Source: Kiloniella spongiae
Lineage (GTDB): Bacteria; Pseudomonadota; Alphaproteobacteria; Kiloniellales; Kiloniellaceae
NCBI RefSeq assembly: GCF_001026905.1
Contig: NZ_LAQL01000005.1
Location: forward strand, 1 to 64,000
Length of the DNA: 64,000 nucleotides
Reading direction: 5' to 3'
Part shown: positions 1-64,000 of the stretch, one piece after another
Layout of the letters: each line of letters opens with the position of its first letter
Numbering within the stretch: the stretch's first letter is position 1
Program-made: the position numbers and the translations under genes
The notes under the pieces: model-generated
Seen by the model: only the letters and a program-made list of their open reading frames with translations
Databases searched by the model: none
Told to the model about the DNA's origin: nothing

Positions 1-27
1 ACATAACCATCCCTGCGGACGAGGGTT

Positions 28-56
28 TATTTAGTGTAGTACCCTCGCCCTGTCAA
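28..56 (-). promoter_or_regulatory. Possible sigma70 promoter reading off the left edge
   Basis: On the minus strand a TTGACA hexamer (51-56) is followed after 17 nt by TAAATA (28-33), a fair -35/-10 pair. The -10 region lies between short inverted arms (GAGGGT and ACCCTC). It would drive a leftward gene beyond the window, of which nothing can be seen. The hexamers are direct observation; promoter activity is inference. Confidence 0.35.
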
Positions 57-437
57 GCGACGGAATAGATTTTTGACAGTTTTTTTTTAGTTTTTTGAAT
101 AAAGGCTGAAATAAGAAGAAAATCCTTTAGCTTCAATGATCTAACGAATCGATTTTCGTCCGGTAATAGTTGAAAAATTCGCCCTATCTTCACGATAAAA
201 CCAAAGAAAACAGCAACCTATTTTACCGAGACTCTAAAATCCCTCCTAATTTAAGATCAAATCAGGCTACCATCTGAGTTCAACATCATAATTACTCGAT
301 AAAAAGAAGAGACAAATAGTCGAGCCGTAATGACTTTTGTGCCTGTCATCGACAGATTACCAAACAAAGAAAAACCATATAAGCAGAAAATGGACTCGTA
401 ATCTGGTAGAACCCCATAAAAATAATATCTCAAAAAC
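57..437. other. Intergenic stretch left of the nqr terminator
   Basis: About 380 AT-rich bases lie between the putative leftward promoter and the nqr terminator. I see no credible coding region, RNA gene or repeat. A minus-strand reading frame at 257-466 runs through the terminator hairpin, has no ribosome binding site and is taken as spurious. Confidence 0.5.
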
Positions 438-470
438 AAAAATGGCCAGAGTATCACTCTGGCCATTTTT
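438..470 (-). terminator. Rho-independent terminator of the nqr operon
   Basis: A 15-bp stem (AAAAATGGCCAGAGT and its complement) has a 3-nt loop and ends in T-rich sequence on both strands. It sits 12 nt after the nqrF stop codon, so it terminates the operon. The symmetry would allow bidirectional use. Confidence 0.9.
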
Positions 471-481
471 CGCTTCAGCTT

Positions 482-1705
482 TTAACCACCGAAATCATCT
501 AGCATAATATCTTCGCGGTCGACTCCAAGCTCAAGGAGCATGTTAATTACCGACGAATTCATAATCGGTGGCCCACACATATAATACTCACAATCTTCCG
601 GTGCTGTATGGTTCTTGAGATACTCATCATAAAGAACGTTATGAATAAAGCCTGTATAACCATCCCAGTCATCTTCAGGCAGCGCATCAGATAGTGCCAC
701 ATGCCATGTAAAATTAGGGAACTCGGCAGCCAACTGGTCAAAGTCCTCAACAAAGAACATTTCCCGTTTCGACCGTGCACCGTACCAGAACGTGATCTTG
801 CGATCTTTATTCTTAAGACGTTTGAGTTGGTCAAAGATGTGACTGCGCATTGGTGCCATACCAGCACCTCCACCGATAAAGACCATTTCCTTATCCGTAT
901 CACGAGCAAAGAACTCACCAAAAGGTCCTGAGATCGTCACCTTGTCACCTGGCTTCAGGTTAAAGATATAAGATGACATCTGCCCCGGAGGAATACCTTG
1001 TGTGCCCGGTGGTGGCGACGCCACACGCACATTAAGCATGATCATCCCCCGTTCTTCCGGGTAGTTTGCCATTGAATAAGCGCGTTCAACGGGTTCTGCA
1101 ACAGTCGACTCGAACTGCCAAAGATTGAACTTATCCCAATCTTCCCGATACTCTTCTTCAATGTCGAAATCTTTATACTTCAATTGATGCGCAGGGGCCT
1201 CAATCTGAATATAACCGCCAGCGCGGAAATTCACATCCTCACCTTCGGGTAAATCAAGTATCAGTGACTTAATAAAGGTCGCCACGTTTTCGTTTGAACG
1301 AACCGTGCACTCCCATTTCTTAACACCAAAGACTTCTTCGGGAACCTCGATTTCCATATCCTGCTTAACCGCAACCTGACAGGAAAGGCGGTCACCGCAA
1401 GAAGCTTCACGCTTTGTGATATGGCTTTCCTCGGTCGGAAGAATAGAACCGCCACCTGAGAAAATTTTCACCCGGCATTGCGCGCAGGTACCGCCACCGC
1501 CACAGGCAGAAGGAACAAAAAGCTTCTGTTCAGCCAGTGTTTGCAACAGCTTTCCACCAGCCGGAACAGAGATTGTTTTCTCACCGTTAATGGTGATGTC
1601 AACGCTTCCGGTAGAAACCAGTTTGGAACGTGCTGCGAGAATAATCGTGACAAGCGCTAGAACGATTAACGTAAAAAGCAGGATGCCTAATCCAAATGTG
1701 ATCAA
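482..1705 (-). CDS. nqrF: Na+-translocating NADH:quinone reductase subunit F
   Basis: This is the NADH dehydrogenase subunit of the sodium pump. It oxidises NADH with FAD and passes electrons through a [2Fe-2S] cluster to the membrane subunits. The 407-residue length is normal. An N-terminal membrane anchor (about residues 3-24) is followed by a ferredoxin domain with cluster cysteines C68, C74, C77 and C109. Then come a flavin-binding RAYSM motif near residue 210 and an NADH-binding [11 protein letters not shown] motif near 275. The C-terminus ends in an acidic DDFGG motif, as usual for the family. It is the last gene of nqrABCDEF, 13 bp after nqrE and directly before the terminator. The assignment is secure; direct electron transfer roles come from family knowledge. 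Confidence 0.97.
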
Positions 1706-1718
1706 TTGAGCCTCCCCT

Positions 1719-2327
1719 TTACAGTTTCACGCCACTAAAAGACATGAAGGCCATCGCCATAAGGCCGGCAGTGATGAAGGTAATACCAAGGCCCTGAAGA
1801 CCGTCAGGTATATCTGAATACTTTAGCTTTTCCCGAACACCAGCCATCGCCGTGATTGCCAAGGCCCAACCAAAACCGGATGAAATGCCGTAGGTAGTTG
1901 CCTCTGCAAAATTATAATCGCGTTCGACCATAAAGAGCGAGCCACCCAGAATAGCGCAGTTCACCGTAATCAAAGGTAGGAACACGCCCAATGCATTGTA
2001 AAGCGGTGGGAAGTATTTATCCAAAACCATTTCAAGGATCTGAACCAACGCAGCAATAACACCGATATAGGAAATCAGGCCAAGGAAAGTAAGATCAACA
2101 TTATCAAATCCTGCCCAGGAAAGAGCACCCGGCGCCAACAGATAAGTCAGGATCAGATTATTTGCCGGCACAGTAATAGCCTGCACAATCATCACGGAAA
2201 TACCGAGGCCAATAGCAGTCGCGATCTTTTTGGACACAGCAATAAAAGTGCACATGCCCAGGAAAAATGAAAGCGCCAAATTTTCAACGAAAACCGCCTT
2301 TACGGCTAAAGAGATCAGCTCTTCCAT
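1719..2327 (-). CDS. nqrE: Na+-translocating NADH:quinone reductase subunit E
   Basis: This integral membrane subunit, about six helices and 202 residues, pairs with its paralogue NqrD. Together they hold the intramembrane Fe-S centre. The expected cysteines are visible in the GMCTF motif near residue 26 and the VNCAILGG motif near residue 124. The internal symmetry and length match the Nqr/Rnf DE family. Its start codon overlaps the nqrD stop codon, so translation is probably coupled. Being within an intact nqrABCDEF operon separates it from RnfA, its closest relative. Confidence 0.96.
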
Positions 2328-2980
2328 TAGTGTTCCTCAACCACTTGAATTTTATAATCACGCTCTTCCACTTGCTCTGGCTTCCAGGCACGGAACGCCC
2401 AGATAAGCAAACCAATGACAAAGAACGCTGATGGCGGCAACAGCAAGAGACCGTTAGGTACATACCAGCCACCGTTATTAACCGTCTCAAGTATCGTCAC
2501 ACCAAAGAGCGAACCAGAACCGAAAAGCTCTCGGATTACACCAACAAGCATCAAGATCAGCCCATACCCCAAACCATTACCAATTCCGTCAATGAAAGAT
2601 GCAATCGGTGGATTCTTCATAGCAAAGGCTTCAGCACGTCCCATCACAATACAGTTGGTGATAATCAAACCGACAAAGACAGAAAGCGTTTTGGAAATCT
2701 CGAAAGCATAGGCTTTGAGAACCTGATCAACAACAATAACCAGTGACGCAATAATCACCATCTGCACGATAATCCGGATAGAACCAGGGATTTGATTTCG
2801 AATCATCGAAATAAACATTGATGAAAACGCTGTAACTGCCGTCACTGCAAGGGCCATAACAAATGCTACTTGCAACGAAGATGTTACCGCAAGCGCCGAA
2901 CAGATCCCGAGAACCTGGAGAGTAATCGGGTTATTGTCGACCATCGGATCGAGAATAAGTTCTTTAGGAGTCTGCGCCAT
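2327..2980 (-). CDS. nqrD: Na+-translocating NADH:quinone reductase subunit D
   Basis: This 217-residue polytopic membrane protein is homologous to NqrE. Cysteines at about residues 27 (VLGICSAL) and 110 ([12 protein letters not shown]) match the ligands that form the intramembrane cluster with NqrE. A long amphipathic stretch with RAEAFAMKN follows the second cysteine, as usual for the family. The start touches the nqrC stop and the end touches the nqrE start, indicating tight translational coupling. The N-terminal extension before the first helix distinguishes it from NqrE. Confidence 0.96.
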
Positions 2981-3786
2981 TAGATCTCTCCTGCTTTAAC
3001 AGATGCCAGGAAGGAAGCATATCCCGCCTTACCCATCCAGAAACGCACCAGATTATCCACACCATTCGACGTCAGTGTCGCACCAGCCAAGGCATCTACA
3101 TGAAATTCCTGACCAGCAGGAGGTGCCGTTTTGGCTACTGTAATCTGTAGCACGTCATTCTCATCATAGAGCTTTTTACCACGCCATAGCGACTTCCAGC
3201 GCGGATTATCAACTTCAGCACCAAGGCCCGGTGTTTCAGCATGACTGTAAAACTGTAATCCAAAGATATCGTTCGCGTTTTCTTCAACAGCAATAAAGCC
3301 ATAAAGCGTCGACCAAAGACCATAACCATGCAAGGGCAAGATCACCTTATCGAGGCTGCCATCTTCATTACGAAGAAGATAAACGGTGACAAACTTGGCT
3401 TGTCGACCAATCGACGCAGGATCATCCGTCAGTTCAACAGACAATTCTGGATCATCTGCTGCAGCACGATCATCGAATGTACTGGCGTCGAATTGATCCG
3501 TAAACTTGCCGGTTGCGATATCAAGTACATGTGGTTCGAAAACCTTGAATGCCTCTGTTACATCTGTGTCAGGGCTATAAAGTCCAGCCACCTGAAGAAT
3601 GTTAATCTGCTTATCTTTAAGTTTGTTGATTTCCTGCACAGGTCTTAGCGACACAGCAACAGCAGACACAATCATCGAAGCAACAAGGCAGAGAACAACA
3701 GCAACGAATACCGTTTTGCCCACAGAATCCGGTGGCGTATCAAGAAAACGACGCAACAAACCAGGTTTTTTATTTTCGTCAGGCAT
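2980..3786 (-). CDS. nqrC: Na+-translocating NADH:quinone reductase subunit C
   Basis: This subunit carries a covalently bound FMN on the periplasmic side. I place the start at the ATG at 3784-3786 (MPDENKK, 268 residues). A further upstream start is possible but would add residues with no family support. One N-terminal membrane helix (about 25-46) is followed by an FMN-binding domain. The AGATLTS motif near residues 234-240 is the ApbE flavinylation site, with T237 as predicted acceptor. The start overlaps the end of nqrB by 8 nt. The apbE gene nearby supplies the transferase. Confidence 0.96.
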
Positions 3787-4978
3787 TACGCTTTGCCCTC
3801 CGCTTAATATTGGCCTGCACCACAAAATAATCGATCAGCGGTGCAAAGACGTTTCCGAATAGAATGGCGAGCATCATACCCTCGGGGAAAGCCGGATTAA
3901 TCACCCGGATCATCACCACCATAAAACCAATCAACGCACCATAGATATAACGTCCGACGTTGGTGTGGCTGGCAGAAACGGGTTCCGTAACCATAAAGGC
4001 TAGACCAAAAGCAAAACCACCCGTTACAAGATGCCAGTACCAAGGCATTGCAAACATTGGATTACTGTCAGAACCAACCCAGTTAAGAAGCAATGAAAAG
4101 CCAATCATTCCTGCCAGGCAACCGACAACCAAACGCCAGTTGGCAATCTTGGTAATAAGCAGAAAGCTCAACCCGATTAAGCAAGCCAATGTAGAGGTCT
4201 CACCGATAGATCCTTGGATTGTACCAATGAAAGCACTTGTCCAATCAATCCCTCGTACTGCAAGCTCGGTAAAACCGTCAGAAGCACTCACGGAAAGCGC
4301 AGTCGCACCAGAGAAACCATCAACAGGTGTCCAGATTGTTTCCCCCGACATTTGCGCGGGATACGCAAAATAGAGGAAAGCACGTCCGGTAAGCGCAGGA
4401 TTGAGAAAGTTTTTGCCAGTTCCGCCAAAGACTTCTTTACCAATAACGACGCCAAAGGAAATCCCTAGGGCCACCTGCCACAAAGGAGCACTTGGTGGCA
4501 AGATCAACGCATAAAGCATCGAAGTAACAAGAAAACCCTCGTTAACTTCATGCCCCCGAACCGTCGCAAAGATAACTTCCCAAATACCCCCGACAACCAG
4601 TGTCACAATATAGATCGGGAGGAAATAAAGCAGCCCATGCAAGAAGTTCGCAATGGGATTGTCAGGATTAAAGCCGACCCCTAATAAATCCAAAAGCCAC
4701 ACGCGCCAACCTGATGCGTTGTGAACTTCCATTGCCGTATTAGTCTGAAATCCGACATTATACAGGCCGATCAGAATGCAAGGGATCGTTGCTATGACCA
4801 CATAGGTCATGATCCGCTTCATATCCACGTAAGATCTTGCATGCGGTGCGACTTTGGTCACCGTTTTTGGTGTGTATAGAAAGCTCTCAACCATTTCATA
4901 GATTGGGAAGAACTTTTCGTATTTACCACCATTCGTAAAGTGAGGTTCTATACGATCGAAAAAGTTGCGAATACCCAC
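3779..4978 (-). CDS. nqrB: Na+-translocating NADH:quinone reductase subunit B
   Basis: This is the large membrane subunit with about ten helices. It binds riboflavin and covalent FMN and forms much of the sodium path. I choose the GTG at 4976-4978 as start (399 residues). It lies 4 nt after the nqrA stop and is preceded by a perfect AAGGAGG ribosome binding site. Longer readings overlap nqrA without family support. The flavinylation motif SGATAL is at about residues 223-228, with T226 as predicted FMN acceptor. The C-terminal half has the usual glycine-rich helices. The GTG start with a strong Shine-Dalgarno site is the only notable point. Confidence 0.96.
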   Translation of the reverse strand: MGIRNFFDRIEPHFTNGGKYEKFFPIYEMVESFLYTPKTVTKVAPHARSYVDMKRIMTYVVIATIPCILIGLYNVGFQTNTAMEVHNASGWRVWLLDLLGVGFNPDNPIANFLHGLLYFLPIYIVTLVVGGIWEVIFATVRGHEVNEGFLVTSMLYALILPPSAPLWQVALGISFGVVIGKEVFGGTGKNFLNPALTGRAFLYFAYPAQMSGETIWTPVDGFSGATALSVSASDGFTELAVRGIDWTSAFIGTIQGSIGETSTLACLIGLSFLLITKIANWRLVVGCLAGMIGFSLLLNWVGSDSNPMFAMPWYWHLVTGGFAFGLAFMVTEPVSASHTNVGRYIYGALIGFMVVMIRVINPAFPEGMMLAILFGNVFAPLIDYFVVQANIKRRAKRNA

Positions 4979-4982
4979 GTGA

Positions 4983-6332
4983 TCAGCCCTCCTTTTCGAT
5001 CTTGTTAAGGCAATCGCGCAGCGCCATGCCATACTCGTATTTGGCAGGGCAGGCAAAGCCAACCAAGCCAAGATCTTCTTCATCCAGTTCCATCGCGCCA
5101 AGCGCCTGTGCCTGATCAGTATCCATCACCAAAAGCGCACGTAACAACTGTGTTGGCAGATAGTCCTGCGGCATAAGTTCTTCAAAAGTGCCAAGCGGCA
5201 CCATAGCTCTGCGCCCACCGTTAAGGTTAGATGTCAAAGCATAAAACTTCTTTGAGAAAGCAGACCCCAATACAGGTTGTACCGAATATTTCGACGGCAT
5301 TGGTAGTATCCAACCCATCGTGATCTGTTTCTGATCTTCTTCAATCAATGTAATCTGGCGTGCATAGCGACCAAGATATCCATCTTCGCCCTCACCCATC
5401 CGGCCACTAAGAATTGACCCTGAAATCATGCGAACAGGTACATCGCCGGGAATATCCTGGGCGACCAGATCCGCCATCGACGCACCGGAAACTGTCCGAA
5501 CCAACCGGGGGTTGGCACAAAGCGGGCCGGACAATGCAACTACACGGCTTGCATCATAACGACCGGTCAACAATAGCTTACCGATAGAGATTACATCGGA
5601 ATACCCAATCGTCCATACGGCTTGATCACCCTTTGGCGGTTCTAGAAAATGCACATGAGTACCAGCAAGGCCAGCCGGGTGCGGGCCGGAAAAGCTTGCA
5701 ACAGTTACATCAGAAATGTCTGAACCCGGAATATCAGCATCGGGTGATTGGCAAAGATAGATTTTGCCCTCTGTAAGCTGGGTGATCGCTTCAAGGCCTT
5801 TGCGGAAAGCTTCCGCTTCATCTGCAATAATTTCTGCCGGATCTGCCGAGAGCGGCTCTGAATCCATAGCCGTCACAAAAATAGCTGATGGTTTGGTATC
5901 CGGTGCGGGAACTTTGGAATAAGGTCTGGTGCGAAACGACGTCCAAAGCCCGGAAGCACAAAGACGCTCAGTAAAACCTTCTGCTGTAGACACATCACCG
6001 ACATTAGAAAAATCAACTGGTTCAGCAACAGCCTCGTCAATGTCAATTACGACACTGACCAAAACACGGCGCGCACCACGATTAATAGCTCTAACCCGAC
6101 CGGCAACTGGTGAAGTGACCATAACTTCAGGTGTATCTTTATGAGAAAGTATAGGGGTTCCTGCCGCAACGACATCCCCCTCCTGAACCGCAAGTCGCGG
6201 CTTCAGGCCGATATAGTCCGCGCCCAATATAGCAACGGAACCAACAATAGCAGGATCTTTGATACCAGGCTTGGGTGCCCCCAGCACAGGAACATCAAGA
6301 CCTTTTCGTAACGAGAATTTCGGCACGTTCAT
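4983..6332 (-). CDS. nqrA: Na+-translocating NADH:quinone reductase subunit A
   Basis: This is the cytoplasmic subunit implicated in quinone binding. At 449 residues it has no membrane helix and matches the family length. The N-terminus (FSLRKGLDVPVLGAP) and the biotinyl-like module around residues 50-100 are typical. The C-terminal segment with CPAKYEYG matches NqrA. It is first in the operon. The 156-bp gap to the divergent apbE gene should hold the promoters of both units, but I cannot pick a convincing -35/-10 pair there. Confidence 0.96.
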   Translation of the reverse strand: MNVPKFSLRKGLDVPVLGAPKPGIKDPAIVGSVAILGADYIGLKPRLAVQEGDVVAAGTPILSHKDTPEVMVTSPVAGRVRAINRGARRVLVSVVIDIDEAVAEPVDFSNVGDVSTAEGFTERLCASGLWTSFRTRPYSKVPAPDTKPSAIFVTAMDSEPLSADPAEIIADEAEAFRKGLEAITQLTEGKIYLCQSPDADIPGSDISDVTVASFSGPHPAGLAGTHVHFLEPPKGDQAVWTIGYSDVISIGKLLLTGRYDASRVVALSGPLCANPRLVRTVSGASMADLVAQDIPGDVPVRMISGSILSGRMGEGEDGYLGRYARQITLIEEDQKQITMGWILPMPSKYSVQPVLGSAFSKKFYALTSNLNGGRRAMVPLGTFEELMPQDYLPTQLLRALLVMDTDQAQALGAMELDEEDLGLVGFACPAKYEYGMALRDCLNKIEKEG

Positions 6333-6488
6333 GCAGTCCTGTAAAAATTTTTAGCCCTTATGCGACAATTATGCTGCCTCTTAAAGTACTTTTTTGGCCA
6401 CAAAGACTTAATTTTTTGTTGAATCTGCTATAAAACTCGCCCATAAGCCAATGAAACTAGCTTTTATATTAGCACGGAGGCCTTAATA

Positions 6489-7535
6489 GTGCCGGATAAT
6501 TTCCTCATTTCGCGCCGAAATTTCATGATCATGCCAGCCTGCCTAGCCGCATTAAGTGCTTGCAAATTGGGATCATCAGCGTCGGTGTTAAAAGTCGCCG
6601 GCTTCACCATGGGCACCAACTACTCTATAGTTGCGGTCGATCACACCCAGACTTTATCAGAAGAAGATCTGCGAAAAGATATTGATAAGGCTTTGCTGCA
6701 AGTCAACGCACAGCTATCAAACTGGGATCCGACATCAGAAATTTCACGCTTCAACGCATCGACATCAACCGACTCGACAGCGGTTTCCCCTGCTCTGGCT
6801 GAAGTTATGAATGCAGCAAATACCGTTCATACCGCTAGTGACGGACAATTTGATGTTACCCTAGGTCCTTTGATTGATCTTTGGGGGTTTGGTGCCGCAG
6901 ATAATACTGTGCAGACACCAGCAACAGAGGCAATTGAAGCAGCTCTTCGTAAATCCGGCCAAAGCCGGACATTACGTATTTCTGATCAATCACTTCAGAA
7001 ACAAACACCAGAAACAGAGATCTATCTCTCAGCTATCGGCAAAGGGTATGGTGTTGATGTCATCGCCCGTAAACTTGAAAGCTTTGGCATTAAGGATTTC
7101 ATGGTAGAGATTGGCGGAGACCTTTATACTGCTGGACTCAACCCCGATGGAACACCGTGGCAAATCGGTATCGAAACACCGGATGCACACGACCGTACAA
7201 TGCACGAAGTTGTTGGCCTTTCAAACCTGGGCATGGCGACATCTGGTGACTACCGCAATTACTTTGAACAAGATGGCGTGCGTTATTCACACATCATTGA
7301 CGCTCAAACAGGTCGCCCTATTACCCACACAACAGCATCAGTTACTGTGTTAACAGAGAATGCCATGCTGGCTGATGCCTGGGCAACTGCAATGCTTGTC
7401 TTGGGTAAAGAGCGCGGTCTGAAAATCGCAAATAATCTTGATATGGCAGTATTGTTCATTGAACGTGACAGCAATGCTACCCATACTAAGTTTATCACAA
7501 CGCCAAGTGCGCGTTTTAGCGATATGCAAGCTTAG
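6489..7535 (+). CDS. apbE: FAD:protein FMN transferase (ApbE), Tat-type lipoprotein
   Basis: ApbE attaches FMN from FAD to threonine in NqrB and NqrC. The 348-residue protein starts at a GTG with a GGAGG site 8 nt upstream. The N-terminus has SRRNFM, which fits the twin-arginine motif, then a short hydrophobic stretch and the lipobox LSAC. A mature lipoprotein exported by Tat is therefore likely. The family core is visible: GFTMGTNYSI, a W-D-P stretch (SNWDP), the GAIGKGYGVD-like segment SAIGKGYGVD, the EIGGDLYTAG segment and the SHIIDAQTGRPI metal-site motif. It is divergent from nqrA and followed by nqrM. The function with NQR follows from context and family knowledge. Confidence 0.95.
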   Translation: MPDNFLISRRNFMIMPACLAALSACKLGSSASVLKVAGFTMGTNYSIVAVDHTQTLSEEDLRKDIDKALLQVNAQLSNWDPTSEISRFNASTSTDSTAVSPALAEVMNAANTVHTASDGQFDVTLGPLIDLWGFGAADNTVQTPATEAIEAALRKSGQSRTLRISDQSLQKQTPETEIYLSAIGKGYGVDVIARKLESFGIKDFMVEIGGDLYTAGLNPDGTPWQIGIETPDAHDRTMHEVVGLSNLGMATSGDYRNYFEQDGVRYSHIIDAQTGRPITHTTASVTVLTENAMLADAWATAMLVLGKERGLKIANNLDMAVLFIERDSNATHTKFITTPSARFSDMQA

Positions 7536-7553
7536 AGATTGGATAACTGACCA

Positions 7554-7781
7554 GTGGCAACTTTCTTTTTAGCATTCGGCATCTTAGCCTTACTCGTCCT
7601 TGGAATGGCAATTGGTGTCATTATGCAAGGCAAGACGATCAAGGGAAGTTGTGGCGGTTTGAATGCTATCAGTGGCGCTGATCATTGTTTGGTCTGTAAT
7701 AAAGAAGTTGATCCGAATAGCCCGCTTCGCGACAGACTAAGTTGTCCACGCGCACGAGAAAAACAAAATCAAATTAGCTAA
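7554..7781 (+). CDS. nqrM: NQR assembly factor NqrM (DUF539 family)
   Basis: This 75-residue protein has one N-terminal membrane helix followed by a short cysteine-rich tail. Four cysteines occur in KGSCGG, the CLVC pair and LSCPR. In the family they are proposed to deliver iron for the NqrD/NqrE cluster. The start is a GTG with a poor ribosome binding site, 18 bp after apbE, so the two are likely co-transcribed. A strong terminator follows. The length and the KGSCGGLN motif are diagnostic for NqrM. Confidence 0.93.
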   Translation: MATFFLAFGILALLVLGMAIGVIMQGKTIKGSCGGLNAISGADHCLVCNKEVDPNSPLRDRLSCPRAREKQNQIS

Positions 7782-7804
7782 ATAGCTAGCAGATTTTTCA
7801 ATCA

Positions 7805-7843
7805 AAAACCCTCTCTAATCATCGTGTTAGAGAGGGTTTTTTT
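7805..7843 (+). terminator. Rho-independent terminator after apbE-nqrM
   Basis: A 14-bp stem (AAAACCCTCTCTAA and complement) with an 8-nt loop is followed by a T run. It lies 24 nt after the nqrM stop codon. It may also stop the minus-strand gene that ends at 7955. Confidence 0.93.
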
Positions 7844-7954
7844 ATATGCAAAACCAGTCACCAAAAAACCGAAAATTTTCACCAAAAAAATAGTGTGAAT
7901 CAAGAAATCTGGCATTCTGAACCCAAGCTCTCCCCTTACGCAGGATCAAATTGC

Positions 7955-8140
7955 CTATCCCTCGGTTGAGAGAGGTACAAAGCCTAATAACAATAGACAA
8001 ACTGCTGCGGCAAGGCCGGAAATCCACAGTTGCCACCTTGGTCCTTCGGCCTTCCAAACACGGCGATATTTATAACCGGCCAGACAGGCAATTATGAAGA
8101 TTAACGTCGCGCTCCAAGGAGCCAGAGTTATTGCGGTCAA
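7955..8140 (-). CDS. Small two-helix membrane protein, unknown function
   Basis: This 61-residue frame encodes two hydrophobic segments (about residues 10-23 and 42-56). They are separated by a charged loop with YKYRRVWKAEGPRWQLW. The loop and helix pattern looks like a real small inner-membrane protein rather than random sequence. The start would be a TTG with only a partial ribosome binding site (GGGAAG). No function can be assigned. It lies between the nqrM terminator and the CBS gene and has its own direction of transcription. Confidence 0.5.
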   Translation of the reverse strand: MTAITLAPWSATLIFIIACLAGYKYRRVWKAEGPRWQLWISGLAAAVCLLLLGFVPLSTEG

Positions 8141-8214
8141 AAAGCAAGACTTCCCTAAGTAAATGATTTGTCTTATAGTTATTAAGCACAGTCCATTATG
8201 ACAATCAAGTCAGG

Positions 8215-8745
8215 ATGCTTCTTATGCCTACAACCTACCAAGCACCAAGAAAAAGCGATAACCAGCAGAAAAAAACGGTTAGTCAGTCAACGCAATCTAA
8301 TTTTGCTGCCGGTACGGCCACGGTGCAAAATATCATAACCAATAAAGGCGATGACGTTTTTTCGATCAGTCCTCAAGACACTCTTGGAAAAGCGGTCGAA
8401 TTACTCAGCGAAAAGCGGATCGGCGCCTTGGTTGTCTCAGACACCGGCGTTGGATTACTCGGCATTCTCTCAGAGCGTGATATTGTCCGCAAACTCGCCG
8501 AAACGCCTGGACGCACCCTCCCCCATAAAGTCGAACAGGTCATGACAAGCAATGTCGAAGTTTGCACACGGGACGAAGCGCTTGTTTCTGTCCTGCGTCG
8601 CATGACGGATGGTCGCTTTCGCCATATGCCCGTTGTGGAAAACGAAAAGCTTGTTGGTGTCGTCACGATCGGGGATGTTGTAAATTATCGCCTGAATGAA
8701 CTGGAATACGAGGCCCTACAGCTTAAACAGCTCGTCGTTGGTTAA
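8215..8745 (+). CDS. CBS-domain pair protein
   Basis: A low-complexity N-terminal stretch (about residues 1-38, rich in Q, S, K and T) precedes two CBS domains at about residues 45-105 and 110-170. The repeated pattern GILSERDIVRKL ... GVVTIGDVVNYRL is typical. Such stand-alone CBS pairs usually bind adenine nucleotides (AMP, ATP, SAM) and act as regulators. The true start may be the ATG at 8224 (MPTTYQ), which has an AGGA element at better spacing than the ATG at 8215. No partner enzyme is adjacent, so the target is unknown. Confidence 0.85.
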   Translation: MLLMPTTYQAPRKSDNQQKKTVSQSTQSNFAAGTATVQNIITNKGDDVFSISPQDTLGKAVELLSEKRIGALVVSDTGVGLLGILSERDIVRKLAETPGRTLPHKVEQVMTSNVEVCTRDEALVSVLRRMTDGRFRHMPVVENEKLVGVVTIGDVVNYRLNELEYEALQLKQLVVG

Positions 8746-8760
8746 TATAAAACCCTGTAC

Positions 8761-8957
8761 TTAGGACAAAACTTTACATGTCTGCGTCCTAGAGCTCTTT
8801 TCAGTCGCCCCCTGACAACGAAACGTCACCAAAGGACATTTGTTTATTAGCCCTCAAGATAATCTTTTTTGATGGAACTATGAGCTTGAAGAGACACGAT
8901 TATAAAGATGCTTACCACTGGCTTCAAAATCAGCTTTTGATTTTCAACATCAAAAGC
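8761..8957. other. Intergenic stem-loops between the CBS gene and tRNA-Val
   Basis: Two inverted repeats are visible. TTAGGAC near 8762 pairs with GTCCTA near 8786. GCTTTTGAT (8933-8941) pairs exactly with ATCAAAAGC (8949-8957) across 7 nt. Neither has a clear following T run. Their role is unknown, possibly a weak terminator of the CBS gene. Confidence 0.35.
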
Positions 8958-8976
8958 ATAATGCATTGATTTGTAA

Positions 8977-9015
8977 AACCAAAAACGGCGCTTCATTTGT
9001 TTGAAGCGCCGTTTT
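8977..9015 (-). terminator. Terminator of the tRNA-Val transcript
   Basis: On the minus strand AAAACGGCGCTTCA pairs with its complement across a 6-nt loop, and a T-rich tail follows. It lies 12 nt after the tRNA-Val 3' end. Confidence 0.88.
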
Positions 9016-9026
9016 ATTAAGACGTC

Positions 9027-9102
9027 TGGTGGGCGATGACAGGCTCGAACTGCCGACCCTCTCGGTGTAAACGAGATGCTCTACCAACTGAGCTAATCGC
9101 CC
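9027..9102 (-). tRNA. tRNA-Val (anticodon TAC)
   Basis: A full cloverleaf is readable on the minus strand. It has acceptor GGGCGAT/ATCGCCC, D arm GCTC-GAGC, anticodon stem TCTCG/CGAGA with loop TTTACAC, T arm with TTCGAGC, and encoded CCA (9027-9029). The anticodon TAC reads GUA codons. The flanks extend the acceptor pairing: 9021-9037 and 9096-9112 are perfect 17-bp complements. Position after hupB is common in Alphaproteobacteria. Confidence 0.97.
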
Positions 9103-9187
9103 ACCAGACGTCTCGTCTGATGAAGGAGCTTTTAAGGTGATTCGCCGCCCTTGGCAAGCCTAAAATTACACAAAATTGACAATAAAT

Positions 9188-9224
9188 AAAAAAAAACCGG
9201 CTAGCCTAAGGCTAACCGGTTTTT
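9188..9224 (-). terminator. Terminator of the HU gene
   Basis: On the minus strand AACCGGTTAGCC pairs with GGCTAGCCGGTT, with one G-U pair and a 3-nt loop, followed by eight T residues. It lies just after the HU stop codon. Confidence 0.92.
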
Positions 9225-9246
9225 CATCAACAACTACAAACAGTTA

Positions 9247-9522
9247 TTACTTGTTTACAGCGTCTTTCAAGCCTTTACCGGCTTTAAACTTAGGCTGCTT
9301 AGACGCAGGGATCTGGATAACCTCACCAGTACGTGGGTTACGACCCTGAGAAGCAGCACGTGCAGCTACGCTGAAAGTACCAAAACCAACGAGACGAACT
9401 TCATCACCACCGGTTAGAGCATCTGTTACAGCTTCGAACACACCGTCGATAGCTTTACCTGCATCGGCCTTTGATAGACCAGTTTTGTCAGCTACAGCTG
9501 CGACCAAATCATTTTTATTCAT
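9247..9522 (-). CDS. hupB: DNA-binding protein HU
   Basis: This 91-residue histone-like protein bends and packages DNA as a dimer. It begins MNKNDLVAAVA, carries the GFGTFSVAARAAS segment, and has the intercalating-arm motif RNPRTGE followed by IQIPASK. The C-terminus is KAGKGLKDAVNK. All are HU hallmarks, and the length is standard. It lies downstream of lon with a 168-bp gap. A run of G/A (GAGGGGGG) just upstream of the start serves as a strong ribosome binding site. It likely has its own promoter. Confidence 0.96.
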   Translation of the reverse strand: MNKNDLVAAVADKTGLSKADAGKAIDGVFEAVTDALTGGDEVRLVGFGTFSVAARAASQGRNPRTGEVIQIPASKQPKFKAGKGLKDAVNK

Positions 9523-9690
9523 GGTTGACCCCCCCTCTAATTATACGGGTAAGATTGAAAAAAGTGTCTAACGACTTCTTGATTGTGGGGTGATTGTAGA
9601 TCGCTAATGGCAGCGACGTCAATGCAAGAAACGACCGAATCCCAAGGGTTTTGATCGCATTTTATCTATCTTGCCCCACAAAAAGCACAA

Positions 9691-12090
9691 CTAGTGCGTA
9701 ATTACCCCCTCACGATCGGTTTCATGATGCTTTTCTGCATCACTACCTTCGTTCCAATCCTCTATAGGCGTTAGATTCTCTGAAAGCGCCTCTTTAAGGA
9801 CCTCATCGACCGTAGAACAAGGAATTACCTTGAGTCCCTGAAGAACATTATCAGGGATATCGGCTAAATCTTTTTCGTTTTCCTGCGGAATAATGACTGT
9901 TTTGATGTTTCCACGAAGCGCAGCCATCATTTTCTCTTTTAAACCGCCGATCGGAAGCACGCGACCACGTAAAGTTACCTCACCAGTCATGGCAACATCA
10001 TGTCGAATCGGTGTTCCCGTCAAAACAGAGACAATAGATGTTACCATTGCCACACCAGCCGAAGGTCCGTCTTTAGGAGTCGCTCCCTCTGGAACGTGCA
10101 CGTGAATATCTTTTTTATCGAATAGGGATGGTTTGATACCAAATTCCAAGCTACGACTCTTCACAAAATATTCTGCAGCCTGGATCGATTCTTTCATTAC
10201 ATCGCCAAGCTTACCGGTCGCAGAAACTTTCCCTTTACCGGCAACCGTTACAGATTCGATTGTTAGGAGCTCACCGCCAACTTCTGTCCAGGCAAGACCG
10301 GTAACAACACCCACAAGATCTTTCTGTTCAGCTTCGCCGTAACGATAGCGTTGAATCCCAGCAAAATCACCAAGGTTATCAACAGTAACGTGAACGGTAT
10401 CCATTGTTCCCATCTCTATTTCTTTGACAGCTTTACGCAATAGCTTTGCAACTTCACGTTCCAGATTACGAACACCTGCTTCACGCGTATAGTGCTGTAT
10501 CAGCTTGCGAAGGGCTTCATCATCAATAGACCACTCTTCTTTTTTCATGCCATGATCTTTCATTTGCTTTGGCAGCAAATGACGAATAGCGATCTGAAGC
10601 TTCTCGTCTTCGGTATAGCCAGGGATTCGTATAATTTCCATACGATCCAACAAAGGTTGAGGCATACGCAAAGAGTTTGCAGTGGTTACAAACATCACAT
10701 CCGAGAGATCATAATCAACTTCGAGATAGTGATCGTTAAATGTATTGTTTTGCTCTGGATCCAGAACTTCAAGCAAAGCCGAAGAAGGGTCACCACGCCA
10801 GTCATTACCGAGCTTATCAATCTCATCCAACAAGAATAATGGATTAGAAGATTTCGCTTTTTTCATGCCTTGAATAACTTTACCCGGCATTGATCCGATA
10901 TAAGTACGACGATGGCCGCGCACTTCGGACTCATCACGAACCCCACCCAAACTCATGCGGACAAAGTTACGACCAGTTGCCCGTGCAATCGACTTACCCA
11001 GTGATGTTTTACCAACGCCCGGAGGACCAACAAGACACAAAATAGGGCCTTTGACCTTACGCATACGCTGCTGAACAGCCAAATATTCCAAAATACGTTC
11101 TTTAACTTTCTCAAGACCGAAATGTTCTTCATCAAGAACTTTACCTGCATTGGGAATGTCTTTTTTGATTTTACTGCGTTTCTTCCATGGAATAGACAGC
11201 ATCCAATCAAGATAGTTACGAACAACTGTAGATTCTGCTGACATGGGGCTCATGTTACGCAGCTTCTTCAATTCAGCAGTTGATTTCTCTCTCGCCTCTT
11301 TGGTCAGTTTGGTCTTTGCTATCTTGTCTTCAAGTTCAGCAAGTTCATCACGACCATCTTCCCCTTCGCCAAGTTCTTTTTGGATAGCTTTTAACTGCTC
11401 ATTCAAATAGTACTCGCGCTGGGTTTTTTCCATTTGGCGTTTAACGCGATTTCGAATTCTTTTCTCGACCTGAAGAACACCAATTTCGCCTTCCATAAAG
11501 CCGTAGATTTTTTCCAGGCGTTCCGCAATTGTTTCGCACTCAAGAAGCTCCTGCTTCTCGGAAATTTTCAACGACAGATGCGATGCAACTGTGTCCGCAA
11601 GCTTACCTGATTCGTCGATCTGGTTAATTGAGACCAGAACTTCCGGCGGGATTTTTTTGTTCAGCTTAATATATTGCTCGAACTGGGAAACAACGCTTCT
11701 TGAAAGGGCATCAAGTTCTCTTTCATCTCCCTCATCATCATCCAGTGGCTCAGCCTCGGCCTGAAAGAAGTCTTCGTTGTCAGAAAACTTCGTAATCTTC
11801 GCACGCCGAACACCTTCAACCAGTACCTTAACAGTACCATCAGGCAATTTCAGCAACTGAAGAACTGTGCCGATTGTACCTACAGTGTAGATATCTGAAG
11901 GGCTTGGATCATCCTGGGATGCATTCTTCTGTGTCACAAGCAGAATCTGCTTGTCTTCCTTCATCACATCTTCAAGCGCACGAACAGATTTATCACGTCC
12001 GACAAATAGGGGAACAATCATATGCGGGAAGACAACTATGTCACGTAAAGGGAGTACGGGATAAACATCACCGTGAGAAATTTCCAACAT
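9691..12090 (-). CDS. lon: ATP-dependent protease La (Lon)
   Basis: Lon degrades misfolded and regulatory proteins. The 799-residue protein has an N-terminal substrate-binding domain ([16 protein letters not shown], about 1-200) and a coiled-coil region. The AAA+ module has Walker [10 protein letters not shown] near residue 355 and Walker B FLLDEIDK. The C-terminal serine protease domain contains [11 protein letters not shown], whose serine is the nucleophile, and the catalytic lysine lies about 43 residues later. The C-terminal tail is acidic. It follows clpX in the same direction with a 135-bp gap that contains a hairpin. Regulation by heat shock is expected from the family, but no sigma32 site was identified. 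Confidence 0.98.
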
Positions 12091-12128
12091 ATATCCTCAC
12101 AAGCTCGCTGGCTTAAAAACAGAGTCTA

Positions 12129-12148
12129 GGGGGTGATCACTCACCCCC
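12129..12148 (-). promoter_or_regulatory. Hairpin between clpX and lon
   Basis: GGGGGTGA (12129-12136) and TCACCCCC (12141-12148) form a perfect 8-bp stem with a 4-nt loop in the clpX-lon gap. A T stretch follows only after about 9 nt on the minus strand. It may be a weak terminator or processing site that uncouples lon from clpX. Confidence 0.5.
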
Positions 12149-12225
12149 CATAAAAATAAACAACTATATATAGATAAGAACAGGCGCATAAGCTTCAAGC
12201 CATTACGAAAGAATGGCCTTAAAAG

Positions 12226-13491
12226 TTATGCATCCGTGCCGGTCTCTTCCTTGCTATCACCATATATATAGAGAGGCTGTGCCTTACCGGTCACAACTTC
12301 GCTATTAATAACAATTTCCTCGACACCTTTAAGACCTGGCAGTTCATACATTGTATCAAGAAGAATACCTTCCATAATAGAACGCAGGCCACGTGCACCA
12401 GTTTTCCGCTCAATTGCCTTTTCTGCAATTCCCAAAAGAGCACCCTCAGTAAAGTTCAGCGCAACATCTTCCATATCGAAAAGACGTTTGTACTGCTTAA
12501 CCAGCGCATTCTTTGGCTCAGAAAGAATCTCAACCAATGCATCAGCATCAAGGTCTTCCAGTGTTGCAACAACTGGTAGACGACCAACAAATTCAGGTAT
12601 AAGACCGAACTTCAACAAGTCTTCTGGCTCGACCTCACGCAGAATATCACCCATTCTTCGTTCATCTGGCCCAACAACATCCGCTCCAAAACCAATGGAT
12701 GACCCTTTACCACGACCAGAGATAATTTTATCCAGTCCGGCAAAAGCACCGCCAACAATAAAGAGAATATTTGTTGTATCAACCTGAAGGAATTCCTGTT
12801 GCGGATGTTTCCGGCCGCCTTGAGGCGGTACAGAAGCAACAGTGCCTTCCATAATCTTCAACAACGCCTGCTGAACACCTTCACCAGACACGTCACGCGT
12901 AATGGATGGGTTATCAGACTTCCGGCTGATCTTATCGACCTCGTCAATATAGACGATACCACGTTGAGCACGTTCAACATTGTAATCAGCAGATTGTAGA
13001 AGCTTGAGAATGATATTCTCAACATCTTCACCAACATACCCTGCTTCAGTCAATGTCGTCGCATCAGCCATGGTGAAAGGAACATCCAGAATTCTCGCCA
13101 GAGTTTGTGCCAGAAGTGTTTTACCACAACCGGTTGGCCCAACGAGCATAATATTGGATTTGGCGAGTTCTACATCGCCAGATTTGTTCCCATGTGCCAG
13201 ACGTTTGTAATGATTATGCACAGCAACAGAGAGAACTTTTTTAGCGTGTCCCTGCCCTATGACATAATCGTTTAACACATCACAGATATCTTGAGGAGAA
13301 GGTACCCCGTCACCAGATTTTACCAATGATGATTTATGTTCTTCACGAATGATATCCATACATAGTTCGACACACTCGTCACAAATAAAGACGGTTGGTC
13401 CCGCAATCAACTTGCGAACTTCATGCTGGCTCTTGCCACAGAAGGAACAGTAGAGAGTATTTTTCGAGTCGTTATCGCTCGATTTTGACAT
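12226..13491 (-). CDS. clpX: ATP-dependent Clp protease ATP-binding subunit ClpX
   Basis: ClpX unfolds tagged substrates and feeds them to ClpP. At 421 residues it is of normal length. The N-terminal zinc-binding domain shows CSFC near residue 15 and CDEC/C near 37-43. The AAA+ module has Walker A GPTGCGKT, the pore loop GYVGEDVEN, Walker [10 protein letters not shown] and the sensor-2 GARGLR motif. The ClpP-docking loop contains IGFGA. It lies 188 bp downstream of clpP in the same direction. The assignment is secure. Confidence 0.98.
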
Positions 13492-13679
13492 TACGTATGA
13501 GCCTCGAAATCAATTCCCAATATAGGTCATGTTGACAGACAGACCCGACCCGCACAATGGGAAAAATCCATGTATTAAGCAAAATACCTCGACAATTACC
13601 AATTAAAGTACCTGCCATTTATGATGAGGATAACAGAGCTTTGTTAATGAACTCTTCCCAGTGCCGGTCAAATTACTAA

Positions 13680-14324
13680 TTATTTAGATGCATCGTCCTT
13701 ATCGCCTGCATCCGCTTCACGATGAGAAATCACCTCATCAATCAAACCAAACTTCTTGGCTTCATCAGGCGTCATAAAGTTATCACGCTCCATGCCCTGC
13801 TCGATGACCTCAATCGGCTGACCACAGTGGTCGGCATAGAGGCCGTTCAAGCGAGATCTGGTATCTATGATATCTTTCGCATGAATTTCGATATCTGTCA
13901 CCTGCCCCTGGAAACCGCCAGAAGGCTGGTGGATCATGATCTTTGAATTCGGCAGCGCAAAGCGTTTGCCCTTCGCACCAGCCATCAACAACAGAGATCC
14001 GGCTGATGCAGCCTGACCAACACACACAGTTGATACTTCCGGCTTGATGTACTGCATAGTGTCATACATCGCCAAGCCAGATGTCACCACACCACCAGGT
14101 GAGTTGATATAGAAAGAGATATCTTTCTTTGGATTGTCGGATTCAAGGAACAGCAATTGAGCGCATATAAGGCTAGCCACCTGATCGTTCACCTGACCAG
14201 TTAGAAAGATAATTCGCTCTTTTAGAAGCCTTGAGTAGATATCATAAGACCGTTCACCGCGGCTTGTTTGCTCAACAACCATAGGAACGAGAGTATTCAT
14301 GTATATATCGCGTGGATCACTCAT
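13680..14324 (-). CDS. clpP: ATP-dependent Clp protease proteolytic subunit ClpP
   Basis: This serine peptidase forms the tetradecameric barrel that works with ClpX and ClpA. The catalytic triad is visible: S107 in GQAASAGS, H132 in MIHQPSGG and D181 in MERDNF. The 214-residue length is standard, with an N-terminal propeptide-like segment before the axial loop. The C-terminus is acidic ([10 protein letters not shown]). It lies between tig and clpX, in the canonical alphaproteobacterial order. The region upstream carries a strong hairpin (14405-14435). Confidence 0.98.
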
Positions 14325-14404
14325 AGCTTCCCCTCAACGTAATTCGCGTGTCACATATTAATTAACAAACTAAAATCGTTAACTATATCTCACTAGAAAG
14401 TAAT

Positions 14405-14435
14405 ATGGGTTGCGCGAGAGATTCGCACAACCCAT
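14405..14435 (-). promoter_or_regulatory. Strong hairpin between tig and clpP
   Basis: ATGGGTTG (14405-14412) pairs with CAACCCAT (14428-14435). Inside, GCGA and TCGC pair after one mismatch. No T run follows on the minus strand, so it is not a classic terminator. It lies 35 nt after the tig stop and 80 nt before the clpP start. It could stabilise or process the mRNA, or partially attenuate read-through. Confidence 0.5.
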
Positions 14436-14469
14436 ACAACACGTTTAGTTTTATTAAGGTGATCAGACC

Positions 14470-15897
14470 TTAAGCATCTGCCTTTTTAGCAGCAGCTTTT
14501 TTAGCTGGCTTCTTGGCCGGAGCTTTCTTCGCTGCAGCTTTTTTAGCTGGTTTCTTTTTAGAAACAGCAGCATTTTCAGCTTCGATCTGTTTGCGGAGAT
14601 CATCAGGAGAAATTGATTTCTCTGTAACTTTCGCAAGATCAACGATGAAATCAACAACCTTGTCTTCAAATACTGGCGCACGCAGGTTAGCAAGAGCTTG
14701 CGGATTCTTTTGATAGAACTCGAAAACAGCCTGTTCTTGACCTGGATAATTACGTGCTTCCTGAAGAAGAGCAGCGTTCAATTCTTCTTGAGTAACGTCG
14801 ATTTCGTTCTTGCCACCAACTTCCGAAAGAAGCAGGCCAAGACGAACACGACGAACAGCAATGTCCTGATACTCAGCTTTTAGCTCATCTTCGGATTTTG
14901 CAGCATCTTCTTCGTCAAGTTTACCTTGTTCTTTGTCGGCTTCAATCTGTTTCCAGATACCGTCAAATTCAGCTTCAACCATTGCTTCTGGAACATCAAA
15001 GTCATGGTTATCAGCAAGCTGATCAAGAACTTCACGCTTCAGGTGAGAATGTGCGATGCGGTCATATTCAGCTTTAACCTGCTCAGCAACACGTTCTTTA
15101 AGTTTCTCAAGATTCTCTTCGCCAAGTTTTTCAGCAAGAGCATCATCGATTTCAGCGGCTACAGTCTCTTCAATATCTTTTACTTTTACTTCAAAGATAG
15201 CATCCTGACCGGATAATTTTTCGTTGCCGTAACCTTCTGGGAAAGTAACGTTTACAGTTACATCGTCATCAATGTTTGCGCCAACGACTTGCTCTTCAAA
15301 GCCCGGGATGAACTGACCAGAACCAAGTTCCAGTTTGAAATCATCGCCGGCCATACCAGGAAGAGCTTCCCCGCCAACGGTACCTTTGAAGTCAATAGTT
15401 ACAACATCGCCTTCTTTAGCTTTACGCTTACGTTTCAGTGGCTGAGTTGTCTTATGATTCTCAGCAATACGACCAAGAGATTCGTCAACTTCCTTTGCAG
15501 GAACATCGACAGAAAGCTTTTCAAGATTCAGTTTAGCGAAATCCATTGGCTCGATATCAGGAATGATTTCAAAGGCGATTGAATATTCGAGATCTTTACC
15601 ATCATCAAAAGAAGTAACTTCGATTTTTGGCTGCATTGCAGGACGAAGACTACGCTCTGAGATAACTTCCTGAGAGGTTTCGTTCACCAATGCTTCGAGA
15701 ACTTCGCCCATTACGGATTTACCGTAACGTTGCTTCATCATTTTCATTGGAACTTTGCCAGGACGGAAGCCTGGGAGCTTGACTTGAGAGCTTAGCTCAA
15801 CCAGGCGACTATCGATTTTTGCGTCGATGTCATTGGCGGGAACGACCACCGTAAATTCGCGTTTCAGATTGTCCGCGTTTGTCTCAGTTACCTGCAT
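14470..15897 (-). CDS. tig: Trigger factor, with lysine/alanine-rich C-terminal tail
   Basis: This is the ribosome-associated chaperone and peptidyl-prolyl isomerase. The ribosome-docking motif (GFRPGKVPMK) is at about residues 44-53. The FKBP-like domain lies around 150-240, with GDVVTIDFKG and FIPGFEEQVVG. The C-terminal chaperone arms follow. At 475 residues it is longer than the usual 430-450. The excess is a histone-H1-like tail (447-475) of repeated KKAAAKK/KKPAKK units. The gene heads the tig-clpP-clpX-lon series. Core function is secure; the role of the tail is unknown. Confidence 0.97.
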   Translation of the reverse strand: MQVTETNADNLKREFTVVVPANDIDAKIDSRLVELSSQVKLPGFRPGKVPMKMMKQRYGKSVMGEVLEALVNETSQEVISERSLRPAMQPKIEVTSFDDGKDLEYSIAFEIIPDIEPMDFAKLNLEKLSVDVPAKEVDESLGRIAENHKTTQPLKRKRKAKEGDVVTIDFKGTVGGEALPGMAGDDFKLELGSGQFIPGFEEQVVGANIDDDVTVNVTFPEGYGNEKLSGQDAIFEVKVKDIEETVAAEIDDALAEKLGEENLEKLKERVAEQVKAEYDRIAHSHLKREVLDQLADNHDFDVPEAMVEAEFDGIWKQIEADKEQGKLDEEDAAKSEDELKAEYQDIAVRRVRLGLLLSEVGGKNEIDVTQEELNAALLQEARNYPGQEQAVFEFYQKNPQALANLRAPVFEDKVVDFIVDLAKVTEKSISPDDLRKQIEAENAAVSKKKPAKKAAAKKAPAKKPAKKAAAKKADA

Positions 15898-16002
15898 TTG
15901 CCGGCGACGCCTTTCATTTTAACGTAAAAAAGACCTTGGAGGACAAAAGCAAGCTGCCCGGGCAGCGCTGGCCTTCCAGGGTCAAACAAATTAGTTTCGA
16001 GA

Positions 16003-16087
16003 TGGTGCGGGTGAGAGGACTTGAACCTCCACGCCTCTCGGCGCCAGAACCTAAATCTGGTGCGTCTACCAATTCCGCCACACCCGC
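16003..16087 (-). tRNA. tRNA-Leu (anticodon TAG)
   Basis: A class II tRNA is readable on the minus strand. It has acceptor GCGGGTG/CACCCGC, anticodon stem CCAGA/TCTGG with loop TTTAGGT (anticodon TAG, reading CUA), a variable arm with CGCCGAGAGGCG, and T arm TTCAAGTCC. The CCA is encoded (16003-16005). It lies upstream of tig in the same direction. Confidence 0.97.
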
Positions 16088-16236
16088 ATTTCGTCTCGAT
16101 TTGGAGGGGTTTAATACATCATTACGGAGTACGCAACTAAGACTTTTGAATTTTGTTATTTTTTTTTGATTTTCTCATCGCGTTTTTGACATATCGACCA
16201 AAAAACTGAGGAATAGAGCCAATTTTGATATTTTCA

Positions 16237-16980
16237 TCAAGAACCAAAAACATTTTTGAGAATCTCTGTTGTTCGTGCGACCGGATTCTGACGAATCTGT
16301 TCTTCTTCCTTTGCCAGATAGTAAAACAACCCTTCCAGCGCCTTTGAAACTGTATAATCAGTTAAATCAGACTTCACATCTGGTACAAAAGGAATCGTTT
16401 TGTAGCTGGAAATCATTTCTTCATAGCTATTCACCGCACCAACTTCTGAAAGGGTCCGGTCAATAATAGGTTTAAATTTTGCCGTTAATTCAGGGCTCAT
16501 TTTCTCCCTAAAGTATCTCGTCGCCTCATCATTACGACCATCATAAATCCGTCGAGCATCCTCCAGCGTCATTTTAGAAATCGTATCAAGAAAAAGTTCC
16601 CGTGTTTCAACAGATGCTTTTTCTGCGCCGCGATTAAGCTTGAGCTCCAGATCATCAGCCATGGAAGACAGACCAACGGTACGCAGTGCGCCTTGAACTT
16701 TCTTCAAGTTATCTGGTAAAGGAATATGAATGTTGCTGTCTGCATTGAAACCATCTTGCAAGCTAACCTGATCAACAACGCGGGAAGAACCAACTCGCAA
16801 GGCTTCTTTTAAACCCGCCGAAATCTCACCAACACTTAAATTGCCCTGACTTTGCTCCCCCTGCTTCGCGTCACCGCCCTGGAGTATCTTAAGACCATCA
16901 CTGAATAAATCGGCCTCTACGGGCAGTGTAAAAAGCGTAAATGATAAAGCAGCAGAAACTGTAATGGATTTTTTGAACAT
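16237..16980 (-). CDS. Exported DUF4197-family protein
   Basis: This 247-residue protein begins with a signal peptide (about residues 1-23, cleavage near VEA). The body matches the DUF4197 pattern: an LSVGEISAGLKEAL segment, a central IPLPDNLKKV and RTVGL stretch, and conserved acidic/hydrophobic helices near FREKMSPEL. A YLAKEE segment occurs near the C-terminus. The family is widespread in Proteobacteria, helical and periplasmic, and its function is not established. The gene stands alone. Its upstream region holds one copy of the repeated structured element (17034-17135). Confidence 0.85.
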   Translation of the reverse strand: MFKKSITVSAALSFTLFTLPVEADLFSDGLKILQGGDAKQGEQSQGNLSVGEISAGLKEALRVGSSRVVDQVSLQDGFNADSNIHIPLPDNLKKVQGALRTVGLSSMADDLELKLNRGAEKASVETRELFLDTISKMTLEDARRIYDGRNDEATRYFREKMSPELTAKFKPIIDRTLSEVGAVNSYEEMISSYKTIPFVPDVKSDLTDYTVSKALEGLFYYLAKEEEQIRQNPVARTTEILKNVFGS

Positions 16981-17033
16981 GAAGATATTCCGAACCTGAT
17001 ATAAAAATTACCTAACCGAAGTTAGCTCTTATA

Positions 17034-17135
17034 ATTGTTTAGCTTAATTCTTACTCTAGACGTGAAGAGAGAAATGTAATCGCTTCCCTACACGAACGAT
17101 GAAACAACGGCGAAGAAGAGCTGAGCTAAACATCT
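17034..17135. ncRNA. Candidate structured RNA or repeat element, copy A
   Basis: This approximately 100-nt segment resembles 48692-48800 over its whole length, with roughly 80 percent identity in the first 70 nt by eye. Its ends are inverted: GTTTAGCT (17037-17044) pairs with AGCTAAAC (17124-17131). Inside, CTCT (17054-17057) pairs with AGAG across 8 nt, and the block GAGAGAAATGTA is shared exactly with copy B. No reading frame is shared. It lies 57 nt upstream of the DUF4197 gene (minus strand). The coding strand of the RNA, if any, is not determined. Confidence 0.55.
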
Positions 17136-17221
17136 ATACATATAACAGATTCGGAAAGCGCGTATATATACGTAAAACACTGAACGCAAAGAAATCACAC
17201 TCCACCATAAGAGATTCAAAA

Positions 17222-17258
17222 GAAAACAAATGGCCCTGAACATTCAGTTCAAGGCCAA
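17222..17258 (-). terminator. Terminator after the 83-residue conserved protein gene
   Basis: On the minus strand GGCCTTGAAC pairs with GTTCAGGGCC (one mismatch or wobble), then a T-rich tail follows. It lies about 40 nt after the stop codon at 17297. Confidence 0.8.
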
Positions 17259-17296
17259 AAGAGAGTGTTCTCTATCTATCTCTACGTTTGAGAGAG

Positions 17297-17548
17297 TTAA
17301 ATTGCCTGGCAGTAACGCTCGGAAAAGCTTGAAAGGCCAAGTGTCCTGAAGTCTTCGAACCCGGTACTGGTATCACCATCAACAGATATGGAGAAATGCA
17401 CATGCGGGATGCCAAAGGTATCCTTCTTCACATTAATAACCTTAGCTGTTTCTACGACCCGATGCGGATTCACATAACGATATTTGTGACCAACTTTGAC
17501 TTCATCAGAGTCGCGCTTGAATTTATATAGACTATCAACGAATGACAT
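17297..17548 (-). CDS. Small conserved hypothetical protein
   Basis: This 83-residue soluble protein is rich in beta-type sequence. It has a GHKYRYVNPHRVVETAKV segment, and a FGIPHVHFSISV segment follows. I recall similar small proteins in Alphaproteobacteria but know no function. The start has an AGGG element 7 nt upstream, and a good terminator follows, which supports a real gene. It is monocistronic. No catalytic or metal motif is visible; the fold may be a small SH3-like barrel, which is a guess. Confidence 0.72.
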   Translation of the reverse strand: MSFVDSLYKFKRDSDEVKVGHKYRYVNPHRVVETAKVINVKKDTFGIPHVHFSISVDGDTSTGFEDFRTLGLSSFSERYCQAI

Positions 17549-17684
17549 AATTAAACCCTAAATACGAACACTTGCTATACATGACAGTACCAATAATCGC
17601 CGATAGCTATTAAATAAAAGTAAATAAATAGATCAAAAACCATATATTTTTTCGTAACTCTAAGGACTTACAGATTGATACTCA

Positions 17685-19157
17685 TCACACTGACTCCCTA
17701 AAGGGCGCTATAGCCTCATCAATATAAGAAAGAAGATCTTCAGCAATCATAGCACTTCCAGCCCTTTGCCCAGTATCACTATGCAACCAAACTCCGGCAC
17801 AAGCCGCATCAAATACAGATACTCCTTGAGCAAGTAATCCCGTAATAATACCAGCAAGAACATCACCCGTTCCACCACGCGCCAACCAATAAGGCGCATT
17901 GGTACTAATAACAACCTGACCATTAGGTGATGCAACAATCGTATCAGCCCCCTTCAAAACAACGATGCACGCGGCTTTTTTCGCAGCTTCAAGCGCCCGC
18001 TCTAATCGACTGCCTTGAAGGTCAGGAAAGAGCTTCCTAAACTCGCCCTCATGAGGAGTGATAATGACCTGGTCATTCAATAGAGATAATAGCTCTTCAG
18101 GATCTTCGTCAAAAACACTGATGGCACCAGCATCTAAAACAACGGGTACAGAGCAGTCTTTCAAAATCACAGAAATAAAAGATTTGAAGGCATTAGTTTG
18201 CCCTCCCCCAGGCCCAATAACAAAGGCGCTAATCTTCCTCTTTATCAAAAACGCCTTAAGTGCCGCAGGATCTTTGTGCTCGTTTACGATAAGGCTCGGT
18301 GATGTTAATTCATAGATCTGCTTATCAGATTCGGAACAGAGGACAGTCACAAGGCCTGAGCCAGCGCGCAATGCAGACATTGCAGCCAAGCGCCCCGCGC
18401 CTGACATCTCGCCACCCCATACAAGACTATGGCCGAAATGATATTTATGACGGTCATAGCTGAAACGAGGGATCTGTTCAGACCAGAGGTCAGGATGATT
18501 TTCCTTAAACAATAAAGAGAGTTTCACCGCTATCTCTTTCGGAATACCAATATCCGCAACAACAAGATCACCGCACAAATCAGCACCGGGGTAGAGACAA
18601 TGCCCTGTCTTCTTCATAAAAAAGGTCACTGTTTTTGTTGCTTGAAAGGCAACATCTCCAAAGACCTCCCCCGTATCACCAGACACGCCGCTTGGCACAT
18701 CGACAGACACAACACGCTTTTTCCGCGACCAGCCAACAAAATCACAGCAGTTACGATCTAGAGGTCGCGCCAGACCTGCTCCGAAAAGCGCATCAACAAT
18801 CACGTCAGCTTGCGCAAAATTCTCTGCATCAAGTTCACGGGCAACAGTCCCACGCCATTCCTTTGCAAAGTGAAGCGCTTCTCCTTTAAGCTCAGGCAAC
18901 GGCAACATAGAATATAGCTGAACCTCATAGCCCAACTCATCCAACGCCGCTGCCGCAACAAATCCATCCCCACCATTATTGCCGGGACCACAGAGTACAA
19001 GCACTCTACCCTCTGGAATTATATCACAGACAGCTCTTGCGACGGCCTGTCCGGCCTCATGCATCAATAAAATTCCGCTCACACCAGATTTCATTGCCAG
19101 ACGATCAGCCTGATACATGTCACGAACACTAAGAAGAAAATGATTAAGCCTAGGCAT
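17685..19157 (-). CDS. nnr: Bifunctional NAD(P)H-hydrate epimerase/dehydratase
   Basis: This enzyme repairs hydrated NAD(P)H. The N-terminal NnrE half (about 1-215) epimerises NAD(P)HX, and the C-terminal NnrD half (about 230-485) dehydrates the S form with ADP or ATP. NnrE shows CGPGNNGGDGF near residue 56 and DALFGAGLARPL. NnrD shows the HEGEF segment, a VLKG-D-T segment and the nucleotide motif ARGGTGDVLAG near 428. At 490 residues it matches the fused form. The stretch right before the start codon has no ribosome binding site and is dominated by a large palindrome (19166-19203). Confidence 0.95.
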   Translation of the reverse strand: MPRLNHFLLSVRDMYQADRLAMKSGVSGILLMHEAGQAVARAVCDIIPEGRVLVLCGPGNNGGDGFVAAAALDELGYEVQLYSMLPLPELKGEALHFAKEWRGTVARELDAENFAQADVIVDALFGAGLARPLDRNCCDFVGWSRKKRVVSVDVPSGVSGDTGEVFGDVAFQATKTVTFFMKKTGHCLYPGADLCGDLVVADIGIPKEIAVKLSLLFKENHPDLWSEQIPRFSYDRHKYHFGHSLVWGGEMSGAGRLAAMSALRAGSGLVTVLCSESDKQIYELTSPSLIVNEHKDPAALKAFLIKRKISAFVIGPGGGQTNAFKSFISVILKDCSVPVVLDAGAISVFDEDPEELLSLLNDQVIITPHEGEFRKLFPDLQGSRLERALEAAKKAACIVVLKGADTIVASPNGQVVISTNAPYWLARGGTGDVLAGIITGLLAQGVSVFDAACAGVWLHSDTGQRAGSAMIAEDLLSYIDEAIAPFRESV

Positions 19158-19165
19158 CAGTAATA

Positions 19166-19203
19166 ATGGTAATAGTTAGAGAAATATTTCTAACTATTAC
19201 CAT
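19166..19203. promoter_or_regulatory. Long palindrome directly upstream of nnr
   Basis: Arms ATGGTAATAGTTAGA (19166-19180) and TCTAACTATTACCAT (19189-19203) are exact complements, 15 bp each, separated by 8 nt. The element starts 9 nt upstream of the nnr start codon. It could be an operator for a dimeric repressor or a 5'-UTR hairpin that blocks translation. No regulator gene lies next to it. Confidence 0.6.
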
Positions 19204-19319
19204 AACACGAATACATTTCTTGGCATTGATATAGATCTGCGAGAGATGCAGAGATAGAAGGAATGGAGGCCTATCAGGCCATCAAAGCATTATTTAATCA
19301 AGACCCGTTTTCAGTAATA

Positions 19320-20273
19320 CTATCGCCTCGGATTAGATTTGGGTTTTGGCACCAACAGCCCCCCAACACCAGCATAACCCCTGGGATTTCTCTTCGGCCT
19401 AAAGTTAGGGTCATCTTTAAGCGGCCCAATTAACGCCACAGACGGAGCAGAAACAATTTCAACCGTCTTTGGTTCAGGTTTCGCCTTTGGATTTGGTACT
19501 ATAATTTGCACATCAGAGACAGATGGCTCATGAGAGGCATCCCCCTTAACACTGCCCGCGACCGCAAGTACAACATCTGTTTCTACAGGAGCAATCTCTT
19601 CAGTAACAGGCTGTGGCAGTGCCCCTGCTTCAACTTTTAGCTGAGCAAGCTCTGTAAGCCTGTCTGTCGCAGAGTTATTGCCATTTTTCTCTGCAGCCTT
19701 ATACCACTTTTCCGCAACTTGATTATCAACCGGGACCGAGAGACCAAGACGATAAACTTCGCCAAGAGCGTACTGAGCACCCGAGACATTGTTATTTGCA
19801 GATTGATGAAACCAGAAAACGGCACGCTCGAAGTTTTGCGTAACGCCTTCACCACGAAACAAAGCAAGGCCAAGATTATATTGAGCCATTGGATGATTCG
19901 ATTCCGATGCCATGCGCCAATAGCCGACAGCTTTCGCTCTGTCTGCTTTGATACCCTTGCCTTGCGCATATAATCTTCCAAGATTATTTTGCGCAGCGGC
20001 AACACCTTGGTTCGCGGCGGCTTCATACCACTTTATAGCTTCAAGGTACTTAGGCTCATCGCCGTATTCTGGTGTTTCATAGAGCTTTCCCAGACTATAC
20101 TGGGCTTTTCCATGTCCGCCCTCAGCCAACGGCAACCAGAATGATAAAGCAAGCGCATGATCCCCCTGTTCAAAGGCAGTAACACCGTTCAAATAATCAT
20201 CTGCCTTTACGGCATGTAACGGCGATAGTGTCACTGCACTGGCAAAAAGGACACAATAAAGGGTCTTACGCAT
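19320..20273 (-). CDS. Sel1-repeat (SLR) exported protein
   Basis: A signal peptide (about 1-24, ending near HAVKA) precedes about five Sel1-like repeats between residues 27 and 205. Recurrent units include KAQYSLGKLYE, AAQNNLGRLYAQGKG and MAQYNLGLALFRGEG. The C-terminal third is low complexity, rich in proline, valine and lysine, and ends in basic residues. Sel1 proteins are usually periplasmic scaffolds for protein-protein contacts. No partner is evident from the neighbours. The gene is monocistronic, with a PilZ gene upstream in the same direction. Confidence 0.85.
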   Translation of the reverse strand: MRKTLYCVLFASAVTLSPLHAVKADDYLNGVTAFEQGDHALALSFWLPLAEGGHGKAQYSLGKLYETPEYGDEPKYLEAIKWYEAAANQGVAAAQNNLGRLYAQGKGIKADRAKAVGYWRMASESNHPMAQYNLGLALFRGEGVTQNFERAVFWFHQSANNNVSGAQYALGEVYRLGLSVPVDNQVAEKWYKAAEKNGNNSATDRLTELAQLKVEAGALPQPVTEEIAPVETDVVLAVAGSVKGDASHEPSVSDVQIIVPNPKAKPEPKTVEIVSAPSVALIGPLKDDPNFRPKRNPRGYAGVGGLLVPKPKSNPRR

Positions 20274-20382
20274 ATGATTGAAACCTACGAATCTAAACTA
20301 CAGGTGTGAACCTACATATTAGATCAATATGGCTCAACAATGACCTTCACATAATGAACATTTATTTATATGAGTACTTAAT

Positions 20383-20751
20383 TCATGATCTTATTTGCGC
20401 AGGAATATCTTTATCCGGATACAAAGCCAAACACGTGTATTGAAGCAATTTTTCGCGATTACCAGAAGACATGATAACACGCACACCAATCTGGTTGTCC
20501 CGCTGCCACATGACTTCACCTCGGAATTCACCCGCAATGGAATGTGTCAGCGTGACCTCTTCCCCAATATCAGCCCCAAGATTTCCTTTGAGACAAAAAC
20601 CGCCAAAAGACAAATCGGCAATGGTTGTCATAACCGCCTGCCCTTCTCTATCAACAACTTTTAATGAAATCGGTTCTGAAGCCGGAAACCTAGGAGCCTG
20701 GCGTCTATCTTCACCAGCGATCGCGTTATTTTCCATCACACATGCCTTCAT
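20383..20751 (-). CDS. PilZ-domain protein, probable c-di-GMP receptor
   Basis: This 122-residue protein consists of one PilZ domain. Both ligand motifs are present: RRQAPRF (RxxxR type) near residues 16-22 and DLSFGGF (D-x-S-x-x-G) near 46-52. It should bind cyclic di-GMP and pass the signal to an unknown partner. The start could be the first ATG or the internal ATG at residue 6 (MENNAIAG). No diguanylate cyclase lies in the window. Confidence 0.88.
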   Translation of the reverse strand: MKACVMENNAIAGEDRRQAPRFPASEPISLKVVDREGQAVMTTIADLSFGGFCLKGNLGADIGEEVTLTHSIAGEFRGEVMWQRDNQIGVRVIMSSGNREKLLQYTCLALYPDKDIPAQIRS

Positions 20752-20919
20752 TAATGAAACAATTATGTCAAATTAATGATAAATCAAAACAACCTAATCA
20801 GTCGTTAATAAAACAAAGGCTGGCAATAAACTAACTGTGATCGAAAAAACGAAACCACAAGATACAAAAAAAGCGGCTAACCGACTGGTTACCGCATAAA
20901 ACAAGGATAAACATTGACA

Positions 20920-20997
20920 TGGGGTGGCTGAGGGGACTTGAACCCCCGACCCCCGGTACCACAAACCGGTGCTCTAACCAACTGAGCTACAGCCACC
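20920..20997 (-). tRNA. tRNA-His (anticodon GTG)
   Basis: The minus strand reads a cloverleaf with acceptor GTGGCTG/CAGCCAC. It has the extra 5' G (20997) opposite C73, as required for tRNA-His. The anticodon stem CCGGT/ACCGG encloses TTGTGGT (anticodon GTG). T arm TTCAAGT and encoded CCA (20920-20922) complete it. Confidence 0.97.
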
Positions 20998-21450
20998 ACA
21001 AGGTCAACGAGGTAACGTATAGTCGTTACCGATGAGCGAGCTTTTATACACATAGATCGAAGCCGTCAAGCGCAACTGTACACACAAAGAAAATTGTTTT
21101 CATCCTCTTCTTGTTATTACAGGTAACAACCGACCTGAATGAAGCATAAAAACTCGTCGGAGCTTTACTCCGCCTCAATTAAACAGTGCGCCTTTGAGGC
21201 AATGAGTTAACCACTACTTTATAAGATAAAATCAGATATCAGATTCGTAATATCTATCTGAAAACAACAAGTCATAGACACCAAACATTCGCCCCTGCTC
21301 TATTCCTTTAAAATCCCTCATTTTACCAGTCGTGGCGCGAATATAATCAAATAACAAGAAGACATCCAAATAATGAGCATTACATGATTAAAAATTAGGC
21401 AACTTGACGTTTCAAGTAACTACACCTCCCTAAAATGTGCCATTTCAGAC
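20998..21450. other. Intergenic region between tRNA-His and the glnB promoter
   Basis: This stretch of about 450 bases has no credible gene. The tRNA-His promoter should lie in its first part on the minus strand. The last part leads into the sigma54 promoter of glnB. No NtrC-type palindrome was convincing. Confidence 0.4.
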
Positions 21451-21467
21451 TTGGCATGCATCCTGCA
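21451..21467 (+). promoter_or_regulatory. Sigma54 (RpoN) promoter of glnB-glnA
   Basis: TTGGCATGCATCCTGCA matches the -24/-12 pattern, with GG and GC separated by exactly 10 nt. It lies 66 nt upstream of the glnB start. This predicts NtrC-dependent activation under nitrogen limitation, as in related bacteria. Confidence 0.75.
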
Positions 21468-21481
21468 AATCAGGGGCATAA

Positions 21482-21871
<390 letters not shown>

Positions 21872-21936
21872 ACAAACCCGAAACCTAATACATCCAAATT
21901 TCATAAAGAAATACTTTAGTACAAAGGAAAGAGCTT

Positions 21937-23346
21937 ATGGCTGATGTACAGAGCGTCCTTGATATGATCAAGGAAAACGAAGTTGAATTTGTTGATTACC
22001 GCTTCACAGATCCACGGGGTAAATGGCACCACATGACAATGTGCGCTTCTGCTGTTGGCGAAGATGAACTAGAAGATGGCATCTTGTTTGATGGTTCATC
22101 CATCGAAGGCTGGAGAGCAATCAACGAATCAGACATGATCATCAAACCTGATCTGACTTCTGCCGTTATGGATCCTTTCTCTGCCCAGGCTCAAATGATC
22201 TTGACCTGTACAGTATACGAGCCAGATTCAGGACAACTTTACAATCGAGATCCACGTGCAACCGCAGAACGTGCAGAAGCTTACCTTCAGTCCACTGGCA
22301 TCGGTGATACTGTTTACTTCGGTCCGGAAGCTGAGTTCTTTGTCTTTGATAATGTTCAGTTTGACACAAACAGCCACAGCACATTCTTCCAGTTGGATGA
22401 CGAAGAATCCCCGCACATGAATCGCGCAGAAATCGATGGCGGAAATTCTGGCCACCGTCCACGCATTAAAGGGGGTTACGTTCCTGTTGGTCCAGTAGAT
22501 ACCGGCATCGACCTTCGTGCCGAAATGACCACCGTCCTTAAAGCAATGGGTGTTGAAGCTGAAAAGCATCACCACGAAGTTGCACCGTCACAGCACGAGC
22601 TTGGTGTTAAATTCAACACACTTGTTCGCGCGGCTGATGAACTACAGATTTACAAGTACGTTGTACAAAACGTTGCCCACGCCTATGGCAAAACAGCAAC
22701 CTTCATGCCAAAGCCAGTAGCTGGCGATAACGGTTCAGGTATGCATTGTCACCAGTCAATCTGGAAAGATGGCAAAGCAACTTTTGCCGGCGAAAGCTAT
22801 GCAGGTCTTTCTGAAACCTGCCTGCACTACATCGGCGGCATCATTAAACATGCAAAAGCACTTAACGCTTTCACAAATCCGTCAACAAACAGCTACAAGC
22901 GTCTTGTTCCTGGTTTTGAAGCACCTGTGCTCCTTGCTTATTCTGCACGTAACCGTTCTGCATCTTGCCGTATTCCTCACGGCTCGAACCCGAAAACAAA
23001 ACGCGTAGAAGTTCGCTTCCCGGATCCCGTTGCAAACCCATACTTGGCGTTCTCAGCCCTTCTAATGGCTGGCCTTGACGGTATTCGTAACAAAATCCAC
23101 CCTGGTGATGCGATGGACAAAGATCTTTATGATCTACCAGCAGAAGAGCTGAAAGATATCCCAACAGTTTGCGGATCTCTGAGAGAAGCTCTGGAAGCTC
23201 TGGAAGCAGATAACGAGTTCCTGCTTGCGGGTGACGTCTTCTCCAAAGATCAGATCGAAGCATACATCAACCTGAAATGGGAAGAAGTACAGCGGTTTGA
23301 AATGACACCTCACCCTGTTGAGTTCGATATGTATTACAGCGCCTAA
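21937..23346 (+). CDS. glnA: Type I glutamine synthetase
   Basis: The enzyme makes glutamine from glutamate and ammonia with ATP. The 469-residue length matches the dodecameric GSI-beta form. Visible features are the DGSSIEGW loop, the GPEAEFF metal-binding segment, [10 protein letters not shown]-type residues ([11 protein letters not shown]) and the GANPS-like stretch [13 protein letters not shown]. The adenylylation site lies in DLYDLPAEE near residue 397. The presence of this site and of GlnB upstream supports post-translational control. A strong ribosome binding site (AAAGGAAAGAG) precedes the ATG. Confidence 0.98.
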
Positions 23347-23424
23347 GACTGTTATCAGAAGTGACTATTCCGATGCCCCCCTTCACCGGGGGCGTCCCTG
23401 CAAACAGGAATAGCACCTCAAACT

Positions 23425-23460
23425 AAAAGAGCCCTCACTTTTGAGGGCTTTTCTTCTTTT
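23425..23460 (+). terminator. Terminator of glnB-glnA
   Basis: GCCCTCA and TGAGGGC (23431-23448) form a 7-bp stem with a 4-nt loop, flanked by A-rich and T-rich tracts. A second GC-rich hairpin (near 23376) lies between it and the glnA stop. Confidence 0.88.
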
Positions 23461-23663
23461 ATAGGTAGTTTTATCTACGTAAATCACTCAATTACAAGAG
23501 ATCACGGATCATCTTATCTCTTAAAAGCTAGGTATACTCTTGCAGCACTGCTACTCTTGCACGGTCACTTCACATCCCCCGAAGTGACATCCCCTTGCGC
23601 AGGCGCAGGCGTATAAAGGGTATATCTAGCACCCCTTATGAGCAAAACGTGGAATATCCCTGC

Positions 23664-24290
23664 TTACGTTGCAGCCAGCGCGTTATCTTTTCCCTCAACC
23701 AACAGGCAGAGGCGTACCATTTCCGGCAAGCTCCTGACATCCAGCTTTTCCATAATTCTGGCTCTGTGAACCTCAACAGTTCGAGTACTGATACCCAATT
23801 CATAGGCAATAACCTTGTTCAGCAATCCGAGAACAAGTTTATCCAAGACCTCTTTCTCTCGCAGCGTCAGCTTTTCAATGGCGATAATTGCGTGTGCTCT
23901 GAGTTCCGCCTCTTCTTGCTGTGCTTCACTCTGCTGAAGAGCAGATGTCACCACCTCGGTAATCGCCGTATCAGAAAAGGGTTTTTCGACAAAACTAAAG
24001 GCCCCGGCCTTCATTGTCTCCACGGCTTTTGGAATATCCCCATGCCCCGAGATCATAACAACAACAAGATTACTCTCTGAGGCCGTAATTTTTTTAAGCG
24101 CCTCAACACCATCCATTCCCGGCATTCTGATATCAAGTAACACACAACCGGAATGCCCCAGAAGATCTTGATCGAAGAACTCTTCAGCTGAGGCGAAGGT
24201 TTCAATAGAAGCATCAAAAGAAGATGTGCTTAACAGCAATTCAGTAGATTCACGTACAGCATCGTCGTCATCAATAATGTATATATACAT
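23664..24290 (-). CDS. FixJ-type response regulator
   Basis: This 208-residue protein has an N-terminal receiver domain with acidic pocket DDDD (7-10), phosphoacceptor D53 in LLDIRMPGMDG, and lysine in VEKPFSD. A LuxR-type helix-turn-helix follows (LTLREKEVLDKLV ... GISTRTVEVHRARIMEKL). This is the FixJ/TtrR/DctR layout. It lies divergent from a CHASE2 histidine kinase with a 214-bp gap, so the two probably form one pair. The downstream regulon is unknown; the adjacent ompA-fecR genes are candidates. Confidence 0.93.
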   Translation of the reverse strand: MYIYIIDDDDAVRESTELLLSTSSFDASIETFASAEEFFDQDLLGHSGCVLLDIRMPGMDGVEALKKITASESNLVVVMISGHGDIPKAVETMKAGAFSFVEKPFSDTAITEVVTSALQQSEAQQEEAELRAHAIIAIEKLTLREKEVLDKLVLGLLNKVIAYELGISTRTVEVHRARIMEKLDVRSLPEMVRLCLLVEGKDNALAAT

Positions 24291-24504
24291 ATAGTCTCTC
24301 AGTAAAACTCTTTGAACCCTGTGAACTCAACAGCGATCCACACAAAAGGCATCTAAATACTCCAAAGCTTCCGGCCATTATTTACAACAAATAGAAAGAC
24401 AACAAGTTCTAGTTTGCTTTCGCCACCACAAGCAGAATAGATTTGGTCTTTGTAGACCGAATACAGTCACCAAAATTCCAATAACCGCTTATTGATCACA
24501 CTAA

Positions 24505-26565
24505 ATGCTAACATTTGCGACCAAAGCTTTTTCAAAAACCACCACAATCCTGGTGGCCGTTTTCCTTTGTGTGATCATTCTCAAAATTTCTGATCCCTGG
24601 GCGATAAGAATTTTACGCCATAATACCTTTGATATTTTCCAGAAGATAAGCCCAAATCAAAAAGAGACTCAACAGATTGTTCTGGTTGAGATTGATGAAA
24701 AAAGCCTCAAAGCCAGAGGACAATGGCCATGGCAGAGAAATATTCTCGCAGATCTTGCCGACAAAATTTTACAACAATCGCCACAGGTATTGGCTATAGA
24801 TATCGTCTTCCCTGAACCGGACAGAACATCTCCAAGCCTTATCCTTGAAAACAATCCCGCGCTCGCTCAGCAGCTGAAATTTCATAGACACGATTTCCCT
24901 TCTTACGACAAAACTTTCGCAGATATTCTCAATGGGCATCCGGTTATTTTAGGTATGGCCACAGGCTATGGCACAGATCAACGTGCCCCGATTGAGACAA
25001 CAACAAGCATAAAAATGTACGGGGGCGATATCAGGTCCACCTTACCTCGTTTTAACTACGTCCTCAGAAACATTGAGCAACTCGAAAAGGTGACAACACA
25101 GGGTGTCAATAATCTGGCACCAGAGCGGGATGGTATTATCCGTCAACTCCCCTTGTTGTATAATGTAAACGGCACAATCATTCCGTCTTTTGAGATAGAA
25201 ACTCTGCGCATCGCAAATAATGCCAATGAAATTGAATTAACGACAGAGAACAATAAGCTCAAAAGCATCCGCCTAAATTCTTTCGACCTGACAATGAGTA
25301 ATCGCGGTAAACCGTGGATCTATTTCAGTAAAAATTCTGATTACACAAAGGTATCGGCAAACGACACTCTGACAGGCGCAATTGACGATACTTTATTCAA
25401 AGATAAAATTGTCATTCTGGGGGTAACGGCCCTTGGTATAGCTGATTATTCACTAACACCGGTCGGATCAAACCTGTCAGGACTGGCAATCCATGCCCAA
25501 GCACTGGATAATATGCTGACAGACACCCTTTTAACGCGCCCCTCTTCTTTTTTCTGGATAGAATTAAGCTACCTGTTCCTCATCGGTATTCTTTTTCTTG
25601 TTATTCACAAGCGACACGGCGCTTTGGAAGTCACAGTTACATTTGCCGCTCTATGTTGGACAACAATCCTTTTAACATCTGGCATTTTCGCCTTTAGAAC
25701 AGAACTTTTTGATCCCTCTCTGCCCTTAATCCTCACATTAATCATGTTTATGATTTCTGTCTCAACCGGCTTTGTCATGGAACAAACCCGCAGACGGGAA
25801 GAAGCAAGGATAGCTGCACAAAAAGAGCGGGAAAAAGAGGCCAGAATCAGAAAGTTACAAAACGAGTTGCTGCACACCATCGGTAAAAGTTCTGTACAAA
25901 AACTATCCTCATCCATCGCTCATGAGTTAAATCAACCACTTGCCGCCATATATAACTTTGCAAACGCCGCCAGGAGAATTTTAGATAGAGACAATATAGA
26001 TCTGGAAACAGTCAAACCCGTTCTAGAGAAAATTCTAAAACAAGCTGATCGCGGCAATGAAATTCTACGCACGATCAGAGACGCAGCAGAAACTGGCAAG
26101 ACCAATCTCTCCTCACTTAACATAAACAAGATTATTATCGAAGAAATTGAGTTGCTTAATGATTCAGGCTTTGGAAGAAAGGTTGCCATTAAGACAGATC
26201 TCTCCTCAGAGATCACAGATGGTACTGCAAACGAAATTCAACTCCATCAAGTACTCCTTAACCTTATTCGCAACGCCAAACAAGCGACGGAAGAGATCGA
26301 CAGAGTTGATCATGAAATAATGATCTCAACCTGCGAAAACCCAAAAGGAATGATTGAAGTCGCTGTAAGTGACACAGGTCCGGGATTAACAGAAGATCAG
26401 AAGAAAGATCTCTTCAAACCTTTTTTTACCACAAAAGAACAGGGCACAGGACTGGGACTTGCTATCAGTCGCTCTATTATTGAAGCATGGGGTGGTAATT
26501 TATGGGTCGAAGATAACAACAAAGGGGGAGCAACCTTTAGGTTTACTCTCCCCCTTCATCACTAA
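24505..26565 (+). CDS. CHASE2-domain sensor histidine kinase
   Basis: A short N-terminal membrane helix (about 13-28) precedes an extracytoplasmic CHASE2 domain (about 35-345) with the typical QIVLVEIDEKSL and VLAIDIVFPEPDR segments. Three membrane helices follow (about 350-425), then a cytoplasmic coiled coil. The kinase core has the phospho-acceptor H473 in IAHELNQPLAAI and ATP-binding boxes NLIRNAKQA, VSDTGPGL and GTGLGLAISRSI. The H-box with HELNQPL resembles FixL-class kinases, matching a FixJ-type partner. The stimulus is unknown. Confidence 0.93.
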   Translation: MLTFATKAFSKTTTILVAVFLCVIILKISDPWAIRILRHNTFDIFQKISPNQKETQQIVLVEIDEKSLKARGQWPWQRNILADLADKILQQSPQVLAIDIVFPEPDRTSPSLILENNPALAQQLKFHRHDFPSYDKTFADILNGHPVILGMATGYGTDQRAPIETTTSIKMYGGDIRSTLPRFNYVLRNIEQLEKVTTQGVNNLAPERDGIIRQLPLLYNVNGTIIPSFEIETLRIANNANEIELTTENNKLKSIRLNSFDLTMSNRGKPWIYFSKNSDYTKVSANDTLTGAIDDTLFKDKIVILGVTALGIADYSLTPVGSNLSGLAIHAQALDNMLTDTLLTRPSSFFWIELSYLFLIGILFLVIHKRHGALEVTVTFAALCWTTILLTSGIFAFRTELFDPSLPLILTLIMFMISVSTGFVMEQTRRREEARIAAQKEREKEARIRKLQNELLHTIGKSSVQKLSSSIAHELNQPLAAIYNFANAARRILDRDNIDLETVKPVLEKILKQADRGNEILRTIRDAAETGKTNLSSLNINKIIIEEIELLNDSGFGRKVAIKTDLSSEITDGTANEIQLHQVLLNLIRNAKQATEEIDRVDHEIMISTCENPKGMIEVAVSDTGPGLTEDQKKDLFKPFFTTKEQGTGLGLAISRSIIEAWGGNLWVEDNNKGGATFRFTLPLHH

Positions 26566-26587
26566 AACCATATTTATTTTTACGCTT

Positions 26588-27193
26588 TTAGCGCAACACC
26601 ATATCTACCCGACGATTAAAGGCATTTGTGCCCTGCCCCTCATCGCCGCCCAGAGGGTTTTCCTCGCCGAGGGATTTGATATCTATAGAGCTTGCATTAA
26701 TCCCGCTTTCGATAAGCTTATCGCGCAAGTTTCCAGCTCTGCGAAGACCAAGCTCTTTGTTATAATCTGATGCGCCAATCGTGTCTGTGTGACCAATCAA
26801 GCTTATATCAACTGTCTCTCTGGTTTGAATCTCTGCCAAAACAGATTCAAAAATAACGTTTGATTCTTCTGTTAACTCAGCACTGTCAAAACCAAAGAAA
26901 AAGAAAAATGAAAGCGGTTTCGGCGGTTGAGCCGCTTCAGTTTCCGCCACTAGCTTTGCCACGAGATCACTGGAAAGTTCTCTTGGTTTTTTAGGCGCTT
27001 TATCGCTCGGAATTTCAACAACGGTATTAACCGATGAAATTGTCTGGACACCAGCATCATTTCGCACGCTAACTTCCCCAACGCTTCCGTCGTCTTCGGG
27101 CAAAAGAATAACATAGTTTCCACGAGGGGCCGAACAACCAGCCAAAACCAGGAAGAGTACTGAAAGTAGGATCTTAGACGTAAATTTAGGCAT
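26588..27193 (-). CDS. OmpA-family lipoprotein
   Basis: I place the start at the ATG at 27191-27193 (MPKFTSK, 201 residues), which has an AAGGGGG site 8 nt upstream. An earlier start would reach into fecR. The signal peptide ends in the lipobox LAGC. A linker leads to an OmpA C-terminal peptidoglycan-binding domain (about 90-201) with FGFDSAELTEES, GHTDTIGASDYN, LGLRRAGNLRDKL and NRRVD. A periplasmic outer-membrane lipoprotein is likely. It sits just downstream of the FecR-domain gene, so they are probably co-transcribed. Confidence 0.9.
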   Translation of the reverse strand: MPKFTSKILLSVLFLVLAGCSAPRGNYVILLPEDDGSVGEVSVRNDAGVQTISSVNTVVEIPSDKAPKKPRELSSDLVAKLVAETEAAQPPKPLSFFFFFGFDSAELTEESNVIFESVLAEIQTRETVDISLIGHTDTIGASDYNKELGLRRAGNLRDKLIESGINASSIDIKSLGEENPLGGDEGQGTNAFNRRVDMVLR

Positions 27194-27219
27194 GAAACTA
27201 TCCCCCTTGTTCACTGACA

Positions 27220-27693
27220 TTATTCCGCACGCACAAACATCTTCGTGCCACGAACAGATATTGTTCCAGCGGGTGTTGTGATTTGCAGATCTTCATCAGG
27301 GTTCTTTGTCAGCTTTGCGATGATGCCCGAAATATATAAAAGCGTTCCTTCAAACAGCTGAACTGCAAATGCCAGCTTTTTATTATCAGGATCGAATTCA
27401 AAATTGTTCAGCTTCAGTGAAGAATTGCTTCCCAAAGAAACCAAGGTATTATCTCTAAATGATACGCCAAGGGAAGATTCACTACGTGTTTTCACAATAT
27501 CATCTTTGTAAAGAGGGTCGCCGATTTGAAGAATTCGCTCCGCTCCGCCACTCTCGACGTAACAAGCACCATTCAGCACCTTAACATACGCGATTGCACT
27601 TTCATCTGCCTGCGTGACAGAACTAAATGCAAAAACAAGCGATAAAGAGGCCAACGTTAAAAAAGACGTGCGTAATTTCCTGACCAGAAACAT
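27220..27693 (-). CDS. Periplasmic FecR-domain protein
   Basis: This 157-residue protein has a signal peptide (about 1-29, cleavage after TQA). A single FecR domain follows, with the pattern GDPLYKDDIVKT, GVSFRDNTLVSLG, and the C-terminal TPAGTISVRGTKMFV motif. It lacks the cytoplasmic anti-sigma part of true FecR, so it is not a TonB-linked iron regulator. Such proteins often occur beside CHASE2 and OmpA genes. Its proposed role as an envelope sensor or ligand is inference. Confidence 0.88.
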   Translation of the reverse strand: MFLVRKLRTSFLTLASLSLVFAFSSVTQADESAIAYVKVLNGACYVESGGAERILQIGDPLYKDDIVKTRSESSLGVSFRDNTLVSLGSNSSLKLNNFEFDPDNKKLAFAVQLFEGTLLYISGIIAKLTKNPDEDLQITTPAGTISVRGTKMFVRAE

Positions 27694-28174
27694 AGTTTCA
27701 CAACCTTTAATCTACAGAGAGTATACGTATGCGCTATCGCAATCTAATGATAACAAACATCAATCCAATAACTTTACGATAGCCATACTGCCTCGCCCAA
27801 CTTACATCAGTAACAATTATCAATCTAGTAGTATAAAAACACACTGTTATTTTTTAACCTAAATGAAGACACAAAAATAAACATTAAATTACATTAATAT
27901 CAAAACCATAGCACACATCATCACCAAACATCAGTGTTAGTACTAACACTATACTGTTAAAACTCTCTATATGCCCCGATTACACAGCAAAAAAAGTAAA
28001 TTATGAACAACGAGTATCCACAAAAAATATCCGGTTTTAATGATTTATTATGAAAGAAGTTGGTACTTTTACAACAAAGAATGGCAAATCTGCAATTGAG
28101 TTCAGGTATGTATTTTAGTCATTTTTAATTTTTGACTGAATAAATACCTCTCGCAATCAGGCCTGTAAAACCTC
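27694..28174. other. AT-rich divergent regulatory region
   Basis: About 480 very AT-rich bases separate the fecR-ompA unit from the PAS gene. It must hold the promoters for both. The only clear structure is an 18-bp palindrome at 27933-27950, plus an imperfect TAGTCA/TGACTGAA pair near 28116-28141. No gene is seen. Confidence 0.5.
27933..27950. promoter_or_regulatory. Perfect 18-bp palindrome, putative operator
   Basis: AGTGTTAGTACTAACACT is a perfect palindrome with 9-bp half sites. It lies about 240 bp upstream of the fecR-domain gene and 225 bp upstream of the PAS gene. It fits a binding site for a dimeric regulator, identity unknown. Confidence 0.5.
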
Positions 28175-29488
28175 ATGAATATACTTAAAGAACTCTCAGA
28201 TACTGAAATTGCCCCAGATGTAAAAGCTCCCCTTGATACAAGAGCCACCTCAGACACAGAAGTCGCTGCGGCTCAAATAACAGATACTTCCACATCAAAT
28301 ACAACAAATGAAGTTCCTTTCTCATTCGATGAACTGTTTTTTTCCAGAACGAATGACAAAGGCATCATTCTATCAGGGAACAGTGTCTTTCAGCGTGTCA
28401 GTATTTACCCATGGAACGAGATACTCAATAAACCACACAAGATTATCCGTCATCCCGATATGCCCCGAGCTGTTTTCTGGCTATTGTGGGATACGATTAA
28501 AAGCGGCCATCCTGTGGGAGCCTACGTAAAAAACAGAGCAAAAGATGGTCGCCACTATTGGGTTTTTGCAATAGTCACACCCATTGAAGGTGGCTTTCTT
28601 TCTGTTCGCCTTAAGCCCAGCAGTTCACTCTTCAAGACAGTAAAAAATGAATATAAAGCGCTCCGGAAAACAGAAAACAGCGATCATCCCACTCCCGAAG
28701 AAAGCGCTAACACTTTACTCTCACGCCTGCAAAAACTGGGCTACAGGGATTATAATGCCTTCATGGCATCCGCTCTCAGCCATGAAATTATTGCAAGAGA
28801 ACAGCAGCTGAAGAAGCCTGAAGACCCTTCGATTACCAACTTTAATAAGCTGGTAGAATCAGCTCAACATCTTTTAGATCATACAAAACAGATATCCCAA
28901 GCCTACGAAGGGCATAGGCACGTCCCCCTTAACTTACGTGTCCATGCGGCGCAGCTCGGCGAAACAGGTGCTGCTATCGGCGTTATCTCAAGTAATTACA
29001 CAACGATTGCCACAGAACTTCAGGAAAAAATGACAAGCTTCATGGCATCAGGGACTCATGTGGCAGAAACCATTGATAATGGATTGTTCCTGGCTGCCAC
29101 GGCCAAAATACAAAGGGAAGTTGCTTCTGTTTTCAAGCAAGAGCCACCCAACGAAGGCGCTTCTCAAGAAAAAGAAATGATAAATCTAGAACAACAACAA
29201 CAAGCTTATTCACATAAAGCAGCTCAGGGGCTAAAGGAGATTTCTGTAAAAATCTCTCAATTTAAAGAAGCCTGTCTAGAAATGCGCAAACTAACAGCGA
29301 GCTTGGAAGTTACCAGAGTTATGGGAAAGATACAGTGCGCATCTCTCGATGCTTCAAACTCCAGCTTACCAAATTTGATTAATGACTTAGGTCAATTTCA
29401 AGAAGCAATTTCTGATGGTTTGAAGCTGATCGACCAAGCCAATAAAGCAATCGAATACAACATCGACTACATACTTGAGCTTTCTTAA
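28175..29488 (+). CDS. Aer-type PAS protein lacking a chemotaxis signalling domain
   Basis: This 437-residue protein is cytoplasmic by sequence. A disordered N-terminus (about 1-45) precedes a PAS domain (about 50-150) with NKPHKIIRHPDMPRAVFWLLW and the lysine-rich VKNRAKDGRHYWV segment. This is the Aer/energy-taxis PAS form. The remaining about 280 residues are helical. The canonical MCP hairpin motif with AIEAARAGE is not visible, although the LEVTRVMGKI segment loosely recalls it. A role in redox or energy sensing is plausible by homology, but the output partner is unknown. Confidence 0.8.
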   Translation: MNILKELSDTEIAPDVKAPLDTRATSDTEVAAAQITDTSTSNTTNEVPFSFDELFFSRTNDKGIILSGNSVFQRVSIYPWNEILNKPHKIIRHPDMPRAVFWLLWDTIKSGHPVGAYVKNRAKDGRHYWVFAIVTPIEGGFLSVRLKPSSSLFKTVKNEYKALRKTENSDHPTPEESANTLLSRLQKLGYRDYNAFMASALSHEIIAREQQLKKPEDPSITNFNKLVESAQHLLDHTKQISQAYEGHRHVPLNLRVHAAQLGETGAAIGVISSNYTTIATELQEKMTSFMASGTHVAETIDNGLFLAATAKIQREVASVFKQEPPNEGASQEKEMINLEQQQQAYSHKAAQGLKEISVKISQFKEACLEMRKLTASLEVTRVMGKIQCASLDASNSSLPNLINDLGQFQEAISDGLKLIDQANKAIEYNIDYILELS

Positions 29489-29690
29489 AGGCTTGGGTGC
29501 TCCTAAAGTTTGAATACAGGTAAGAGGTATCTTTACTGTCGAAAATAAGAGCTACACAACGATTTAATAGATTTAACAAGCACAAAAAACAACCATTAGT
29601 GTAAAAACATCGACTTTATTAAAGACATTAAAAAAATTACATGGTATTTTAATTAAAATTTAATAACTAGAATTGCATTCGCAGGTTTCA

Positions 29691-29897
29691 ATGTACATTC
29701 CGCCTCTCTATACACGGACGGGAACAATCATTACCCCTGAACCTCAAGCTAACCGAGGCCCAGCCTTCAAACCTGCAACACAAACCGTTGTTGAAGTACA
29801 AACAATCAAAACCATAAATTCAGACAATACGACTGGCAAAAAACTACTTGCCCCTCCTACGGATGGAAGAGGAAGCCGTGTTGATATTTTAGTCTAA
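29691..29897 (+). CDS. Small conserved-looking hypothetical protein
   Basis: The likely start is the ATG at 29691 (MYIPPLY, 68 residues), with an AGG element 6 nt upstream. An earlier ATG at 29673 has no such site. The protein is proline- and threonine-rich, without membrane segments, and ends in GRGSRVDILV. Short proteins with a similar C-terminus exist in Alphaproteobacteria, but I cannot name a family. Function is unknown and the gene call itself is moderately supported. Confidence 0.45.
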   Translation: MYIPPLYTRTGTIITPEPQANRGPAFKPATQTVVEVQTIKTINSDNTTGKKLLAPPTDGRGSRVDILV

Positions 29898-30038
29898 GGC
29901 AGGATCTTTGAATTAAAAAAGCTTTAATTTGAAAGAGGTTAAGGTTCTTAAGGCATCTTAAAAGATACTGGGAATAGTCACTGGGAATAGTCAGTACATA
30001 AACTCAACATTCAGACGGTCAAATAAAACGTTAACCCA

Positions 30039-30083
30039 CATACAACAAAAGCGCGGTCAAACGATCCGCGCTTTTGTTGTATG
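30039..30083. terminator. Bidirectional terminator-like hairpin
   Basis: A stem of about 20 bp (ACATACAACAAAAGCGCGG and complement, with small mismatch) spans 30039-30083 with a 5-nt loop. It lies between the small plus-strand gene and the minus-strand zinc-ribbon gene that ends at 30101. A/T-rich flanks on both arms support a terminator for either direction. Confidence 0.75.
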
Positions 30084-30100
30084 TCATCTTATGCAACGAC

Positions 30101-30265
30101 TTAAGCTGCAATACCTTCCCGCCAAGCGGTAGAAGATTTGCAAGTCTTGCAAATACGTTCGCCAGGCCATTCGCTTACGAATTTTTCCCGACACTTCAGA
30201 CAATTACGTTTTTTCTTTTCATACACCCGGTCAGAAACCGGCTTTGTATTGGACTGATCGCTCAT
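30101..30265 (-). CDS. Small zinc-ribbon protein
   Basis: The start ATG (30263-30265, MSDQSNT, 54 residues) has an excellent GGAGGG site 4 nt upstream, which decides against a longer form. Two CxxC pairs (CLKC and CKTC) enclose REKFVSEWPGERI, a compact zinc-ribbon pattern. Similar short proteins occur in many Alphaproteobacteria. It may bind zinc and nucleic acid or protein, but the function is unknown. Confidence 0.8.
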   Translation of the reverse strand: MSDQSNTKPVSDRVYEKKKRNCLKCREKFVSEWPGERICKTCKSSTAWREGIAA

Positions 30266-30289
30266 TAATCCCTCCGTAGGATCCGGCAA

Positions 30290-30665
30290 CTTAATAACCT
30301 CAAGAACCGAAGTCCTAGGTAAATAGATAATTATTTAACTTCTTCCGCAGAAGAAAAAGGTCTCCAAAGCTCGTCAAGAGCCATCACAACCTGACACCCT
30401 TTGTGGGCAAATGCACAGGCAACAATACTATTTCCAATCATAAAATAGCGCTGTATCTATACATTTTTTAAAGCGTCTCAAATTGTGGCGATTCCGACAG
30501 TCGACTACATAGAGACTTATGCAGTAAGAAACGGAACGGAGACTCAACAAAGGCACTTTGTGCATTGCACAAGTATTAAATAATGTAAGTGAGAAAAAAA
30601 ATCAACTACCGTCGTGTAAAATTTGACCATGTCAACGTATTTTTCCGTCGTTTTTCTGTAATATA
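30290..30665. other. Intergenic region with one tiny candidate gene
   Basis: This 376-bp region separates the zinc-ribbon gene from the exported protein gene at 30666. Apart from a 36-residue minus-strand reading frame (30331-30441), no gene, RNA or repeat is evident. Confidence 0.4.
30331..30441 (-). CDS. Possible microprotein, 36 residues
   Basis: The frame starts at the ATG at 30439-30441 (MIGNSIVACAFAHKG) and ends at 30331. Its composition looks protein-like, with a hydrophobic first half, two cysteines and an ELWRPFSSAEEV tail. No good ribosome binding site is visible upstream. It could equally be a remnant or chance frame. Confidence 0.22.
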   Translation of the reverse strand: MIGNSIVACAFAHKGCQVVMALDELWRPFSSAEEVK

Positions 30666-31049
30666 TTATTCCACAACGAAAGGTTTCACCTGCCCTCCAT
30701 AGCCATGCACGCTATCATGAGCTCTGATGAAAACTTTTTTTACACCCTCGGGAATCTCGACGCCAGATAAAGATCTCGTAAAGGGTTGCTCATTTTCATG
30801 GGGGTGATGAAGGACACGTGTTGCCAAAATCTCCTCGTCTTCGGTAATCACCTCCCAACGATTAGCATAATGATCCCACCCTGTGTCATCATGACGCACT
30901 GTCACATTAAAGCGCCAGCCTCTCTCTCCGTCTTTATAGCCTTCTACCTTTATGACATCAGCTTCACCTGCAACCACTGGATTCAAAAATGAAAAAAGCA
31001 AAAGCAGCGGAAGTACCCCATACCAAATGACAGCACCAAATTTTTGCAT
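30666..31049 (-). CDS. Exported conserved protein of unknown function
   Basis: A signal peptide (about 1-27, ending VVAGEA) precedes a single beta-rich domain. Conserved-looking motifs are WRFNVTVRHDDTGWDHYANRW, the VLHHPHENEQPFTRSL stretch and AHDSVHGYGG. I recognise this pattern from uncharacterised proteins of Rhodobacterales and Rhodospirillales. The histidine-rich centre could bind metal. It is monocistronic and lies 344 bp before parE. Confidence 0.8.
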   Translation of the reverse strand: MQKFGAVIWYGVLPLLLLFSFLNPVVAGEADVIKVEGYKDGERGWRFNVTVRHDDTGWDHYANRWEVITEDEEILATRVLHHPHENEQPFTRSLSGVEIPEGVKKVFIRAHDSVHGYGGQVKPFVVE

Positions 31050-31393
31050 AATTTACCCTCAAAGGATTCTTATCGTCCATAACAGCTAACTATCTATAAC
31101 AGAGACATTATGACAATACCTCTCACAACCCAGTGAAGTGCCCAATAAATCCCAGTATGTAAAAGAATAGCTGATCTAGGTGATGACCTGCCGAAAACGA
31201 AAAAGAAGACAAGAATCCAAACGCAACGCTTCTGCACACTAGAACATGCAAATTCAACTCGCGTGACGAAGATCCGGCGGCAAAGACCGAGAAATATCCG
31301 TCAGGAATAAAAAACAGTCTTTAGGAAAACAAAACGTGAATTCCCCTTCATCTGGAACTTGCTTTAGCCCAATCATCAACACATAATGTCCTC
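31050..31393. other. Upstream region of parE
   Basis: These 344 bases contain the divergent promoters of the exported-protein gene and parE. I see no coding frame, palindrome or RNA that stands out. Confidence 0.4.
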
Positions 31394-33385
31394 ATGTCAG
31401 ATCTATTCCAGTCCGCTCCCACGAATGAAACCACGGTTGATTATTCAGCCAAGGATATTCAAGTTCTCGAAGGCTTAGAGCCTGTTCGACACCGCCCCGG
31501 AATGTATATCGGTGGTAATGATGAACGTGCCATGCATCACCTTGTTGCCGAGGTGCTGGATAATGCCATGGATGAAGCTGTTGCCGGCCATGCAACACGA
31601 ATCGATATTGAACTCGGTCTGGATAACCAGATAACAATAAAAGACAACGGACGTGGCATTCCCGTCGATGCCCACCCAAAATATACGGACAAGTCTGCAC
31701 TGGAAGTCATTCTGACCACCCTGCACTCTGGGGCGAAGTTTACACAAGATGCCTACGCAACATCCGGCGGTCTTCATGGTGTTGGTGTTTCCGTCGTAAA
31801 TGCCCTGTCTGATGCTATGTATGTCGAAGTAGCAAGAGATAGACAGCTTTACCGGCAGGAGTACAGCAAAGGTCACCCGCAAACAAAACTGGAACTGATT
31901 GGTAAAACCAACAACAGGCGTGGAACAACGATTTCATTCCGCCCAGACGCCGAAATCTTTGAACCCGGCTGTAAATTCCAACCTGCTCGTCTTTATAAGA
32001 TGACGCGCTCAAAGGCCTATCTTTACAAAGGCGTTCAGATCCGCTGGACATGTGAACCTTCTCTTGTTGAGGGCAGTAACATTCCCCCAAGCGAAGTCAT
32101 CCACTTCCCAAACGGATTAAAGGATTTTATTGATTCGCAACTTGGTGAACGCCCAGCCTTAACATCAGAAGCCTTCGCTGGTGAAGCCGAATTTTCTGAC
32201 GGTCAAGGGCGTGCCGAGTGGGCAATTTGTTGGCCTCGCGACGAACAGGGATTCGTCAATTCCTACTGTAATACAATCCCAACACCTGATGGTGGTAGTC
32301 ATGAAAGTGGTATGCGCGCAGGCCTTTTGAAGGGCCTCAAAGCATACGGCGAGCTCACAGGCATCAAAAAAGCGACCCAGATTACCGGCGACGATCTTTT
32401 GAGTGGGAGTATATCTGTCCTCTCTGTCTTCATCAGAGACCCGCAATTCCAAGGGCAGACCAAAGATAGACTTGCCACGCCTCTTGCTGCAAAGCTAACC
32501 GAAGCGACCATTAAAGATCATTTTGATCTGTGGCTGGCTAGTAATCCTGAAAGTTCCAGACTTTTACTGGAACGTATTATCGAGCGCAGCGAAGATCGGT
32601 TAAGAAGAAGGCAAGATAAAGAAACCAGCCGGAAAACGGCGACACGTAAAGTACGTCTACCTGGAAAACTTGCCGACTGTAGCAGTAACAAATCAAACGA
32701 TACTGAAATATTTCTGGTAGAGGGCGATTCAGCTGGTGGTTCTGCCAAACAGGCTCGAGACAGAAAAACACAGGCAATTCTCCCTTTACGGGGGAAAATT
32801 CTGAACGTTGCTTCTGCAACGGCTGATAAGATTAAAGCAAATCAAGAGATAGCAGATATCAGCTTGGCGCTAGGTTGTGGTACCAAAGGACAATTCGATA
32901 AAGACAAACTTCGTTATGAACGCGTCATTATCATGACAGATGCTGACGTCGACGGTGCTCATATCGCCTCCTTGCTCATGACCTTCTTTTATCAGGAAAT
33001 GCCGGGTCTCATCGAAAGCGGTCATCTCTTTCTTGCCATGCCACCACTTTACCGCCTCACGCAGGGGAGCAAAACGGTCTATGCCATGGATGATGACCAT
33101 CGCCTCGAACTGGAAAAGACCGAATTAACCGGACGCGCAAAAATTGAAGTAAGCCGATTTAAAGGTTTGGGTGAAATGCCACCTCGGCAGCTTAAAGAAA
33201 CAACGATGGATCCGTCGAAAAGAGTCCTGCTGCGCGTTACCGTTCATCATAATGATGATTTTGATCCAGCCGAAAGCCAGAGAAACGCTGCTGACAGAGT
33301 TAATTGCCTGATGGGTAAGAAACCTGAACTCCGGTTTAATTTCATCCAGGACAATGCAAAGTTCGTCTCGGATATTGATATCTAA
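31394..33385 (+). CDS. parE: DNA topoisomerase IV subunit B
   Basis: ParE is the ATPase subunit of topoisomerase IV, which decatenates chromosomes with ParC. At 663 residues it has a GHKL ATPase domain with RPGMYIGG, EVLDNAMDEA and DNGRGIP. A transducer domain follows. The TOPRIM region holds EGDSAGGSA and the metal-binding DADVDGAHI. The C-terminus ends in KFVSDIDI. Length and the GGNDER motif favour ParE over GyrB. It is monocistronic and has its own terminator. Confidence 0.96.
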   Translation: MSDLFQSAPTNETTVDYSAKDIQVLEGLEPVRHRPGMYIGGNDERAMHHLVAEVLDNAMDEAVAGHATRIDIELGLDNQITIKDNGRGIPVDAHPKYTDKSALEVILTTLHSGAKFTQDAYATSGGLHGVGVSVVNALSDAMYVEVARDRQLYRQEYSKGHPQTKLELIGKTNNRRGTTISFRPDAEIFEPGCKFQPARLYKMTRSKAYLYKGVQIRWTCEPSLVEGSNIPPSEVIHFPNGLKDFIDSQLGERPALTSEAFAGEAEFSDGQGRAEWAICWPRDEQGFVNSYCNTIPTPDGGSHESGMRAGLLKGLKAYGELTGIKKATQITGDDLLSGSISVLSVFIRDPQFQGQTKDRLATPLAAKLTEATIKDHFDLWLASNPESSRLLLERIIERSEDRLRRRQDKETSRKTATRKVRLPGKLADCSSNKSNDTEIFLVEGDSAGGSAKQARDRKTQAILPLRGKILNVASATADKIKANQEIADISLALGCGTKGQFDKDKLRYERVIIMTDADVDGAHIASLLMTFFYQEMPGLIESGHLFLAMPPLYRLTQGSKTVYAMDDDHRLELEKTELTGRAKIEVSRFKGLGEMPPRQLKETTMDPSKRVLLRVTVHHNDDFDPAESQRNAADRVNCLMGKKPELRFNFIQDNAKFVSDIDI

Positions 33386-33406
33386 ATAGAACAACTATTC
33401 TTTCGT

Positions 33407-33443
33407 AAAAGCACTGCTATTGGACCTGATAGCAGTGCTTTTT
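33407..33443 (+). terminator. Terminator of parE
   Basis: AAAAGCACTGCTAT pairs exactly with ATAGCAGTGCTTTT across 8 nt, followed by T residues. It lies 22 nt after the parE stop. Confidence 0.93.
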
Positions 33444-33585
33444 CATTTGAATTATGGTCAGCCCGACCTCCGACACCGCAACATTGCCCCTTTTTTGTCA
33501 CAAAGCCTCTCCCTTTTGGCATAAAGCCGCGAGATAAGAATACAAAGAAACCAGCAACTCTATTCTTGGATGGCAGGGCAGCGGC

Positions 33586-35856
33586 ATGCTGAAAAAACTC
33601 ACACACGGACAATTCAACTTTTTTACCAAATCAACATTCATTACAGGTCTAATAACTGCCATTATGATTGTTGCAGGCGGGAATTCCTGGGCTGCAAATG
33701 GCCTGGTCACGCCAAACGATATGAAAAGAGGCTCGTTGTTATTAAAAACAACAAAAGCCGGTAAAATGGTAGAAGCCATACAGCTTGCCACAAATGTCGA
33801 AATTGACATCAACGGACCAATAGCCCGAACGAAAGTTACTCAACGCTTTAGAAATCCTTCGGATGGTTGGGTTGAAGGAACCTACGTTTTCCCCCTTCCC
33901 GAAACATCTGCTGTTGATACACTTAAAATGCAAATAGGTGATCGTTTCATCGAAGGCGTTATCAAACCCAAAGAAGAAGCCCGCAAAATTTATGATGATG
34001 CTAAAAGAGAGGGTAAAAAAGCCAGCCTTGTTGAACAGCTACGCCCCAATCTCTTTACTAATTCAGTGGCCAATATCGGTCCGCAAGAGATTGTCGTTGT
34101 CCAAATTGAATATCAAGAGACTGTCAGACAATCAAATGGCCTTTTCTCACTTCGCTTTCCGATGGTCGCAGCTCCCCGCTATAATCCCAAGCCCCGCATT
34201 GTCGAAAGTGTAAACTTTGAGAATGATGAGCAATGGGGAACCGTCAAAGACCCCATTCCAGATCGTGAAGAAATAACGTCACCAATTATAAATCCGGTAA
34301 AGCAGGCGAAAAGTAACCCGGTAACCCTGAATGTCAATCTGGCTTCCGGTTTTCCCATTGGTGAAATCAAAAGTCCTTTCCATGACATCACTGCAGATTA
34401 CAAATCCAAAGATCAGGTGACCGTTTCTCTTAGCGATCATGTCGTACCTGCGGATCGTGATTTTGAACTCAATTGGAAAGCCGAACCAAAAAAATCTCCA
34501 CGTGTAGCATTGTTCAGAGAAACCATTGGTCAGGACGATTACTTCCTCGCCTTCATTACACCGCCCAAACTGGTGCAATTTGAACAGGACGAAATAACAA
34601 CGCCGGACAGAGAAGTTATCTTTGTTATTGATAATTCAGGTTCTATGGCCGGACCATCGATGAGACAGGCAAAAGAAAGCTTGCTTTTGGCACTGGCCAA
34701 ATTGCGCAACAAAGATAGCTTTAATATCATCAGGTTCGATGATACCTACGAAATTCTTTTCCCCTCAGCGTTAAAAGCCAATACCGGAAATCTTGATGTC
34801 GCCAAAAGATTTGTATCTTCGCTCGAAGCAGATGGCGGAACAGAGATGCTGCCTGCGCTGGAAGCCGCATTGGAAGATCAGACACCACATGATAAATCTA
34901 CCTTGCGACAGATTGTTTTTTTGACGGATGGCGCCATTGGCAACGAAAAACAGATGTTTGATACCATTGTTAAAAAACGTGGTCGTTCAAGAATTTTCAC
35001 CGTCGGTATAGGTTCAGCCCCTAACAGTCACTTTATGAACCGCGCGTCCAGCTATGGTAAAGGCACCTTTACCCATATCGGATCAGAACAACAGGTCCGA
35101 TCACGTATGAATGAGCTTTTTACAAAACTTGAAACCCCTGTATTAACTGATCTTCACGCAAATTGGACCGAAAGCAACAAATCTGAAAAAAACAATTTTG
35201 AAATGAGTCCGAGCCAGCTGCCCGATCTCTACAGTGGTGAACCCGTCGTTATTCTGGCCAAAGCGAAAAATACCATCAGGTCGGTCAAAGAAACCTTAGA
35301 CGTTTCAGGACAATTCGCTAACCAACCCTGGACGATTAAATTACCTCTCCACAAAGCACAACAAGGTAATGGCATCAGTAAACTCTGGGGCAGAAAAAAA
35401 ATTGCAGAAATAGAAGGACGGTATTTTCTAGCCGATAACTGGAATGTTCTTGATCAGGAAATACTCGATACTGCCACAAAATATGGTCTAGTCAGTAAAA
35501 TGACCAGTTTGGTCGCCGTTGACATTACACCGACGCGACCAACTGGTACAGATTATAGCAGTCAGGAAATTGCTTTAAATCTTCCAGCCGGGTGGGACTT
35601 TGAGAAAGTCTTTGGACCTGATTATAACTCTGTACCAGAACCACTCGAAGACGCCAGTATTTCATCTCTGCATACTTTGGCATCACGTGATACCCCTCTT
35701 GGTGATCCATCCTCTGCAAAGGTCAAATCAATCCCCTTACCTGCAACAGCAACAACTGCAGAATTAAAGATAATTTTTGGCATTCTTATACTCCTCGCCA
35801 CGGTGTTGTTTATGCTGGTTTCACGTAAAATGCTGCCAAATGGGCAACGTCCTTAA
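33586..35856 (+). CDS. Marine proteobacterial sortase target protein (VIT and vWA domains)
   Basis: This 756-residue surface protein has a signal-like hydrophobic segment (about 17-36). A VIT (inter-alpha-trypsin) domain follows (about 52-185) with VTQRFRNPSDGWVEGTYVFP. A von Willebrand A domain (about 343-515) carries the MIDAS motif DNSGS at 349-353. The C-terminus has the sorting motif LPATAT (starts at 718), a hydrophobic helix and the basic tail SRK...RP. This matches the TIGR03788 layout. The sortase gene follows 2 nt after the stop. It should be cut and anchored by that enzyme; the anchor acceptor in Gram-negatives is not established. Confidence 0.92.
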   Translation: MLKKLTHGQFNFFTKSTFITGLITAIMIVAGGNSWAANGLVTPNDMKRGSLLLKTTKAGKMVEAIQLATNVEIDINGPIARTKVTQRFRNPSDGWVEGTYVFPLPETSAVDTLKMQIGDRFIEGVIKPKEEARKIYDDAKREGKKASLVEQLRPNLFTNSVANIGPQEIVVVQIEYQETVRQSNGLFSLRFPMVAAPRYNPKPRIVESVNFENDEQWGTVKDPIPDREEITSPIINPVKQAKSNPVTLNVNLASGFPIGEIKSPFHDITADYKSKDQVTVSLSDHVVPADRDFELNWKAEPKKSPRVALFRETIGQDDYFLAFITPPKLVQFEQDEITTPDREVIFVIDNSGSMAGPSMRQAKESLLLALAKLRNKDSFNIIRFDDTYEILFPSALKANTGNLDVAKRFVSSLEADGGTEMLPALEAALEDQTPHDKSTLRQIVFLTDGAIGNEKQMFDTIVKKRGRSRIFTVGIGSAPNSHFMNRASSYGKGTFTHIGSEQQVRSRMNELFTKLETPVLTDLHANWTESNKSEKNNFEMSPSQLPDLYSGEPVVILAKAKNTIRSVKETLDVSGQFANQPWTIKLPLHKAQQGNGISKLWGRKKIAEIEGRYFLADNWNVLDQEILDTATKYGLVSKMTSLVAVDITPTRPTGTDYSSQEIALNLPAGWDFEKVFGPDYNSVPEPLEDASISSLHTLASRDTPLGDPSSAKVKSIPLPATATTAELKIIFGILILLATVLFMLVSRKMLPNGQRP

Positions 35857-35858
35857 TC

Positions 35859-36506
35859 ATGAGGACACTTCACGACATGGAACCTGCCTTAACGGTTCGT
35901 CGATTGTTTGCTCAATTTCTAGCAAGGGGAGCCAGAAAGCTCCTCTTGCTAGCGATGTTTATGGCTGGCTTTGCATTACTCGGTGACGGGCTGTACATCA
36001 AATTAAAAGCGGTTCTGGCACAGCACTTGTTACAACAAGCCTGGCAAGAAACGCTTGTCACACAAGCACCACAAAAAGCATGGTCATGGGCGGATACTTA
36101 TCCTGTTGCAGCAATAAGTTTCCCAGGGCTTGATTTAAAACCTGTGATCGCGTTGAAAGGCAGTAGCGGCGAAGCCTTGGCATTTGCACCAGGTCATTTG
36201 GAAAATACTGCCCTCCCCGGACAACAGGGAACAGCAGTCTATGCTGCACACAGAGATACTCATTTTGCTTTTCTCGAGAACATAAAAGCGACTGATATCG
36301 TCAAAGTGAAAGATATCAAAGGGCGAGATCACTTGTATAAAGTGGATAACATCCGTATTGCAAGATGGGATCAGTCAGGCATTACCAATGAAAACACTTC
36401 TCAACGCATAGCCCTGATAACATGCTGGCCCTTCTATGCCCAAACACCCGGCCCGCTTCGATATATCGTCGAAGGCCATTTGATTAAAAACTCCACACTT
36501 CACTAA
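35859..36506 (+). CDS. Class GN sortase (marine proteobacterial)
   Basis: This 215-residue transpeptidase has an N-terminal membrane helix (about 27-46). The catalytic residues are visible: H131 in AAHRDTHF, C189 in TCWPF and R201 in GPLRYIV. The TCWPF motif is diagnostic for this proteobacterial class. It starts 2 nt after the VIT/vWA target gene, so they form a dedicated pair. The substrate should be the LPATAT motif. The start could also be the ATG at 35877. Confidence 0.93.
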   Translation: MRTLHDMEPALTVRRLFAQFLARGARKLLLLAMFMAGFALLGDGLYIKLKAVLAQHLLQQAWQETLVTQAPQKAWSWADTYPVAAISFPGLDLKPVIALKGSSGEALAFAPGHLENTALPGQQGTAVYAAHRDTHFAFLENIKATDIVKVKDIKGRDHLYKVDNIRIARWDQSGITNENTSQRIALITCWPFYAQTPGPLRYIVEGHLIKNSTLH

Positions 36507-36549
36507 TTAAACGATAGCTGTGCAAGAGAGTAAAACAACTTCCAAAGAC

Positions 36550-37254
36550 TTAGTTTCGCTCCAGCCACCCTTGCAGAGATTTATTCACCCTTTCCGGTAA
36601 CTCAATATTAGATAAGTGCCCACAGTCTTCCAAAACCAACAGTTCTGCATTGGGCGTCAAAGTGACGATTTCCTCTGAACAGTCCAAAGGTGTAATCAAA
36701 TCATCTCGACCACAGATAACCTGCACAGGACATTTGATATTAGATAAAATACTCAAATGACTTTCCCGATCAAGGATTGCCGTTTGCTGTCTAACAAAAG
36801 CTTCCTGTCCAACCTCTTCTGCCATTTTGTATATTTCAGATGTCAAAGAAGCATCTTCCATACGATCGGGATGAATAAGAAGCGGCATCAAGTGCGGAGT
36901 TACACCCTTAAACTTCCCGCGCCCCGCCAACGAAAGTAAACCACGTCTACGTCTTTTTTGCTCGGGGCTGTCCGCTCGGGCTTTTGTATCAATTAAAGCC
37001 AGGCGTTGAATCCTCTCCGGCGCAATCCGCATGATCTCAAGCGCAACGTACCCGCCCATAGACAACCCAACGAGATTGAATTTACCGCGAACCTGTTTCA
37101 GCGCCTGTAAAGCCAGTTCGTTTATAGAACTTGCCCTCGTAAGATCAGGCACTTCACAAAGATAATTCTCTTCAAAAAACGCCAACTGCGGTTTCCACAG
37201 TCGTTCGTTACACAACAGCCCCGGCAAGAAAACCAAACGTCCCTTTTCGTTCAT
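36550..37254 (-). CDS. Alpha/beta-fold hydrolase
   Basis: This 234-residue cytoplasmic enzyme has the nucleophile elbow GLSMGG near residue 66, an acid in CGRDD and the general base histidine in EDCGHLSNIE. No signal peptide is seen. Substrate is not determinable; such enzymes include carboxylesterases and lactonases. It is 4 bp downstream of an isochorismatase-like gene in the same direction, so both probably belong to one small operon. Confidence 0.88.
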   Translation of the reverse strand: MNEKGRLVFLPGLLCNERLWKPQLAFFEENYLCEVPDLTRASSINELALQALKQVRGKFNLVGLSMGGYVALEIMRIAPERIQRLALIDTKARADSPEQKRRRRGLLSLAGRGKFKGVTPHLMPLLIHPDRMEDASLTSEIYKMAEEVGQEAFVRQQTAILDRESHLSILSNIKCPVQVICGRDDLITPLDCSEEIVTLTPNAELLVLEDCGHLSNIELPERVNKSLQGWLERN

Positions 37255-37258
37255 AAAA

Positions 37259-37810
37259 TTAATCGTTTTCTTTAAGTAAGTTCGATAGTTTTTTAAATTC
37301 CGGCGTTCCTGCTTTTTTCAACATTTCAAACATCACCATCTCGCTAGAAACCACCTCAGCACCTGATCTGATCATACGTTCCAACGCCAGTTTTCTGTTA
37401 TCATCAACGCGCGAGCCAATAGCATCAGCCACCACAAAAACATCAAATCTGTCAGCCAACAGCTCTAATACAGTCTGTTGAACACAGACATGCGCTTCAA
37501 TACCCGTCACAATAACCTGCCGTCGCCCCGTTTCTTTCAAGGCAGTCATGAAAGACGCACACCCTGCAGAACTGAAGGAAATCTTTTCGAACACATTTTT
37601 TTCAGCATAAAAATCACGCAATTGTTCGACAGTATGCCCAAGTCCCTTGGGGTATTGCTCGGTAACCAGAACAGGCACGGATAGCTCTGACGCCGTTTTC
37701 AGGATTAACTCATTGGCTTTCAAGATAGCTTGGAGTTCAGGGATTGCCGGTGCCAGTCTTTCTTGCACGTCTATGACAACAACAACCGAATCATCTACAG
37801 ACATCAACAT
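37259..37810 (-). CDS. Isochorismatase-family cysteine hydrolase
   Basis: The family hydrolyses amides or vinyl ethers with an Asp-Lys-Cys triad. The triad is visible as VVVIDVQ (Asp), a lysine in the EQYPKGLGHT region and the cysteine in GIEAHVCVQQTVLEL. The cis-peptide motif is present too (TGIEAH). I favour the ATG at 37808-37810 as start (183 residues), with GAGG 10 nt upstream; an in-frame TTG 6 nt earlier and ATG 6 nt later are alternatives. The YcaC/nicotinamidase-like relatives have varied substrates, so no substrate is assigned. Confidence 0.88.
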   Translation of the reverse strand: MLMSVDDSVVVVIDVQERLAPAIPELQAILKANELILKTASELSVPVLVTEQYPKGLGHTVEQLRDFYAEKNVFEKISFSSAGCASFMTALKETGRRQVIVTGIEAHVCVQQTVLELLADRFDVFVVADAIGSRVDDNRKLALERMIRSGAEVVSSEMVMFEMLKKAGTPEFKKLSNLLKEND

Positions 37811-37935
37811 CTTCAAAGCGCCTCTATTATGTTATCTGACCAGTATTGACTTAAACATTCCAGCGTTAAAGTTAAACAATAATATCACTTTATACGGTTA
37901 TTTGACGATTTTCAGCACCTAAAACATAGTACAAA

Positions 37936-37963
37936 TTGACTTTTTCAAAGCTTTCCGTATTAT
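37936..37963 (+). promoter_or_regulatory. Putative sigma70 promoter of the RNA helicase gene
   Basis: TTGACT (37936-37941) and TATTAT (37958-37963) are spaced by 16 nt. They lie 85 nt before the helicase start, giving a leader of about 80 nt. The leader contains a short hairpin (CGTAA/TTACG near 37989-38003). Confidence 0.5.
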
Positions 37964-38048
37964 GCGCACGTCGCTTCTGGAAAGCATGCGTAAGTTTTTA
38001 CGTATTTCTGCTTTTTTTGACTAACGCTCAACCGTAACTAAGGAATAC

Positions 38049-39539
38049 ATGAGCTTTTCTGATCTTGGATTAAATCCAAAGCTCCTGCAGGCTGTCGAGG
38101 ATGTTGGTTATACAACACCTACGCCCATTCAGGAACAAGCAATCCCCTACGTGTTAATGGGTCGTGATGTAATGGGCTGTGCTCAAACCGGGACAGGTAA
38201 AACTGCCTCGTTTACGCTGCCTATGATCGAAATGCTGTCCAGTGGTCGGGCGCGCGCAAGAATGCCGCGTTCTTTGATCCTGACACCAACACGTGAACTT
38301 GCCCATCAGATTTCGGAAAATTTCGAAAGCTATGGAAAATACAGCAAGCTTAGCAAAGCTCTCCTTATCGGAGGCTCTTCCTTTGCGGAACAAACTAAAC
38401 TCCTTGAACGTGGCGTTGATGTTCTCATTGCAACACCTGGTCGCCTTCTCGATCTATTCGAGAGGGGCAAAATCATGCTGGTTGATACCAAGTTATTGGT
38501 TATCGACGAAGCGGACCGGATGTTGGATATGGGATTCATTCCCGATGTGGAAAAGATTGTCTCTTTGCTTCCACCACTGAGGCAGACACTCTTTTTCTCT
38601 GCGACGATGGCACCAGAAATCAGAAAGCTTTCTGACAAATTCCTCAGCAATCCAAAAGAAATCTCTGTGACGAAACAGGCATCTACTGCCGAAACAGTCG
38701 AACAGACGATTATCAAGATTGATGGCGGCCCAAAAGAAAAGCGTGAAGCTCTTCGCCAGATCATGACCAGTGAAGGTGAAATTCAATCCGCGATTTTGTT
38801 CTGCAACAGAAAAAAAGACGTCGACATTCTGAATAAATCTCTGAATGTACATGGCTTCTCTGCTGCGGCCCTCCACGGTGATATGGCTCAATCATCCCGA
38901 ATGGAAACACTGAGCGACTTCAAAGAAGGCAAAGTTAAGCTTTTGGTCTGTTCAGATGTTGCCGCACGCGGTTTGGATATCCCGGCTGTATCACACGTCT
39001 TTAACTTTGATGTTCCAGTTAACCCCGAAGACTATGTTCACCGTATTGGCAGAACCGGTCGTGCAGGACGTGAAGGTAAAGCATTCACAATTGCGACAAT
39101 CGAAGATTACAAGGGCTTACGCAACGTGCTCACGACAATCAATAGTGGTATCCCGGTTGTTTCTCTTGAAGGCTTTGATAGCTGGACGGACGAAGAAGCC
39201 GCATCTCTAAAAGGTCGCAGACGGCGTCGCCCAACAAAAACAGCTGCAAAAACAGCTGCAAAAAGCAGTGACCTCAAAGAAGCAAAACCAAGCCGTCGTC
39301 GCAAGAAATCCGATGACATAGCAGAGGACGCTTCAACAGACGCTGTAGCATCAACCGATGCAAGCAACGGTGCTGACGAAAAACGTAGCGTGAAAAAACC
39401 AGTGAGAACAACCCGTCGCAAAACCAAACCGACAGCAGTTATTGGTGAAAGAGAACCTTCATCAGAGCCAAGTAATCCAACCAGCTCTTTTGGTGATCAC
39501 ACGCCTGCTTTTATTCTTCGCGAAGCAAAAGTCGCTTAA
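38049..39539 (+). CDS. DEAD-box RNA helicase, RhlE-like
   Basis: This ATP-dependent RNA-unwinding enzyme has all helicase motifs: Q motif PTPIQEQAIP, motif I AQTGTGKT, PTRELA, TPGR, VIDEADRM, FSATM, and HRIGRTGRAGR. The core spans about residues 1-375. A basic tail (about 395-496) is rich in arginine and lysine, including RRRRRPTKTAAK. This resembles RhlE proteins and probably binds RNA or ribosomes. The gene has its own promoter and terminator. Cold-shock control is typical of the family but not demonstrated here. Confidence 0.93.
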   Translation: MSFSDLGLNPKLLQAVEDVGYTTPTPIQEQAIPYVLMGRDVMGCAQTGTGKTASFTLPMIEMLSSGRARARMPRSLILTPTRELAHQISENFESYGKYSKLSKALLIGGSSFAEQTKLLERGVDVLIATPGRLLDLFERGKIMLVDTKLLVIDEADRMLDMGFIPDVEKIVSLLPPLRQTLFFSATMAPEIRKLSDKFLSNPKEISVTKQASTAETVEQTIIKIDGGPKEKREALRQIMTSEGEIQSAILFCNRKKDVDILNKSLNVHGFSAAALHGDMAQSSRMETLSDFKEGKVKLLVCSDVAARGLDIPAVSHVFNFDVPVNPEDYVHRIGRTGRAGREGKAFTIATIEDYKGLRNVLTTINSGIPVVSLEGFDSWTDEEAASLKGRRRRRPTKTAAKTAAKSSDLKEAKPSRRRKKSDDIAEDASTDAVASTDASNGADEKRSVKKPVRTTRRKTKPTAVIGEREPSSEPSNPTSSFGDHTPAFILREAKVA

Positions 39540-39564
39540 GATATACTTACTCAAGTGGTATGAA

Positions 39565-39595
39565 GAAGGCGTTCATTTTGAACGCCTTTTTTGTT
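39565..39595 (+). terminator. Terminator of the RNA helicase gene
   Basis: GGCGTTCA and TGAACGCC form an 8-bp stem with a short loop, followed by six T residues. It lies 26 nt after the stop codon. Confidence 0.93.
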
Positions 39596-39743
39596 TTCAA
39601 ATCATGTGATGAGATTTAAATCATCACACATCCGGCAAACATAGTGATTGATGCATAATCACAAAATGGTATTTATAAACCTGAATTCCTCCCTGCATCG
39701 CTCATAACCTTTGATGAAGCGATTCTAAGCTTAGAGCACCAAT

Positions 39744-40937
39744 ATGAACAAAGATTCCGCAACTCGTTTAGGCGTTCCCTATTCACTTTTCTATATCTTT
39801 GTCTTCATGACCATGGGCATCATCCTTGTCTTCTGGCCTCTTTGGCTTTCAGACAGAGGTCTTAGTAAGTCGGAGATTGGAAATATACTTTCAATTCCCC
39901 CGTTCCTGATGGTGTTGGTCTCCCCCGCTATAGCCCTTATCTCAGAGAAAAGCGGCTATAGCAGAGCGGTGCTTTTTACAACAGCACTGGTGTCCTGTAC
40001 CTTCTTCTTCGCCTTTTATTTTGCAGAGGATTTTTATCTTTACCTGCTTCTCCAAGCTGGCGCATCCTGCTGTTTCCTATCCCTTATCCCACTCGGTGAC
40101 ACCCAGACACTCAAAGCCGTTCGACTGTACGATTTGAATTATGGAAGGATAAGGCTTTGGGGGTCGCTTTCCTTTATCGCAACCAGCTTTGGTGTCGGAC
40201 ACCTGCTTGATGTCATTGATATCAACTGGACATTGTGGCTCATTTTATGTGCACTTATCATTGTTGCTTTTTTCAGCCTGACCCTTCCCAAACTTCCAAA
40301 AGAACAGGAAAAAACAACAGATAATCCGAGAATATTCCTCAGGAAACCAAGCTTTCTATTTTTCATACTTGGCGCAGGTATGATTATAGGCAGCCATGCC
40401 GCTTACTATGCCTTTGGCTCGCTTTACCTCACCTCACTGGGGTACAGCAAAAGCCTGGTCGGGTTTATCTGGGCGTTTGGAGTTATGGCAGAGGTTCTCT
40501 TGTTTGCCTTCAGTAACAAGCTGTTCAAAAGCGCACGCTCATTACACTTAATCATCATAGGTAGCATCGCAGGCATCATCAGATGGGGAACGCTCGGCTT
40601 TAGTGACAGTATGGTTCTAATCATTGGCATCCAGGTATTGCATGCCCTGACATTCGGTCTAACTCATTTAGGCTCCATGTCATTTATTACCAAACATGCT
40701 CCCAAAGATGTCTCTGCTTCGGCACAAAGTCTCTATTCCAGTATCGCCAATGGCTTGATGATGGGACTATCCATTTTTGTGTCAGGAATACTGTTTGATA
40801 TTGATCCATCTTATGCCTTTTTGGCCATGGTCGGGATGGCCGCAACAGGTGGCGCGATAATATGGACACTGACAAGAGTGGTGCCTCCAAGCAGTGCGCC
40901 CCCTGCCAAAGAATACATACATCAAGAATTACCATAG
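39744..40937 (+). CDS. MFS transporter, HcaT-like
   Basis: This 397-residue protein has about twelve hydrophobic segments and the central charged loop (about 185-200) expected of the major facilitator superfamily. The N-terminus (GVPYSLFYIFVFMTMGIIL) and the GRIRLWGSLSF segment resemble the HcaT/nucleoside:H+ symporter-like group. Substrate is unknown. No transport partner is needed or seen. The gene is monocistronic. Confidence 0.85.
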   Translation: MNKDSATRLGVPYSLFYIFVFMTMGIILVFWPLWLSDRGLSKSEIGNILSIPPFLMVLVSPAIALISEKSGYSRAVLFTTALVSCTFFFAFYFAEDFYLYLLLQAGASCCFLSLIPLGDTQTLKAVRLYDLNYGRIRLWGSLSFIATSFGVGHLLDVIDINWTLWLILCALIIVAFFSLTLPKLPKEQEKTTDNPRIFLRKPSFLFFILGAGMIIGSHAAYYAFGSLYLTSLGYSKSLVGFIWAFGVMAEVLLFAFSNKLFKSARSLHLIIIGSIAGIIRWGTLGFSDSMVLIIGIQVLHALTFGLTHLGSMSFITKHAPKDVSASAQSLYSSIANGLMMGLSIFVSGILFDIDPSYAFLAMVGMAATGGAIIWTLTRVVPPSSAPPAKEYIHQELP

Positions 40938-41049
40938 GTCGTAAAGAATTATTAGCATTTTGATAGTTTAAATAAGAAAACTTGATTGCCGTGTTTGGTT
41001 AACAAGTTTTATCTGTATTGGTAGTTCGTCATGTTAAGGACCATAAAAT

Positions 41050-41832
41050 TTGAAAATGCGCCCTGAACATATCATAAGTATGTTGCCCCTCTTATTTAGT
41101 CTGCTTACAACAGAAAATGTTATCGCAGAGACTAGAAATGCTATTGCAGAGAATAGCAGAACAATCACAATGGCTTGTAGCTCCTTCCCCCCCTATAAGA
41201 TAGCAAATCCGGGAACAGGCCCTAAAGGCATTGACGTTGACATCATGCTAGAAGTTTTTGCCCTCGCAGAACGAAATCTTGATTATAAGTTTTATCCTTG
41301 GAAAAGAGCTGTAAAATTAGTTGAGCAAGGAAAAGTCGATGGACTTTGTGGCTGTTCTTATCATCCAGACAGAGATCAGCATTTCGCTTTCTCAGATATA
41401 CTTGGGCAATTGAGCCAAGGTGTATTTTTATCAGACAAGGCAAGTCTTAATGAGTTTAACACCGTCGCTGATTTAAAAGATCTCTCAGTTGCCAGTGTCA
41501 GAGGCTATGCCGTTCATAAAGAACTCATTGAAAATGGTATAAATGCATACGAAGCCACAAATGACGATGAGCTCCTAACTTTGCTCGAAAATGGTCGCGT
41601 TGATGCCGTTTATTCCTATCGGGACACTGTACTCTTTGCACTGGCCAATCGTGGGAAAAGTGGTCACGTCACTTACAAAGAACTTGTCAGTAATCCTTAC
41701 TATTTTTGCTTTTCTAAAAAGTCAGATCAGGCACAGAGTATTTTGAGTGATGTAAATCGTGCCCTTCGTACAATCAGACATAACGGCGCCTACGAAAAAA
41801 TCAGAAGAAAATACCAACAAAAAAGGCCCTGA
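41050..41832 (+). CDS. Periplasmic amino-acid-type solute-binding protein (SBP_bac_3), orphan
   Basis: The start is a TTG with AAGGA 9 nt upstream; the ATG at 41056 is an alternative with worse spacing. A signal peptide (about 1-27) precedes a family-3 binding domain. The pattern FPPYKIANPG...GIDVDIMLEVF and VDGLCGCSYHPDRDQHFAFSD is typical. There are no permease or ATPase genes beside it, so it may serve a distant transporter or a sensory role. The ligand cannot be told. Confidence 0.85.
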   Translation: MKMRPEHIISMLPLLFSLLTTENVIAETRNAIAENSRTITMACSSFPPYKIANPGTGPKGIDVDIMLEVFALAERNLDYKFYPWKRAVKLVEQGKVDGLCGCSYHPDRDQHFAFSDILGQLSQGVFLSDKASLNEFNTVADLKDLSVASVRGYAVHKELIENGINAYEATNDDELLTLLENGRVDAVYSYRDTVLFALANRGKSGHVTYKELVSNPYYFCFSKKSDQAQSILSDVNRALRTIRHNGAYEKIRRKYQQKRP

Positions 41833-41851
41833 AAACAGAGCCTTTCTTTTT
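41818..41851. terminator. Bidirectional terminator between the binding protein and upp
   Basis: AAAGGC (41822-41827) and GCCTTT (41840-41845) pair, with inner CTG/CAG, flanked by A and T tracts. The hairpin overlaps the stop codon of the binding-protein gene. It can serve both convergent genes. Confidence 0.78.
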
Positions 41852-41873
41852 CATACACCTAATAACTCAGGGA

Positions 41874-42512
41874 TTATTTCGTACCGTAAATACGATCACC
41901 GGCATCACCCAAACCAGGTACGATATAACCGTGCTCGTTTAGTTTTTGATCAACAGATGCCGTGTATACCGGTACATCCGGATGGCCTTTTTGAAACTCT
42001 GCAATTCCTTCAGGCGCCGCAAGCAGACATAAGAACTTAATGTTTTTGGCGCCATCTTTCTTCAGACGATCAATTGCTGCCACAGCTGTGTGACCCGTTG
42101 CCAACATTGGGTCCACAACAATAACTTCACGATCGGACATATCTGTTGGCACTTTGTAATAATATTCAATTGCCTCTAGCGTTTCATGATCCCGGTACAA
42201 TCCGACATGCCCAACACGTGCTGATGGCAATAGATCCATCATGCCGTCCAGAATACCGTTACCCGCGCGCAGGATTGAAATAAAGCAAGGCTCCAGATCC
42301 CGAAGAACAGGACACATCGCACGTTCAACCGGCGTCTCAACTTCACACTCTGTGAGCACTAGATCCCGTGTCACTTCATACGCAAGCAACAGAGATATTT
42401 CTCTCAGCAACCGACGAAAATCAGGGGTCGCAGTTTCTTTCGAACGCATTTGAGTAAGTTTTACCTGAACCAAAGGATGGTCAACCACGGTTACATTTGC
42501 GCTCATGTTCAT
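41874..42512 (-). CDS. upp: Uracil phosphoribosyltransferase
   Basis: UPRT salvages uracil to UMP using PRPP. The 212-residue length is normal. The family signatures are visible: [13 protein letters not shown] (substrate region), [16 protein letters not shown] (the PRPP loop) and the C-terminal uracil-binding [16 protein letters not shown]. The start MNMSANV is preceded by a purine-rich site. It is monocistronic and convergent with the binding-protein gene. Confidence 0.97.
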
Positions 42513-42842
42513 AGCCTTTATTTCTGATATTTCATTTTCAACAAATTATCTCTGTTACTTACCCTTTTCAACAGTTCCTGTCGACCCCCAGTATTTATGG
42601 CATAGCCTGGCGCACAGAAAGACAAAATACGAAGAGTAATTCTTGATCATTTTTAAAAGATGCATTTAAAAGGTGACATTTGGTCGCGATCAAATAGGCA
42701 TCCTTTTCCTAACAGATTGGCTTTATTATATTTTCCGGATAGCAAAACGTAAATTCATTGATTACTGAACCTTACATCACAGATTGGAACTATAAAAAAC
42801 TGTTAAAAAGAGGTTGCAATTTCGTTTTTTTGAGCTATTTAA
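42513..42842. other. Divergent region between upp and the SUF regulator gene
   Basis: About 330 bases without a gene. It should hold the upp and suf operon promoters. The only clear signal is the IscR-like operator that begins at its right end. Confidence 0.45.
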
Positions 42843-42868
42843 AAAATCGGACCTTTTTAGTCCGGTAT
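42843..42868 (+). promoter_or_regulatory. IscR type-1-like operator and autoregulatory site
   Basis: CGGAC (42848-42852) and GTCCG (42860-42864) are inverted around CTTTTTA. The half AGTCCGGTAT and the GACxxTTTTAGTC core resemble the IscR type-1 site (GACT-RWWWW-AGTC). It lies just before the ribosome binding site of the rrf2 gene. A similar half site, AGTCCGATA, lies upstream of sufB (about 43352-43360). This suggests feedback control of the operon by its own regulator. Confidence 0.6.
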
Positions 42869-42879
42869 GGAGAAAAGCT

Positions 42880-43341
42880 ATGTTCCGCCTTACGAGGTTA
42901 ACAGATTATGCAGTTGTTGTTCTAGGACAGATGTCTTCGCATAAAGAGGAGGTTATGACAGCCCCCCAGATTGCAGAAGAAACAGGCTTGCCCCTGCCAA
43001 CTGTTGCCAAGATCCTTGGCCTGTTATCCCGGCAAAACCTGATCACATCCCTGCGTGGTGCTGGTGGTGGCTATATAAGCCATCAAGATGCATCCACTAT
43101 TACTGTTGCAGATATCATTCAATCCATCGAAGGGCCGATTGCTTTAACGGCTTGTGTCGAAGGTGCCGTTGACAACTGTTCAGTCGAGACGATGTGCCCA
43201 ATGCGCGGGAATTGGAACAAAGTAAATCAAGTCGTCGCAAATGCCCTGAAAACGGTAACACTCGCCGACATGATTGATTTTCAAGACAGTTTCATTATAG
43301 ACAAACAAAAATCGGACACGAGCTCGGCAGAGTTCACCTGA
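42880..43341 (+). CDS. Rrf2-family Fe-S regulator of the SUF operon (IscR-like)
   Basis: The start is the ATG at 42880 with GGAG 7 nt upstream (153 residues). An upstream TTG would add 22 residues without family support. A winged helix-turn-helix (about 1-65; TAPQIAEETGLPLPTVAKIL) precedes three cysteines C92, C100 and C106 (CVEG ... CSVETMCP), the ligand set of a [2Fe-2S] sensor. It heads the suf operon, 35 bp before sufB. It should sense Fe-S status and repress or activate suf transcription. Confidence 0.93.
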   Translation: MFRLTRLTDYAVVVLGQMSSHKEEVMTAPQIAEETGLPLPTVAKILGLLSRQNLITSLRGAGGGYISHQDASTITVADIIQSIEGPIALTACVEGAVDNCSVETMCPMRGNWNKVNQVVANALKTVTLADMIDFQDSFIIDKQKSDTSSAEFT

Positions 43342-43376
43342 TCAATTGAATTAAAGTCCGATAGGAGAGTAAAAGA

Positions 43377-44834
43377 ATGGCTGCCACACAAGAAACAGTC
43401 GAACAGGTCCAATCCCTTGAGATGGACAAATATAAATATGGTTTTGTTACAGAGATAGAATCTGAAAAAGCCCCAAAGGGTTTAAGTGAAGATACTGTCC
43501 GTTTCATCTCTGCCAAGAAAAACGAGCCAGAATGGCTTTTGGAATGGCGCCTGAAGGCCTATCGCCTTTGGCTGACAATGCCAGAGCCAAAATGGGGAAA
43601 ACTGGAGATTCCTGAAATCGATTATCAGGATTCATACTATTACTCCTCTCCCAAAAGCATGGAAGACCGTCCACAAAGTCTGGATGAAGTCGATCCCGAG
43701 CTTCTTCGGACTTATGAAAAACTGGGCATTCCAATTAAAGAGCAAGAAGTGTTGGCGGGTGTGGCCGTTGATTACGTTTTTGACTCTGTATCTGTCGCCA
43801 CTACTTTCCGTGAACAGCTCAAAGAAGTCGGTGTTATCTTCTGCCCGATTTCAGAAGCAATTCAGGACTATCCGGAACTGGTCAAAAAATACCTTGGCTC
43901 TGTTGTTCCCGCTGGCGATAACAAGCATGCCTGTCTGAACTCAGCCGTCTTTACCGATGGTTCATTTGTATACATCCCCAAGGGCGTTCGTTGCCCGATG
44001 GAGCTATCAACCTATTTCAGAATTAATGAACTGAACACAGGGCAGTTTGAGCGCACATTGATTGTTGCTGACGAAGGTTCTTACGTGAGCTATCTGGAAG
44101 GCTGTACAGCACCTCAACGCGACGAAAATCAGCTTCATGCTGCTGTTGTCGAGTTGGTGACAATGGACGATGCTGAAATCAAATACTCCACTGTTCAAAA
44201 CTGGTATCCCGGTGATGAAGACGGTAAAGGCGGTATCTATAACTTTGTGACCAAGCGCGGTATCTGTAAGGGAAAGAATTCCAAAATCAGTTGGACGCAG
44301 GTTGAAACCGGTTCAGCAATTACCTGGAAATATCCAAGCTGTATATTGCAAGGTGACAACTCAGTTGGTGAATTCTACTCTGTTGCTATTACTAATGGCC
44401 GCCAACAAGCCGATACCGGAACCAAGATGATCCACTTGGGTAAAAATACGACCTCACGGATTATTTCTAAGGGTATCTCAGCTGGTAAATCCCAGAACAC
44501 CTATCGTGGATTGGTTCGTGTCGCAGCAAAAGCCGAAGGTGCACGCAACTTCACACAGTGTGACTCACTTCTGGTTGGTGAGACCTGTGGGGCGCACACT
44601 GTTCCCTATATTGAGAGCAAGAACAGATCGGCAAGACTGGAACACGAAGCGACAACGTCCAAGATCAGTGAAGATCAGCTCTTCTACTGCCGTCAACGCG
44701 GTATATCCGAGGAAGATGCTGTCGGCCTTGTCGTGAATGGTTTCTGTCGCGAAGTGCTTCAGGAGCTACCAATGGAATTTGCTGTTGAAGCACAACAGCT
44801 TGTCAAAATAAGCCTGGAAGGCAGCGTCGGATAA
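43377..44834 (+). CDS. sufB: Fe-S cluster scaffold protein SufB
   Basis: SufB forms the SufBC2D scaffold on which Fe-S clusters are built. At 485 residues it is standard. The C-terminal half carries the cysteine and glutamate residues of the family ([37 protein letters not shown]) and the [16 protein letters not shown] motif. It begins 35 bp after the regulator gene, with an AGGAGA site. The downstream genes sufC and sufD complete the complex. Confidence 0.97.
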
Positions 44835-44887
44835 CGAAGCGCCCTAGTCCAATTAGACACATAGATTAAAGAGAACTGAGCAAAAAG

Positions 44888-45637
44888 ATGTTAGAAATTA
44901 AAAACCTTCACGCAGAAGTCGATGGAAAATCTATCCTTCAAGGCATTGACCTCAACATCAACAAAGGTGAAGTGCACGCGATCATGGGACCAAACGGTTC
45001 TGGTAAATCTACACTTGCAAACGTCCTCGCCGGTCGAGATGACTATGAAGTTACCGAAGGTGGTATCTTTTTCGATGGCAAAGATATTTCCGAACTGGAG
45101 CCTGAAGAACGTGCGGGCGAAGGCATCTTCCTGGCATTTCAATACCCAGTAGAGATTCCTGGTGTCACCAACACGACATTCCTGAAAGAAGCGCTGAACG
45201 CCCAACGTCGTTATCGCGGCGAAGAAGAACTGGACGGTATGGAATTCGTGAAGATGATCCGCGGCAAAACCAAAGAGCTTGGTATTAAAGACGACATGTT
45301 GAAACGTGCCGTTAATGTCGGCTTCTCTGGTGGCGAGAAAAAACGTAATGACATCCTGCAAATGGCCGTTCTGAACCCTAAACTTGCAGTATTGGACGAG
45401 ACGGATTCAGGTCTGGATATTGATGCTCTTAAAGTCGTTGCCGAAGGTGTGAACAAGCTCCGTGCTGAAAACAATGCCATTCTGGTGATCACACACTATC
45501 AGCGTCTTCTGAACTACATTGTTCCCGATCAAGTTCATGTTCTCGCTAACGGTAAAATTCGTCGTTCCGGCGGCAAAGAACTGGCACTTGAGCTGGAAGA
45601 AAAGGGTTATGCAGATTATTCTGGTGAGGCAGCCTAA
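44888..45637 (+). CDS. sufC: Fe-S assembly ATPase SufC
   Basis: SufC is the ABC-type ATPase that drives the SufBC2D complex. It has Walker A GPNGSGKST, the signature GFSGGEKKRNDI and Walker B LAVLDETDSGLDID. At 249 residues it has no membrane domain. The stop codon overlaps the sufD start, so the two are translationally coupled. Family and operon order leave no doubt. Confidence 0.98.
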   Translation: MLEIKNLHAEVDGKSILQGIDLNINKGEVHAIMGPNGSGKSTLANVLAGRDDYEVTEGGIFFDGKDISELEPEERAGEGIFLAFQYPVEIPGVTNTTFLKEALNAQRRYRGEEELDGMEFVKMIRGKTKELGIKDDMLKRAVNVGFSGGEKKRNDILQMAVLNPKLAVLDETDSGLDIDALKVVAEGVNKLRAENNAILVITHYQRLLNYIVPDQVHVLANGKIRRSGGKELALELEEKGYADYSGEAA

Positions 45638-46962
45638 TGGTAACACTTCCATCAGATAAAGAGGCGTTCATCGCCCACTACGACCAAAGTAAAGACCGTT
45701 TACCCGGGAACAATCTCGCATGGCTCAATGAAATACGGGCGAAAAACATCGCTCTGTTCAATGACATCGGATTACCAACGGCAAAAACCGAACTTTGGAA
45801 GTTCACCAGCCTTAATCCGCTAAAGAAGCAAGCTTTCTCTGCGCCTGAAACATCCGAACCGGCAGCAAATGACGAGTTACCAAGACTTATGGACAGTGCA
45901 TCTTCTGTTCGCCTCGTCTTCATCGACGGTAACTACTCCGACGCTCTATCCGATAGTACTCTGCCAACCGGCGTTACGATGGAAAGTCTGGCAGCGGTGC
46001 TCGACAACGGGAACAGTGATCTCAATCAAGAACGCTTGTCACGTCCACGTGCAGAAGAGCAACCACTTGTTGCCTTGAACACTGCGCTTATGGCTGATGG
46101 GTATATTCTATCCATTTCAAAGGATGTTTCGTTAGAGAAAACAATCGAGATTCTTCATCTCGGTAGTGGGAAAGCTGAAAGCACTCATCACACAAGAAAC
46201 ATCATTTCTGTTGGATCAAGTAGTAAAGCGACAATTATCGAACATAATGCAGACCACGGAGAAAACGCATATTTCTCTAACGCTGCCACAGATATCAGTG
46301 TTAATGAGAATGCCACATTGCACCACTACCGTGTTCAGGCAAGCAACAAATCGGCATTTTTGGTCTCCTCAACAGAAGTGGAAGTTGGTAAAGGTGCTAC
46401 ATACGACAGTTTCCTGCTGAACACCGGTGCGCGACTGGCACGTTCTGAGATTAATGTCAGTCTGGCAGCGGAAAATTCAGCCTGTCATTTAAATGGCACC
46501 TATATGGGTACTGACGATCAACATTGTGACATCACAACACGCGTTGACCACAAGACACCACATACAACTTGTGACGAAGTTATCAAAGGTGTCTTGGCGG
46601 GAAGAGCAAGAGGCGTTTTTCAGGGTAAAATCATTGTTCATGAACAAGCACAGAAGACAGTGGGCAATCAATCTCACCGTGCCATGTTGCTTTCTGATCG
46701 TGCCGAAGTGGATGTAAAACCTGAATTAGAAATCTTTGCTGACGACGTGATCTGTAGTCACGGTTGCACATCCGGCCAGATCGACGAAGACGCCCTGTTC
46801 TATTTACGCTCACGGGGTCTCTCTCAGGAACAGGCACAGTCACTACTTGTGAACGCTTTCCTGGCTGATGCTGTTGAAGCCGTTCAGAACGAAGACCTAA
46901 AGGATCTCTTCCTGGTTAGAATATCTGATTGGTTAGAAAACAATCCAAACAAACCAGCCTGA
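45637..46962 (+). CDS. sufD: Fe-S assembly protein SufD
   Basis: SufD pairs with SufB in the scaffold. The 441-residue protein has a variable N-terminal domain and a right-handed beta-helix core. The C-terminal stretch HGCTSGQIDEDALFYLRSRGLS and the SHRAMLLSDRAEVDVKPELEI segment are characteristic. The conserved histidine near DVICSHGC is present. It starts on the sufC stop codon. Its N-terminus, KFTSLNPL, contains the WKFTS motif. Confidence 0.96.
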   Translation: MVTLPSDKEAFIAHYDQSKDRLPGNNLAWLNEIRAKNIALFNDIGLPTAKTELWKFTSLNPLKKQAFSAPETSEPAANDELPRLMDSASSVRLVFIDGNYSDALSDSTLPTGVTMESLAAVLDNGNSDLNQERLSRPRAEEQPLVALNTALMADGYILSISKDVSLEKTIEILHLGSGKAESTHHTRNIISVGSSSKATIIEHNADHGENAYFSNAATDISVNENATLHHYRVQASNKSAFLVSSTEVEVGKGATYDSFLLNTGARLARSEINVSLAAENSACHLNGTYMGTDDQHCDITTRVDHKTPHTTCDEVIKGVLAGRARGVFQGKIIVHEQAQKTVGNQSHRAMLLSDRAEVDVKPELEIFADDVICSHGCTSGQIDEDALFYLRSRGLSQEQAQSLLVNAFLADAVEAVQNEDLKDLFLVRISDWLENNPNKPA

Positions 46963-46990
46963 TTTGAAGTAAGGGCATAAGGACAACACA

Positions 46991-48274
46991 ATGAGCATAG
47001 GTACAGTAAAGAACGTTGATATGGGAACCATCAAAGCTGGTGACAATTCACTACAGGCATTTGATGTTCATCGCATTCGCGAAGATTTCCCTATTCTTCA
47101 ACGTGAGATCTATGGCCGCCCCCTCGTCTATCTGGACAGTGCTGCATCTGCCCAAAAACCTCGTCAGGTCTTGGATCGGATGCAAGAGGCCTATGAAACT
47201 TACTATTCCAATGTTCATCGTGGCGTCCACAGCCTGAGCCAAACCTGTACCGAAGCCTTTGAATCCGGACGCAATGCTGCTGCACGTTTTATTAATGCAG
47301 AAAGCCCGGATCAGTGCATCTTGACCAAAGGCGCAACTGAAGCAATCAATCTGGTTGCGCAAAGCTATGGCCGGAATTTCCTGAAGGCGGGTGATGAAAT
47401 CATCATTTCCCATATGGAACATCATTCCAACATTGTTCCCTGGCAAATTCTCAGAGATCAAATTGGTATCGAAATCAAAGTCGTGCCAATTGATGGTGAT
47501 GCAAACTTCCTGTTTGAAGAATATGAAAGCCTTTTCAGTTCAAAAACAAAGCTGGTCGCTATTACGCATATTTCCAATGCTGTTGGTACTGTAACGCCGA
47601 TTAAAGATATCATCCGCGCTGCCCATGCACATGGTGCAAAGGTTCTGGTTGATGGCTGTCAGGCAGCCCCGCATGCGCACATTGATGTACAGGATCTCAA
47701 TCCGGATTTTTATTGCTTCTCTGGTCACAAAGTTTATGGACCAAGCGGCGTCGGTATCCTTTATGGTAAAGCGGATCTTCTCAATTCAATGCCCCCTTAT
47801 CAAGGCGGTGGCGAAATGATTGACCTCGTTACCTTTGAGAAAACGACCTACAAAGAAATACCGCATCGCTTCGAAGCTGGAACGCCCGCAATTGTCGAGG
47901 CCATAGGTCTTGGTGCGGCCATTGAATATATAGAAGCACTTGGCAAAGATAATATCGCAGCCCACGAAAACGGCATTCTTGCTTATGCAACAGAACGCCT
48001 GAGCAGAATACCCGGATTGAATATTATCGGTCGGGCAAAAGAAAAAGCCAGTATTCTATCCTTCACCATGGAAGAAGCCCACGCCCATGATATCGGTACG
48101 ATCCTTGATCGCAGGGGTGTTGCGGTCAGGGCTGGTCATCACTGTGCCCAGCCGTTGATGCAACGCTTTGATCTACCTGCGACAGCACGTGCTTCCTTTG
48201 GTATTTATAACACTCGTGAAGAAGTTGATGCGCTCGCTGACGCTCTTGAAAAGGTACGGGAACTCTTTAGCTAA
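46991..48274 (+). CDS. sufS: Cysteine desulfurase SufS
   Basis: SufS removes sulfur from cysteine with PLP and passes it to the scaffold. At 427 residues it is a group II desulfurase. PLP lysine K247 lies in CFSGHKVYGP. The persulfide cysteine C385 lies in RAGHHCAQPL. The N-terminal segment (about 1-22) is longer than in E. coli SufS. No sufE or sufU partner gene is in the operon, so the sulfur acceptor lies elsewhere or is replaced. The stop overlaps the next gene by 1 nt. Confidence 0.96.
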   Translation: MSIGTVKNVDMGTIKAGDNSLQAFDVHRIREDFPILQREIYGRPLVYLDSAASAQKPRQVLDRMQEAYETYYSNVHRGVHSLSQTCTEAFESGRNAAARFINAESPDQCILTKGATEAINLVAQSYGRNFLKAGDEIIISHMEHHSNIVPWQILRDQIGIEIKVVPIDGDANFLFEEYESLFSSKTKLVAITHISNAVGTVTPIKDIIRAAHAHGAKVLVDGCQAAPHAHIDVQDLNPDFYCFSGHKVYGPSGVGILYGKADLLNSMPPYQGGGEMIDLVTFEKTTYKEIPHRFEAGTPAIVEAIGLGAAIEYIEALGKDNIAAHENGILAYATERLSRIPGLNIIGRAKEKASILSFTMEEAHAHDIGTILDRRGVAVRAGHHCAQPLMQRFDLPATARASFGIYNTREEVDALADALEKVRELFS

Positions 48275-48675
48275 TGTTTGATGATGGAAAAAACTTAAGC
48301 GATTTTCTTCCAAAGGCAGAAGAAGGCTTTAAAGCTACAGCCGGAAAACCACTGGACGAGGGAACAGTCTTTGCAAGCAAAGATGACATAATCGATGCCT
48401 TTCAAAGTGTCCACGATCCTGAGATCCCGGTAAACATTTATGACTTAGGTCTCATCTACGGTCATGAAATGGATGAAAAGGGCAATGTTAATGTCAGCAT
48501 GACACTAACAGCCCCGAATTGCCCGGTCGCGGGGGAACTCCCCATGCAGGTCGCAGAGGCTGTTGCCGCTGCGGAAGGTGTCGGGGAAGTGACCGTTATC
48601 CTGACCTGGTCGCCCCCCTGGAACCAGAATATGATGAGTGACGATGCACAACTGGCACTTGGCCTGTTTATGTAA
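48274..48675 (+). CDS. sufT: SUF-associated MIP18/DUF59 protein (SufT-like)
   Basis: This 133-residue protein belongs to the MIP18-like family and helps maturation of Fe-S proteins. The motifs VHDPEIPVNIYDLGLIY and APNCPVAGELPMQVAEAV are typical, with the conserved cysteine in NCPV. The C-terminal WSPPWNQ motif is also typical for SUF-linked versions. It starts within the sufS stop codon and is therefore co-translated with it. Confidence 0.93.
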   Translation: MFDDGKNLSDFLPKAEEGFKATAGKPLDEGTVFASKDDIIDAFQSVHDPEIPVNIYDLGLIYGHEMDEKGNVNVSMTLTAPNCPVAGELPMQVAEAVAAAEGVGEVTVILTWSPPWNQNMMSDDAQLALGLFM

Positions 48676-48691
48676 ATTTTATTTGTATATT

Positions 48692-48800
48692 GTTGTTTAA
48701 CTTAATTTTAGCTCTAGGCGTATAAGAGAGAAATGTAGTTATTTCTACATGAACGATAATACAACCCATGAGATACTGGGAAGAAAGGGTTAAGCTAAAC
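48692..48800. ncRNA. Candidate structured RNA or repeat element, copy B
   Basis: This segment lies between sufT and sufA and resembles 17034-17135 (see that entry). Ends are inverted: GTTTAACTTAA (48695-48705) and TTAAGCTAAAC (48790-48800) pair with one mismatch. A perfect internal hairpin ATGTAG/CTACAT (loop 6) is at 48733-48750. The matching region in copy A keeps a weaker TGTA/TACA pairing with different loop bases. The block GAGAGAAATGTA is identical. A GGGG/CCCC hairpin near 48820-48833 follows. Confidence 0.55.
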
Positions 48801-48883
48801 GACTATAACCTTTTTATTTGGGGTATTTCCCCCATATAGTGATATAGTACAATTAGAAACTGGAAATTAAGAGACATAATCCG

Positions 48884-49255
48884 ATGATGCCAAAACTCAT
48901 CACCCTTACAGATGCTGCCGCAGATCGCGTCAAAATGCTTATGGACCAAAGCCAGGACGAAGCTGTTCTTGGCCTGCGTGTTGGCATCAGCACCAAAGGT
49001 TGTTCCGGTCTCAGCTATGTCGTGGAATACGCCAAAGAACAAAAGAAGTTTGAAGATGTTGTCGAAGACAAAGGCGTCAAAATCTTTATTGAACCAACTG
49101 CCGTCATGTATTTGATCGGCAGCGAGATGGACTTTGTTCAGGATAAATTCCAGAGCTCTTTTGTTTTTAACAATCCAAATGAAGCAGGGCGTTGTGGTTG
49201 TGGTGAAAGTTTTCACGTTGCACCTGAAAGCAACAAAGCTGAATTAATCACCTAG
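48884..49255 (+). CDS. sufA: A-type Fe-S carrier protein SufA
   Basis: A-type carriers accept clusters from the scaffold and deliver them to target proteins. At 123 residues it shows the three conserved cysteines: C40 in TKGCSGLSY and the pair in the C-terminal CGCGESF motif. An intervening element of about 200 bp separates it from sufT, but orientation is the same. It could have its own promoter after the structured element (a TATAGT-rich stretch near 48835-48848). Confidence 0.94.
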   Translation: MMPKLITLTDAAADRVKMLMDQSQDEAVLGLRVGISTKGCSGLSYVVEYAKEQKKFEDVVEDKGVKIFIEPTAVMYLIGSEMDFVQDKFQSSFVFNNPNEAGRCGCGESFHVAPESNKAELIT

Positions 49256-49331
49256 ATTTATCTCTATATCCTCTACACAAAGTTCATCAACTTCTATCAG
49301 AGCTTTAACAAGAAGCCCGTAACTAAAAATA

Positions 49332-50021
49332 ATGCTTTATACATTTGATCCTGCTCCTACCGTAACTCTTCCTGTTGTAGGATCAGAGCTATTGTTTCCT
49401 ATCCGACGTATATTTTGTGTCGGCAGAAACTATGCAGAACACACAAAAGAAATGGGCGGTGATCCCGAAGTTGAAACCCCGATGTTTTTTATGAAACCCG
49501 CTGTTGCTTTAGCCTCAGAAGGTGGACCAATCCCCTACCCAAACGCAACGACTGACCTTCATCATGAAGTAGAACTTGTCGTCGCACTAAAAAGCGGGGG
49601 CAGCAATATTTCGCCAGAGCAAGCTGGTGCTCATATTTTTGGTTATGCAACTGGCGTTGACCTAACCAGAAGAGACTTACAGAAGATTTGCAAAGACAAA
49701 CGCCATCCATGGGATGTGGCCAAAGGCTTCGAGAATTCTGCCCCTTGTAGTGCAATCACCCCTCTCACTGAGGAGCTCGTGCTCTCTGGATCGTCCTCTA
49801 TCTCTCTAAGTGTTAATAATGAGGTTCGGCAACACGCGACACTCGGGGATATGATCTGGTCTGTTGAAAACATTATTTATCACCTGAGCCGCCTGTTTGA
49901 TCTTCGCGCAGGTGATATCATCATGACCGGGACACCCGCTGGTGTTAGCGCGATCAAATCTGGTGATAAAATCAAATGTTCAATAGACGGTCTCTCTGAT
50001 CTCTCTTTCCAGCTGACCTAA
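49332..50021 (+). CDS. Fumarylacetoacetate hydrolase (FAH) family protein
   Basis: This 229-residue enzyme shows the FAH core, including the FCVGRNYAEH start of the domain, metal-binding acidic residues in the DLHHEVELVVAL segment and the MTGTPAGV loop. Family members act as fumarylpyruvate hydrolases, oxaloacetate tautomerases/decarboxylases or related C-C lyases. No pathway partner is adjacent, so the substrate is undefined. It is convergent with cobQ. Confidence 0.9.
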   Translation: MLYTFDPAPTVTLPVVGSELLFPIRRIFCVGRNYAEHTKEMGGDPEVETPMFFMKPAVALASEGGPIPYPNATTDLHHEVELVVALKSGGSNISPEQAGAHIFGYATGVDLTRRDLQKICKDKRHPWDVAKGFENSAPCSAITPLTEELVLSGSSSISLSVNNEVRQHATLGDMIWSVENIIYHLSRLFDLRAGDIIMTGTPAGVSAIKSGDKIKCSIDGLSDLSFQLT

Positions 50022-50056
50022 AATCGATCAGAGACCAAAGGGCCTACCTAAAATTC

Positions 50057-51550
50057 TTATTGATACCCGGCAATTGACAGTAACCTATCAAGATCAATAT
50101 TTTCTTCCATATGCTGTGCCAAAGCATCAAGGGTCATATCAACCTCTTTTTCAAACGACAAAGTACTAACTTCTCTTTTTTTAATGCGGTTTAAAAAGGC
50201 AGCCCTATAACTATCAGACACAAAAAGACCGTGAAGATAGCAACCGGATACCTGCCCAGAACCAAGCTGCACGCCTTCTTCTCTTTTTCCAATGGATAGC
50301 ATTGGCAGAGTGCCATCTGTTTGGTGTTCATCAACTTCAGTTACGCCAACGTGCATCTCGTAACCCGTAATCGGCTCTCCACTAGTGATCTCATGACCGT
50401 GGACTTCCTTAAGCTTCTTATTCCCAGTTAAAACAGTTGTCACTGGTAACAGTCCCAAACCCGGAACGGAAGCAACTTCCCCTTCGATACCTTCAGGATC
50501 AGTAATCAAGGCCCCCAACATTTGATACCCACCACAAATCCCTAGAACCAGCCCACCACGTCTGACATGCGCGAGCAAATCAATATCCCAACCTTGCGCT
50601 CGCAAGAATTCCAAATCACCAATAGTCGCTTTTGACCCAGGTAATATAACCAAATTTGCCTCAACAGGAATAACATCCCCGGGATGAACAAAGGTCAGCT
50701 CTACGTCTTTTTCAGCAATGAGCGGATCAAAGTCATCAAAATTGGAAATGCGTGAAATCAAAGGAACTGCGATACGAATGGTGCCTTTTTTATCAGAGAC
50801 ATTATCTGTTGACGAGACACCAGACTGCACTGACACAGCATCTTCATCAGGTAATTTACGCGCGTCCTTAAAATAAGGCACAACACCAAGAGAAAAAAAG
50901 CTACTCTTTTCTTCTATAATACTTACACCGGACTTAAAAAGACTGAGATCACCACGGAACTTATTAATAATAACGCCCCGAACCAAATCTTTTTCTTCCT
51001 GCGGCAAAAGCACACCAGTTCCGACAATAGATGCAATTACTCCACCTCGATCAATATCACCAATTAGGATTACGGGGACCTGGGCAGCAATTGCAAAGCC
51101 CATATTAGCGATATCACCAGATCTCAAATTTACTTCTGCCGGGCTACCTGCCCCCTCAACCAGTACAATGTCCGCTTCAGCAGCCAATCGATAAAAACTT
51201 TCAAGGACAGTTGGCATCAATTCATGTCGGCGACCCCAATAGTTACCGGTATTCGTATTTCCCCATATCTTTCCCTGCACTATAACTTGAGATCCCATGT
51301 CAGTTTGCGGCTTAAGTAAAACAGGGTTCATATCAGTAGATGGTTCGATACGACAGGCCTTGGCCTGAAGCGCCTGGGCACGACCGATCTCTCCACCACA
51401 TGGTGTCACAGCGGCATTGTTCGACATGTTTTGTGGCTTAAAGGGGCGAACTTTCAGGCCGCGATTAGACAAAGCCCTAGCAATTCCCGCAACCAAAAGG
51501 GACTTTCCAACATCAGATCCCGTGCCCTGAAACATGATTGCGACAGTCAT
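50057..51550 (-). CDS. cobQ: Cobyric acid synthase
   Basis: CobQ amidates four side chains of adenosylcobyrinic acid a,c-diamide with glutamine and ATP. It has 497 residues. The ATP-binding N-terminal half shows GTGSDVGKSLLVAG; the C-terminal glutamine amidotransferase half shows GICGGYQMLG (nucleophile cysteine) and the YEMHVG and CYLHGLF segments (catalytic His/Glu region). No other cobalamin gene lies in the window and no riboswitch precedes it. Confidence 0.96.
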   Translation of the reverse strand: MTVAIMFQGTGSDVGKSLLVAGIARALSNRGLKVRPFKPQNMSNNAAVTPCGGEIGRAQALQAKACRIEPSTDMNPVLLKPQTDMGSQVIVQGKIWGNTNTGNYWGRRHELMPTVLESFYRLAAEADIVLVEGAGSPAEVNLRSGDIANMGFAIAAQVPVILIGDIDRGGVIASIVGTGVLLPQEEKDLVRGVIINKFRGDLSLFKSGVSIIEEKSSFFSLGVVPYFKDARKLPDEDAVSVQSGVSSTDNVSDKKGTIRIAVPLISRISNFDDFDPLIAEKDVELTFVHPGDVIPVEANLVILPGSKATIGDLEFLRAQGWDIDLLAHVRRGGLVLGICGGYQMLGALITDPEGIEGEVASVPGLGLLPVTTVLTGNKKLKEVHGHEITSGEPITGYEMHVGVTEVDEHQTDGTLPMLSIGKREEGVQLGSGQVSGCYLHGLFVSDSYRAAFLNRIKKREVSTLSFEKEVDMTLDALAQHMEENIDLDRLLSIAGYQ

Positions 51551-51845
51551 AAAGCTTCCTGCTCGTCATAAGTAAATGTTGAAGATTTAATATTTTTTAC
51601 AGAGAATCACAGCGACAACCAAGTTTAAAATAGCACAAAATGCGCACAGTAAAGATTACATAAAATTTTCTATAAATTAAAGTTAAATATGAATTTAATT
51701 CATAATTACTTTATAATTAAACAGTATAAATTAAATAAAAAAAATCTATTCTTATATTTTTAACAATTAATATTTTTATTTACTTTTTATTAAGAGATAA
51801 GTGACATCATTGCTACAAGTTTTCGAGGAATAGGAGCCCTGAACG

Positions 51846-52025
51846 ATGACAAATTTTGTAAAAACTTTTCTAACTGACGAATCTGGTGCTACAGCTATTG
51901 AATATGGCCTTATCGCTGCCCTAGTATCAATTGCTGCATTGGGAACCCTAAAATCTTTGGGAACATCGCTTGATACCATTTTCGGTGTGGCTGAATCAGC
52001 CCTTAGCGATGCAGCTAAAAAATAA
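51846..52025 (+). CDS. flp: Flp-type pilin (Tad pilus subunit)
   Basis: This 59-residue protein is the pilin subunit of the Tad pilus. It starts at the ATG at 51846, with an AGGAG site 9 nt upstream. The leader (MTNFVKTFLTDESG) ends at the prepilin peptidase site, followed by ATAIEYGLIAAL with the conserved Glu-Tyr pair. A hydrophobic helix and a hydrophilic end follow. A terminator comes after it, so most transcripts should stop before the cpa genes, which suits the high pilin level needed. Confidence 0.93.
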   Translation: MTNFVKTFLTDESGATAIEYGLIAALVSIAALGTLKSLGTSLDTIFGVAESALSDAAKK

Positions 52026-52052
52026 TCTAAATCACTAGTCCAAAATATGACT

Positions 52053-52088
52053 AAAAAGCCGACAGTAGAAATGCAGTCGGCTTTTTAT
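52053..52088 (+). terminator. Terminator or attenuator after flp
   Basis: AAAAAGCCGAC and GTCGGCTTTTT pair over 11 bp across 12 nt, followed by a T/A-rich tail. It lies 28 nt after the flp stop and 140 nt before cpaB. Confidence 0.92.
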
Positions 52089-52228
52089 TATACACACAAA
52101 TAAATTTAGTGATTTAATTTCGACCTAGTTTTTCCCACTATTACCCACCAAAATCAACCAAATATATTAAACATTCAGAAGCCAATATTTACAAAGCATT
52201 TACCATATAGCCCTATGATAACGCTATC

Positions 52229-53116
52229 ATGGCACGTAAAATTATTCTTATACTCATAGCATTGATGCTAAGTGGTGGTACTGCTCTTCTCGCTAAATCA
52301 TGGCTCGAAGCAAATAGGCGCCCACTACAATCGAACCAAACTGTGGCCGTAGCGCCCCAAGAGTCTATCCAAATTTTAACCGCAAAAATAGATATTCCTA
52401 TTGGTAAATTTATCAGTGAAGATGACTTCATATGGCAAGATTGGCCTGAAGACTATGCATCTGAACATCATTTACTAAAAGACAACTTTAAACTTGAGGA
52501 TCTGATTGGGCGCGTTGCCCGTAAAGAAATTTCTGCAGGCGAGCCTATTAATCTCAAAAAATTTGTCCGACCCGGTGAACGCGGTTTTCTTGCCGCAGTA
52601 CTAAAACCAGGGCACAGAGCATTGTCTATTCCAATTTCAGGAACAACAGGTGTGAGTGGGTTGGTTTTTCCAGGAGACAGAGTTGACCTAATTGTCTCCC
52701 TATCAATAAAAAATGATGAAGATAACTCAGCAACCACACGAAAAGCCAGCGAAACAGTTATGACCAATGTACGTGTTTTAGCGCTTGGTTCTGCTCTCAA
52801 CACTCCCGAAGGCAAGACAAATGCCGGAGCAAAAACAGTCACGGTCGAGCTAAAACCGAATCAAGTTGAAATTGTCTCCGTAGCTAAAATTATCGGCACA
52901 ATATCTTTGGCATTACGTCCGCTTGCAAAAGACGAAGAAGAGTTACAGGAAATGATTGAAACTGGCAATATTGCTGCTGACGGTAGTCCAGAAAAAGGAG
53001 ACAGCTATACTTGGGACTATGAAGCCACACAGGTTTTAACGGGTGGACAAGGACCAACTCAAAGCTCTCTTGTTATTTCAAGAGGAAATTCCTCTGTCAA
53101 AGCAGGAGGAAACTGA
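52229..53116 (+). CDS. cpaB: Tad pilus assembly protein CpaB (RcpC)
   Basis: CpaB is a periplasmic Tad component probably associated with the secretin. The 295-residue protein has an N-terminal membrane helix and a SAF-like domain (about 45-110; KIDIPIGKFISEDDFIW). A RcpC domain follows (TVTVELKPNQVEIVSVA...IGTISLALRP). It is first of the continuous cpaBCDEF-tadBC series and its stop overlaps the cpaC start. Confidence 0.94.
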   Translation: MARKIILILIALMLSGGTALLAKSWLEANRRPLQSNQTVAVAPQESIQILTAKIDIPIGKFISEDDFIWQDWPEDYASEHHLLKDNFKLEDLIGRVARKEISAGEPINLKKFVRPGERGFLAAVLKPGHRALSIPISGTTGVSGLVFPGDRVDLIVSLSIKNDEDNSATTRKASETVMTNVRVLALGSALNTPEGKTNAGAKTVTVELKPNQVEIVSVAKIIGTISLALRPLAKDEEELQEMIETGNIAADGSPEKGDSYTWDYEATQVLTGGQGPTQSSLVISRGNSSVKAGGN

Positions 53117-54498
53117 TGAATTTAGCTTCCTTTTTTCTGTCCTGTGTAACTTTTATTGCATGTTTAAATTTTGCAAACGCACAATCATTTGAAACATTCG
53201 ATACCAACTCTGAGGTTATGGAAATAGAGGTTAGGAAGGGAAAACTTCTTAAACTTCCGCGATCCGCATCTAATATTTTCATCGCAAACCCCGAAATTGC
53301 AGATTTGAACGTAAAGTCGGCAAAGCTTTTATATGTTTTTGGAAAAAAGGCCGGCGAAACAAGTATATTTGCTATTGATACAAACGATCAAGTAATTGCC
53401 AGCATCCCTATAAAAATCACTCATAATCTGGAACTACTTAAAGAAACTCTGGATACAGCGCTTCCTGGCAACAAAATACAGGCGAATACAATCAACAATG
53501 GTATTCTTCTCACGGGGGAGGTTAATAACGCAGTTGATTCAGATAGTGCAAAAAGAATAGCTGAACGTTTTATTGAAGCGGAAACCGAACAGGTTATTTC
53601 GCAAATGAGTGTTCTGGCTTCAGATCAGATCCACTTAAGAGTACGTATTGCAGAGGTAAGGAATGACGTGCTCGAACAATTCGGGTTTAACTGGACAGGA
53701 TCGAGCTTCAATGACGGACAGACGAACGCACTCTTAGGCACAACAACTTCTTCAATCTTAGCAACCAGTCCACCAAATCTACTCGGGGTTACCTCTACCG
53801 TTGGAAAATACTTTAATCTTAATGTTTTAATCGATGCACTCGCACAAGATGAACTGGTCACTATATTAGCAGAACCCAACTTAACAGCCGTTTCTGGAGA
53901 AACAGCCACCTTCTTGGCCGGCGGGGAGTTTCCTGTTCCCGTGGGATCTAACGTGCAAGACGGTGTACGGACAATATCTATTGCCTTTAAATCATTTGGT
54001 GTCAGTCTTGCTTTTACCCCAACAATTGTCTCTGAAAATCGAATATCATTGCGAGTACGCCCAGAGGTCAGTCAACTATCCTCTGATGGTGCTGTCGTAT
54101 TATCAGATCTTGAGATCCCTGCCCTATCTACACGACGTGTTGAAACAACAGTAGATTTGGGATCAGGCCAAAGCTTTGCGATTGCCGGGTTAATACTAAA
54201 CAACCAGACACAAGTAGCGAACAAAGTTCCTGGACTGGGCGACATACCAGTTCTTGGACGATTATTTAAAAGCGAGCGCTTCCAAAATAGTGAGAGCGAA
54301 CTGGTTATCGTTGTCACCCCATACCTGGTAAAACCTTCAAATAATCCAATCGCTCTTCCAACTGATCCATATGTTACACAAACAAACTCAATAACACCTT
54401 CGCAAAAAATTGAAACTGCAGATCCCAAATATTCCGCTCAAGAACAAAATACAACATCTTTACTTCCAAATACCGAGCCAACTTTTATTGTGGAATAA
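53116..54498 (+). CDS. cpaC: Tad outer-membrane secretin CpaC (RcpA)
   Basis: CpaC forms the outer-membrane channel for the pilus. At 460 residues it has a signal peptide (about 1-22), an N-terminal BON/POTRA-like region with SNIFIANPEIADLNV, and a secretin domain. The VPGLGDIPVLGRLF stretch and ELVIVVTPYLV near the end are secretin hallmarks. The C-terminal about 50 residues are low complexity. It is translationally coupled to cpaB. Confidence 0.95.
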   Translation: MNLASFFLSCVTFIACLNFANAQSFETFDTNSEVMEIEVRKGKLLKLPRSASNIFIANPEIADLNVKSAKLLYVFGKKAGETSIFAIDTNDQVIASIPIKITHNLELLKETLDTALPGNKIQANTINNGILLTGEVNNAVDSDSAKRIAERFIEAETEQVISQMSVLASDQIHLRVRIAEVRNDVLEQFGFNWTGSSFNDGQTNALLGTTTSSILATSPPNLLGVTSTVGKYFNLNVLIDALAQDELVTILAEPNLTAVSGETATFLAGGEFPVPVGSNVQDGVRTISIAFKSFGVSLAFTPTIVSENRISLRVRPEVSQLSSDGAVVLSDLEIPALSTRRVETTVDLGSGQSFAIAGLILNNQTQVANKVPGLGDIPVLGRLFKSERFQNSESELVIVVTPYLVKPSNNPIALPTDPYVTQTNSITPSQKIETADPKYSAQEQNTTSLLPNTEPTFIVE

Positions 54499-54501
54499 AT
54501 A

Positions 54502-55236
54502 ATGAAAAATATATTACTCAACAAAGCCGGCTTTTGGATAATTACTTCCCTTAGCGCCTCGGCACTTACAATGGGATGTACTTCGCAAAGAGATTTTGAA
54601 ACGATCCCTCCTGAACAGCAAGTATCACAAGCTGTCGTCAATTTCATGAATATTGGAAGATGGCGCCCAATTTCCACAAGCAAACATACAAAAACATATA
54701 GCTACATAGCTACTGAAGGCTTTTATATTCCAGCTGACTTTGCAGACTCATTGACTCTGGAAAAAGAGCTAAGGAACTTCATTACAAGCTACAAAGTTAA
54801 TAACCAAGATGTGATCATTTTGGATGGTTTAAGAAATGCTGAAGGGGACACAACAAAAGAGTCAAAAAAAGCGATAAACAGTATTCAGTTTTCTTTAAAA
54901 GATCTTGGATATTCAAGCAAAGTAGCAAAAAAACCCATAGCTATTTTTATCCAAGGAACTCATAACGCCGCAATATTAATTCATCGGAAAGTTATTGTTA
55001 CCCCAGAATGTGAGATCAAAAAACATCCAATAGGGGGCAGACCTCCCTTAAGAACATTTGGTTGTGCACAGGAAATCAATCTAGCCAACATGGTCGTTAC
55101 TCCCGAAGCTCTGGATGGAACGAAACCTACAACATCAGCTGATTCTACCGCAGTTGCTCTTGGTGTTGAAAGGTACAGAAAGGGCGAGATTACTCCTCTT
55201 TTGAGTAGCTTAAGCACAAGTGGCGTTTCACAATAA
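54502..55236 (+). CDS. cpaD: Tad pilus protein CpaD
   Basis: CpaD is a periplasmic or outer-membrane component of Tad assembly. The 244-residue protein has a hydrophobic N-terminal segment with a lipobox-like MGCT at about residue 25, so it may be a lipoprotein. The central FGCAQEINLANMV segment is characteristic of CpaD. It lies 3 bp after cpaC and 14 bp before cpaE. Confidence 0.9.
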   Translation: MKNILLNKAGFWIITSLSASALTMGCTSQRDFETIPPEQQVSQAVVNFMNIGRWRPISTSKHTKTYSYIATEGFYIPADFADSLTLEKELRNFITSYKVNNQDVIILDGLRNAEGDTTKESKKAINSIQFSLKDLGYSSKVAKKPIAIFIQGTHNAAILIHRKVIVTPECEIKKHPIGGRPPLRTFGCAQEINLANMVVTPEALDGTKPTTSADSTAVALGVERYRKGEITPLLSSLSTSGVSQ

Positions 55237-55250
55237 GGCGTTAAGTTAAA

Positions 55251-56495
55251 ATGGTTTCAAACGATATAGATGATATTTTTGGCGACCTCACTGAAGAACT
55301 AGATACAACAGCTGAACTTGTTGCTTTTGTAAGCGATGGCCAGACTCATGATGTGGCTTTAGCTGTTTCCAAACAATTGGGATACGCAGCAGAAGTAAGG
55401 GATGGTCAGTGCCAAGATGCAATGTCATATCTCGGTGATAACCCTGCTCCACAGTATTTATTAGTAGATATAGGAAGTGACGAATTATCTGCAGCAACAT
55501 CACTGTTTTCACTTATTACAGCCCTCCCCGAAGGAACAAAACTTATTGCTGTAGGGACGATCAACGACATCGGATTTTATCGTGAAATGATAGAGATTGG
55601 TGTATCAGATTATGTCTTAAAGCCATTAACAGAAAAAGCACTTCTTACATCGATCAATAATGCAGATAAATCCAACGTTGTATATATCTCCAAAGACGAA
55701 GAACTAACACAAAAAGAAAATAATAAAGTCATTATTTTAGGTGCACGTGGTGGAGTTGGCGCAAGCACAGTTGCTGTTAACCTTGCTTGGACATTAGCCG
55801 AAGAAGTAAACGTTAAGACAGCATTACTCGACATGGATATTGAGTTTGGAACGGTAGCACTTACTCTTGATGTTGAGCCAACTCAAGGCTTAAGAGAGGC
55901 TTTGGAAAATCCCGAGCGGCTGGACAGTCTGTTTATATCCAGCACAACTGCCAAGTTGACAGAAAACCTTGCCATTATGGCAACAGAAGAAAACCTAACA
56001 GAGGATCTCTCCTTTACCCACGACGGAATTGCAATCCTAATGGAAGCTTTATCTCGTGAACATCAACAACTTATTGTCGACACTCCGAAATCAGCTGTAA
56101 AATTAAGAAAAGATATCCTTACAGAAGCAGGAATAGTTATTCTTGTCACTGAATACAATTTACCTTGCCTACGTGATACCATTAGAACTCAAAATTCAAT
56201 TAAAGCAGTGAACGAAGAATGTCGGATTATTATTGTTGCTAACAAAACAGGTAACAATTTTTCCGCCATACCAGCCTCTGAATTTGAAAAATCTCTTGGC
56301 ATCGGTGTAGATCTGGAAATTCCCGAAGATATTAAATTATCAATTAAAGCCGCTAACAATGGAAAACCTGCTGTTGCCTTAGAGCCCAATTCAAAAATCT
56401 CAAAGGCATTTATAAAACTCGCAAAACAAATTGCTCCATTTGATGAATCCTTATCGAAGAAAGCTATTTGGCGCAAATTCATCGGCCTCAAGTAA
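55251..56495 (+). CDS. cpaE: Tad localisation ATPase CpaE (TadZ)
   Basis: CpaE/TadZ is a ParA/MinD-type protein that positions the pilus. The 414-residue protein has a receiver-like N-terminal domain (about 10-135; LVDIGSDELSA, YVLKPLTEKA). A deviant-Walker ATPase follows (about 155-390) with GARGGVGASTVAVNLAW. Its stop codon overlaps the cpaF start (TAATG). Localisation role comes from homologues. Confidence 0.93.
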   Translation: MVSNDIDDIFGDLTEELDTTAELVAFVSDGQTHDVALAVSKQLGYAAEVRDGQCQDAMSYLGDNPAPQYLLVDIGSDELSAATSLFSLITALPEGTKLIAVGTINDIGFYREMIEIGVSDYVLKPLTEKALLTSINNADKSNVVYISKDEELTQKENNKVIILGARGGVGASTVAVNLAWTLAEEVNVKTALLDMDIEFGTVALTLDVEPTQGLREALENPERLDSLFISSTTAKLTENLAIMATEENLTEDLSFTHDGIAILMEALSREHQQLIVDTPKSAVKLRKDILTEAGIVILVTEYNLPCLRDTIRTQNSIKAVNEECRIIIVANKTGNNFSAIPASEFEKSLGIGVDLEIPEDIKLSIKAANNGKPAVALEPNSKISKAFIKLAKQIAPFDESLSKKAIWRKFIGLK

Positions 56496-58126
56496 TGCAA
56501 CAAAAACAGAACACAGAGCAAACTGGAAAATTAGAACAAATTGAGCCCCTTCAGGCGTTATTAAAATCTACGTTGCCTAGCGAATCTGCTTCAGGCATGT
56601 CACGTCCAGAATTGAGCCTTAAAATTGGGCAAATCATTACTGAAGAGTTAGAACAACAGAATAGTCATTTGAACCTTCTACAAAGACGTTCATTAATCAC
56701 AAATTTAATTAACTGGTATGCAGAAGACATAGCCAAACAAAAAGCGAATAAGACAGAAGCCGAAGTTGTACCAGTAGCCTCACTTTCAAAGTTCGAAAGC
56801 AGACCTTATCCAATTAACAAACCCAAACAAACAACGATCAACACCGAACAACAAGCAAGCTCTGCTTCTAGTACAGTAGAAGAGGCTAAGTCCCTGATCC
56901 AACCCAAAGTAATGGACCGACTGGATATTTCAGCTGCATCAAAGCTTCCAAAAGAGGAACTTTCTAGCCAGTTAGGAGAAATCGTCGGTGAAATTCTATT
57001 TGAAGATAAACTAAGATTAAACTCCCCTGAAAAAGCAGCCGTAATTGAACTTATATTAGCAGATATGCTCGGCCTTGGACCGCTAGAGCCTTTACTAGCA
57101 GATGAAGCAGTTACAGATATTATGGTCAATGGTCCGAACCAAGTATACATAGAAAAGGGAGGAAAATTACAACTAACAGATGTGATATTTAGAGACAATG
57201 ATCACGTCATGAACGTCGCCAGAAGAATTGTTGCGCATGTAGGCCGACGCGTTGACGAAACAACACCACTTTGTGATGCACGATTGGCAGATGGTAGCCG
57301 TGTTAACATTATCATCCCCCCTCTTGCGATTGATGGCTCATCTATTTCAATCAGAAAATTTGCCAAACAAAGCATCACGCTTGATATAATGAAAAAGCAA
57401 AAAAATATATCCCCTGAAATGGCAACCGTGATGAAAATCGCCTCACGAAGTAGGCTCAATATCTTGATATCAGGCGGAACAGGATCAGGGAAAACAACAC
57501 TTCTAAATGCTCTTTCGCAAATGATTGACCATGGTGAACGCATTGTAACAATCGAAGATGCAGCCGAACTTCAGTTACAACAACCTCATGTCGTACGATT
57601 GGAAACACGCCCACCTAACCTTGAAGGCGAAGGCGCAATTACAATGCGAGACCTTGTAAAGAACTCACTTCGTATGCGCCCTGATCGTATCATATTAGGC
57701 GAGATCCGTGGTTCAGAAGCCGTTGATATGCTACAAGCCATGAACACAGGTCATGATGGCTCTCTCGGCACTGTTCACGCTAACCGTCCACGTGAGGCAC
57801 TTACGCGCTTGGAAAACATGGTCGGCATGGCAGGAATTAACTTACCTGCCAAAGCTGTCAGAACACAAATAGCTGATGCTCTGGACATGATTATCCAAGT
57901 ATCTCGTATGAGAGATGGCATGCGAAGGATTACTCATATAACAGAAATCATTGGAATGGAGGGAGATATTGTCACAACACAAGATCTATTTACATTCAAT
58001 TTCAAAGGTGAAGATGATCAGGGAAATTTGACAGGAAGCTTTGAATCAAGCGGTTTACGACCCTATTTTTATCCAAAAGCAGAGTATTTCAGCTTAGCCA
58101 AACATTTAATGGATGCAATGGGATGA
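56495..58126 (+). CDS. cpaF: Tad pilus assembly ATPase CpaF (TadA)
   Basis: CpaF is the hexameric motor for pilus assembly. I choose the ATG at 56495-56497 (543 residues), in the overlap TAATG with cpaE; an in-frame TTG at 56468 would overlap cpaE by 28 nt. The N-terminal third is a variable linker. The ATPase shows Walker [14 protein letters not shown] near residue 325, an Asp box [12 protein letters not shown], Walker [10 protein letters not shown] and the His box [11 protein letters not shown]. It belongs to the TadA branch of secretion ATPases. Confidence 0.96.
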
Positions 58127-59136
58127 TAGAGTTTTTGCAGAATATTACGAATGGTCAGGCAACTGATTTACAAATAATAACAATGCTTCTTTTAGTATTT
58201 TTTATCTTTCTATTGCTTTTGTTTATAGCTTTTGCTCCAAATAATAAAAACTTGAAAACTAGAATTAATAAGGTTGTAAATACCACTAAACACCAGAACA
58301 ACTATAAATCTCTTGTAAATATTAGGCGTCAAACCGACAGTAGTGGCAACTTAAAGTTAGATGAAATTATTAACAAGTTAACTCCGCGCCCAGAATTACT
58401 CAGAGAAAAAATGCAGAAAGCGGGCCTCCAACCAAACCTTGGACGTTTTTTGATGGCTTCGATAACAATAACCGTCCTTTCGCTAGGTATTCTACAACTG
58501 ACAACCGACCATTCTCTTCTTATTGCTACTTTGTTTGCATCGATGATCGGACTCACCTTTCCTCATATTATTCTTCACGTCTTAAAGGCCCGAAGACAAA
58601 AAAAATTTCTGGCTTTGTTCCCAGACGCAATAGACCTAATGGTCAGAGCGCTCAAATCCGGTCTCCCGATCACAGAAGCTATTAAAAATTCTGGAGAAGA
58701 AATTGTTGACCCCGTCGGAATAGAACTTACCACTGTAACCAATGGCGTTAAGATAGGAGGAAAACTGCCTGATGAATTAGTACAAGCGCAAGAAAGAATT
58801 GGCTTACAAGAGTTTAACTTTTTCACCGTTGCATTGTCTATTCAAACGGAAACTGGCGGAAACCTTGCAGAAACATTAGCCAACTTGTCGGACATCCTTC
58901 GAAAACGAAAACAAATGCAACTCAAAATAAAAGCAATGTCATCTGAAGCAAAGGCCTCTGCTTACATAATAGGCTCTCTCCCTTTTATCATGTTCTTCAT
59001 GATTTATTTTCTCAATAGAGAATATGCAGTTGAACTGATTACAGATCCACGGGGGCAATTTGCTGTTGGATTTGGACTAGCCATGATCGCGGTCGGATGT
59101 GGTATCATGTATAAAATGGTTAAGTTTGAAATATGA
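58123..59136 (+). CDS. tadB: Tad membrane protein TadB
   Basis: TadB is an inner-membrane platform protein of the GspF superfamily. The 337-residue protein has a helix near the N-terminus (about 20-37), another pair in the centre (about 115-150) and one or two at the C-terminus. The type II/IV secretion F-domain signature is readable in FPDAIDLMVRALKSGLPI and TETGGNLAETLANLSDILRKR. It overlaps cpaF by 4 nt and tadC by 4 nt. Confidence 0.94.
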   Translation: MIEFLQNITNGQATDLQIITMLLLVFFIFLLLLFIAFAPNNKNLKTRINKVVNTTKHQNNYKSLVNIRRQTDSSGNLKLDEIINKLTPRPELLREKMQKAGLQPNLGRFLMASITITVLSLGILQLTTDHSLLIATLFASMIGLTFPHIILHVLKARRQKKFLALFPDAIDLMVRALKSGLPITEAIKNSGEEIVDPVGIELTTVTNGVKIGGKLPDELVQAQERIGLQEFNFFTVALSIQTETGGNLAETLANLSDILRKRKQMQLKIKAMSSEAKASAYIIGSLPFIMFFMIYFLNREYAVELITDPRGQFAVGFGLAMIAVGCGIMYKMVKFEI

Positions 59137-60110
59137 ACTTATCTGATTTTGTTCCAGCAGGGATGTCAGAAGAAAACTTTTTAATACTAAGCGCCAGCTT
59201 AACCGTTTTGGTTATCTGTTTTACGATCTGGTACTCTTTACTCGCAAAAGACCCTAGTAATAAAAAAACTGCAGAGATGACCAAGCTGCGACAAAACATG
59301 CGAAATAGTTACATCTTACCAACTCAAAGAAGAAGAATAACACCAAATTCAGCAACGTTTATGAAGCAGATTGTTGATTTTTTCAAACTTATGAAAAACG
59401 AACAAGCTGATAAATATGCGTTCAAGCTATCCCAAGCCGGAAAACGAACTTCAGATGCACTTTATCGATATCTTTTCTTTAAGTTGATAGCCCCTATCGC
59501 AGGAGCCAGCATTTCCTATATCTATATATACGAGCTAAATGCCATAGAGCTCTCATCCCTTGGCCAGGCACTAACCACAGTCATTTCAACAATAATCTGT
59601 GCTAAACTTCCAGATTTACTCCTCAAAAATTCGATAATGAAACGTCATGAGTTAATACAAAAATCATTACCGGATGGCTTAGATTTAATGGTCATATGTA
59701 CAGAAGCAGGTCTAAGTTTAGATGCAGCTTTTTCAAGAGTATCAAAAGAAATGGCTTTCGTTGCTCCAGAGCTATCAGATGAACTAACGCTTACTTCACT
59801 TGAGCTTGGCTTTTTGCCTGAAAGGAAAAAAGCACTTCTCAATCTAGCAGACCGGGTAGATATTTCGATGATGAGAAGTTTGGTAAATGCGCTTATTCAA
59901 TCGGAAAAATTTGGAACCCCATTAGCTCAATCGCTAAGAGTTATGAGTTCTGAATTAAGAAATGAGCGCCTTATGAAAGCTGAAGAAAAGGCAGCAAAAC
60001 TTCCTGCTATTATGACAGTTCCAATGATTATTTTTATTCTCCCACCCCTGTTTATAGTGCTTTTGGGGCCGGCAATAATAAGAATCATTGATAATTTTAT
60101 TAACAGATAA
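59133..60110 (+). CDS. tadC: Tad membrane protein TadC
   Basis: TadC is the second GspF-type platform protein of the Tad machine. It has 325 residues, four or so membrane helices, and the F-domain stretch LPDGLDLMVICTEAGLSLDAAF. The SEKFGTPLAQSLRVMSSELRNER segment is also typical. It is the last gene of the plus-strand tad unit and is convergent with tadD. Confidence 0.94.
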   Translation: MNLSDFVPAGMSEENFLILSASLTVLVICFTIWYSLLAKDPSNKKTAEMTKLRQNMRNSYILPTQRRRITPNSATFMKQIVDFFKLMKNEQADKYAFKLSQAGKRTSDALYRYLFFKLIAPIAGASISYIYIYELNAIELSSLGQALTTVISTIICAKLPDLLLKNSIMKRHELIQKSLPDGLDLMVICTEAGLSLDAAFSRVSKEMAFVAPELSDELTLTSLELGFLPERKKALLNLADRVDISMMRSLVNALIQSEKFGTPLAQSLRVMSSELRNERLMKAEEKAAKLPAIMTVPMIIFILPPLFIVLLGPAIIRIIDNFINR

Positions 60111-60141
60111 CCCTATAATAAGCAGAAATCATTCCTAAGCA

Positions 60142-61041
60142 TTATTGTATTGGTTCAGTAATCACTTTTTCTACAGGACTTCCTTCGATAGTAGAGACAT
60201 CAGCCAATGACGATGAATTGAATTTTGTCGGCGTAAGAGAGCTAAAATATCTCATCCTTTTCGCAACATCCGCATCATCCATATCGATACGAGATGTCTG
60301 TTCGGCAGCATCAAGATCACCAGAAAGCGTATAGGCCATGGCCAGTATTTGACGGTGCTGAACCGTCGCTTTTGGATTTTTCGATAAAGGGTATAAAACA
60401 GCTAAAGCTTCGTCGTGGCGGCCTTCGTAAGACATTGAGAGACCATAATTGCTTTGAAGAGTTAGATTATCTTTATCAAGCTCAAGCCCTTCCTTGTAAT
60501 ACTGCTGAGCAGTTTGCCGTTCGTCTTTTTTATCATACGCAACTCCCATCGCGTTCAATAGCTTTGGGGTCTTCTCTATTGCCAGCCCTTCAGAGAATTG
60601 TTCAATAGCAAGATCCATTTGGCCTCTGGCCAGAAAAGAAAGCCCTAGACCGCGTTTTGCTTCAAGATTGGTTTGATCTACAGCCAAAACCTGTCGATAG
60701 GCTTGTCCTGCAGCCAAAGGTTCACCTGTTTTATTAAGGATTGCCCCAATTCGAAGCATAGCTTCAGGATTGTCAGGATTGAGTTCGAAGACACGTTGAT
60801 ACAACCCAATGGCTGTACGATAATCGCCCCTGTTGTAAGTTGCCTCAGCGATATCAAAAACCTGTTGGGTTTCTTCGTCAAACTCTTGGGTTTTACCTGG
60901 CTCAACACTACCTTGCGCCACTTCCTTCTTCGGATGTTTAATACCAACCGCAGATGAGATGTTATGCATGACAGAACAGCCAGACAATACGAAGGATATC
61001 CCCCCAAGGATCACAATCCTTTTGGCAAATAGTAAGGACAT
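60142..61041 (-). CDS. tadD: TPR lipoprotein TadD
   Basis: TadD-like pilotin lipoproteins help the secretin and outer-membrane steps. The 299-residue protein has a lipobox LSGC at about residue 22, then five or six TPR units between about 60 and 250 (AEATYNRGDYRTAIGLYQRVFELNPDN and similar). The C-terminal tail is unstructured. It is on the opposite strand to the tad genes and convergent with tadC, an uncommon layout. TPR pilotin function is inferred from homologues. Confidence 0.88.
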   Translation of the reverse strand: MSLLFAKRIVILGGISFVLSGCSVMHNISSAVGIKHPKKEVAQGSVEPGKTQEFDEETQQVFDIAEATYNRGDYRTAIGLYQRVFELNPDNPEAMLRIGAILNKTGEPLAAGQAYRQVLAVDQTNLEAKRGLGLSFLARGQMDLAIEQFSEGLAIEKTPKLLNAMGVAYDKKDERQTAQQYYKEGLELDKDNLTLQSNYGLSMSYEGRHDEALAVLYPLSKNPKATVQHRQILAMAYTLSGDLDAAEQTSRIDMDDADVAKRMRYFSSLTPTKFNSSSLADVSTIEGSPVEKVITEPIQ

Positions 61042-61184
61042 ATCAATTCTCCGTTTAGCAACACAAACCCAGACTCGTGCTAAAATAGCGGAGATCTACT
61101 TAAACTTTCGTTAAGTATTCGTCTTGAAACCAATAATCAACGACATAATCCGAGATCAAAACAATAAAAATCTAATGAATTAAT

Positions 61185-62006
61185 TCAGTACGTAATATCA
61201 AAAAACTCTTCGCGATTAAGATACACCGAACCAACAAGGTGCTTTAGGTTATAGTTCTTATCTATTTCCGGGCTTGGCGCAATATTCCAAATCCAGCTCT
61301 TATCAAGTTTATTGAATTTCAGACCATAAAGTGCGTTATCTCTGAGATCTTCTTTTCCTGGTTCGCTAACAGCACTTAGCTGACGATCCAGATCTGTAAT
61401 CAGAAGCACCGGGGCTTCACAACCTTCCAGCCACGTCAAGTGATCGATAACGATATTACGGCAACAGATCTTTAGCTTATCGCTATCCTCATCAATTCCC
61501 GACTTGATCAACCAGTTTTGAATATTGATTGGTAACTGAGACAGAACATTACAGGAAATGACAAGATCAGCGTCTTTGAGCAAATCAGCAGGTGGATTTG
61601 ATCGAACTTCTGATACATCAAAACCAGGTTTTAACTGTTCAACAGAAGTAACAAGACCCGTTAGATCTGCCTCGACCAAGAATATAGAGGAACTGCGCCG
61701 AGCCTTTTGGCGTATAGACTTTAAAAAGACGACATCGACAAGAACAACCATTTCAAATTGGCGTTCCAGATTATTAAGGGGAATGTCGTGCCCCGCCCCT
61801 GCCCCGAGAACGATTACTTTCTTATGTTTTGAAAGCTTACAAATAGCAGAAGAAATCTCAGAGCGGGTATTTTCAAGATGCGATGCCCACGCAGATTGAC
61901 ACCTCTGGAATCTTGCATCAATGGCTATGGCTTCATGCAAATATCCGAAGCGTCTGAATTTATTCTCGCACTTGGCAAAAAGAAAACTGAACGCTTCGGA
62001 TAGCAT
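61185..62006 (-). CDS. Methyltransferase-fold protein, unknown function
   Basis: I do not recognise a specific family for this 273-residue protein. A Rossmann-type motif VIVLGAGAGHDIP near residues 64-76 is followed by VLVDVVF and an EADLTGL segment, the order found in class I SAM-dependent methyltransferases. A VISCNVLSQLP stretch near 154 fits the motif after the nucleotide. No membrane segment or signal peptide is seen. It lies in the same direction as the next unknown gene, 25 bp apart, so they probably form an operon. Confidence 0.7.
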   Translation of the reverse strand: MLSEAFSFLFAKCENKFRRFGYLHEAIAIDARFQRCQSAWASHLENTRSEISSAICKLSKHKKVIVLGAGAGHDIPLNNLERQFEMVVLVDVVFLKSIRQKARRSSSIFLVEADLTGLVTSVEQLKPGFDVSEVRSNPPADLLKDADLVISCNVLSQLPINIQNWLIKSGIDEDSDKLKICCRNIVIDHLTWLEGCEAPVLLITDLDRQLSAVSEPGKEDLRDNALYGLKFNKLDKSWIWNIAPSPEIDKNYNLKHLVGSVYLNREEFFDITY

Positions 62007-62031
62007 CTATAAATTCTTATAACCGAGTAAA

Positions 62032-62760
62032 TCAGGGGTAATCACAACGATCGCCAATGACCTGTACAAATCCCTTTGCCCCGGTCTTAAGGGTAAACTT
62101 ATACTCAGAGCCATTTACAACAATGGATTTATGTAATGGCAACTTACCTGACAATTTAACCGACTTCCCGCCCAAAGTCGTAAAGACAAAGTCCAAGGGT
62201 TTTGCCGCGTCATACCATGCTTCAATTTTATTTTCGGCATTATAGGCAGATTCACCTTTTGCTGTAATCGTAACACCGCCGCGCGCAAAACTGACATTGT
62301 CATTAACGCCCGTATAAATCGGCGTATTGACATAAAAACGCTTCTCAACAGGATTATTATCACACGCGCGCTTATTTTCGGCACTCGCAATCAGGAACTT
62401 AAGACGATCAAGAGAAACACCGTTCGCTATTTTTTCCTGCAGATCTGTGACAATAAGCTTCAACTCACCAGTCGGGACATCCTTTTGATAACGATTTTCC
62501 CAACCCGCAGCAGTTTCTTTCGTTGCTTCCAGATTACTATTGAGTTCGTCTCTCAACTCCATAAGTTCCTGAACAGTTTGTTCCAGTTCTTTATTTTTAT
62601 CATTCAGGGTTATGACCTTACGATTGGCCAGTTCAAGGCCTGCCCGATACGAATACCAGCCTGCAGCACCAATAAGAATTAACGCTATTGCCCATTTGAA
62701 AACCGCCCAACGAAAATTGTTTGAACGACGGCGACGGGTTTCACGAAGACCGAGAGACAT
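62032..62760 (-). CDS. Membrane-anchored coiled-coil protein, unknown function
   Basis: This 242-residue protein has a basic N-terminus (LRETRRRRSNNFR), one membrane helix (about 26-45), then a coiled coil (about 48-90; ELEQTVQELMELRDELNSN). A periplasmic beta-rich domain (about 135-242) holds two cysteines that might form a disulfide. The topology suggests an inner-membrane protein with a periplasmic domain. No family is recognised. It precedes the methyltransferase-like gene by 25 bp. Confidence 0.7.
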   Translation of the reverse strand: MSLGLRETRRRRSNNFRWAVFKWAIALILIGAAGWYSYRAGLELANRKVITLNDKNKELEQTVQELMELRDELNSNLEATKETAAGWENRYQKDVPTGELKLIVTDLQEKIANGVSLDRLKFLIASAENKRACDNNPVEKRFYVNTPIYTGVNDNVSFARGGVTITAKGESAYNAENKIEAWYDAAKPLDFVFTTLGGKSVKLSGKLPLHKSIVVNGSEYKFTLKTGAKGFVQVIGDRCDYP

Positions 62761-63041
62761 CGAAATTTTTATCCATACTTAATTGTGTTAAGGTCAAGCT
62801 GCGCCTCTACCACGCGCCTAACCGTTGATATACAACAAACTTACTGAATGGCAACTCTAAATTACAGCTTTTGCCTTGTTGAGCAAAGTAAAAGACGACA
62901 ATAAAGAGCACCAACAGAATAAGACTGTGATTTACCTACCATAATAGATATTTCGAAAAATATACCCTAGTTGTGTCCATTCCATGGCAAAATGGTATAG
63001 TATGACATTAAACTCATAACCGCAGTTTAAGGGAACCGCCA

Positions 63042-63281
63042 ATGGCAGAAGATGATATCAAGGAAAAAGTCCTCAATGATTTAAGGTCTCTCCGTGGCAA
63101 ACTTGACCCCGAAATTTTACGAGAAGTCGAGCTTCGCATGAACGGGCAAGTCCCCTACGACAAAGAATCTGCCCGGAAAACTGTAGAACTTTTTCTTCAC
63201 GCCCGTCACGATCAGGGAGCTTTTGCAGAAAAGGTTCTCAAAGCTCTAAAAGTCAAAGATCAGGAAAAAGACGGTAAATAA
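63042..63281 (+). CDS. Small conserved hypothetical protein
   Basis: This 79-residue protein is helical and charged, with no membrane segment. An AGGGAA site lies 8 nt before the ATG. The segment DPEILREVELRMNGQVPYDKESARKTV is well ordered, which supports a real gene. I know no function. It is followed after about 107 bp by the PP_4765-like flavoprotein in the same direction. Confidence 0.65.
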   Translation: MAEDDIKEKVLNDLRSLRGKLDPEILREVELRMNGQVPYDKESARKTVELFLHARHDQGAFAEKVLKALKVKDQEKDGK

Positions 63282-63388
63282 TTGAAGTTTACCAAGTTCG
63301 TTAACACTTTACTCAAATCCAATTTATCTAGAAACGGATGACAGGTCTTAACCAATTGCCTATATAACTCTTTCTTCAGGAGAGTTAT

Positions 63389-64000
63389 GTGAACGATACA
63401 TCAAAATTTATTGCTATTATTGGGGGCGGACCTGCTGGCCTTATGGCCGCGCATAAATTACTGGAAATGGGGCATAGAGTTCATCTCTATGATGCCAAAC
63501 CCTCTGTTGCCAGAAAATTTCAACTTGCGGGTCGTGGCGGCCTTAATTTGACGCACACCGAGCCTCTCGATGTATTTGCTACACGTTACTACGAGAATGA
63601 AGCTCGTTTCATCCCCCTCTTAAAAAAATTCACACCAGATGACTTAAGAGATTTCTGCCATACTTTGGGCCAGGAAACTTTTATTGGTTCAAGCGGACGC
63701 ATTTTCCCAACCAAGTTTAAAGCGACTGAACTCTTACGAGCCTGGTTATCCGATTTATCTCATAAAGGCTTAAAACTCTTTACCCGGCATAAATGGATCG
63801 GCTTTGATCAACAAAAAAACTTACTCGTCGAAGACAATAAAAACCAAGTCATCACTATAACCCCGCAAGCCACTGTTTTAGCCCTTGGTGGTGCCAGTTG
63901 GGGGAAACTTGGTTCTGATGCCGCATGGGTACCAATCCTGGCTAAAGAAAAAATTGAAATAGAACCTTTGGAAGCAGCAAATTGCGGGTACGAAACGCAC
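63389..64000 (+). CDS. Uncharacterised FAD-dependent oxidoreductase (PP_4765/BaiN-like), partial
   Basis: The frame starts at a GTG (VNDTSKFIAI) with AGGAG about 7 nt upstream and remains open to the right edge (204 codons seen). The N-terminus carries the FAD-binding IIGGGPAGLMAA, then YDAKPSVARKFQLAGRGGLNLTH and GSSGRIFPTKFKA. This pattern matches the HI0933/PP_4765 flavoprotein group, normally about 400 residues. Substrate and partner are unknown. The gene is cut by the window end, not by mutation. Confidence 0.9.
   Translation, partial: MNDTSKFIAIIGGGPAGLMAAHKLLEMGHRVHLYDAKPSVARKFQLAGRGGLNLTHTEPLDVFATRYYENEARFIPLLKKFTPDDLRDFCHTLGQETFIGSSGRIFPTKFKATELLRAWLSDLSHKGLKLFTRHKWIGFDQQKNLLVEDNKNQVITITPQATVLALGGASWGKLGSDAAWVPILAKEKIEIEPLEAANCGYETH

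Follow-up and report, generated by a model that had tools for sequence, protein, structure and literature searches.

The window, a stretch of 64,000 nucleotides of the Kiloniella spongiae genome, contains two copies of a short element with 31.7 kb between them; as described in the initial annotation, both are intergenic, with open reading frames on either side. Copy A occupies positions 17030–17138 on the plus strand (109 nt with the terminal TA on both sides, limits set by family comparison). Its 5′ arm, the inverted end (17030–17055), is followed by a core with an inner hairpin, ATGTA...CTACAC (17056–17113), and by the 3′ arm (17114–17138) that pairs with the 5′ arm, all on the plus strand; the inner limits of both arms and the limits of the core are approximate. 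Minus-strand genes flank copy A on both sides, one encoding a DUF4197 protein (16237–16980, PF13852) and the other being an open reading frame of 83 aa (17297–17548), part of which is well conserved in relatives. Beside copy A, positions 17139–17190 are near-identical in four species and more alike than the element; this stretch is possibly a regulatory site. A minus-strand terminator-like hairpin is located at 17231–17257, downstream of the 83-aa frame (1 found, 0.7 expected).

Copy B (48688–48807, plus strand, 120 nt with the terminal TA on both sides) sits between two iron-sulfur assembly genes, all in one direction: a gene for a SufT-like iron-sulfur assembly protein upstream (48274–48675, plus strand, PF01883) and one for a SufA-like protein of iron-sulfur biosynthesis downstream (48884–49255, plus strand, PF01521). 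It carries an additional CCCATGAGATACTGGG block that is present in some copies only. In a BLAST search over the K. spongiae genome A and B match at 79% over 74 nt, and with an E value of 1.7e-9 this likeness is not due to chance. The inverted ends and conserved internal blocks described earlier are real in A and in B. Also the statement that the copies share no reading frame could be verified, since none of the six frames stays open throughout either copy. Folded alone, copy A (17034–17135) gives z values of −2.41 on the plus and −1.33 on the minus strand, copy B (48690–48803) values of −2.42 and −3.57, respectively.

The description as a two-copy element has to be revised. Further copies in the K. 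spongiae genome were first obtained by BLAST with A and B, and a covariance model (R1) was built from 11 copies. The covariance-model search of this genome and its relatives that had been suggested with the initial annotation revealed 13 matches in K. spongiae and 84 in the genus (R1, E ≤ 0.01). Seven of the nine Kiloniella genomes including the present one are carriers; G001 and G002 gave no match with R1 at this threshold. A second model (R2) found 14 matches in K. spongiae at E ≤ 0.001. From the R1 set of 84, five matches weaker than E 0.001 and two opposite-strand re-readings were dropped, and a later set of 80 matches resulted in 77 distinct copies in the genus after removal of three opposite-strand re-readings.

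The exact core pattern occurs in seven stretches of a public genome set, all of them Kiloniella records (the K. spongiae genome being perhaps outside this set). At the level of the order, 8 of 61 genomes matched at E ≤ 0.001 with stricter filters; seven of these are the carriers in the genus and the eighth belongs to another genus of the same family, with a weak match of 40 bits (E 6.5e-4). In another genus of the family, a sequence weakly related to the element (L135, G047:C2:499092-499205) is richer in G+C, and its arms are different but complementary. Plasmids searched with one element copy and viral contigs searched with the exact core pattern gave no match.

The consensus of the 77 copies is TATAGTTGTTTAACTTAATTTTTGCTCAAGGCGTGAAGAGAGAAGTGTAGATAACCTACACGAACGATGAAACAACGACGAGAAAGAGTTAAGTTAAACGACTATA. 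Copies are about 100–125 bp long with ends TATAG...CTATA, the ends being TATAGTTGTTTAA-like. The arms, which begin with TATAG, pair over 21–25 bp around a more constant core, and within the core an inner hairpin of 6 bp is formed by pairing of GTGTAG with CTACAC. Some copies including B hold an extra block like CCCATGAGATAYTGGG. Of 76 copies, with one short copy excluded and rare insertion columns left out of the rows, only 12 are open in the best of six frames (approximate count). Identity between different sites is 0.57–0.62 for the arms, 0.72–0.75 for the core, 0.80–0.82 for the inner stem and 0.39 for its loop. Arms that vary more than the core from site to site are the opposite of what sequence-specific recognition of the ends would predict. 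At site A in G008 (L088:1506-1600) both arms are kept, with much of the inner hairpin and of the right core lost.

The history of insertion can be read most directly at site B, which is filled in K. spongiae only and empty in all eight relatives. If the element and one TA are removed from the filled site, the junction that is left measures 20 nt, as do those of G004 and G008. This was read by hand; automatic alignments put the gap elsewhere. From these two empty sites, the TA at 48688–48689 and the TA at 48806–48807 are the probable left and right copies of the target duplication. A filled and an empty site with TA target duplication are thus observed at site B, readable against two relatives; in the other six the junction stretch is missing or too diverged. 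The duplication is clear at this one site, the remaining empty junctions being ragged. Site A, aligned in seven genomes with G001 and G002 left out, is filled in four of them (G000, G008, G004 and G003); the element is absent in G006, and G005 and G007 are too diverged to judge.

Many insertions are old and common to several species. Grouping by flanks yielded 16 sites that are shared among two to four species, with a seventeenth pair joined later, and about 45 insertion groups in total for the 77 copies (or 41 once four further pairs, doubtful or near, are merged). The highest identity between copies of different sites is 0.896, and with no pair above this value a recent burst is not indicated. 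The initial annotation had named many near-identical copies with target site duplications as the mark of a mobile element: the duplication is found at site B, near-identity is not, as identities stay at or below 0.896.

Only three copies touch a called gene by more than a few bases, 74 of 77 overlapping none by more than 10 bases. The exceptions are a copy inside a called frame (L019) and two partly overlapping ones (L080:6500 and L085). With the directions of the neighbouring genes written around the element (E), 26 copies lie in context +E+, 18 in -E-, 17 in +E- and 13 in -E+, and three could not be classified. Gene calls for these contexts were made by a crude script, which missed the 83-aa frame beside A. 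In a syntenic 20-kb region (L064, G000:C4:25000-44999, with L065, L066 and L067) 3, 5, 4 and 5 copies, respectively, are clustered among ordinary metabolic and regulatory genes in four genomes. One of these loci (L065:9195-9485) holds two oppositely oriented elements 71 bp apart with part of a third beside them, and in relatives either the one or the other is retained. In the pairs L055/L073, L027/L077 and L093/L094 the flanks are alike, too, but the elements point in opposite directions. Some of the opposite-orientation pairs may be due to independent insertions and losses, which is likely for at least one, given the two elements and a fragment at the L065 locus and perhaps a fragment at L073. 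For the rest, inversion in place may account for the difference.

Taken together, a length of about 100–125 bp, the ends TATAG...CTATA, the mostly intergenic location and the occurrence in all orientations lead us to read the element as a MITE. The copies are non-coding, stay below 200 bp, are bounded by terminal inverted repeats and are dispersed in multiple copies at different sites. Most likely the element is a new MITE family in Kiloniella and as such an ordinary kind of thing, apart from the coordinated change of its arms. No description of the family was found in the open-access literature listed for Kiloniella, most subscription journals lying outside this scope. Of the earlier proposal, a small RNA family or a MITE-like element, the second half is upheld by dispersed copies, TA ends, the filled and empty site with TA duplication and mixed orientation. 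The first half gained nothing from searches of the window and of four relatives' loci, in which no Rfam family matched the element at gathering score, nor from promoter- and terminator-like patterns near A and B, which do not exceed shuffled expectation.

A transposase supplied in trans presumably moved the element, although no helper of the IS630 type was found in the K. spongiae genome. The IS630-type transposase domain is absent there, as judged with two Pfam models for the IS630 type: the IS630 DDE domain is present in two of nine genomes and HTH_Tnp_IS630 in one of nine, in neither case in K. spongiae, with pieces located in G006 and G001. Around the larger IS630 locus of G006 two pairs of inverted repeats were observed, neither of them like the element ends. 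A search for a helper by the end pattern gave totals below those of the reversed-pattern control in all nine genomes. Among the matches listed (G001–G005), one candidate pair of ends 1.4 kb apart was inspected; the only frame of 100 aa or more that it encloses has 113 aa. As far as the available text of a review of such repeats goes, a partner insertion sequence is known only for RUP (PMC2229807).

Compensated changes between the arms, already pointed out in the initial annotation, are real both in a structure-fitted alignment and in counts within shared sites. In the alignment fitted to the structure (60 copies) two-sided changes occur in 22 of 27 pairs and amount to 126 cells compared to a shuffled mean of 39.8, a number reached by 0 of 500 shuffles. 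The copy L065:9195 was removed from its first group before shared-site and mispair counts; prior to this regrouping, 95 two-sided changes stood against 45.7 expected. On an alignment made from sequence only, the 16 shared sites show 21 double changes from one Watson–Crick pair to another, compared to 3–8 in ten shifted registers, and 16 compared to 2–6 if two doubtful groups are left out. For the outer stem, 18 were observed against a mean of 3.8 with permuted partners (0 of 2000). Since the double changes within shared sites exceed those in shifted registers and with permuted partners, the arms change together after insertion, which was unexpected. Of the 21 compensated positions 18 are isolated and not part of tracts; co-changes in the neighbouring columns 22–24 of a single copy (L066, site g6) look like one tract.

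Mispairs were compared on the plus strand. Family-wide, G-U exceeds A-C in 31 insertion groups and the reverse holds in 8, with 7 ties; this count omits two consensus U-G columns, and the covariance model may favor G-U during copy search. Joining the shared pair L065:9376/L067:7942, which had been counted twice, changes the ratio to 30:8 with 7 ties, and joining all pairs that are possibly one site changes it to 29:7 with 5 ties. The 31 best copies alone gave 54:32 mispairs and 13:4 groups. Resolved by context, the G-U to A-C ratio is 57:31 for +E+, 39:21 for +E-, 28:13 for -E+ and 37:36 for -E-. Within shared sites it is 65:41 over all columns (p 0.025) and 55:40 without the two consensus U-G columns (p 0.15). 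Counted by group, the inner hairpin gives 29:18 (p 0.14). A family-wide excess of G-U is what upkeep of a plus-strand RNA predicts; inheritance from few source copies could give the same result. With regard to conservation, the element exceeds its 40-nt flanks in identity at just 7 of the 16 shared sites (p 0.90), and the core is more conserved than the arms at 9 of them (p 0.30).

How the arms stay paired can be explained in several ways. When the element is read into the transcript of a neighbour, it would form a long imperfect hairpin, and this hairpin of the plus-strand RNA may influence how the host transcript is processed or how stable it is, an effect that has been reported for Correia/NEMIS and ERIC repeats. 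That the arms are held paired through such a function at the RNA level is the reading we prefer, tentatively and as an unproven one, at somewhat less than an even chance. Several observations weigh against it: conservation of the element does not exceed that of its flanks, the core is not clearly above the arms in shared sites, the excess of G-U is weak without the consensus columns and nil in -E- copies, whose neighbours are read on the other strand, and copy A itself is flanked by minus-strand genes on both sides. In template-switching at imperfect palindromes, one arm is rewritten after the model of the other (quasi-palindrome correction), which would couple the arms without any function. 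Self-repair of this kind fits the data about as well, and it stands only a little short of an even chance that the copies are functionless MITE remnants whose arms are kept complementary by template-switching during replication. The missing conservation over the flanks agrees with it, as do the adjacent triple co-change in L066, the shared-site ratio of G-U to A-C that is not clearly different without the consensus U-G columns, and the -E- copies without excess. A strand-blind process, however, should yield G-U and A-C equally, whereas the family-wide group counts favor G-U, and most compensated positions are isolated; the former could also result from inheritance from few source copies.

An explanation as a dispersed family of small-RNA genes, each copy being expressed alone as a structured RNA, would account for the covariation, the more constant core and the inner hairpin, and also for the excess of G-U in -E+ copies, both neighbours of which are read away from the element. 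Nevertheless it appears improbable, as the insertion at site B is young and shows a TA duplication and the gene contexts are mixed. In addition, Rfam at gathering score returned three tRNAs only for the 64-kb window and nothing for the loci of four relatives, site A searched at a permissive threshold yielded two hits that fall well short of this score, and promoter- or terminator-like patterns near A and B do not go beyond shuffled expectation. A further reading would be that the fold, and not the end sequence, keeps this mobile element family and might even be what moves it, with arms that differ between sites and go on changing in concert after insertion around a steadier core and inner hairpin. 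This we regard as rather unlikely; if true, dozens of old insertions would act as structured segments in Kiloniella transcripts. Apart from adding a MITE family to Kiloniella, the insertions common to two to four species offer a test of whether MITE hairpins are under RNA selection or whether self-repair of palindromes mimics such upkeep.

The Kiloniella element agrees with the traits given for MITEs in the available text of PMC2229807: it is of the same size, has inverted ends with TA termini and a target duplication, and its transcripts are predicted to form a stem-loop. The CIR repeats of Caulobacter and Brucella are alphaproteobacterial intergenic repeats of about 110 bp with a conserved RNA fold (PMC2229807, in the part available). 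They carry GANTC, which is found in only 4 of 77 Kiloniella copies, and are built from two arms joined by a linker, in contrast to the single end-to-end stem observed here; identity with CIR is excluded by the missing GANTC. Integron attC sites, which had been considered for their ends, were set aside because of the clustered copies in both orientations. By its description in the same text, RUP of Streptococcus pneumoniae is similar in length (107 bp), TA target, inverted ends and intergenic location (PMC2229807). An IS630 helper is proposed for RUP there, whereas none was found in the K. spongiae genome. The ERIC/IRU/RU-1 repeats of enterobacteria are described with 127 bp, TA ends, a stem-loop transcript and a proposed effect on mRNA stability (PMC2229807, in the part available), all of them similar to observed or proposed features of the Kiloniella element.

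The strongest resemblance in build is to the Correia/NEMIS elements (CREE), described in the available parts of PMC2649163 and PMC2229807 as a class of 104–108 bp with TATAG inverted ends, without a protein, dispersed and with target duplication, the transcript hairpin of which binds RNase III. Length class, TATAG inverted ends, lack of a protein, target duplication and dispersal are shared. True membership in this family by common descent with the Neisseria elements would in addition be suggested by TTAA in the arms, CAAGGCG after the arm, the TA target and an end-to-end alignment with a 106-nt CREE that was reached by 0 of 1000 shuffles. It is nevertheless highly improbable. In 16 stretches with an exact CREE end, taken from a viral collection, nothing matched model R2 at E ≤ 10, a local alignment was reached by 14 of 1000 shuffles, and once the ends are removed the core aligns no better than expected by chance (1460 of 2000 shuffles do as well). 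Since the reversed consensus, too, is equalled by just 12 of 1000 shuffles and the core is at chance, it is the symmetric ends that carry the likeness. The arm sequences differ beyond the first bases and the cores are not significantly similar, the CREE core sequence being absent from the Kiloniella element. In place of the CREE end pattern TATAG[CT]GGATTAA..., as given in the available part of PMC2649163, the Kiloniella consensus reads TATAGTTGTTTAACTTAA, and where four fixed end patterns are reported for CREE in that text, the Kiloniella arms vary from site to site. Judged by these comparisons, the Kiloniella element is built like Correia/NEMIS, a likeness that does not by itself amount to homology.
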